Virus record (IMG/VR): IMGVR_UViG_3300022752_004158
Location: 1-30,010 of that record
Reading direction: 5' to 3' (one strand)
Source of the DNA: a virus
Length of the DNA: 30,010 bases
Each line of letters opens with the position of its first letter. Positions within the stretch are counted from its first letter, which is position 1. A model generated the notes under the pieces. That model worked only from the letters and a program-made list of their open reading frames with translations, ran no database searches and was not told the DNA's origin. Of this stretch, positions 1 through 30,010 are shown in pieces. Made by a program: the position numbers and the translations under genes.

Positions 1-61
1 CATTACAACCTGATATGGTCAGTGCCAGTGCTAGAGTTGTGAGTTTTATAAATGTGTTCAT
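1..61 (-). CDS. Lipoprotein, 5' part only (possible CsgG)
   Basis: Only the first 20 codons lie in the window; the gene continues past position 1. The translation is MNTFIKLTTLALALTISGCN, a textbook lipoprotein signal peptide with a basic residue, a hydrophobic stretch and the lipobox TISGC, so the mature protein should be lipidated at that cysteine. It begins four bases after the stop codon of the CsgF-like gene. In curli systems CsgF works with the outer-membrane lipoprotein pore CsgG, which makes CsgG the obvious guess. That identity rests on the neighbour and the lipobox only; the body of the protein is not visible. Confidence 0.75.
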   Translation of the reverse strand, partial: MNTFIKLTTLALALTISGCN

Positions 62-64
62 AGG

Positions 65-538
65 TTAAAATCCAAAACTTGCTATGGGCACTTTTACTGT
101 GGTCACTGTGCCTGCTTTGTCCACTACGGTTAGAGTAACGTCTTTGTCAGTTTTTACCCATGTTATAGTATTACCGTCTAGGGTAAACACACCTGATGAG
201 GGATTAATACAGCCTGCTATGGGCAGTCCATCTGCTCCGTTACACTTGTTTTGAAATAGGTTTGTGCTTAACTGACTGGCAAGTTGAGCGTATACTTGGC
301 TAGTAAACAGGCTCATAAAACGAGCCAATGGTGTATTCTGTGATTCAGCCAACAATTTGGCTTCTTCTGATTTCTTTTGACTTTCAATATTATCTTTACG
401 AGCACGTTCTATACTGTCTATGGTTAGAACGTGGCTACTCCAGTTTTGTCCATTAAAACTGGGGCTTTTGAATTGTTGAACTAATTCTGCTTGTGCTAGA
501 CAAGGCAATAGAGCCAAAATTAACAGTGTTTTCTTCAT
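65..538 (-). CDS. csgF: CsgF-like curli assembly protein
   Basis: A 157-residue exported protein. Residues 1-17 form a Sec signal peptide ending AQA. The mature N-terminus QFKSPSFNGQNW resembles the CsgF N-terminal segment (QFRNPNFGG...), which inserts into the CsgG barrel in curli systems. The middle (about 70-95) has the CsgF-like helix with repeated Q and L residues, and the C-terminal part (about 115-157) alternates like the CsgF beta region, with VTLTVVDKAGTVTTVKV. There is an insertion with two cysteines around 98-110 that the E. coli protein lacks. The start has a good ribosome binding site (AGGAGC) and a late promoter box upstream. Homology was judged by eye but matches at both ends. 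It probably forms an envelope pore with the lipoprotein downstream; its phage role (release, secretion or exclusion) is unknown. Confidence 0.75.
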   Translation of the reverse strand: MKKTLLILALLPCLAQAELVQQFKSPSFNGQNWSSHVLTIDSIERARKDNIESQKKSEEAKLLAESQNTPLARFMSLFTSQVYAQLASQLSTNLFQNKCNGADGLPIAGCINPSSGVFTLDGNTITWVKTDKDVTLTVVDKAGTVTTVKVPIASFGF

Positions 539-556
539 ACTCGCTCCTATATACGA

Positions 557-564
557 TATTTATA
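557..564 (-). promoter_or_regulatory. T4-type late promoter box
   Basis: TATAAATA on the minus strand, 18 nt upstream of the csgF-like start. This is the exact T4 late promoter element. Here there is room for a short leader carrying the AGGAGC ribosome binding site. Confidence 0.65.
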
Positions 565-585
565 GAAAACGAGCAATATAATTTG

Positions 586-969
586 TTACAGGTTAATTGC
601 AGGGCCTAGCATGTACCAACAAATTAAAACGTAGGTTAGTTGATGTCCTAGTTGATCAGCACCAAACTCACGCCAGTATCTAGGTTTTGTAGGATCCTTA
701 CTGCCAAATCGAACCTTTAGATAGTCAATATGGTAGTGTATTGCTGCTTCTATTACACTGATAGCCAGCATGTCTACTGGATTCACATAGTGAAAAAGGC
801 TAAAAGTTGCCAATGCGAATATGGTCCATAACATGTGATCTAGACTATGACTTAGCCCAACTGGATCTCCATAGAGTCCTTTTTTTACAGTCTGATCATA
901 TGTTTGTATACAGAAATCTGCATACCAGTGCTTGATGTTAAGCAGTGTAAAAAGTAGTAGATATTCCAT
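586..969 (-). CDS. DUF3307-like membrane protein
   Basis: A 127-residue integral membrane protein with three to four hydrophobic segments. KHWYADFCIQT near the N-terminus, SHSLDHMLW at about 40 and HQLTYVLICWY near the C-terminus recall DUF3307, a family of small membrane proteins with conserved histidines and aspartates and no known function. No ribosome binding site precedes the ATG; instead a perfect late box (977-984) ends 7 nt before it, so the message may be leaderless. Assigned by eye; the membrane nature is certain, the family likely. Confidence 0.65.
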   Translation of the reverse strand: MEYLLLFTLLNIKHWYADFCIQTYDQTVKKGLYGDPVGLSHSLDHMLWTIFALATFSLFHYVNPVDMLAISVIEAAIHYHIDYLKVRFGSKDPTKPRYWREFGADQLGHQLTYVLICWYMLGPAINL

Positions 970-976
970 CGTAAAG

Positions 977-984
977 TATTTATA
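977..984 (-). promoter_or_regulatory. Late promoter box abutting a start codon
   Basis: TATAAATA on the minus strand, then 7 nt (CTTTACG), then ATG at 969. A T4-type late promoter starts transcription about 5-7 nt after the box, so the RNA would begin at or next to the start codon. Confidence 0.65.
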
Positions 985-1006
985 TGTATACTTTACTTAT
1001 GTTTTT

Positions 1007-2191
1007 TTAAATAGACGGTTGTGCTTGCGATGTTGGAACTATACTGGTTTGTGGGTAAGCATATTCTGGATTTTTGGTCACCGGATAAAATGTGCTCACA
1101 TGTAAACGAAATCCGGCTTCATTTAGGCTGGCATTATCTGTGAAAAAGGTAAATGTATTTGGTATTTTATTAAGGCTGATATATAACATGCCTTTATCTG
1201 TTTTGTGGGCCATATAATTATTTAAAATTCCTACAGCATATATTTGTTTTGCTTTGCCCTCTTGTCCTGCCATAATGGCGTTTATTATGCTTGGTATATA
1301 CTCTGAAGACTTTAAGAAAATTTCCTCTAATATTTCTGTCAACTGAGTTTTCATGTTATCTATTTTTTCCGGAGGAAGTTTTTGTTTAAGCGATATTAGA
1401 GACGACAAATTAAATCCACTTCCTAAAGTTATAGGCTTTGGTGGTTTGGGTTCTTTAGGTTTTTTAGCTTCTAGAATATTTGTCTGAGGACTTGTAGACG
1501 TAGGAGAAGTAGGTTCAGGGGTAGAAGGAGTGTTTGCTGCTGATTGGACCTGCAAATATCCCGAAAAGTCATTATAAAATTGATTAACCTTGGCTTGATA
1601 ACCTGAACCAGGCTTTACCTGTCTATCAGTTAATCGCCCCGCCCCACCATCTGTTGTTTTAACTTCTACTGTTCCTAATCCTTCAATGAATATGTCGCCT
1701 TTGCCTCCTTGAGGATTAGTGATACGAGGACTTAAGACCTGTAGGAAAAACTCTCCTTTACCTACACCAAGGTCGGATACTCTAATAAGATCGTCAGCAA
1801 GTTCTTTGACTGCCGGGTTGGTCCCGTATCCTTTTACAATTTCTTCCATTGTATGTGTGCCACTAAGCAATAAATCTACATCAATTAATCCGTTAGATTT
1901 CCATTGCTCTAACATCGATTTACGATATGCTATCGGAGCGTCAAGGCTAACAATATACCTTGCTAGAGTATCTTTTGCGGCCACTACATCTTTATCTGAC
2001 CATTTGCCGAAGTCTGTTGAACTACTCCTACGTCTTCCGCCCAAATTAATTGTAGAAAGTAAGTCTTGTATTTCTTCAAGGGCGTTTAGGGCCTCCTGGG
2101 TAGGCGGTAACTCCTTAATTTTGCTCCCAATTATAGATTTCAAACTAGATAAATTGTCAGATTGTTCTTTTAAAAATTCACGGGCTCTCAT
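1007..2191 (-). CDS. Phage protein with PD-(D/E)XK nuclease-like motif
   Basis: A 394-residue protein without a recognised full-length family. Residues about 140-180 contain GKGEFFL (E147), then KGDIFI (D166) and VEVK (E176, K178), followed by TTDGGAGRLTD. The E...D...ExK spacing fits a PD-(D/E)XK nuclease core of the restriction-endonuclease type. A Pro/Thr/Ser-rich linker (about 217-237) and a Lys/Pro stretch separate it from a C-terminal domain of about 140 residues that I do not recognise. The MRAREFLKE N-terminus is a style I associate with proteins of marine T4-like phages. The gene follows the bilin reductase gene and has its own late box 7 nt before the ATG. The nuclease call is inference from a motif, not a family match. 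Confidence 0.5.
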   Translation of the reverse strand: MRAREFLKEQSDNLSSLKSIIGSKIKELPPTQEALNALEEIQDLLSTINLGGRRRSSSTDFGKWSDKDVVAAKDTLARYIVSLDAPIAYRKSMLEQWKSNGLIDVDLLLSGTHTMEEIVKGYGTNPAVKELADDLIRVSDLGVGKGEFFLQVLSPRITNPQGGKGDIFIEGLGTVEVKTTDGGAGRLTDRQVKPGSGYQAKVNQFYNDFSGYLQVQSAANTPSTPEPTSPTSTSPQTNILEAKKPKEPKPPKPITLGSGFNLSSLISLKQKLPPEKIDNMKTQLTEILEEIFLKSSEYIPSIINAIMAGQEGKAKQIYAVGILNNYMAHKTDKGMLYISLNKIPNTFTFFTDNASLNEAGFRLHVSTFYPVTKNPEYAYPQTSIVPTSQAQPSI

Positions 2192-2198
2192 AATCTAA

Positions 2199-2206
2199 TA
2201 TTTATA
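2199..2206 (-). promoter_or_regulatory. Late promoter box abutting a start codon
   Basis: TATAAATA on the minus strand, overlapping the stop codon of the bilin reductase gene, then TTAGATT and ATG at 2191. Same compact arrangement as at 977-984. Confidence 0.65.
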
Positions 2207-2873
2207 CAGTTTCTGGAAACAAAACTTTCTCCACAAATTTTGTTATAGTAGATTCAGCGACACCCATAGATATCATACTTTTAACTACCTGTGGGTTCTG
2301 TTTTTGATAATGACAGTATCTATTTTGAGCCATATGAAAATCAGCCCCAGAATCTTGAGATAGCCCTACATTATTGAGATAATAATCTAAAGTTTCAATT
2401 GCTAGATCACATAGTAGGTCAACTTCGTGTTGTTCTTGGATATTCCCTGCGGCAACCATTCCCGGACTAAAGATCTGTTTGGCCCATTCTGGCAAATTTC
2501 TTTCTTTGCTCCAAGTTAAATTAGATACACGTTGATAAAACCATTTTATCATATAGTGATCAGCATCACCTGCCGCACTGAAATCATGAAATGCACCTGT
2601 GATCTTATTGCGTCCGCAGATAGCATCAAACCCCCAAATAGGGCTAGGATCATTAAAGTGAGGAAATACAGTGGAATGTAGTATGTAGATTCCGTGACTA
2701 TCACGTTTATCTACAATTTCTATATGTGCTCTACGATATCTGATACTGGACCATAATTCATTGTGCCAATCAAATTCAGTGTCTACGTTACCTGCCATAG
2801 TGGTACCTGAAGCCGTAAATTTTTTTTCAAGTTCATTGGCCAATGATTCAATTTTATGCCAAATCATTCTCAT
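2202..2873 (-). CDS. pcyX: Ferredoxin-dependent bilin reductase, PcyA/PcyX type
   Basis: A 223-residue ferredoxin-dependent bilin reductase, which reduces biliverdin IX-alpha to a phycobilin using ferredoxin electrons. The core runs RRAHIEIV (E52), ILHSTVFP (H66), PIWGFDAICG (D83), then KITGAFHDFS. These align with Glu76, His88 and Asp105 of Synechocystis PcyA; keeping the His88 equivalent, with the same 17-residue spacing to Asp, points to the PcyA/PcyX branch. PcyX is known from uncultured non-cyanobacterial marine phages and makes phycoerythrobilin. The gene overlaps the heme oxygenase gene by 20 nt, so substrate maker and user are translationally linked. ATG codons at 2873 and 2867 are both possible starts. 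The family is near certain; PcyX rather than PcyA is inference. Confidence 0.85.
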   Translation of the reverse strand: MRMIWHKIESLANELEKKFTASGTTMAGNVDTEFDWHNELWSSIRYRRAHIEIVDKRDSHGIYILHSTVFPHFNDPSPIWGFDAICGRNKITGAFHDFSAAGDADHYMIKWFYQRVSNLTWSKERNLPEWAKQIFSPGMVAAGNIQEQHEVDLLCDLAIETLDYYLNNVGLSQDSGADFHMAQNRYCHYQKQNPQVVKSMISMGVAESTITKFVEKVLFPETV

Positions 2874-3390
2874 ACTCTTTCATACACTTAATGGCCCAGT
2901 CAAATGCTATGTTGGCTTCATCTCCCATACTATCATCTAACTTGGCCCTTAAATTTGTCATTAATTCTTGAGCATTTTCAAACTCTAGTGATCTATGCGA
3001 TCCGGGAACAATACGCTTTATAGCCTGTCCACCAAACATGTCGCCCATATGCCAAGTATAAAGATGAGCTAATACTTTTTTAGCATCTGTTTCTATAGAC
3101 TTTATATAGTCATGATATTCTATAGTGGTTTTGCGAATCTCATACTGATTTAGTTGCTCATTCATTATGTTAAAATCCTGAGCCAATAAGGCTGTTCGCA
3201 GTATGCCCTTAAGGTCTTCGATCAACAAATTTTTTATAGCAGCAGTTTCAATTGCATTATAGAAAATTACTTTTTGATAAGTCCAATCTACCCATAAATG
3301 AAAAGGCAGAGTCCTTGCGAACACTGCCTTCATAAACGGTGTAGATTCAGCCTCTCTGTGTTTTGCAGCGGTTAAATCTCGTAAAGCCAT
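2854..3390 (-). CDS. ho1: Heme oxygenase
   Basis: A 178-residue HO1-type heme oxygenase, which opens heme to biliverdin IX-alpha, CO and iron using reduced ferredoxin. The proximal-helix motif LTAAKHREAE carries the likely heme-ligand His11. The distal helix LYTWHMGDMFGGQAIKRI matches the family motif (GDLSGGQ in classical enzymes). It is shorter than cyanobacterial HO1 (about 240 residues), lacking the C-terminal tail. GAGG lies just upstream of the ATG. It sits seven bases after clpS and overlaps the bilin reductase gene, giving a complete heme-to-bilin route. Confidence 0.92.
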   Translation of the reverse strand: MALRDLTAAKHREAESTPFMKAVFARTLPFHLWVDWTYQKVIFYNAIETAAIKNLLIEDLKGILRTALLAQDFNIMNEQLNQYEIRKTTIEYHDYIKSIETDAKKVLAHLYTWHMGDMFGGQAIKRIVPGSHRSLEFENAQELMTNLRAKLDDSMGDEANIAFDWAIKCMKEYENDLA

Positions 3391-3397
3391 TAGGTCC

Positions 3398-3703
3398 TCA
3401 TTCTGGTTCTACTTTAATTATCAAAGGGAATCCGTTGTTTCTAGCGATCTTGGTTGCATCGCTTACTTTTTGTTCTGCAATTTCAAATGGATAGATTCCT
3501 GCGATTCCGCTACCAGTATGATGTACCTTCATTGTAACGTCCATTGCAGATTCTTGGTTATGCCTAAACACCTGCATGAGAACGGCAATAACAAATTCTA
3601 CTGGCGTGACATCATCGTTACAAAATACGACCTTAAATTTTCCAGGCTCTTTTAATTCAGATTGTTTTGATTTTTTAACAACCTTTTCTGTAACTGTTTC
3701 CAT
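3398..3703 (-). CDS. clpS: ClpS, Clp protease adaptor
   Basis: A 101-residue ClpS. After a variable basic N-terminal tail, the core reads FKVVFCNDDVTPVEFVIAVL, then a VHHTGSGIAGIYPFEIAEQKV segment and a C-terminal hydrophobic strand (FPLIIKVE). The NDD-TP and HH-G motifs are those that bind N-end-rule residues and the ClpA N-domain. In bacteria ClpS delivers N-degron substrates to ClpAP and can block other ClpA substrates. No ClpA is in this window, so a host Clp ATPase is the likely partner. A perfect 11-bp hairpin separates it from hsp20 upstream. Confidence 0.93.
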   Translation of the reverse strand: METVTEKVVKKSKQSELKEPGKFKVVFCNDDVTPVEFVIAVLMQVFRHNQESAMDVTMKVHHTGSGIAGIYPFEIAEQKVSDATKIARNNGFPLIIKVEPE

Positions 3704-3719
3704 TTAATTTCCCAATTGA

Positions 3720-3746
3720 ATATGTGGGGGATAGACCCCCACATAT
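3720..3746 (-). other. Perfect hairpin between hsp20 and clpS
   Basis: Arms ATATGTGGGGG and CCCCCACATAT (11 bp on either strand) with a 5-nt loop begin two bases after the hsp20 stop codon. On the minus strand the hairpin is followed by TCAATTGGG, not a U-run, so it is not a standard intrinsic terminator. A processing, stabilising or partial-termination element between the two genes is plausible. Confidence 0.6.
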
Positions 3747-3748
3747 AT

Positions 3749-4180
3749 TTACTTGATCTCGATTAAACGAGGCTTGAGTGCTTCCGGAACTTCTCTTGTT
3801 AATTTAACATGTAGAATTCCATTGGTGAGTTCAGCCTCACCTACAATTATATGCTCGGCTAACGTAAAAGTTCGTTCAAAATCACGAGCGGCTAGTCCTC
3901 TATACACATACATAGAAGGATCATCTTCTTTCAAACGTTTACCTTTGATTCGAAGTTGATCTTGATCTACTTCTATAGTGATGTCACTACGCTCAAAGCC
4001 TGCTACAGCCACCTCAATCTCGAAAGAATTATCATCATGTTTGATGACATTATATGGAGGATAGTTTGTAGTTGAGTGTTGGAATCTATTTTCAAAATCG
4101 CTAAAGATTCTGTCAAATCCAATAAGTGCTCTGTTTAGTTGATTTAGAGACGAAGTGTCAAAACGTGCGAGTTGATTCAT
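3749..4180 (-). CDS. hsp20: Hsp20 small heat shock protein
   Basis: A 143-residue IbpA-like small heat shock protein, an ATP-independent holdase. The alpha-crystallin domain spans about 40-133, with YNVIKHDDNSFEIEVAVAGF at its start, a beta-6 loop region (VYRGLAARDFERTF) and the signature NGILHVKLTRE. The C-terminal tail is short (ALKPRLIEIK), and LIEI may serve as the I-x-I-like oligomerisation motif. The ATG has a strong AAAGGAG site that may be masked in the leader. Hsp20 genes are recurrent in marine T4-like phages. It shares the region with clpS, consistent with a proteostasis role. Confidence 0.93.
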   Translation of the reverse strand: MNQLARFDTSSLNQLNRALIGFDRIFSDFENRFQHSTTNYPPYNVIKHDDNSFEIEVAVAGFERSDITIEVDQDQLRIKGKRLKEDDPSMYVYRGLAARDFERTFTLAEHIIVGEAELTNGILHVKLTREVPEALKPRLIEIK

Positions 4181-4258
4181 AGTTTTTCTCCTTTAATAAG
4201 CAAGAATCAATTTGGGCACCATGCCCTTGTGTAGAACCCAATTGGCGTCCTACAATTT
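4181..4258 (-). promoter_or_regulatory. hsp20 leader, possible RNA thermometer
   Basis: The roughly 75-nt leader can fold into an upstream hairpin (CAATTGGG with CCCAAATTG, one bulge) that competes with GGGCA-TGG-TGCCC. Next comes TTCTTGCTTATTAAAGGAGAA, where TTCTT can pair with GAGAA or AAGGA and mask the ribosome binding site. TTGCT just before an anti-SD-type pairing resembles ROSE thermometers found in front of small heat shock genes. The fold was drawn by hand and no energies were computed. Confidence 0.4.
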
Positions 4259-4266
4259 TATTTATC
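4259..4266 (-). promoter_or_regulatory. Late-type promoter box for hsp20
   Basis: GATAAATA on the minus strand, one mismatch from TATAAATA, at the end of the upstream gene and about 78 nt before the hsp20 ATG. It would give the structured leader described for hsp20. Confidence 0.4.
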
Positions 4267-4543
4267 ACTCATCAACAACATGATCAGACTTTGGCCCAAC
4301 ACTGTCAAGGTAATTTTCTTTATATTCCCTTTGACTGCGTTGGGGATCATAGTCCTTTACAACATTAAGTTTAATTAAATTAAAACAGGGATACAACATC
4401 TTTTGGACTAATCTGTTACTGAATTTTTCCAAAACTTCATAGGGGTCTTTGCCTTGTTGAAGATGATTTTGGGCGAGGGCTAATTCAATTTCCCTCGCCT
4501 CTTCTAACCAAAGTTGTAGAGATTCTATGTCTTGTGGTTTCAT
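4265..4543 (-). CDS. Small protein resembling the glutamyl-tRNA reductase dimerisation domain
   Basis: A 92-residue protein. The ATG at 4543 is chosen because it overlaps the stop codon of the metallophosphoesterase gene as ATGA. Residues about 10-55 (EEAREIELALAQNHLQQGKD, then EVLEKFSNRLVQKMLYPCFNLIK) follow the pattern of the HemA C-terminal domain: a long Glu-rich helix, then a helix with the R/K-L-x-x-K/R-L-hydrophobic-H/Y-x-P signature (E. coli: LTNRLIHAPTKSL). No catalytic or NADPH-binding domain is present. With heme oxygenase and bilin reductase close by, it might bind HemA and tune heme supply. Similarity was judged by eye and the function is inference; it could be an unrelated helical protein. 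Confidence 0.5.
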   Translation of the reverse strand: MKPQDIESLQLWLEEAREIELALAQNHLQQGKDPYEVLEKFSNRLVQKMLYPCFNLIKLNVVKDYDPQRSQREYKENYLDSVGPKSDHVVDE

Positions 4544-5364
4544 ACTTCTATTAAAAGATCTAGATCCCAACCTGTTTCTTCATATCCCTCATAGCCTCTA
4601 GGATTACAAACCACTCTGGTTGTTCCTACCATGTAATCTGCTGGATCATGAACATGTCCATGTGTCCATAGTTTGATCTGTGGACGATCAAGAATAAACT
4701 CTCCCAAATTACTGGCATAGCCCCCGTTCATGATTTTTTCAGTAATATATCTTGAACCAATGCTAGCAAAGGTAGGAGCCATATGACTTACAACCACACA
4801 TTTACTATCAGTATTTCTATCCAAAACTTCTTTGAAATACCCTAATGTGGCTTCATGCCTCTTTACGCAGTCATTAGCATTGACTTTTCTGTAGTTGTAT
4901 CCGTCATGTCTAATTACTCTAAAATCATTCATTAGGTTACTTATAGAGAACATTGTGCTAGGGTCTCTATTGTTCATATCTGTCCAAAGAGTACCGCCAA
5001 CAAAAAGCACATCATCTATTTCTTTAGACTCATTTTCTAAAAAGTAAATGTTTGGATAAAGCGCAATTTCTTCTCTAATATAGGAAAATGTTTTGATCCA
5101 TTTCCCGTGATAAAATTCGTGATTGCCTGCCACGTATAAAACGTGCTGGAAATCCTCACTGACCTGTTTTAAAAAGTCTCTATACCCTTTAACCTTTTTT
5201 TGTTTGTTGCTTAATAGGTCTAATTCTACATCGTTTGCCTTATGTTCATGCAGATCCTGAGCAACTAAGATGTCGCCGCTGAGTATAAGGACATCAGCCC
5301 CGTTGTTAGGAATTATAACAGGACTGAACTCTAAGTGTAGGTCTGATACTATTTTTATCTTCAT
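4540..5364 (-). CDS. Calcineurin-like metallophosphoesterase
   Basis: A 274-residue metallophosphoesterase with the full metal-binding set: SDLHLEF (D8, H10), LSGDI (D31), AGNHEFYHG (N81, H82), VVSHMAP and the C-terminal HGHVH. Such phage enzymes act as phosphodiesterases or phosphatases, but the substrate cannot be read from the sequence. It leads the minus-strand run down to the ribosome-modulating and heme genes. The start is 5 nt downstream of the -10 box of a consensus sigma70 promoter, so the message may be leaderless. The C-terminal stop overlaps the next gene as ATGA. Confidence 0.88.
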   Translation of the reverse strand: MKIKIVSDLHLEFSPVIIPNNGADVLILSGDILVAQDLHEHKANDVELDLLSNKQKKVKGYRDFLKQVSEDFQHVLYVAGNHEFYHGKWIKTFSYIREEIALYPNIYFLENESKEIDDVLFVGGTLWTDMNNRDPSTMFSISNLMNDFRVIRHDGYNYRKVNANDCVKRHEATLGYFKEVLDRNTDSKCVVVSHMAPTFASIGSRYITEKIMNGGYASNLGEFILDRPQIKLWTHGHVHDPADYMVGTTRVVCNPRGYEGYEETGWDLDLLIEV

Positions 5365-5369
5365 TGTTT

Positions 5370-5398
5370 ATTATAAAGCATTATTTACAAGATGTCAA
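5370..5398 (-). promoter_or_regulatory. Consensus sigma70 promoter
   Basis: Minus strand: TTGACA (5398-5393), a 17-nt spacer, TATAAT (5375-5370). Both hexamers are perfect. The downstream ATG is only 5 nt from the -10 box, so transcription should begin at the start codon. Confidence 0.85.
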
Positions 5399-5399
5399 C

Positions 5400-5582
5400 C
5401 TAGGACCATTTCAATAAAAACCACATTAAATCTTTTTCATGTTTAAATCTAAAAACACCTTCGCCATCAAAGGCCCATTCGTAATGATCAAAGGTTCGAT
5501 CACACCATTTATACATGTCATTCCAGTGGTTGTTATAGTTCGAGCCCATTGATACTACACGCCACTTATGTAAACTATTCAA
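5400..5582 (-). CDS. Small paralogous protein ending in LKWS
   Basis: A 60-residue protein of unknown function. It shares with the product of 6116-6361 the layout M(Y/R)xWCxxxF, then W, then VFxF(K/R)xEK(D/E) and a C-terminal FxLKWS. The frame opens with TTG at 5582, preceded by AAGG; an internal ATG at 5549 lacks a ribosome binding site and would remove little of the conserved part. Many aromatic residues for its size (7 Trp). It is the last gene of the small-gene run, directly upstream of the promoter at 5370-5398. Confidence 0.6.
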   Translation of the reverse strand: MNSLHKWRVVSMGSNYNNHWNDMYKWCDRTFDHYEWAFDGEGVFRFKHEKDLMWFLLKWS

Positions 5583-5585
5583 TTT

Positions 5586-5966
5586 TTACCTTGACAAATT
5601 TAATAACATTTTATACTGTTGGTAGGCCTTTTGTACAGCAGGATTGGTGTGCCTAATACGACATTCTTCTTCGTATTCTTTTAGCATATGATTGACCAGT
5701 CCTGAATTCAATATGGGATTCATTATACTATAGTGTAGACGATCCTTAAAGTCTTCCAAGTCTACCAGTGCCATTAAACGATCAGAGGGCAAGTGTATTT
5801 CAGCCAAGGGTATTTCGTCGTAGTCCATACTTGACGAGTAAACAGGACCATCTTCATAGATATTACTAGGTTTAGTTTTTCTTGCTCTACGCCATTTTTT
5901 ATGACTGGGCTGTATGGTAGCGTCATACTTCCAGCAAAATTCCTGTAGTTTTTTATCAGTGTTCAT
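5586..5966 (-). CDS. Hypothetical phage protein
   Basis: A 126-residue soluble protein, no family recognised. The N-terminal 35 residues are basic and Trp/Lys-rich (HKKWRRARKTKPS); the remainder is acidic and helical, with Tyr-rich stretches. It overlaps the 52-residue gene upstream by 11 nt, so it belongs to the same transcript from the promoter at 6643-6671. Confidence 0.6.
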   Translation of the reverse strand: MNTDKKLQEFCWKYDATIQPSHKKWRRARKTKPSNIYEDGPVYSSSMDYDEIPLAEIHLPSDRLMALVDLEDFKDRLHYSIMNPILNSGLVNHMLKEYEEECRIRHTNPAVQKAYQQYKMLLNLSR

Positions 5967-6114
5967 TGCCGCATTCTAAAATTATTTCTAAGAGTTCCAT
6001 AGCATCTGGATCCATTTCGCAGACCCAACCACTGGTATCAGAGTATTTTTTAAACATTAAAACTGCTTTTGTCCCATTATTGACAGGCAAGATAATTTTA
6101 CGGTAGTCAATCAT
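5956..6114 (-). CDS. Small hypothetical protein, 52 residues
   Basis: An unbroken 52-codon frame that fills the gap between its neighbours: its ATG lies one base after the upstream stop and its end overlaps the downstream start by 11 nt. It starts MIDYRKIILPVNNGTKAVLM and then reads FKKYSDTSGWVCEMDPDAME, with an acidic helix at the C-terminus. A Trp-Val-Cys core and a KAVLMFKK strand loosely recall the strand found in the LKWS family nearby, but the match is weak. Function unknown. Confidence 0.6.
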   Translation of the reverse strand: MIDYRKIILPVNNGTKAVLMFKKYSDTSGWVCEMDPDAMELLEIILECGNEH

Positions 6115-6115
6115 G

Positions 6116-6361
6116 TCAACTCCACTTTAGACTGAACAGGGTTGCCTCTTTTTCATCTCTAAAAATAAAAACTGCACTACCTTTATTTTCCTGTTCCCAC
6201 AGGTCTTTTGGAGTAGGAGAATTGGCAAACCATCTAGCAGATGCTTTTGGGTTTTGAAGTTGGCTTTGCCACCATGCTTCTTGACCAAACTGTTCTCTGC
6301 ACCATGTACGCATTGACTTATAATTGTTTAAGGTAATTTCTTTGAGTTTTACTTCTTGCAT
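6116..6361 (-). CDS. Small paralogous protein ending in LKWS
   Basis: An 81-residue protein of the same family as 5400-5582 and, more distantly, 6349-6636. Shared features are SMRTWCREQFG, an aromatic central segment (WWQSQL, ARWF) and the C-terminal strand-helix VFIFRDEKEATLFSLKWS. It overlaps the upstream paralogue by 13 nt. It has a small, Trp-rich single-domain look, with no catalytic motif. Confidence 0.65.
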   Translation of the reverse strand: MQEVKLKEITLNNYKSMRTWCREQFGQEAWWQSQLQNPKASARWFANSPTPKDLWEQENKGSAVFIFRDEKEATLFSLKWS

Positions 6362-6636
6362 AGATCACCATATTTGAGTAAAAAAGCAGTCCTTGCCTTG
6401 TCGTCAGCAATGTAAATCCTAGTGGTCCATTCGCTGAGTTCCCAGGCCCAACTTGAAGTATTACTAGGATCTTTTAGATGTATCCAAAAGGTTTCTAATT
6501 CTGCACTTGACCCAAAGGTCTGCCAAAACCATTTACGAACATCTAGAAATAATTCCCTTTCAATTTTAGCAAAGGTCACTGCATGTCTAAAATATTCATA
6601 TCCTGAATAACGCCTGTCTAGTTTAATAATCTTCAT
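6349..6636 (-). CDS. Small paralogous protein ending in LKYGD
   Basis: A 95-residue protein, the most divergent of three tandem paralogues. DVRKWFWQTFG corresponds to the xxWCxxxF block, WIHLKDPSNTSSWAW to the aromatic middle, and RIYIADDKARTAFLLKYGD to the final strand-helix. It is first in the operon; its ATG lies 6 nt after the -10 box of a sigma70-type promoter and has no ribosome binding site. Confidence 0.65.
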   Translation of the reverse strand: MKIIKLDRRYSGYEYFRHAVTFAKIERELFLDVRKWFWQTFGSSAELETFWIHLKDPSNTSSWAWELSEWTTRIYIADDKARTAFLLKYGDLCKK

Positions 6637-6642
6637 AGTACT

Positions 6643-6671
6643 ATATTAGCATATATATCTACTTAGGTCAA
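6643..6671 (-). promoter_or_regulatory. Sigma70-type promoter
   Basis: Minus strand: TTGACC (6671-6666), a 17-nt spacer, TAATAT (6648-6643), then 6 nt and ATG at 6636. The -10 hexamer is imperfect, but the spacing and the -35 are good. Probably leaderless. Confidence 0.6.
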
Positions 6672-6685
6672 TAAATAGAACTACA

Positions 6686-7105
6686 ATGGATAAAATTAAA
6701 AAAGCAATTTGGATCGCATTAGGATTTGTTTTCTTAGGCATTGCCTATATCGGTATAGTAACACCTGGTATACCCTGGTCAACACCAACTGTGGTAGCGG
6801 CATTTTGTTTTGCCAAGGGCAGTAAACGTTGGCATGATTGGATTATGAATCACAAGTTATTTGGCCCATTCTTACGCAACTGGAGTGAAAAGCGAGTATT
6901 TCCCAAATATGGAAAATGGGCCATGTTTGTCACAATGGACATAAGTTTATTGATCATTTGGTTTACAACCTACAATTGGAAGCTGACTGCAGGGGTAGGG
7001 TTGATGATGATGTTGGTTGCAATTTGGGCATGGAGATTTCCAGAAACACCTGAAGAATATGATGCTCGCAAAGAGCAAGGTTTAAAAATTGGCTGGATAA
7101 AATAA
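6686..7105 (+). CDS. YbaN/DUF454 family inner membrane protein
   Basis: A 139-residue membrane protein and the only plus-strand gene in the left half. Residues 5-50 match DUF454: a first membrane helix, GIVTPGIPWSTPTVVAAFCFAKGSKRWHDWIMNHK-like spacing with the P-x-x-P-T-P-type turn, FGPFLRNW, then two further membrane helices (about 77-95 and 98-112). E. coli YbaN is the type member; no biochemical function is established. Being alone on the opposite strand suggests independent expression or later acquisition. No clear promoter or ribosome binding site is visible. Confidence 0.8.
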   Translation: MDKIKKAIWIALGFVFLGIAYIGIVTPGIPWSTPTVVAAFCFAKGSKRWHDWIMNHKLFGPFLRNWSEKRVFPKYGKWAMFVTMDISLLIIWFTTYNWKLTAGVGLMMMLVAIWAWRFPETPEEYDARKEQGLKIGWIK

Positions 7106-7134
7106 AAGTTTAAAAACCTCTTATTTTTTACAAA

Positions 7135-7383
7135 TTAAAAAATGCCCTTTTTAGGGGGTTGAACCTTAGGGGCTTCGTTTTTACACTCTTTGGCAAGGGC
7201 AATCGCTCCAACCTTACTGGCACTATCGCCGTTTTTAGCAATGTCGCTGATTGCGGCCCAACATGCTGTCTGTGCCATAGTGTTATCTTTGCTAACACTT
7301 TTCACAGTTTCGTAATACAGTCCATCGGCACTGGCACATCCCGCTAGGGCGATTGCGAACAAAGGTATGGTTAAAATTTTCAT
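7135..7383 (-). CDS. Small lipoprotein
   Basis: An 82-residue lipoprotein: MKILTIPLFAIALAGCAS gives a short signal peptide and lipobox (LAGC, cysteine 16). The mature part of about 67 residues is helical with two more cysteines (CWAAISDIAK, LAKECKNE) and ends in a Pro/Lys-rich tail. The AAGGGG ribosome binding site is strong and a late-type box (CATAAATA, 7401-7408) lies upstream. A lysis role (o-spanin-like) is possible but there is no partner gene or motif to show it. Confidence 0.7.
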   Translation of the reverse strand: MKILTIPLFAIALAGCASADGLYYETVKSVSKDNTMAQTACWAAISDIAKNGDSASKVGAIALAKECKNEAPKVQPPKKGIF

Positions 7384-7400
7384 GATGATTCCCCTTGAAT

Positions 7401-7408
7401 TATTTATG
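7401..7408 (-). promoter_or_regulatory. Late-type promoter box
   Basis: CATAAATA on the minus strand, 17 nt before the lipoprotein ATG and inside the end of the exonuclease gene; it leaves a short leader with the AAGGGG site. Confidence 0.45.
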
Positions 7409-7934
7409 CACTTAATTTTCTCAACTGTGAAAAAACATTTTGAACTCCTACAGCCTGTCTACGTGCATCTTGCAGAGCATCGTGTTTGGAATCTTTAGGC
7501 ATACAGGGATCAAATCCTAGATCAAACAGTGTACGAGTATCACGTAATTGCCAATAATTCCAAGGTAAGTTTTTGTTTAATTGACGATATATGTTTTCTA
7601 TGATTACCAAATCAAATGTGGCGCCGTGACTCCAAAACGCAGAACACCCCCAAGCAAATTTATGAAAACGATCCATTGCATCCGCTAAAGGTATGCGATC
7701 ATTTGGACTAAATGCTTCTTCCATAATAGCAGGATCCTGCTTGCTCCACCAATCTAGAGTGTTTGGATCGATTTCTCTTTTGAGTTTGTCTTGATCGTCT
7801 AGATCAATTTTAAAATATAACTCATCAGCAATATCATCGCTGTAAGGATCAAAGTGAACAGCGCCTAATGAAAGGACCACAGCGTTTGGGGAGACTGCCA
7901 TAGTCTCCATATCGATCATTAGATGTTTTGCCAT
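7404..7934 (-). CDS. dexA: DexA-like DEDDh 3'-5' exonuclease
   Basis: A 176-residue exonuclease of the DnaQ/RNase-T fold. LMIDMETM supplies the first acidic pair (D8, E10), FWSHGATFDLVII the second Asp, and KHDALQDARRQ the His and last Asp of the DEDDh set. DPNTLDWWSKQDPA matches the STIEWWKNQSPEA block of T4 DexA, which degrades single-stranded DNA; related Rv2179c-type proteins act on RNA. At 176 residues it is shorter than T4 DexA (227). It lies 18 nt downstream of the gene at 7953-8141, in the same transcript. Confidence 0.85.
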   Translation of the reverse strand: MAKHLMIDMETMAVSPNAVVLSLGAVHFDPYSDDIADELYFKIDLDDQDKLKREIDPNTLDWWSKQDPAIMEEAFSPNDRIPLADAMDRFHKFAWGCSAFWSHGATFDLVIIENIYRQLNKNLPWNYWQLRDTRTLFDLGFDPCMPKDSKHDALQDARRQAVGVQNVFSQLRKLSA

Positions 7935-7952
7935 TTTGGCTTTCTATTAAAG

Positions 7953-8141
7953 TTATTGTTGATCAAATAAACTATTAAAGATATTATCTTCTTTATTATC
8001 TTTATTTTTCCTAATGCCAGGGCGTTCTATTTTCTTCCCCATCCCAGGGTGTTTTCCTGATCGGATAGCTTGTCCTGCTAGGGCAGATTGATAAATCTCT
8101 TCTGGTACATAAAATCTTTTTCTGTGTGTTATATACGTCAT
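7953..8141 (-). CDS. Small basic hypothetical protein, start uncertain
   Basis: A 62-codon frame. The product is basic and polar (GKHPGMGKKIERPGIRKNKDNK) with a short acidic tail, and the sequence FYVPEEIYQSAL suggests one helix. The ATG at 8141 directly abuts the -10 hexamer of a consensus promoter, so a transcript from it would begin inside codon 2 or 3. Either the true start is further in, the transcript comes from upstream, or translation uses a non-standard start. No family is recognised. Confidence 0.5.
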   Translation of the reverse strand: MTYITHRKRFYVPEEIYQSALAGQAIRSGKHPGMGKKIERPGIRKNKDNKEDNIFNSLFDQQ

Positions 8142-8170
8142 AGTATAACACGGTTTTACCTATATGTCAA
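8142..8170 (-). promoter_or_regulatory. Consensus sigma70 promoter
   Basis: Minus strand: TTGACA (8170-8165), 17-nt spacer, TATACT (8147-8142). It drives the small gene at 7953-8141 and the dexA-like exonuclease. Confidence 0.8.
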
Positions 8171-8182
8171 CAGTAGATTTGT

Positions 8183-8211
8183 CCAAAATAAAAGGCTCCA
8201 ACGAGCCTTTT
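8183..8211 (-). terminator. Intrinsic terminator
   Basis: AAAAGGCTC and GAGCCTTTT form a 9-bp stem (8190-8211) with a 4-nt loop, followed on the minus strand by TTTTATTTT. It closes the ParB-domain/GIY-YIG transcript and lies just upstream of the next promoter. Confidence 0.85.
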
Positions 8212-8215
8212 ATAC

Positions 8216-8602
8216 TTAAATACCAAGTAAAAATTTTTCTAAATTGTCCGCAGTTAATGGCAAGTATCGTTTTGGGACTTTTTTAACTTTAAACTTATAT
8301 CCATCAATGATATCATCAATTACTTTCTCAAGTGTGGTATAAGTTTGGCTTACCCATTCTGAATGGCCGCGTCCGTCTCTGTCAATGTCCCAATTGAATT
8401 CTTGTTTTGCGGCTTTTTCTAAATTAGCAATAACTCGTGCTGGGCCAATATAAACAACATCAAAACAAGCCACATGACTTTTACGACTGTAGCTGTTTTG
8501 ATACACTCCTAATCGAACAGCAGGACTACCTGTAATACCTACCTTACTATCTAAAGACCCCATAGGGTCCTTGAATATGTAGAACAACTTTTGTCCGTTC
8601 AT
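8216..8602 (-). CDS. GIY-YIG-like (T5orf172/MUG113-type) protein
   Basis: A 128-residue protein. The ATG at 8602 follows the upstream stop by one base; a longer frame exists but would overlap the ParB gene by 120 nt. FYIFKDP (about 7-13) and SKVGITGSP (19-27) correspond to the two short strands of the GIY-YIG fold; R30, the helix with LEKAAKQEF and GHSEWVS fit the T5orf172/MUG113 subfamily, which is common in phages. Most such proteins are uncharacterised; single-domain forms may be nucleases or have lost activity. It forms a two-gene transcript with the ParB-domain gene and ends at a strong terminator. Confidence 0.7.
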   Translation of the reverse strand: MNGQKLFYIFKDPMGSLDSKVGITGSPAVRLGVYQNSYSRKSHVACFDVVYIGPARVIANLEKAAKQEFNWDIDRDGRGHSEWVSQTYTTLEKVIDDIIDGYKFKVKKVPKRYLPLTADNLEKFLLGI

Positions 8603-8603
8603 A

Positions 8604-9815
8604 TTATACTTTCCACTGGATAGTAGGAGCAGGCAACAAGATCTTACCACCTGACTGTTTGTAGAAGTTAATGAGACCGTTAAGCACACGGAACTTGTCA
8701 TGCTGTGGCTGTTCACCGACCGTGGCATTAGAGTTTACTGCACTCCAGTAACTTTCTTTGAGACCTTCTTGCACTTCCTCAGCATCTCCAAAACGCTTGC
8801 TCAACATTTTAGCAAAGTCTGTATCAAAAGATGCAGGCAAGCTAAAACCTTGAATGTTTGCCCACTGATACAAATATGCCATAGGACGATACAACTCTAG
8901 TACCAAGTGTCCTTTCTTCCAATGATTGCGCTGGAAGGCAACTGCACGACTCCAGAATGCGCCATTGCTAGGACCTTGTGTTCCTTCTAGGTCAAAACAT
9001 TCAATACCGCTCTTAATCTGTGTCCATGCACCGTCACGGTCTGCATGGCGACGTGGCATGCATTTATATTGTGCAAGAATATTGTTCATTGCAACAAACT
9101 TAGGATCACGTGTTTCGAGACCAATCATAAAGTCGTCATAAGGAGCCAAAGGACGCTTGTTTAAGCCGTTGATGCGGCGCATATTTGTGCCAGCAATAAA
9201 ACAGCCAAACTTAATGCGTTCTTCGTTAGTATCACCAAAACCTGCGGCTTCAATTTCAGCAGTGGTAAATTGGTCCAAGTCAATTACCCATGCTTGGAAT
9301 TTAGTATAGCCTTTCAATCGGCATACTTGTACAGTGTGGTGCCCGTCCCAAACACAATAAACTACACGACCATCGGTGAGTGTAATTTTAATAATACATG
9401 GAACAATAACACTAGACTCGTCGAAGTCTTTGTAGATTTTTTCTACGTGGTTAGGTGCTACATCTCGTTGGAAGATTGTCCAGAGGTACAGGTCTTTCCA
9501 ATCAATATAGTCAAAATATTCCTTAGGGCGTTTGCCGTTAGCATAGCCAAGATAGTTACTACCGCTAGGGTCGTAATCAAATGTAATTTTGTGATACTGT
9601 GGGCCTAACACAGTTACAATTGCCTGATGGATATCTTCTACAGGAATTGGACCATCGTTGAAGTTCTTGGCCATTTCGCGAAGGTCGATGCTGTCTTCCT
9701 TCATTTCGAATTCGTGTGCAAACTTCTTTACAAACGAAATAATTGCTTGTTTTTTGTTGTAAGGCTTAGCCTTGGTACGTCTGGCTTGTTTAGCCAGGAG
9801 AGTCATTACTGCCAT
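8604..9815 (-). CDS. ParB/Srx-fold domain protein
   Basis: A 403-residue protein with a ParB-like N-terminal domain at about 110-185: WTIFQRDVAPNHVEKIYKDF, a strand, VYCVWDGHHTVQVCRLKGY. In ParB-type CTPases and Srx-fold nucleases this region has a GxxR or DGHHR motif; here it is DGHHT (157-161) without the Arg. The C-terminal half (200-403) is not recognised. Related proteins are frequent in marine T4-like phages. The ATG at 9815 has an AAAGGA site. It is driven by a consensus sigma70 promoter with a 70-nt leader, so early expression is likely. Confidence 0.75.
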   Translation of the reverse strand: MAVMTLLAKQARRTKAKPYNKKQAIISFVKKFAHEFEMKEDSIDLREMAKNFNDGPIPVEDIHQAIVTVLGPQYHKITFDYDPSGSNYLGYANGKRPKEYFDYIDWKDLYLWTIFQRDVAPNHVEKIYKDFDESSVIVPCIIKITLTDGRVVYCVWDGHHTVQVCRLKGYTKFQAWVIDLDQFTTAEIEAAGFGDTNEERIKFGCFIAGTNMRRINGLNKRPLAPYDDFMIGLETRDPKFVAMNNILAQYKCMPRRHADRDGAWTQIKSGIECFDLEGTQGPSNGAFWSRAVAFQRNHWKKGHLVLELYRPMAYLYQWANIQGFSLPASFDTDFAKMLSKRFGDAEEVQEGLKESYWSAVNSNATVGEQPQHDKFRVLNGLINFYKQSGGKILLPAPTIQWKV

Positions 9816-9851
9816 TTTGATTCCTTTGTTCGCTTACTAATTTCAGCATTG

Positions 9852-9884
9852 TTAGATCGTTTTCAACCATTTACTTCCGATCAT
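9852..9884 (-). CDS. Possible 10-residue leader peptide
   Basis: ATG at 9884, only 5 nt from a perfect -10 box, opens a frame of ten codons, MIGSKWLKTI, ending in TAA. It sits in the leader of the ParB-domain gene; GATCG and CGATC at its two ends can pair. The spacing to the -10 is the same as for the metallophosphoesterase gene. Whether it is translated is unknown; chance is a real alternative. Confidence 0.25.
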   Translation of the reverse strand: MIGSKWLKTI

Positions 9885-9889
9885 ACATT

Positions 9890-9918
9890 ATTATAACAAA
9901 AAAATCTCAGAATGTCAA
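9890..9918 (-). promoter_or_regulatory. Perfect sigma70 promoter
   Basis: Minus strand: TTGACA (9918-9913), 17-nt spacer containing a T-rich stretch, TATAAT (9895-9890). The strongest-looking promoter in the window; it drives the ParB-domain gene and lies immediately after the rpsU-like gene. Confidence 0.9.
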
Positions 9919-9919
9919 C

Positions 9920-10165
9920 TTAAAACATCTTTTTAGGTAATTGCTGATCTCGAAGTCTTTTAAGCCAACGAGCACGAGCGGCTCCTGCTTTACGTTTTCT
10001 CACAGTTGTTGGCTTTTCAAAAAACATTTTTTTACGTAAAGTTTCTAAAATTCCGCTGTCGTCCACTTTTTGTTTGAATTTCTTTAGTGCGGTATGGACA
10101 GGCATATCGCCAACTATAACTTTATTGCCGTTGATAATTTTTTTAAGATTTTTGTTGTTGCTCAT
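9920..10165 (-). CDS. rpsU: Ribosomal protein bS21
   Basis: An 81-residue bS21. After a short N-terminal part (MSNNKNLKKIINGNK), VHTALKKFKQKVDDSGILETLRKKMFFEKPTTVRKRK-like text follows bS21 throughout, including the FEKPTT-x-RKR signature and the basic C-terminal helix. The start at 10165 replaces a longer frame that would overlap clpX more; the genes still overlap by 23 nt. bS21 sits at the mRNA exit region of the 30S subunit and helps initiation. Phage copies, known in pelagiphages, may replace host bS21 and bias translation. Confidence 0.92.
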   Translation of the reverse strand: MSNNKNLKKIINGNKVIVGDMPVHTALKKFKQKVDDSGILETLRKKMFFEKPTTVRKRKAGAARARWLKRLRDQQLPKKMF

Positions 10166-11378
10166 TTTTCTTTTTATCGTATAATAAAATCGCAGGTTTC
10201 CCATTGACTGTATCTTTAGTTATCCTAATACTATGAACTCCCTGCTCTCGCATATTAACTGCATCATACTGATAAGGCAGTAGAGTTTTTTCAATAATAT
10301 TTTTCAACCCTCTGGCATTGGTTTTTAGTTCTTTGGCCTTTGCAGCAATTTCCCAAAGACTATCTTTATCAAATTCTAACCTAAGACCATCAATTTCAAA
10401 CATATACTGATACTGCTTTATAATGCTATTTTTAGTATCGATCAAAATCTGTACTAATTGTTCTTCATTAAGTTCTTCTACATTTAAAATTAATCCGAAC
10501 CTTCCTACAAATTCGGGAATTAGCCCATATTTGATAAGGTCCTTAGTACTGACATTATTGTAAAAATGACTAGAATCTGTGGCGCTTACCAAATTGGCAT
10601 TAAAACCTATGGTTCTTGATTCCTGTCTTTGCTGAACAATTTTGTCTAGTCCCACAAAGGCACCACCACAGATAAAAAGTATACCACTGGTATCAATTTC
10701 CTGCATGTCCCCGCCTGGATGCTTTCTTTTGCCGGATATAGGCACCCTTACAATAGAGCCTTCTATCATTTTTAACAGAGCCTGTTGAACTCCTTCGCCA
10801 CTTACATCTCTAGTGATGCTAACACTTTCGCCCTTTCTAGAAATTTTGTCAATTTCATCTATGTAGATAATACCCCTGCTGGCCTTGTCAATATCTCCAT
10901 TACTTTCATTAATGAGTCTGATTAAAATACTTTCAACATCATCACCTACATAGCCTGCCTCTGTTATTCCTGTGGCATCACAAATAGCAAAAGGCAAATC
11001 TAGATATTCTGCTATCTTCCTTGCCATCATGGTTTTCCCACAACCAGTTGGACCTAGTAGTAGCACATTGGTTTTTTCAATTTCTATTTCTTTGTGGGGA
11101 TTATTAATTCTTTTACAGTGTTGGCTGACTGCCACGCTGAGACCTACCTTGGCATAGTCTTGTCCTATAACATAATCATCTAGATACTCTTTAATTTTTA
11201 CTGGATTCAATAATTTTTGAATATCAGTTTTTTCTTTCTTTTCGTCTTTTAATATTTCAACGCAAAGATCAATACATTCATTACATATACCTGCGTTCTC
11301 ACCTACTATTAATTTTTCAACATCATCTTTACTTTTACCACAGAAATCGCAGTCATGTTTCGCTTCTGGCTTTACCAT
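10143..11378 (-). CDS. clpX: ClpX, AAA+ unfoldase
   Basis: A 411-residue, full-length ClpX. The N-terminal C4 zinc domain has C10, C13, C32 and C35. Walker A is GPTGCGKT (109-116), Walker B ends DE at 174-175. All functional loops are kept: pore-1 GYVG (142-145), RKH (218-220) and the ClpP-docking IGF (257-259), with TIGFNANL in place of the usual IGFGA. It should therefore thread tagged proteins into host ClpP, since no ClpP is encoded here. It overlaps the upstream gene by 26 nt and rpsU downstream by 23 nt, so these are translationally coupled. A near-complete host-type ClpX in a phage is unusual. Confidence 0.96.
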   Translation of the reverse strand: MVKPEAKHDCDFCGKSKDDVEKLIVGENAGICNECIDLCVEILKDEKKEKTDIQKLLNPVKIKEYLDDYVIGQDYAKVGLSVAVSQHCKRINNPHKEIEIEKTNVLLLGPTGCGKTMMARKIAEYLDLPFAICDATGITEAGYVGDDVESILIRLINESNGDIDKASRGIIYIDEIDKISRKGESVSITRDVSGEGVQQALLKMIEGSIVRVPISGKRKHPGGDMQEIDTSGILFICGGAFVGLDKIVQQRQESRTIGFNANLVSATDSSHFYNNVSTKDLIKYGLIPEFVGRFGLILNVEELNEEQLVQILIDTKNSIIKQYQYMFEIDGLRLEFDKDSLWEIAAKAKELKTNARGLKNIIEKTLLPYQYDAVNMREQGVHSIRITKDTVNGKPAILLYDKKKNEQQQKS

Positions 11379-11760
11379 TAAATGCCTTCTCTAAAAAATC
11401 TTCAATGTTAGTTATTTTATTATTATTAAGATGTTGACAAATTTGGCTAGTAGTTTCATCTTCTGTCTTATAATAAAAATTTGTTTTTGCCAAAAGATGA
11501 CCTGCAAGAATGCTGGTAATTTTATTAGTGTGATCTAGATCTATTAATTTCATATCGCAACGATTCACCGCATGTAAGAGCCATTCTGTAGCAGGCTCAT
11601 CGTTGTAAAAATAAACATTGATATTCTTATCTATGTCAGACCTACCAAACCATTCGCTGACCTTTAATTGATCCTGATCTTGTAAATGTATGAATAACAA
11701 ACTGATATTTTCATTTTCAAAAAAATCAGGTGGGGTTATTAAAGTTATTTTTGCTTTCAT
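11353..11760 (-). CDS. Conserved hypothetical phage protein
   Basis: A 135-residue protein beginning MKAKITLITPPDFFENENIS. The pattern is mixed alpha/beta: a strand, NVYFYNDEPATEWLLHAVNRCD, then a GHLLAKTNFYYKTED turn and a helix NIEDFLEKAF. It looks like proteins I recall from other marine T4-like phages, with no known function. TAATG joins it to the membrane protein upstream and it overlaps clpX by 26 nt, so the three are made together. Confidence 0.7.
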   Translation of the reverse strand: MKAKITLITPPDFFENENISLLFIHLQDQDQLKVSEWFGRSDIDKNINVYFYNDEPATEWLLHAVNRCDMKLIDLDHTNKITSILAGHLLAKTNFYYKTEDETTSQICQHLNNNKITNIEDFLEKAFNGKARSET

Positions 11761-12953
11761 TACATCCTTGCTTTTATTTCAGATAACATATGCCTAGGAA
11801 CATCATGTATAGTGGCCTTACCTGATTTAATTTTATCTATCCATTCAAATAGAGTAACTTCCTGGCGAGTAAGACCTTCTTTTAGATATTCACTTGATCC
11901 AATAACTTCGTTAGTTTTTGACCATGTGTTGCTTTCAGCCTGTTCTTCATTTTGAACAAACAATGGTTTTTCTTTTGTTTCTTCAACGGGTGCTTTATAT
12001 ACCTGAGGTGGTACTCTTATTCCAGGAACACGATCTATCCATGGTTTATAAAGATAGGACTGATAAACAGGTTGCGGTGCAGATTCTTTTATCTGTTCAA
12101 TTTGATCATCTGTTAATGGACCATCATCAGGTTCATAAGCAGGTTCTGGTTCTTTTAATTGACTCATATTTTGTTGTTCTCTCATATGTGCAAATGTTAT
12201 CTGTGATGCTAATAGTAGTACAACTGCTAGAGGATCAAATACCACCACTATCATAATTATCACCCAACTGACTGCCTTTTCTAAAATATTGGCATCTGGA
12301 TTGTCATCATATAATAATTTCGCTATATATTTGATAGGTCCGACTTCTGCTTCGACCTTACGTACTTCTACAGCGATTGGAGCCTTTGCTTCGTTAAGTT
12401 CAGCGATCTTTCGCTGTTCGGATTCGATATCCTGAAGCAATCTGGTTCGTTCTCTTGCCTGACTGCGTCGGACCTGTATGGCCTTGTCTGCGCCTTGTTC
12501 AGATGTTGAGCGGCCCATTGTTTGGTCTACAGCATCATCCATTTGTTTTAGGGCCTTGCGACTAGCGTCTATATTTTCCTTTGCAATTTTTATTTTTTCA
12601 TCGTACATGGCAATCTTACTCAGCACTTCTCCACCGACTAGATTTTGATCAGAATGTGCCTTGCTTAGAAAACCAAATATTCCCATGGATGTAATAAACA
12701 TTAAGAGAAATATGGCTGCTAATAGATAGATGCGTAGACTGTAGGGCGCAATTTTCCAATTTTGTTTTAACCAAACTGTGGCAACTAATTTTCCTATTTC
12801 TAAAATCACTCCCATTATGATAATAGGAATTACTGCCGCTGAAAAAATAGCAGCCAATCCGGCTACACTGTAATAGATAGCAACTGCTGAGATGCTTAGA
12901 CCTGTTAGCAGTGTAAGGTAAACTATGAGTTTGTCAGTAAAAGTTATGGGCAT
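11760..12953 (-). CDS. Coiled-coil membrane protein of T4-like phages
   Basis: A 397-residue membrane protein. Two or three helices lie in the first 100 residues (LIVYLTLLTGLSISAVAIYY, then IIIMGVILEIGKL and LLAAIFLLMFITSM). A coiled coil of about 110 residues follows (120-205, rich in E, K, R, Q) and then a further pair of helices with the striking FDPLAVVLLLASQ. The C-terminal 150 residues are soluble and Pro/Glu-rich. This type is widespread in marine T4-like phages; the function is unknown. The start has no ribosome binding site and follows a CATAAATA box by 8 nt. Confidence 0.7.
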   Translation of the reverse strand: MPITFTDKLIVYLTLLTGLSISAVAIYYSVAGLAAIFSAAVIPIIIMGVILEIGKLVATVWLKQNWKIAPYSLRIYLLAAIFLLMFITSMGIFGFLSKAHSDQNLVGGEVLSKIAMYDEKIKIAKENIDASRKALKQMDDAVDQTMGRSTSEQGADKAIQVRRSQARERTRLLQDIESEQRKIAELNEAKAPIAVEVRKVEAEVGPIKYIAKLLYDDNPDANILEKAVSWVIIMIVVVFDPLAVVLLLASQITFAHMREQQNMSQLKEPEPAYEPDDGPLTDDQIEQIKESAPQPVYQSYLYKPWIDRVPGIRVPPQVYKAPVEETKEKPLFVQNEEQAESNTWSKTNEVIGSSEYLKEGLTRQEVTLFEWIDKIKSGKATIHDVPRHMLSEIKARM

Positions 12954-12961
12954 AAGGATTT

Positions 12962-12969
12962 TATTTATG
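12962..12969 (-). promoter_or_regulatory. Late-type promoter box
   Basis: CATAAATA on the minus strand with 8 nt to the ATG at 12953. One mismatch from the T4 consensus. Confidence 0.5.
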
Positions 12970-12991
12970 AATCCTTATGCCGACATTAAGT

Positions 12992-13197
12992 TTAGATTTT
13001 TTGTAAAGATTTAAGCAGTATATCAAAATCTTCTTTAGAAAATTTAAGTGCGAACGTGCCCATAGTAGTAGAAATTTCAGTATACGATAAATTTAACTCT
13101 GCGATCTTTCCATAATCTCTTTCCTAGACCATTGATCGTAGGGCCAAATTTCGTTGAGTACATTATTAAGACTATATTGAGGTTTATATTTTAGCAT
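12992..13197 (-). pseudogene. Small gene broken by a frameshift
   Basis: The ATG at 13197 overlaps the end of the preceding gene and opens MLKYKPQYSLNNVLNEIWPY, continuing DQWSRKEIMERSQS to a stop at 13093. In the -1 frame, from about 13123, the text ERDYGKIAELNLSYTEIS and then TTMGTFALKFSKEDFDILLK runs to a stop at 12992. Joined, they give one sensible protein of about 68 residues. A one-base indel near 13115-13125 would do this, either real or an assembly error. No classic slippery heptamer is visible. The alternative is two tiny overlapping genes. Confidence 0.5.
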
Positions 13198-13775
13198 CGT
13201 GCGATGTTTAAATCTGGTAATTTACCTGAGGTATGGACAATATAATCTAAAAGATTTTTTTCTAAATCTTTTTGAATTTTTGACTTACAAATATATTTTT
13301 GATCTTTTATTTTTAAAGGAATTGAAACAATTGGACATTTGTAGGCATAAATTTCTAACAAATTTCCGTTTTTGAAATCTTCGTATAACGCACGGCGTAT
13401 ATTGGTGTCAGTATCGTTCTTGTCATAGAAATAAGAATATCGGCCTAGCCTATTGCTGGTACTTTTGAGAGGTTGATTATTTTTACTGTTCCGTATACCT
13501 AATGGTACACCACATTCACCTATTTTTTTAACAACTCTATTAGATGTTATTGCGTAAACCCAACTGGAATGTTCGTCAAACATTATTTTAGAATCAATAT
13601 CACTATACATCCACTCAATATTATATCTTTCGTGAGCGATTTCAGAGCGATATCTATATTCAATTTTGCAGACTCTTTGGAAATCTAGCGTGTCAAAATC
13701 AGAGATATAAAAACTATTTTCAATCATTTTATAGTTTAATTCTGGTTCTTCATATTCAAAAAATTTTGAAAACAT
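13191..13775 (-). CDS. GIY-YIG-like nuclease-fold protein
   Basis: A 194-residue protein. WVYAITSNRVVKKIGECG (about 72-89) looks like the two strands of a GIY-YIG domain, with K and G before a conserved Arg-containing helix; NRLGRYSYFY and NIRRALYEDFKNGN then fit the rest of the fold. The C-terminal region is basic and helical. The catalytic Tyr/Arg/Glu set was not confirmed, so this could be a DNA-binding relative. Joined to the neighbouring gene by TAATG. Confidence 0.5.
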   Translation of the reverse strand: MFSKFFEYEEPELNYKMIENSFYISDFDTLDFQRVCKIEYRYRSEIAHERYNIEWMYSDIDSKIMFDEHSSWVYAITSNRVVKKIGECGVPLGIRNSKNNQPLKSTSNRLGRYSYFYDKNDTDTNIRRALYEDFKNGNLLEIYAYKCPIVSIPLKIKDQKYICKSKIQKDLEKNLLDYIVHTSGKLPDLNIARC

Positions 13776-14164
13776 TATCGCCTCATTGAAGAAATTTCTT
13801 TGGCTTCGTTATCTGAAAAAATAGGCACGGCATTACTCTTGTGCATGGTGCCAATACCAATTATCTTAGTACCTGTATAAACCTTATTTTCTTTGCGGAG
13901 TGCTGAGGCACTGTCTATACCGTTATTAAGACTAGGAAAATATGGTGTCTGTCTTACATTCAATTTAGGTGGCACATAGGTCTTACTGGATAAGGCCTGC
14001 CTACGTTTTTTATCTTCTTGTTCAATTTTGTATTTTTTCTGCAACTCTAACCAATCTCTTTCTAGTTCCTGTTGACGGCGCTTTTCTTCAGCAGAACGAA
14101 ATTTGAACTTGCCTTTACGCTTGCCTGTAGTTGATAACCACGGGCCTTCTAAATGCATAGTCAT
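13775..14164 (-). CDS. Conserved phage protein, unknown function
   Basis: A 129-residue basic protein. It opens MTMHLEGPWLSTTGKRKGKF, has a charged helix (residues 24-60), and closes with VYTGTKIIGIGTMHKSNAVPIF and a short acidic-then-basic tail. I recognise this as a type recurring in tailed marine phages, with no assigned role. The ATG has an AGGAG site and the promoter below gives it a true leader. Confidence 0.75.
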   Translation of the reverse strand: MTMHLEGPWLSTTGKRKGKFKFRSAEEKRRQQELERDWLELQKKYKIEQEDKKRRQALSSKTYVPPKLNVRQTPYFPSLNNGIDSASALRKENKVYTGTKIIGIGTMHKSNAVPIFSDNEAKEISSMRR

Positions 14165-14193
14165 ATTGACTCCTGTAAAGTTGTTAAAAACTT

Positions 14194-14222
14194 AGTATAC
14201 ACTAAAATTGTATACCAGTCAA
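14194..14222 (-). promoter_or_regulatory. Sigma70-type promoter
   Basis: Minus strand: TTGACT (14222-14217), 17-nt spacer, TATACT (14199-14194). About 25 nt of leader with an AGGAG site precede the ATG at 14164. Confidence 0.8.
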
Positions 14223-14245
14223 TCAAAATTATGCCTAAAAACCTG

Positions 14246-15334
14246 TTATTTTGTTAAATTTTTGGCATCATCCAGTATTTTTTTACAATCATTTCCCCAT
14301 TCGGTAGTATTAAATAGGCTAGGATCTATGTTAAGAAGGTTTCTATAAGTCAAAGGAATCCGTGTATAGTCTTGAGCGATTTGAAGAAAATTTCTTTTAT
14401 TGTGTACGATCTTATCAAATACCTTGTTATAGATAGAATTAAGACTAAATTTAACATTATGAAATGATTTCACTTGTTGTACTATCATTTCAGCCCGCTC
14501 TAAATCATCTTCAACATTATCAAAACTATAGTCAAAAACTTCATCATATAATTCAAATCCCAATAACTTGAGATAGGCATGATAGCCAGGTGCCCCGTTT
14601 ACTAAAAATAGTTTACAATAATTTAAAGCAAATACAATTTTTTCTGTTAGATAGACGCAGGTCGTTGTAGTCTCGTTCACAATATCTACAAAGATTTTAT
14701 CAAAATGGCGAGGAGGAATATGGCTTCCAAAATCGTTTGGATAATCATCTTCAAGTTTGACTATTTTAGGTTGCCAATGCTTCCACGGAGATCTTATACA
14801 ATTCACAAGATCACATCCCGTACTTAATTTATAACTGTGCCAACTTAGAATAGTGCTTTCTAACATGCCGTACTTGGCAAGATTATCTACAAGATATACA
14901 CGATGATTTTTAACCTGGTTGTTTAGACACATTGCTAGGTATTCAAAATTGGTGTTATATTCAGTTGCGAAATAATCTCGATCTAAACTTTTGACAAGTA
15001 TGTCGTTTTCTGATAATTTCCAAGAATAGTACCATTTGCTAATCCAATAGGTGTCCCAATTTTCTATCAAAAAATGTTTATACTTCTTATACTTTACAAA
15101 TTTCTGTGAATCATAATCATGTTGCCATAACGGTTTTACATTTTTACCTGTACCATTGATGATGAAGAAAGGAATGTTATTGACAAAGGTTTTTTCTAAT
15201 AGACTATCTATCAACTCTACATGGTCTTCATAGTAATTAAATTCATTCCAATTATGTAAATAGACAGCCTTGGCATCGGTAACCGTTTGCAAATCAATGG
15301 CGTCAAGTTTATTTAAATATAGGTGCAGTAACAT
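14246..15334 (-). CDS. Glycosyltransferase-like protein
   Basis: A 362-residue protein. The C-terminal part carries CVYLTEKIVFALNYCKLFLV, then NGAPGYHAYLKLLGFELYDE, then DYSFDN and an Arg. This TEK...G...LGF...D-x-SFD layout is that of the GT10-like glycosyltransferases found in phages and large viruses. The N-terminal half is less recognisable, with many aromatic residues. It is divergent from the plus-strand cassette, with only 17 nt between the two starts, and may modify the same product or a host glycan. Family call by motif only; substrate unknown. Confidence 0.5.
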   Translation of the reverse strand: MLLHLYLNKLDAIDLQTVTDAKAVYLHNWNEFNYYEDHVELIDSLLEKTFVNNIPFFIINGTGKNVKPLWQHDYDSQKFVKYKKYKHFLIENWDTYWISKWYYSWKLSENDILVKSLDRDYFATEYNTNFEYLAMCLNNQVKNHRVYLVDNLAKYGMLESTILSWHSYKLSTGCDLVNCIRSPWKHWQPKIVKLEDDYPNDFGSHIPPRHFDKIFVDIVNETTTTCVYLTEKIVFALNYCKLFLVNGAPGYHAYLKLLGFELYDEVFDYSFDNVEDDLERAEMIVQQVKSFHNVKFSLNSIYNKVFDKIVHNKRNFLQIAQDYTRIPLTYRNLLNIDPSLFNTTEWGNDCKKILDDAKNLTK

Positions 15335-15342
15335 TTCAAAAA

Positions 15343-15350
15343 TATTTATA
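15343..15350 (-). promoter_or_regulatory. Late promoter box in a divergent gap
   Basis: TATAAATA on the minus strand, 8 nt before the ATG at 15334. It occupies most of the 17-nt gap between the divergent genes. On the plus strand the same bases read TATTTATA, immediately before ATG at 15352. Confidence 0.6.
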
Positions 15351-15351
15351 T

Positions 15352-16086
15352 ATGTACATAATAAACAGTGTGAGAGAAAAATTTTGTAATTTAGATAATT
15401 TAAATAAAACTTTTAGAGGGTCAGAACCATTTCCGCATGTGGTCTTAGATAATTTTTTCCCAGAGGATGTAGCTAGATCTCTAGAACTAGAATGCCAAGA
15501 TTTAGATAAGTCTCTTTGGACACAGTTTACCAGACTAGGTAGTTACATGGAGGAATGTAATAAAATTGCTCACATGCCTGTTGCATTTCAAGTTAGTAAC
15601 GAAATTCATAGCAAGCTTGGTTTAGATTGGTTAGGCGATATTACAGGAATATCTAATATTTTACCTGATCCACATCTTATCGGTGCAGGTTATAGCAGAA
15701 GTTATAATGGTGATTCTTTAAAAATACACACAGACTTTAACTGGAATGACACTGTAAGATTACATAGACGAGCCACTATGATTATATATCTTAGTTCACA
15801 GTGGCAAGATCACTATGGAGGAGAAATAGAATTTTGGGACAAGGATCGTACAGGCCCAGTTGTGTCTATCCCACCTTTATTCAATAGGTGTGTGATTTGG
15901 GAAAATCACAATAGAGGATTTCATGGTTATCCTCGTCCTATCACCTGTCCTAACAATCTTAGTAGAAATAGTTTTAGATTGTTTTTTTATTCAAGTCAAA
16001 TTGACCCCAGTCAACTAGAGTATCCACATAGAAGCCTTTATTGGTACGACAATAATTCAAAAATACCTTATGATATCAAAACTTAA
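15352..16086 (+). CDS. 2OG-Fe(II) dioxygenase
   Basis: A 244-residue oxygenase of the prolyl-4-hydroxylase-like class, using 2-oxoglutarate, O2 and iron. The iron ligands are HTD (H126, D128) and H191 in FHGYP; R209 in SFRLFF is placed to bind 2-oxoglutarate. GEIEFWD fits the core strand. The substrate cannot be read from the sequence. It opens the plus-strand cassette, overlapping the PLP gene by 17 nt. The ATG lacks a ribosome binding site. Confidence 0.88.
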   Translation: MYIINSVREKFCNLDNLNKTFRGSEPFPHVVLDNFFPEDVARSLELECQDLDKSLWTQFTRLGSYMEECNKIAHMPVAFQVSNEIHSKLGLDWLGDITGISNILPDPHLIGAGYSRSYNGDSLKIHTDFNWNDTVRLHRRATMIIYLSSQWQDHYGGEIEFWDKDRTGPVVSIPPLFNRCVIWENHNRGFHGYPRPITCPNNLSRNSFRLFFYSSQIDPSQLEYPHRSLYWYDNNSKIPYDIKT

Positions 16087-16717
16087 AGAACAAGGTTATA
16101 CAATCAATGATCCTTGGGATGCTGTAACCTTATTTGAAAACAGTCTTGCCCAATATGCTAATTCTCAATATGCTGTTTGCCTAGACAGTTGCAGCAATGC
16201 CCTATTTTTATGTATGAAATACCTAGGCATTACAGGCAAGATTTTAGAAATACCTAAACATACCTATGCTTCTGTGCCTATGCAGTGTATACATGCAGGT
16301 AATAGAATTAAATTTATAGAATATAAATGGTCAGGCCTATATCCTATAGGAAATACGGGTATTATAGATTCAGCCACAAGATTTTCTAGAAACATGTACG
16401 TTAATGATTCATATCAATGTCTCAGTTTTCACCATAGAAAGACTCTAAAGATAGGGCGTGGTGGCGCCATACTGACTAATGACAAACAATTTGTAGATTG
16501 GGTTCGGCCTATGATCTATGATGGTAGACACAAAGACATACTATATGACCAAGATGAATTAGGCTGTATAGGCTATCACATGTATATGACTCCCGAAGAT
16601 GCTGCCATAGGACTTTTAAAGTTACTAGATATCACAGATTCTAATCCTGATACAGGTAGTAGTGAAACCTATAAAGATCTATCTCTACAACAGATATTTT
16701 TTCCATACATTGAATGA
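16070..16717 (+). CDS. DegT/DnrJ/EryC1/StrS-type PLP protein, short form
   Basis: A 215-residue relative of sugar aminotransferases of the DegT family. FENSLAQYANSQYAVCLDSCSNAL, read in part, matches the N-terminal cofactor site, EIPKHTYASVP the following strand, D100 the pyridine-nitrogen Asp, and FHHRKTLKIGRGGAI carries the Schiff-base lysine K124. GYHMYMTPEDAAIGL matches the GYNYR-x-x-E-x-x-A block. The usual protein is 360-400 residues, so the small C-terminal domain is missing. It could still bind PLP. Overlaps the neighbours on both sides (17 nt and 4 nt, ATGA). Confidence 0.75.
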   Translation: MISKLKEQGYTINDPWDAVTLFENSLAQYANSQYAVCLDSCSNALFLCMKYLGITGKILEIPKHTYASVPMQCIHAGNRIKFIEYKWSGLYPIGNTGIIDSATRFSRNMYVNDSYQCLSFHHRKTLKIGRGGAILTNDKQFVDWVRPMIYDGRHKDILYDQDELGCIGYHMYMTPEDAAIGLLKLLDITDSNPDTGSSETYKDLSLQQIFFPYIE

Positions 16718-18483
16718 AAAACTTATATTTTTTTCAATGCCAGGAAGCCTATGGCAATAGCATCTACCTACCATACACCAGCGGTATACTATTTGCCTAT
16801 GTTAATCAATTCGAGCATATAAAAAATAATTTTATGCTGGCAGATATATTTTTTGAAAAACGTTCCGTAAATGATTATCTTACTGCAATAGACAATCCAG
16901 GCGTTGTCTGCTTTAGTAATTATGGATGGAACACTGTATATCATTTCACCTTGGCCAAGTTGATAAAAGAGCAATATCCACAATGTGTCATAATAGTAGG
17001 AGGACCAAATTCTCAACAAACAGAATCATATCTAAGACTGCACAGTTACGTAGATTATTGGGCCTGGGGAGAAGGTGAGCAAACACTGCTTGATTTGCTA
17101 ACTGGCTTAATCAACAACTGTGTGGAAAATATAGAAGGAATAAGTTTTATAAAGAAAAATGAATTGGTAAAGAATCCTCAAAGGTCTAGAAAAACTGACT
17201 TAGATACAGTGCCAAGTCCTTATCTTACAGGCATATTTGATCATTTTTTTACACGCTATGAATATAATTTTATGCCTGTTTGGGAAACTAATAGAGGATG
17301 TCCATATCATTGCACCTTTTGTGATCTAGGAGCCGACTACTACAATAAATTACATAAATTTTCAACAGATAGATTACTATCAGAAATAGATTGGTTTAGC
17401 AAAAATAAAATTGAATATGTAGAAGTAGCAGATGCTAATTTCGGTATATTGGAAAGAGATCTAGATCTGGCATTGCGAATACGACAAAAAAATCTTGAAA
17501 CTGGATTTCCTAAAAAAATAAATGCCACATGGGCAAAGAATAACCCTAACAGAGTTTTTACTATGAGTCAAATACTCAATGACATTAATAGGGGTGGTGT
17601 TACTCTGGCTCTACAGAGTACAAATAACAATGCACTGTCAAATATAAAACGATTTAATATTGTGAATACTAGATTAGAGGATGTTGCTAAAAAATATGCA
17701 GAGGCAGGAATCGCTACCTATCACGATTTTATCCTAGGGTTGCCGGGAGAAACATTTGAGTCCTGGAGAGACGGATTGCTCTATGTTATAGATATAAATC
17801 CAGAGAGTTGGATATTTGGACATCCTTTAGAAGCCTATCAAAATACAGAATTTGCAGATAAAGATTATATCGAACGCTTTAAACTTAAATCAGTAAGTAC
17901 GCCTCAGGTCAGTTTTTTTGCCAAAAGAAATAAACAAATACCAATAGAAATAGGTACCTATATTGTTGAAACAAATACTATGACCTATGATGATTATATA
18001 GAATCTTTTTTATTCAAATGGTTCCTTATTTCAAACCACAGTCTTGGATGGACTAATCACATTAGTAAAAATACAGGTTCTAGGCCCAGTGAATTTTATA
18101 AGAAATTATGGGATTGGGTAAAACTTACACCTAATTGCCTAATTAGAGAACAATTAGAATTGACCATGCATTTTTTAATAGACACTTTAGAACATGGGGA
18201 ATTTTGGGGTCGTCAACTATTTGGAGAAGATGATGTCTATTGGGAATATGAAAGTGCCAGTTGTATAGCCTACGAATTAGATAGACAGAGGTATTTCAAT
18301 GAAATGAGTAATTTCATGCTGACAAATTTTCCTTTAGTAGATAAAGAAATTGTCAGCCAAAATGATCAACAGTTAATATCCTTTAACCGTAAATACCCCA
18401 ACAGACAAGTTTACGAAACATTTGAAATTTTTTGCAGAGAGATATATTGGTATGGAAGAAGAAGAAAAGCATGGCAAGTTTAA
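16714..18483 (+). CDS. Radical SAM protein with B12-binding-like domain
   Basis: A 589-residue radical SAM enzyme. Residues 1-140 have a Rossmann-like layout with IIVGGPNSQ and WGEGEQTL, as in cobalamin-binding radical SAM proteins, but the DxHxxG cobalamin-ligand motif is absent. The 4Fe-4S motif is C196-x3-C200-x2-C203 (RGCPYHCTFCD), followed by the core barrel (EVADANFG, LALQS, DFILGLPGET). The last 200 residues are unlike anything I know and are rich in aromatic residues. Such enzymes do methylation, ring or C-C chemistry; the substrate is unknown. The ATG overlaps the upstream stop (ATGA) and the next gene starts inside it. Confidence 0.88.
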   Translation: MKNLYFFQCQEAYGNSIYLPYTSGILFAYVNQFEHIKNNFMLADIFFEKRSVNDYLTAIDNPGVVCFSNYGWNTVYHFTLAKLIKEQYPQCVIIVGGPNSQQTESYLRLHSYVDYWAWGEGEQTLLDLLTGLINNCVENIEGISFIKKNELVKNPQRSRKTDLDTVPSPYLTGIFDHFFTRYEYNFMPVWETNRGCPYHCTFCDLGADYYNKLHKFSTDRLLSEIDWFSKNKIEYVEVADANFGILERDLDLALRIRQKNLETGFPKKINATWAKNNPNRVFTMSQILNDINRGGVTLALQSTNNNALSNIKRFNIVNTRLEDVAKKYAEAGIATYHDFILGLPGETFESWRDGLLYVIDINPESWIFGHPLEAYQNTEFADKDYIERFKLKSVSTPQVSFFAKRNKQIPIEIGTYIVETNTMTYDDYIESFLFKWFLISNHSLGWTNHISKNTGSRPSEFYKKLWDWVKLTPNCLIREQLELTMHFLIDTLEHGEFWGRQLFGEDDVYWEYESASCIAYELDRQRYFNEMSNFMLTNFPLVDKEIVSQNDQQLISFNRKYPNRQVYETFEIFCREIYWYGRRRKAWQV

Positions 18484-19522
18484 AAAGGTAAACTCTCACA
18501 CAGAATGGGGTAATCTCAAAGAAGTTATTTTAGGTACTGCTACAAATGCCAGGGTTCCTATAGTAAAAAGACACGACATACACTGTGTAGACTATGCAGA
18601 TTATGACAATGTTGTCAATCTGCCAGGGGGCCCTTATCCTAAACAGATAATAGAAGAAACAAATGAAGATCTTGATATCTTTCAAGGTCAATTAGAATCT
18701 ATAGGCATATCAGTTATTAGACCAAAGACTGTAGATACAAATAAAGTTTTCGCTAATCCAAATTGGGATAGTGATGGATATTACAGTTATTGTCCAAGAG
18801 ACAGTGTGTTAGTTGTTGGTGACACCTTAATTGAAACACCTATGCCTTTGCGAGCCAGGTATTATGAGACGCTGATGTTCAAAGAAATATTTAAGAACTA
18901 TGCTCGTGCAGGTAGTAAATGGATAAGTGCTCCTAAGCCAGAATTATCAGATGATCTTTATGATAGATCAAATTTAAAGGTTCCCACTCTAACAGAATTT
19001 GAGCCCTGCTTTGATGCGGCTAATGTTGTAAAATGCGGTAAGGATTTAATTTATCTGCTGAGTAATAGCGGAAATCGTTTTGGTGCTCAATGGTTGCAGA
19101 CTACACTTGGCGATCGTTACCGTGTTCATGTTGTAGGCGGAGTTTATGCATTTGTTCATCTTGATACAACTATAATGCCTTTGGCTCCAGGTGTAGTATT
19201 GCTAAATCCTAAAAGAGTTAATGAAAATAATCTACCAAATTATTTTTCAAATTGGAAGAAAATATGGGCAGCAGATCCAATAGAAACTGCCTATCTACCA
19301 CACTGGGCACCAGCCAGCCCCTGGTTAGGAATGAATGTATTAAGTATAAGTGAAAAACTTGTCGCGGTTGAAAAAAGCCAAGTAAATCTAATAAAACAAT
19401 TAGAACAGGAAGGCTTTAATACCTTGCCTGTTCAATTGCGTCACTGTAGAACCCTAAGCGGAGGTCCACATTGTGCTACTTTAGATACTATACGTGAAGA
19501 CCACTATGACGATTTTAGTTAG
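18452..19522 (+). CDS. Amidinotransferase (GATM-like)
   Basis: A 356-residue amidinotransferase of the guanidino-group-modifying fold, which moves an amidino group from arginine to an amine. TEWGNLKEVILGTA starts the fold, CPRDSVLVVGD and EPCFDAANVV are core segments, FVHLDTTIMPL carries the active-site His with its Asp, and HCRTLSGGPHCATLDT carries the nucleophilic Cys near the C-terminus. Start ATG 18452 is chosen over an upstream TTG; the overlap with the radical SAM gene is 32 nt. The acceptor could be glycine, lysine or a sugar amine. Last gene of the cassette; it meets the minus-strand 33-residue gene tail to tail. Confidence 0.88.
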   Translation: MEEEEKHGKFKKVNSHTEWGNLKEVILGTATNARVPIVKRHDIHCVDYADYDNVVNLPGGPYPKQIIEETNEDLDIFQGQLESIGISVIRPKTVDTNKVFANPNWDSDGYYSYCPRDSVLVVGDTLIETPMPLRARYYETLMFKEIFKNYARAGSKWISAPKPELSDDLYDRSNLKVPTLTEFEPCFDAANVVKCGKDLIYLLSNSGNRFGAQWLQTTLGDRYRVHVVGGVYAFVHLDTTIMPLAPGVVLLNPKRVNENNLPNYFSNWKKIWAADPIETAYLPHWAPASPWLGMNVLSISEKLVAVEKSQVNLIKQLEQEGFNTLPVQLRHCRTLSGGPHCATLDTIREDHYDDFS

Positions 19523-19616
19523 CCAAGACTTTTGAAACAGCAGTAATCACAGCGGCAATACGCCCAATGTCACGAAATTGTTCTTCCTCAGTTTCGATGA
19601 TTTTTTTTCTTCCCAT
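19515..19616 (-). CDS. Possible 33-residue peptide gene
   Basis: An ATG at 19616 opens 33 codons (MGRKKIIETEEEQFRDIGRI, then AAVITAVSKVLAN). The product is a charged N-terminus followed by an amphipathic helix. GATAAATA (19622-19629) lies 5 nt before the ATG, the compact late arrangement seen elsewhere. It sits after the tmRNA terminator and overlaps the amidinotransferase end by 8 bp. Chance is possible for so short a frame. Confidence 0.45.
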   Translation of the reverse strand: MGRKKIIETEEEQFRDIGRIAAVITAVSKVLAN

Positions 19617-19621
19617 AAAAA

Positions 19622-19629
19622 TATTTATC
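19622..19629 (-). promoter_or_regulatory. Late-type promoter box
   Basis: GATAAATA on the minus strand, 5 nt before the ATG at 19616, just past the tmRNA terminator. One mismatch from TATAAATA. Confidence 0.4.
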
Positions 19630-19636
19630 ATCGTTT

Positions 19637-19664
19637 ATAAAAAGTAGGTCCCGAAGGACCTACT
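19637..19664 (-). terminator. Intrinsic terminator of the tmRNA gene
   Basis: AGTAGGTCC and GGACCTACT pair (9 bp) around a TTCG tetraloop, followed on the minus strand by TTTTTAT. A strong terminator, just 3' of the tmRNA coding piece. Confidence 0.93.
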
Positions 19665-19935
19665 ACTATTTTGGGTAATAAGGCATAGATGCCCCAGAGA
19701 TTATGCCGCTAGGGCAAAAACCTCGTCATTCGCTGCGTTTGCAGTTATTTAATTTGCTTCTTTTACGGAGAGCGCCTACCGTGTTGTCCACTCTGTTACT
19801 CTTTGTCCTGTCGAAACCAGTCATCCCCAACGCAGAACACTTCTGTAAATGCTCTCCGGTGGAGATGGGGAGAATCGAACTCCCGTCCAAGACACTTTTC
19901 TCTTTGCTTCATACAACAATTCTTTATCTTCGCCC
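19665..19935 (-). ncRNA. ssrA: Circularly permuted (two-piece) tmRNA
   Basis: On the minus strand the 3' half comes first: a T-arm GGGAG-TTCGATT-CTCCC then CATCTCC-ACC, ending at 19858. A 29-nt spacer (19857-19829) follows, then the 5' half from 19828, GGGGATGACTGGTTTCGACAGG. GGGGATG and CATCTCC form the 7-bp acceptor stem; AGGACA and TGTCTT can form the first part of the next helix. The terminal A of CCA is not encoded. The tag frame (19742-19701) reads ANAANDEVFALAA and a stop, ending in the ALAA that ClpXP recognises. The outer 5' end, about 19935, and the 3' end are estimates. tmRNA with SmpB rescues stalled ribosomes; permuted genes are typical of alphaproteobacteria and some cyanobacteria. 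Confidence 0.95.
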
Positions 19936-20013
19936 TAGGTAATCTATTACAGTACCAAAAATCCAAATACCTGCAATTAGTGTAAAATAAAATCCCACTG
20001 CTTCAATCATCAT
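19924..20013 (-). CDS. Tiny membrane peptide, 29 residues
   Basis: A 29-codon frame starting ATGATG at 20013, overlapping the stop of the gene upstream. MMIEAVGFYFTLIAGIWIFG, then TVIDYLGRR, is one hydrophobic helix with a charged C-terminus. It ends in the tmRNA gene's 5' edge (tmRNA acceptor piece starts near 19935). The coupled start and clean membrane profile favour a real gene. Confidence 0.5.
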   Translation of the reverse strand: MMIEAVGFYFTLIAGIWIFGTVIDYLGRR

Positions 20014-20192
20014 TTAGCCTTCTTTTCAATCAAATTATAATGCCTACGTATAATAGGTCCTGCTGGCAAATTTACGGTCCAGCTATCTTCTGCTATTTCT
20101 GCACACTCTTCTGCTAACAACTCAGCAAAAAATTCTATCTCATCAGTTAATTCTATACCTGCTCGATCAGCAACTTTTTTTAGATTAGACAT
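20010..20192 (-). CDS. Small acidic hypothetical protein
   Basis: A 60-residue protein. MSNLKKVADRAGIELTDEIE, then a helix with FFAELLAEECAEIAEDSW, and a basic tail (RRHYNLIEKKAK). No family is recognised; the acidic helix could be a dimer interface. It lies 3 nt after the methyltransferase stop and shares ATGA-type overlap with the tiny membrane peptide. Confidence 0.6.
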   Translation of the reverse strand: MSNLKKVADRAGIELTDEIEFFAELLAEECAEIAEDSWTVNLPAGPIIRRHYNLIEKKAK

Positions 20193-20195
20193 TTT

Positions 20196-21059
20196 CTATT
20201 CTGTAAAAAGATCATTCATTGCCAATAACTTTTTCTTTTTCCTGTCGTTCCTCCAACCTTCACGCATTTTCTCACGTTTAACTAACTCGGCAGCATCTGG
20301 GCTAACTGGCACAGGATCAGGCAACTCTTGCACTGTGTCCAATGTTGGTAAAAAAGCGTCATATGCTTGTTTGTTTAATTCAAAACCAATAAACTTTCTA
20401 CCATATCTTAGAGCAGTTCTACCTGTAGTGAGTCCACCGCCAAAACAATCTAAAACAGTATCTCCTCTATTACTTGAATACATGATAAACTTCATAATGA
20501 AGTCTTCGCTGAGTTGATTCTTATTTTTAATTTGTCCAGGTTTATAATCCCTAGGCATATCCTGTACAGTTAATCTATCATGATAACTGTCTTTTTGATC
20601 AGTGTATTTCCAATTTGAATTAAATGTACGTTTTTGCCCGCCCTTATCAGGTTTTTGCCAAAATAAAACGTGATAATGACTGCTAACAAATTTATTCTTA
20701 GTGCTTACACCGAAACTATATTTGGCTATAATATGATTAATTTCTTCTAGATTTGTGCTATGTAACGCATTTAATATATGATGTAAATTAGTGTATCCAC
20801 TGACAATATACATACTACCGCCTGGTCTAAGTACCCTAGCACACTCTCTAATCCAATCTTGACTAAATTTTGCGTATTCCTTCATGGGTACATCTATATA
20901 ACCCTGTACCACATTAGATTCATCCCTATGATAATGAACATCTAGACCATCACCGTCAATGCCATATGGAGGATCAGTAAAAATTAAATCTATACTATTA
21001 TCCGCCACATGCTCTGCCATACCTTCTATACATGATTGGTTGTAAACCTTATAGGTCAT
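20196..21059 (-). CDS. DNA methyltransferase (N6-adenine or N4-cytosine)
   Basis: A 287-residue amino-methyltransferase of the beta class. Motif IV is TDPPYG (D29-Y32), early in the chain; motif I, DCFGGGLTTGRTA (204 onward), comes near the C-terminus and replaces the usual FAGSGTT. VLRPGG and SMYIVSG lie between. Target recognition residues are probably in 120-190. The last 50 residues are charged. Such phage enzymes protect phage DNA against restriction or mark it for packaging or expression; the target site is unknown. The DPPY to motif I order is diagnostic for the class. Confidence 0.9.
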   Translation of the reverse strand: MTYKVYNQSCIEGMAEHVADNSIDLIFTDPPYGIDGDGLDVHYHRDESNVVQGYIDVPMKEYAKFSQDWIRECARVLRPGGSMYIVSGYTNLHHILNALHSTNLEEINHIIAKYSFGVSTKNKFVSSHYHVLFWQKPDKGGQKRTFNSNWKYTDQKDSYHDRLTVQDMPRDYKPGQIKNKNQLSEDFIMKFIMYSSNRGDTVLDCFGGGLTTGRTALRYGRKFIGFELNKQAYDAFLPTLDTVQELPDPVPVSPDAAELVKREKMREGWRNDRKKKKLLAMNDLFTE

Positions 21060-21066
21060 TTTTCCC

Positions 21067-21396
21067 TCATTGTGTTCGTACTAGAACTTCCTGTTGAACC
21101 CCGTTTACAATCATAATTTGCCTATTATAGATAATACCATCTATCACAACTTGATTTGGTTGAACTATTACTGGCGCTGGTTGTACGATGATAGGATCTG
21201 GTCTTGTAGCAGCATAGACTACAGCACTTCCAATTAGAGCAGGAACTACCCAACTGTGACTATGGTGCCAATGTCTATTATGGAAATGATTATGATGCTC
21301 ATGATACCTGTGACCATGTCCATAGGGACCAGCGAAAAGTGTTGCGCTGAATGTAAGTGTTATTGCTGCTATAAATCCTGCTATTAAAGATTTCAT
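21067..21396 (-). CDS. His-rich exported membrane protein
   Basis: A 109-residue protein. Residues 1-22 form a signal peptide ending FA; the next stretch (GPYGHGHRYHEHHNHFHNRH and WHHSHS) holds 14 histidines in about 26 residues. A hydrophobic segment (VVPALIGSAVVYAA) and a soluble beta-like C-terminal domain follow (VVIDGIIYNRQIMIVNGVQQ). It looks like a periplasmic or outer-face metal-binding protein, possibly with a short membrane anchor. AGGAGA precedes the ATG at good spacing. Family not recognised. Confidence 0.6.
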   Translation of the reverse strand: MKSLIAGFIAAITLTFSATLFAGPYGHGHRYHEHHNHFHNRHWHHSHSWVVPALIGSAVVYAATRPDPIIVQPAPVIVQPNQVVIDGIIYNRQIMIVNGVQQEVLVRTQ

Positions 21397-21439
21397 TATT
21401 ATCTCCTAGATAATATATAATAACGCCTTAACCATAAAA

Positions 21440-21545
21440 AAGTTAACAGACTCCATAGGGCGTGTTGGTCCTCTGTCTAGACTTATGAGCCTTTCACTCA
21501 TACAGGTATCGCTATGCGACCTTACCCCTACTAGATTTTATATTT
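21440..21545 (-). ncRNA. Structured intergenic RNA, class unknown
   Basis: The gap between the DUF2452 gene and the His-rich gene (21397-21548) is unusually rich in potential structure. On the minus strand: TAGGG, a hairpin GGTCGC-ATA-GCG..ACC with a 2-nt bulge, a hairpin TATGAG-TGAAAGG-CTCATA, GTCTAGAC, then CCCTA, which can close the whole, and CTTTTTT after it. A three-way junction is plausible. It could be a riboswitch or other leader, or a small RNA. It is not a tRNA: loops lack the tRNA signatures. Fold drawn by hand. Confidence 0.35.
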
Positions 21546-21548
21546 ATT

Positions 21549-22070
21549 TTATACTGGTTGATTATTTTCGTCAACCTCTATCCAACTATAATCTCCTAAC
21601 CATTTTACTCTAGTAATATATTCATATTCAACAGGTGGTCCTGTAAACCAATCTTTGGGACCTAACATGGATAGCCTAGTGCATTCAACCTTTTTATCAA
21701 ATAACAGCCAATAGACATTACCATGGAAAATTTGGAATTGATAAACAGCAGCATGAACCGCATCTGTTATTTCAAGCCTACGCCTTATTTGTTCTGCCTG
21801 TTTTTGAAGTACTCCTACTAGATCCATAATACGTTGGTACTCTTGCTGAGCATGAAGCCTGGCCACATTGACCATAATGTCTTTCTGTTTGGTAACAGGA
21901 ACTAGATCAAAGGCAGGTGCTCCTACATCAGTAGGATATGGTGTAACATTCTTATTGAAAAAATTGACAAGACCTCCGCCAACAATGATATCAAAACTAT
22001 CACGGCCTTTGGCGGAATTTGGTCTATCAGTTGTTTCTGTTTTCTTGGATTCTGGTATAGTTGAGGACAT
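21549..22070 (-). CDS. DUF2452 family protein
   Basis: About 173 residues from the ATG at 22070 (an upstream in-frame start at 22094 would overlap the previous gene further). PYPTDVGAPAFDLVPVTKQKD, read in part, and ARLHAQQEYQRIMDLVGVL are DUF2452 hallmarks, followed by RRRLEITDAVHAAVYQFQ, then HGNVYWLLFDKK, LGPKDWFTGPP and the final WLGDYSWIEVDE. DUF2452 proteins occur in eukaryotes and phages; no function is established. It overlaps the 53-residue gene by 44 nt. Confidence 0.8.
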   Translation of the reverse strand: MSSTIPESKKTETTDRPNSAKGRDSFDIIVGGGLVNFFNKNVTPYPTDVGAPAFDLVPVTKQKDIMVNVARLHAQQEYQRIMDLVGVLQKQAEQIRRRLEITDAVHAAVYQFQIFHGNVYWLLFDKKVECTRLSMLGPKDWFTGPPVEYEYITRVKWLGDYSWIEVDENNQPV

Positions 22071-22188
22071 TGCCCTGCCCGTATTGTGCTTCACCTAGTG
22101 CCTTGGCTTCCCAATCATTATTAGCATAGATGCGAGTATGTGCTGTTTGATACTGATTAACTTTAACCCAAAGTTCATAAAGATACAT
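22027..22188 (-). CDS. Small hypothetical protein, 53 residues
   Basis: ATG at 22188 with a strong AAAGGAG site opens 53 codons: MYLYELWVKVNQYQTAHTRI, then YANNDWEAKALGEAQYGQGN and VLNYTRIQENRNN. The product is polar with several Tyr and Trp residues and shows no motif. Promoter and ribosome binding site both support it. It overlaps the DUF2452 gene out of frame by 44 nt. Confidence 0.7.
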   Translation of the reverse strand: MYLYELWVKVNQYQTAHTRIYANNDWEAKALGEAQYGQGNVLNYTRIQENRNN

Positions 22189-22218
22189 GTTTGCTCCTTT
22201 TTTAACTTAATATATACT

Positions 22219-22247
22219 ATTATACAGCCAAGTTTGCTCAAGATCAA
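22219..22247 (-). promoter_or_regulatory. Sigma70-type promoter
   Basis: Minus strand: TTGATC (22247-22242), 17-nt spacer, TATAAT (22224-22219). It lies about 30 nt upstream of the 53-residue gene and drives it and the DUF2452 gene. Confidence 0.75.
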
Positions 22248-22268
22248 GACAATTAGCCACCAAAAAAA

Positions 22269-23174
22269 CTAGGCGTTGCTTAAATCAAACAGTCCCTGAA
22301 CTCCAGGTCCTTGGCAGTTTTTGTCGTTCATATAGGTAAAACACTGTCCGCGATTACCAGTACGATTGAAACTGATATGATGCCAGGGTTTTCCCGTACC
22401 TGTGGTTTTGTATTCAAGTATGAATTGATCATAGGGCACATTGGCCTTTACCCATTGTGCTCGTGTGTAATAGTCTGCCTTGCTGGCGCTGGCATATTGG
22501 ATATCCATGGCCATACCTCTAGGGTGCTGACTGGTAGGACTGCCCACGCCACCCTTTCTAAATGAACAGGTTATAAAAGCATCCGGAAACTGTGTCTTAA
22601 TTGGAACCCAACAGTTTACCACCAATGCTTTAAGGTTATCACAGACTTCTTGTGCTGTTAGTCCGTTTTCTGGTGCCACGGTTTTTACATCATATGGAAA
22701 TATTACTCCAGGCTGTTTGGTCACTGTTTTTACATAGATAGTGGATGTGGTGGTCTGCCCTGGTGGTATAGCGGTCCAAACATAGAGCACGGTCATGTCT
22801 ATGTCTGTGTCTAGATTAGTGGCGGTTGTGACTGTGCCAGAACTGGCTGTTCCCACAGTAGGGTCACTGGCCAAAGGACTTGCACCTGCTAGGTCACCTT
22901 TCTTGAGATCAGTTTGACTTATTACACCTTTATCAATTAGAACTTTTTGTTGTTGAGTTACAGAGTATTCATCTTCTGATTCACCTTCTACAGATTCAAA
23001 AACTTCTTTTTCTTTTTCGTAGTCTTCACTGGTAGTAATGGCACTCATAGCCTGTAAAACTAGGGCATCTGTTCCACCTTGTTGAAGCCAAAGTGCAATA
23101 GGTACAAAGTTAGCAAATACATTGTTACTGTGATAAACATCATTTAACCTTCCTGTACCTGGAACGTAGGGCAT
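22269..23174 (-). CDS. Virion-associated M15-type peptidase
   Basis: A 301-residue protein. The C-terminal domain (about 195-270) has the M15/D-Ala-D-Ala carboxypeptidase zinc set: SQHPRGMAMDIQ (H217, D224), an E254 and PWHHISF (H265 or H266). The enzyme cuts peptide cross-links in peptidoglycan. Residues 1-195 are a structural-looking N-terminal half, starting MPYVPGTGRLNDVYHSN. Similar proteins are known in marine T4-like virions. TAATG links it to the gene upstream. Probably used in entry or lysis; which is not shown by sequence. Confidence 0.8.
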   Translation of the reverse strand: MPYVPGTGRLNDVYHSNNVFANFVPIALWLQQGGTDALVLQAMSAITTSEDYEKEKEVFESVEGESEDEYSVTQQQKVLIDKGVISQTDLKKGDLAGASPLASDPTVGTASSGTVTTATNLDTDIDMTVLYVWTAIPPGQTTTSTIYVKTVTKQPGVIFPYDVKTVAPENGLTAQEVCDNLKALVVNCWVPIKTQFPDAFITCSFRKGGVGSPTSQHPRGMAMDIQYASASKADYYTRAQWVKANVPYDQFILEYKTTGTGKPWHHISFNRTGNRGQCFTYMNDKNCQGPGVQGLFDLSNA

Positions 23175-23467
23175 TATAGATTTCCTATGGCAAGATCACT
23201 TGTACTAGACCTATATTGATCAGCAGCATCTTTTTTACATTCTACCAGAGCCAAAATATGTGACTGTTTGATTTTAACGAGATCTCTACCTCCTAGAAAT
23301 AGCCAAGGTACCATACCTAGCCCATTTGGTCCTAAGGTCACTGCCAATGGTTTGCTTATCTCAACTACGTCTGTGTGTTCATGTTCAAATCTGCCTATGA
23401 TTTCTTCTCCAGAGATTAGTTTTAGGCATACTATGTCATTATATGAAATTGGTTTACTTACTAACAT
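23174..23467 (-). CDS. Conserved small phage protein, beta-barrel-like
   Basis: A 97-residue protein. IVCLKLISGEEIIGRFEHEH, then VEISKPLAVTLGP, GLGMVPWLFLGG, then VKIKQSHILALVEC: alternating strands as in Sm-like barrels. It looks like proteins from other marine T4-like phages. Function unknown. Joined by TAATG at both ends, in a transcript with the M15 peptidase and the tail-associated gene upstream. Confidence 0.65.
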   Translation of the reverse strand: MLVSKPISYNDIVCLKLISGEEIIGRFEHEHTDVVEISKPLAVTLGPNGLGMVPWLFLGGRDLVKIKQSHILALVECKKDAADQYRSSTSDLAIGNL

Positions 23468-23994
23468 TATTTGTCCTCATCTTCTGCGGGTGTGTCGCAA
23501 AGTGCTTCTAGGGTTTTATAGTGCTCATAGGCCTTTTTTAATGCCTCGTAATGCTCTAACTTTTTAGGATCTGGAACTAGAATACTTAGGCGTTTCTCTA
23601 TTGTTTCCAGCATTTCTCCTAGACTGCGTCCTTTCCATTTTATATCACCTTCAAATTCTGCATCCCCATTTACCTGAAGTGTGTTAGGTTGAGGCTGTAT
23701 TGTTTGCCAAACATTTGAATAATTATAAGGTCCTGTATTATAAGGTCCTGTAGTGTTCGTGATATAGGTATTATAGGATGAGCCATTCATACCACTACCA
23801 GATTGTAAAGCAGCACCTGGATTGCTTATTGTATAAGATGAATATGGAGGATTAAATGAACTTAGGTCTTTGATATCAATACTGTTGATAAGATCATTAA
23901 GATTCAAAGTGCTAATCTGCATGGTGTCTAAAGGTTCTAGATTCAGGTCTAATTGTTCCCCTGCTGTTATTGTTAGTGTTTCATCTTTATCCAT
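23467..23994 (-). CDS. Putative structural protein of T4-like phages
   Basis: A 175-residue protein with a low-complexity, Ser/Thr/Asn/Tyr-rich N-terminal half and a conserved C-terminal coiled region: VNGDAEFEGDIKWKGRSLGE, ERLSILVPDPKKLEHYEALKK-like helix, and YEHYKTLEALC. This C-terminal block recurs in marine T4-like phages, where it is usually called a virion or structural protein. A short repeat (TGPYNTGPYN) lies at about 82-91. Overlaps the glutaredoxin gene start-stop. Confidence 0.65.
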   Translation of the reverse strand: MDKDETLTITAGEQLDLNLEPLDTMQISTLNLNDLINSIDIKDLSSFNPPYSSYTISNPGAALQSGSGMNGSSYNTYITNTTGPYNTGPYNYSNVWQTIQPQPNTLQVNGDAEFEGDIKWKGRSLGEMLETIEKRLSILVPDPKKLEHYEALKKAYEHYKTLEALCDTPAEDEDK

Positions 23995-24223
23995 TTGTTT
24001 CCTCTGCTAGGTATTTTCTCAATTCTGTATACCCACCTATAAGTTTATTGTTAACAAATATTTGCGGAACTGTTCGAGCATTAGGTACAGCCTCTAATAA
24101 TTCCTCTTTAGTGTATCCGTCTCCAATTTTTCTTTCTTCGAAAGATATTCCGTTCATTTGTAGTAAGGTTTTCGCCTGTTCACAGTAGGAACAGTGATAT
24201 TTACTCCATAGTACTGCCTTCAT
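23987..24223 (-). CDS. Glutaredoxin
   Basis: A 78-residue glutaredoxin with the dithiol site CSYC (C11, C14), the cis-proline motif TVPQIF and GGYTEL for glutathione binding. The ATG at 24223 overlaps the upstream stop as ATGA, which fixes the start; an upstream GTG-opened extension is not used. It most likely supplies electrons to the phage ribonucleotide reductase, as T4 NrdC does. Sits just downstream of nrdB. Confidence 0.92.
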   Translation of the reverse strand: MKAVLWSKYHCSYCEQAKTLLQMNGISFEERKIGDGYTKEELLEAVPNARTVPQIFVNNKLIGGYTELRKYLAEETNG

Positions 24224-24387
24224 TGTGCTTTCTCCACTTCTACAATCACTCCTGCTTCGCACATTTCCTGTGCTACTTCTTCTAATGTTGTCATAAGTTC
24301 TTTTGGAATTTCTATGCGAGTAGTTTCGGAGTCTTTGACAATCTTGCTAAATTTTATCACAAGGATTTCTGTTTCTATTTTTGCCAT
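24220..24387 (-). CDS. Small hypothetical protein, 55 residues
   Basis: ATG at 24387 (AGGAAAA upstream) opens 55 codons: MAKIETEILVIKFSKIVKDS, then ETTRIEIPKELMTTLEEVAQ and an acidic tail. Two strands then a helix. It sits between nrdB and glutaredoxin, with ATGA overlap to the latter, so it is made with them. No family recognised. Confidence 0.65.
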   Translation of the reverse strand: MAKIETEILVIKFSKIVKDSETTRIEIPKELMTTLEEVAQEMCEAGVIVEVEKAQ

Positions 24388-24396
24388 ATTATTTTC

Positions 24397-25509
24397 CTAT
24401 AGATCCGGTAATTTCTCTAATTCAACAATGTCACTCATAACCCCAATAACATAGTTAGTAGATTCATTTTCCTGTAATGCGGTTTGTTTTTTGTTGATAT
24501 TGACATGCTTATTAAACCAAGGAATAGGGCTTGATTTAGGATGATCTGCAAGATATTTAATGCCTATGTCCCTTAGCCTTGAAAAAGCCGTATAATCAAC
24601 AAAATCCTTTAGAATTTGACTATTTAGGCCAATTACCACACCTTTGCTGAATAGATACTCAGCCCATGCTTTTTCTTCTGCAATCACATCCATATATATT
24701 TCGTATACTTCTTGCTCACACTCCTCTCGTATCTTAGCGAAACGTTCGTCCTCTTTGACTACTTGATTAATTAACCAACCAGTCCACTCTGCATGTAATA
24801 GTTCGTCTTGTAGGATTAGGCTAATAATATTGCCATTACCAATAAAGATTTTATTCTCTACCATGGCTAGGCTTGTGGCAAAACTTACCATAAAGCGGAA
24901 GGCTTCTAATGCGTAACTGGCATTAAGTGCTAGCCATATCGCCTTGATGTGATCTGCTTCTAGAAATGGAACGGATGCAGACTCATAAATTTCTTTTTGG
25001 CAATTCAGTCTATGTAGGTTATCGTAATATCGGCCTACACTACTAGCCATGTCAACAATGGGTTTGGTATTATGTATGGTATTGAATACTTCTTTAGGGA
25101 CGTTATAGATATTACGAATGATATGACTGTAACTACGACTGTGAATATTAGTTTCAAAAAATGTCCAGTTGTAGACCAATGCCTCTAGTTCTGGTAGTGA
25201 AACTACTGGAGTAAAGATCTGGCTAGGACCACGTCCTTGTAGGCTGTCTAGAGCGGTTTGGCGCAGTAGATTACTGGTAAAAATATGTTTGACTGCTTCT
25301 GAGGCATTCTTAAAATCTTGTGCATCTTTTACCAAACTTATTTCTTCAGGTACCCAAAAGAATCCCCGGGCAATCTCCTCAAACTTTTGAATTTTAGGAT
25401 ACTTAACCTCTTCAAATCTCTGAATAGTAACCGGACCGTCTTGGTCAAGAAACATTTTTCGTTTTAGATAGTTCGTGGGTTTTTCTAGATTATATTGCGT
25501 TCTGCTCAT
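24397..25509 (-). CDS. nrdB: Class Ia ribonucleotide reductase, small subunit
   Basis: A 370-residue NrdB. The ATG at 25509 has a GGAG site; longer in-frame starts overlap the previous gene. Metal ligands and the radical tyrosine follow E. coli NrdB: ALDSLQGRGP (Asp84 equivalent), ETNIHSRSYSHIIRN (E115, H118 and Tyr122 equivalents) and DELLHAEW. With NrdA it reduces ribonucleoside diphosphates to deoxy forms for phage DNA synthesis. Confidence 0.95.
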   Translation of the reverse strand: MSRTQYNLEKPTNYLKRKMFLDQDGPVTIQRFEEVKYPKIQKFEEIARGFFWVPEEISLVKDAQDFKNASEAVKHIFTSNLLRQTALDSLQGRGPSQIFTPVVSLPELEALVYNWTFFETNIHSRSYSHIIRNIYNVPKEVFNTIHNTKPIVDMASSVGRYYDNLHRLNCQKEIYESASVPFLEADHIKAIWLALNASYALEAFRFMVSFATSLAMVENKIFIGNGNIISLILQDELLHAEWTGWLINQVVKEDERFAKIREECEQEVYEIYMDVIAEEKAWAEYLFSKGVVIGLNSQILKDFVDYTAFSRLRDIGIKYLADHPKSSPIPWFNKHVNINKKQTALQENESTNYVIGVMSDIVELEKLPDL

Positions 25510-25687
25510 CAGTGTCTCCATCTTGTACAATACAAAGATATCCTTGATTATCTACAAAGACATCTTTAGTGTTGGGATCTCTTAATGCGAAAAGAATCAT
25601 TTGCTCGGCATCCTTTTCGATCTCAAAATCCTCAGGTATGTTAAACTTTTTTAACATTTCGTTTATTTGCTGTCTTATTTTTGTCAT
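25490..25687 (-). CDS. Small hypothetical protein between nrdA and nrdB
   Basis: A 65-residue protein from ATG 25687 (ATGA with the nrdA stop). MTKIRQQINEMLKKFNIPED, an acidic middle (EIEKDAEQMILFAL) and a DVFVDNQGYLCIVQDGDTDE tail. It overlaps nrdB by 20 nt. Its place inside the nrd operon suggests a supporting role, but no motif shows one. Confidence 0.6.
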   Translation of the reverse strand: MTKIRQQINEMLKKFNIPEDFEIEKDAEQMILFALRDPNTKDVFVDNQGYLCIVQDGDTDEQNAI

Positions 25688-28008
25688 AGCACACAGGACT
25701 CGCAATTTTCTTCTTGTTCTTCATAGATAACCACATTATCGGCAGCATTGACTACGTTAGTTGTGGTAACTGATATTTTAGCACCAACTTTGTTTATCAA
25801 ACTATAATATATGGTTTTTAATCCCCACTTGTAGGCCAGCATGAGGTTTTTGGCAATTAGTGTGCCTGGTACTTTGCCATTTGGAAAATGCGCTGGATTA
25901 TAAAAAGTGTTGGTGCTTAAACTTTGATCTATATAAGCGGCCAACACTGCGGATGTCTTTAGATATCCTTCACAGTCCAATTGGTCCCACATAAGTTGAT
26001 ACTTGATTTTGAGACGCTTATATTCAGGAACCACCTGCACAAAACTACCAGCCTTACTTTCTTTCACAGAAATCAATTCCATAGGCATTTCGATACCATT
26101 AGTAGAATTTAGTACCACACTGCTTGACTCAACAGGTGCAACTGCCATTAGAGTGGCATTACGAATTCCATATGTTTTCATTTTTTGACGGAGCGGTTCC
26201 CAATCTAGACTAGGTGTGAAATCTGTTAACTCGTCTACGCCTTTGTTGCGGCGTTCCCAGGGGAATACGCCCCTACCATAGTAGGTATATTGGCTTCGTT
26301 CACAGGCGCCACGTTCTTGAGCCAATTCCACACTGGCCTCTGTTAGATAAAAAGCCTGATGTTCCATCCAGCGTTTTACTTCTTTGAGACTGTCTGCATC
26401 TCCATATTTTAAATTACGACGAGCGTGCCAAAATGCTAGGTTAGTGATGCCAACTCCAAGTGGTTCAAAGTCCTTGTTGGCCAATTCGCTTTGGACGCTT
26501 AGGAAGTCTTGATAACTTAACAGGTTGCTTAGGCTGCGAACCAATACCCTACAGGCTTTTCGCATATCCTGCGGATTGCGAAAAGCACCCCAGTTAATCG
26601 ACCCAAGAGTGCAAAGAGCGATTCGTCCCGCAGCATCTTCAATTCTTTGGAAAGGCTTCGTGGGTAATAGTATCTCTTGGCATAGATTGGATTGATAAAT
26701 TGGATCAAGCGTCGTATCAAACGGTCCTTGGTTGATGACGTTATCGATGTTGACAAGGTAAATTCTGCCAGTATCAGTCCGTTCTTTAAGTATTCCATTT
26801 TTGAATATTTCATCCGCTGATAATACTTTTTTCTTTTTTTCCTTATCTTGTTCATATTGAAGGTATAGGGTTTCAAATTCTTTAGAATCTCTATAGTAGG
26901 CTTGGTAGAGGTCAGGTACTTCATGAGGATCAAATAGAGTAATATTTTCGTTATTTTTATAGCGTCTCCAGAACATAGCACTTATAACCACGCTGTAGTC
27001 CATTTGACGCACACGGGTTTCTTCAGTACCTTGATTATTTTTAAGCACAATTAGATCTTCAAACTGTGCGTGCCAAATAGGAAAGGTCACTGTGCAACTA
27101 GCATTACGTATACCGCCTTGTGAACAACTACGTAGATCACCATACCATTTTTTAAGAAATGGCACCATGCCTGTATGTTTGATTTCACCGTTGCGAATTG
27201 GTGCTCCTAGGGGTCTAATACGGCCAATTTCCAAGCCAATACCGGCTCGTTTACTGGCATATTTGGCCATCATTTCTCCCGCAGCAAATATGCTATCAAG
27301 GGTATCATCGCTACTAATGAGCACACAACTACTGAATTGTTTAGTAGTAGTGCCCAGGCCAGCGAGCACAGGAGTAGCGAGAGTAAAGTGACCTTCACTT
27401 GCACATTCATAATATTCTTTAACATATTTTAACCTTTTATCTTTTTGCTCGGCATGAAATGCGGTAGCAGCAGCCACGGCATAGCGAACCTGTGGAGTTT
27501 CAAATATCTGTCCTGAAGCACGATTTTGAACTAGATATTTTTCACAAAGTTGGGCAATGGCCGCATAGGTATAGTGTTCGTCTTTATGGTGATCAATAAA
27601 CAAATCTATAATATTCCATTCTTCTTCTGAATACCATTCCAATAACTCAGGAGAATACATGCCCACTTCTACATTTTTCTTAACAATAGAATAGAGCTTT
27701 GGAGGGTCATATTCACCAAAAACCTCTTTCCTAAGCATACTGACTTTTTGTCTACCTGCTACATATTGGTAGTTTACATTGTTTATTTCTGGATTTTCTG
27801 TTTCGTCTATTAGGCCCACCATGGCCTGAAGTAGTAATTCATCTATGGTTTTTGTATGGATTCCGTCGTGTAATTCTATCTGTGCTTTTATTTCTATCAT
27901 ACTTGGGCTTACGCCATCTATACCTCTACAACAGTTTGCTACTTGTCTTTGTATTTTGCCAATGTCTAAGGGGACACGAGATCCATTACGTTTAACCACT
28001 GTAATCAT
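25684..28008 (-). CDS. nrdA: Class Ia ribonucleotide reductase, large subunit
   Basis: A 774-residue NrdA. The N-terminal ATP-cone (about 1-95: VVKRNGSRVPLDIGKIQRQV) binds dATP and ATP for activity control. Active-site and allosteric segments follow: FSSCVLI (Cys), AGIGLEIGRIRPLGAPI, NLCQEILLPT and ALCTLGSINWG (Cys), and the C-terminal tail NCESCVL carries the redox Cys pair that reduces the active site. Length is as in the E. coli enzyme (761). It works with the NrdB and glutaredoxin genes below it. AAAGG precedes the ATG. Confidence 0.96.
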   Translation of the reverse strand: MITVVKRNGSRVPLDIGKIQRQVANCCRGIDGVSPSMIEIKAQIELHDGIHTKTIDELLLQAMVGLIDETENPEINNVNYQYVAGRQKVSMLRKEVFGEYDPPKLYSIVKKNVEVGMYSPELLEWYSEEEWNIIDLFIDHHKDEHYTYAAIAQLCEKYLVQNRASGQIFETPQVRYAVAAATAFHAEQKDKRLKYVKEYYECASEGHFTLATPVLAGLGTTTKQFSSCVLISSDDTLDSIFAAGEMMAKYASKRAGIGLEIGRIRPLGAPIRNGEIKHTGMVPFLKKWYGDLRSCSQGGIRNASCTVTFPIWHAQFEDLIVLKNNQGTEETRVRQMDYSVVISAMFWRRYKNNENITLFDPHEVPDLYQAYYRDSKEFETLYLQYEQDKEKKKKVLSADEIFKNGILKERTDTGRIYLVNIDNVINQGPFDTTLDPIYQSNLCQEILLPTKPFQRIEDAAGRIALCTLGSINWGAFRNPQDMRKACRVLVRSLSNLLSYQDFLSVQSELANKDFEPLGVGITNLAFWHARRNLKYGDADSLKEVKRWMEHQAFYLTEASVELAQERGACERSQYTYYGRGVFPWERRNKGVDELTDFTPSLDWEPLRQKMKTYGIRNATLMAVAPVESSSVVLNSTNGIEMPMELISVKESKAGSFVQVVPEYKRLKIKYQLMWDQLDCEGYLKTSAVLAAYIDQSLSTNTFYNPAHFPNGKVPGTLIAKNLMLAYKWGLKTIYYSLINKVGAKISVTTTNVVNAADNVVIYEEQEENCESCVL

Positions 28009-28043
28009 TTTTATTTTTACCTTTTATCGTTTTAGATGTCTAT

Positions 28044-28478
28044 TTACCCAAGGCTCTGTATTTGAACCATATTTTTAAGGTTAAATGAGCCTGGAATAAA
28101 CTCTACATCTATAGGACCAGTATCTGAATAATTTAATACATTCTCATTGTCCACATATACTAAATTATATTCTCGTTGTCTACTATTGTCTACCACTGTG
28201 TGTAATTCTATATCAGTTAATTTGAATTTTTCACTCAATTTTAATGTCCATGATATCATGAGTGCCTTAGTAAAATCGTCATATTTGTTGTACTCTATAA
28301 TTTCCCAGGGTGACGGCCATGATAATTTATTGTAAGGATCTATATTTTTATTGTAAGGAATAAAAGGAGCCTGAGACCAAAAACTATGTACATCTTGTAA
28401 TGGATTTTTACTTTTATCCAAACGTCTACGAAACTCTAACCATTTAGACAATCTAATGTCTAGGGGTTGATCAAACAT
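28044..28478 (-). CDS. Hypothetical protein next to the tail spike
   Basis: A 144-residue protein. The ATG at 28478 overlaps the spike stop as TGATG (the longer GTG start is less likely). The N-terminal half is basic, with LSKWLEFRRRL and a Trp/Pro stretch; the C-terminal half contains ISWTLKLSEKF and NLVYVDNENVLNYSD, a beta-strand region. Possibly a chaperone or adaptor for the spike, from position only. Confidence 0.6.
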   Translation of the reverse strand: MFDQPLDIRLSKWLEFRRRLDKSKNPLQDVHSFWSQAPFIPYNKNIDPYNKLSWPSPWEIIEYNKYDDFTKALMISWTLKLSEKFKLTDIELHTVVDNSRQREYNLVYVDNENVLNYSDTGPIDVEFIPGSFNLKNMVQIQSLG

Positions 28479-30010
28479 CACAATAATAATTTAGATTGAA
28501 AAGTTAAAGTAACAGGAAGACCTGTTCCGCCTGATCCTGTATCTGGGTTATGCACTGTAATTTCAATCATAGAATATTCATCATAAACGGTCGCACTCCA
28601 GTAAAGTGCTCCATCATTATATTGATAGGTAAAATTATCATTTATTTGTATATCTGGATCTAGAGGATTTGGATAGGGTTTAATCATATATGATACTGTG
28701 CCCATTCTATCAACTATCGTAGAGTTAGTTACACCGGCTGTGATCATACTATATTTTAGGTCTAATAAGTTGTGGTTTCCAGTAATTGGTAATCTCATCA
28801 AAACCACAGAAGAATTGTTTGGAATAATACATGTTCTTGCTCTATCGCTGTCAATTGTTGCTTTGCCTTCAATTAGATTATTGTAATAGACAGAACTTGT
28901 AGAAATATCTTGAAATTGTTGTCTTTCAAAATAATCATTGATGCTGGTATTACCTTCAGATAAAAATGATATAACTGAGGTAGCGGTGCCGTAGGTTTCA
29001 CCAATTGATGGAACTAGATTTCCTACATTTATAAATTTGTTATCTGTGCTAAGGATATTGCTCACATATGAACTAGAAGAAACCCCTGCATAAATTGCCT
29101 GTTGGTTGATCTTATAAAACTTGTTATTTGAAATCGTTACGTGTCTAGGACCAACAGTTGATAAAATATCAACAGGATCATTAAAGGCAATACCTCTTTC
29201 TAACTGTGTAAAATAACTGTCTTTAATACTGATATGGTTAACATCGTAATTTGATTTTACACCTGAGTACAAATTAGTCATTTCACAATTATCAATCACG
29301 ATGTGATTTGATGTTAATGCAGAATAACCTCTAATATCAATTCCAGTATAATTTTTATTGGAACTGGTACTACTCATTGTTCCTTGCAATTTCACATTTC
29401 TAATAACAGCATGATCAGCACAGTCTAATGATATAATTCCGTTAGTGCCTGTTACACTTAATCCTGTATCAAATTTAAGAGTCATTTCTTCAATTAAAAT
29501 ATTGCTGGCCGAATCTGAAAAAGCGGTTGACGTATTATCAAAGTGATCAAACACTAGATCACTAGCATCATCCATTTCTGGATTATTGACCTTATCAATG
29601 GTTTGAAAAATCAAACCACTAACATCTGTACCTGTAGTCACTCTTGTAAAAATTGTTTTATCTATACCCTCACCTACTAGAGTAGCATTTGCAGGTAAAA
29701 AGATAGTGCCATTAACATTATAGTTACCTGCTGGAAAAAATAAAACTTTGGCAGCAGGAGTGGTGCCTGTATTGGCCGCATAGATACTGTTTTCATCAGT
29801 TAAAAATAATCTATTGACCGCAAGTTGAATTATTTCTGTAGTAGCCGTGCTGTCATAGTCGTCATACAACAAAAAATTCTTTATACTAACAAAGTCATCT
29901 AGACGTTCGCTAACAGTTCTTACTATGGCAGTAGCAGTACCTGTAGTATAGAAGGCTGTTATAGGAGGGACTGTGTCTGCTCTATAAGTATAGGGTTCTG
30001 TGGTTGTAAA
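28478..30010 (-). CDS. Tail-spike or fibre protein with beta-helix domain, 5' end missing
   Basis: The reading frame stays open to the right edge, so this is the C-terminal 510 residues of a longer protein; the real start is outside. The segment SERLDDFVSIKNF (near 29885) matches the hinge of phage tail spikes and fibres, followed by a pectate-lyase-3-type opening (ATTEIIQLAVNRLF, KVLFFPAGNYNVNGTIFLP). Repeated strand-turn units, HAVIRNVKLQG, HIVIDNCEMTNL, HVTISNNKFYK, form a right-handed beta-helix, and a C-terminal beta domain closes it. It probably binds or cleaves host surface polysaccharide. Confidence 0.8.
   Translation of the reverse strand, partial: FTTTEPYTYRADTVPPITAFYTTGTATAIVRTVSERLDDFVSIKNFLLYDDYDSTATTEIIQLAVNRLFLTDENSIYAANTGTTPAAKVLFFPAGNYNVNGTIFLPANATLVGEGIDKTIFTRVTTGTDVSGLIFQTIDKVNNPEMDDASDLVFDHFDNTSTAFSDSASNILIEEMTLKFDTGLSVTGTNGIISLDCADHAVIRNVKLQGTMSSTSSNKNYTGIDIRGYSALTSNHIVIDNCEMTNLYSGVKSNYDVNHISIKDSYFTQLERGIAFNDPVDILSTVGPRHVTISNNKFYKINQQAIYAGVSSSSYVSNILSTDNKFINVGNLVPSIGETYGTATSVISFLSEGNTSINDYFERQQFQDISTSSVYYNNLIEGKATIDSDRARTCIIPNNSSVVLMRLPITGNHNLLDLKYSMITAGVTNSTIVDRMGTVSYMIKPYPNPLDPDIQINDNFTYQYNDGALYWSATVYDEYSMIEITVHNPDTGSGGTGLPVTLTFQSKLLL

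Follow-up and report, generated by a model that had tools for sequence, protein, structure and literature searches.

A permuted two-piece tmRNA gene in a large-phage lineage and its conserved order with phage ClpX and ClpS

Permuted tmRNA gene of the window

The analysed DNA (the window, i.e. the whole stretch of 30,010 bases from a virus record) contains a complete permuted (two-piece) tmRNA gene on the minus strand, from about 19918 down to 19639, and in the large-phage lineage to which the window belongs this gene is found in a conserved order with nrdA and the phage genes for ClpX and ClpS. tmRNA releases stalled ribosomes and marks the incomplete protein for degradation. Rfam cmscan produced matches to RF01850 beta_tmRNA (133.6 bits, E-value 7.3e-41, positions 19641-19966, gathering cut-off 84) and RF04321 tmRNA_permuted (129.2 bits, positions 19701-19918, gathering cut-off 47), and ARAGORN called the gene as permuted tmRNA (tmRNA*) with the tag ANAANDEVFALAA. 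The permuted phage tmRNA that an earlier note had read from the letters was thereby confirmed, the range given there (19637-19935) holding the gene and being slightly too wide. The elements were located by string match, each of them being unique on its own strand:

19639-19918, minus strand: permuted tmRNA gene, whole (RF01850, RF04321, ARAGORN)
19868-19884, minus strand: T arm, 5-bp stem GGGAG/CTCCC with loop TTCGATT (Rfam, string match)
19858-19867, minus strand: 3′ strand of the acceptor stem, CATCTCC, and ACC (string match)
19829-19857, minus strand: 29-nt spacer separating the two pieces (string match)
19807-19828, minus strand: 5′ strand of the acceptor stem, GGGGATG, and D-region TTTCGACAGG; the coding piece begins here (string match)
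19701-19742, minus strand: tag reading frame ANAANDEVFALAA and stop (ARAGORN, string match)
19639-19664, minus strand: intrinsic terminator, 9-bp stem, TTCG loop and T run

In transcript order, the acceptor piece with the T arm and CATCTCC-ACC is followed by the spacer, the coding piece, the tag frame and the terminator. The reversed halves with their 29-nt spacer, the 7-bp acceptor stem, the T arm and the D-region had all been named beforehand and were all matched on the minus strand, and the same holds for the tag called by ARAGORN and the strong terminator. As also anticipated, CCA is not encoded: the DNA reads ACCG, without the last base of CCA, so that the 3′ end would need completing. 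A 28-aa open frame ends at 19924, directly upstream of the tmRNA, and no promoter stands out upstream of the gene; the tmRNA is therefore probably made from a longer transcript.

All seven positions of the acceptor stem are paired in the window (GGGGATG with CATCTCC, one G-U). Among 46 sequences, comprising the window and its relatives, standard pairs occupied 95.7% of the acceptor positions, with a slight bias towards pairing from anchoring the 5′ strand at the first GGG, and pairing fell to 42-62% when the partner strand was slid by 1-3 nt. These sequences were picked via an RNA stretch outside the acceptor stem, and 23 of 69 were set aside, the simple T-arm pattern not being found in them. 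Altogether 11 different stem combinations were present in the 46 sequences, mostly as compensated variants, and the acceptor stem between the two pieces is held by compensating changes in the relatives. Folding of the 290-nt transcript gave a z-score of -3.8 against shuffles; the structure exceeds chance.

Tag peptides

The window tag ANAANDEVFALAA, whose frame has a resume codon and a stop, is 13 aa long and consists of ANA followed by ANDEVFALAA, the open frame ending in ALAA. An LAA ending was found in most of the 57 unique phage tags, and the tag of contig L291, where the gene was missed by ARAGORN, was read from the frame as ANAANDEVYALAA. Eight contigs (L042, L158, L236, L247, L439, L442, L443 and L446) had tags 26-33 aa in length that share a conserved inner peptide resembling DTFDFSAMSFTGNTV, the full tags of L446 and L042 being ANDDSFDVSAISFTGNSVANDSRFALAA and ANADTFDFTALNFTGNTVANDSRFALAA, respectively. 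This insert is lacking from the window tag. At all loci examined, the insert motif [DNA][TAS]F[DE][FV][SGT]A[LMI][SN]FTGN[TS]V occurred only within tmRNA tags, and in L449 and L464 it was out of frame with the expected tag start. When 12 whole records were searched with a related long tag, 8 gave a match, in every case confined to the tmRNA, and the long-tag peptide was not found in the named-phage collection. The pooled pN/pS of the insert was 0.22 over 8 distinct DNA versions, which points to purifying selection on the tags of the long-tag group. Such long tags in related phages hint that the peptide itself may do more than signal degradation.

Further long-tag families were TGEVTVSGKNVKFSARTA-like (L160, L182, L186, L193, L253, L316, L321), TFEFKTFSVEEVASNDFAFELAA (L445, L447, L457), FKPEVTVPMSVFADQELVAA (L156, L166, L206, L229) and KKALGFADLTVGMSELRLAA (L233, L240). 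A standard-form tmRNA call together with the long tag GNTNFWSLVNESVNAPVTEELLAA was obtained for contigs L185, L198, L201, L204, L218, L225 and L252.

Phage lineage and gene order

The window represents a fragment from a lineage of large phages. IMG/VR contains 38 relatives of its DNA methylase (20196-21059), with 71-87% identity and on contigs of up to 257 kb, and contigs of ClpS-bearing relatives reach 280-290 kb. Of the NrdA relatives, which number at least 595, the best 80 show 81-86% identity, and among named phages the closest NrdA is that of Xanthomonas phage X1 (61%), together with those of Stenotrophomonas phages (54%). Our impression is that the lineage is of freshwater source; the records carry no habitat.

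The protein-coding genes of the conserved order are the following:

25684-28008, minus strand: nrdA (class Ia ribonucleotide reductase alpha), which anchors the order on its upstream side
10143-11378, minus strand: full-length phage ClpX containing the zinc domain, Walker A, the GYVG pore loop and the RKH and IGF loops
3398-3703, minus strand: phage ClpS adaptor (PF02617, E-value 6.4e-28, model positions 1-78 of 80)

In the window, the tmRNA, ClpX and ClpS genes are located 5.8, 14.3 and 22.0 kb downstream of nrdA, all on one strand. For comparison of gene order, 23 nrdA-bearing records longer than 30 kb were chosen regardless of tmRNA or Clp genes. Permuted tmRNA was present in 16 of these, in every case on the nrdA strand and downstream of that gene, at a distance of 3.7-7.9 kb in 15 records and 12.7 kb in one; when at least 8 kb of downstream sequence was available, the proportion was 15 of 20. 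Same-strand ClpX (8 records) and ClpS (10 records) came after the tmRNA. All three genes in the order tmRNA, ClpX, ClpS were found in G032, G035, G041, G048 and G049, and the order is shared by G051, which makes six records in total. Since several genes separate the tmRNA, ClpX and ClpS, these do not form one tight operon, and since both ClpX and ClpS are missing from many tmRNA-bearing records, some of them large, the module is not obligatory.

Co-occurrence was computed on records that are related fragments with shared ancestry and hence do not provide independent tests: tmRNA was present in 6/6 ClpS records versus 2/24 others in the methylase set (P 5e-5), and in 8/8 ClpX records versus 8/15 others in the nrdA set (P 0.026), where the association of ClpS with tmRNA was not significant (P 0.31). 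A simple ClpS-tmRNA association, strong in the one set and not significant in the other, is consequently not claimed.

Elsewhere in the window, a heme oxygenase gene adjoins that of a ferredoxin-dependent bilin reductase (2202-3390, minus strand), the two forming a phage gene pair for making bilins in a setting that is not obviously that of a cyanophage. Genes on the opposite strand (15352-19522, plus) form a run that encodes a 2OG-Fe(II) oxygenase, a DegT-type aminotransferase, a B12-binding radical SAM protein and a further protein with weak similarity to arginine deiminase or dimethylargininase, and that looks like a small biosynthesis cluster.

Protein partners

In Escherichia coli, the RKH and pore loops of ClpX bind ssrA tags and its IGF loop binds ClpP. 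The phage ClpX scored 494.9 bits against the clpX equivalog model and was aligned with bacterial ClpX of known structure, with Walker A at position 109, GYVG at 142, RKH at 218 and IGF at 257. It thus keeps the zinc domain, the Walker motifs and the loops that would read ssrA tags and pair with ClpP. The phage ClpS aligns to solved ClpS over most of its length (E-value 1.5e-18) and scores under the strict equivalog cut-offs of NCBIfam. ClpS of E. coli redirects ClpA away from ssrA-tagged proteins, and the phage ClpS may redirect ClpA likewise. Homologues of ClpS are also encoded by the large Pseudomonas phages PA5oct, Paride, Callisto and MIJ3, as well as by Sinorhizobium phage Phosso and Acinetobacter phage MD-2021a.

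SmpB was not found in 102 of the 103 records searched. The single SmpB-bearing record was G090 (the record of contig L185), where ARAGORN identifies a tmRNA of standard form. In the window, a 30,010-base fragment of the phage, none of the ORFs scanned resembled SmpB. ClpP is present in some relatives, yet in none of the 23 nrdA records.

Type, ancestry and host

The two-piece form had initially been taken to tie the phage to an alphaproteobacterial or cyanobacterial host. This was not borne out: the best model of the tmRNA clan for the window is RF01850 beta_tmRNA and not the alphaproteobacterial RF01849, and comparison of the tag showed that its core ANDEVFALAA resembles betaproteobacterial tags, e.g. 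ANDERFALAA. Betaproteobacteria, omitted in the earlier note, are a known permuted-tmRNA lineage (PMC11915505, PMC9004378). Permuted tmRNAs were also present in three Stenotrophomonas. Some phages of the methylase set have a tmRNA that best matches the alpha model, and the tmRNA type has therefore changed within the wider group.

In a tree of 154 permuted tmRNAs, the label phage or bacterium changed 5 times, as against 41 with shuffled labels; 11 long-branch rows were left out, the bootstrap is not settled, and branches within the phage part are weakly supported. The nearest rows to the window tmRNA were phage L291, L451 and L446 at 0.45-0.60 changes per column, whereas the nearest bacterial tmRNA stood at 2.06, in a bacterial sample drawn by pattern and biased to GGGGNTG acceptor stems. 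It seems safe to state from these distances that the window tmRNA was not copied recently from any of the bacterial genes sampled. Because the phage tmRNAs cluster apart from the bacterial ones, the window tmRNA is weak host evidence and does not identify the host, and host assignment from it was rejected.

Viral contig L266 has its tmRNA inside a Propionivibrio clade, with the tag ANDERFAIAA, and is perhaps a prophage at or in the host ssrA gene.

Proposed function and alternative explanations

We regard it as probable, if far from certain, that the gene gives rise to a functional two-piece tmRNA used in infection, and that the tagged proteins are fed to phage ClpX acting with host ClpP. In such a course of events, host tRNA-processing enzymes would excise the 29-nt spacer and the host would add CCA, after which host alanyl-tRNA synthetase and host SmpB would load the tmRNA onto ribosomes stalled on broken mRNA. 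Host SmpB would then have to fit the phage tmRNA, no SmpB having been seen among the ORFs scanned in the window. The stalled protein would receive the tag ANAANDEVFALAA and the ribosome would be freed. Phage ClpX, reading the tag, could pair with host ClpP through its IGF loop, and phage ClpS may favour ClpXP over host ClpAP as the destination of tagged proteins. Ribosomes and amino acids might in this way be kept available to the phage during degradation of host mRNA. A more far-reaching proposal, to be taken as tentative and rather unlikely in its full form, is a dedicated phage tag-and-destroy line, in which the tag would be tuned to phage ClpX and steered by phage ClpS, and in which the second selected peptide in the tags of the sister phages (e.g. 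DTFDFSAMSFTGNTV) would give another fate or recogniser besides degradation.

Alternatively, the tmRNA might only rescue ribosomes and feed the host Clp proteases, while phage ClpX and ClpS remodel phage or host proteins and their position merely reflects the gene order of the lineage. The 8-16 kb and the intervening genes that separate ClpX and ClpS from the tmRNA, the many tmRNA phages with neither of them in the record, and the ClpS-tmRNA comparison in the nrdA set (P 0.31) are all in line with this explanation, which we consider possible, although on the unlikely side, as the order and strand of the three genes are constant across the lineage, phage ClpX has kept the ssrA-reading loops, and ClpX is associated with tmRNA in the nrdA set (P 0.026, between related records). 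It is improbable that the phage tmRNA is a decoy which competes with or poisons the host tmRNA. A precedent has been reported in the tag-less tmRNA of mycobacteriophage DS6A (PMC11915505); unlike that, the window tmRNA has a tag frame that is complete, with a stop and a customary LAA-type ending, and the tags of the relatives are open, those of the long-tag group under purifying selection.

Least probable is that the gene results from misassembly or from recent capture of host ssrA, for instance through inexact excision where a phage had integrated at ssrA. Integration at ssrA is known, and pieces of the gene occur in prophages (PMC9004378); one viral contig of the sample, L266, lies within a Propionivibrio clade. 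The window tmRNA is instead flanked by phage genes, an arrangement that recurs in independent contigs, and it lies near phage tmRNAs and far from every sampled bacterial one. A misassembled or host chromosomal gene was rejected, the same form recurring in the syntenic place in many independent phage contigs.

Comparison with known systems

Two-piece tmRNA on phage is already known, and the conserved order with phage ClpX and ClpS adds to it. It has been published in methylophage Melnitz and in pelagiphages, with 53 two-piece forms among 133 phage tmRNA structures, 50 of the 53 being from marine or aquatic phages (PMC9004378), and a tmRNA database of 2025 holds 79 phage sequences (PMC11915505). 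In the open-access literature, with most subscription journals outside its coverage, no paper was found that describes a tmRNA-ClpX-ClpS order in phages or phage tags that are long and conserved. The present gene extends the phage two-piece tmRNAs to a widespread large-phage lineage, in which it looks like a long resident rather than a recent host capture, and the conserved order raises a testable question, i.e. whether stalled proteins in infected cells are degraded by machinery of the phages themselves.

tmRNA together with SmpB has been published for huge phages (PMC7162821); these are like the present lineage in being very large and in having tmRNA among translation genes, and differ in the reported SmpB, which is absent from 102 of 103 records here, where ClpX and ClpS are present. 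With the betaproteobacterial two-piece tmRNA (RF01850, RF04321), the window gene has in common the reversed halves, tRNA-like domain, spacer, tag frame and terminator, whereas it is phage-borne, has a tag of 13 aa instead of the usual 10, and groups with phage tmRNAs.

In Menderavirus (Stenotrophomonas phages Moby, Mendera and Bhz51), ARAGORN calls a permuted tmRNA close to nrdA with the tag VAANDDSYTVRIAA, 80.6% identical to that of the window over 71 nt. These phages differ in that the tmRNA is upstream of nrdA beside tRNA genes, the genome is about 160 kb, and NrdA is 54% identical. The likeness to Melnitz is that of a permuted tmRNA borne by an aquatic phage. No riboswitch was reported in the window by Rfam; the Melnitz tmRNA is alphaproteobacterial in type and was reported with a glutamine riboswitch, whereas that of the window is of beta type and accompanied by ClpX and ClpS.
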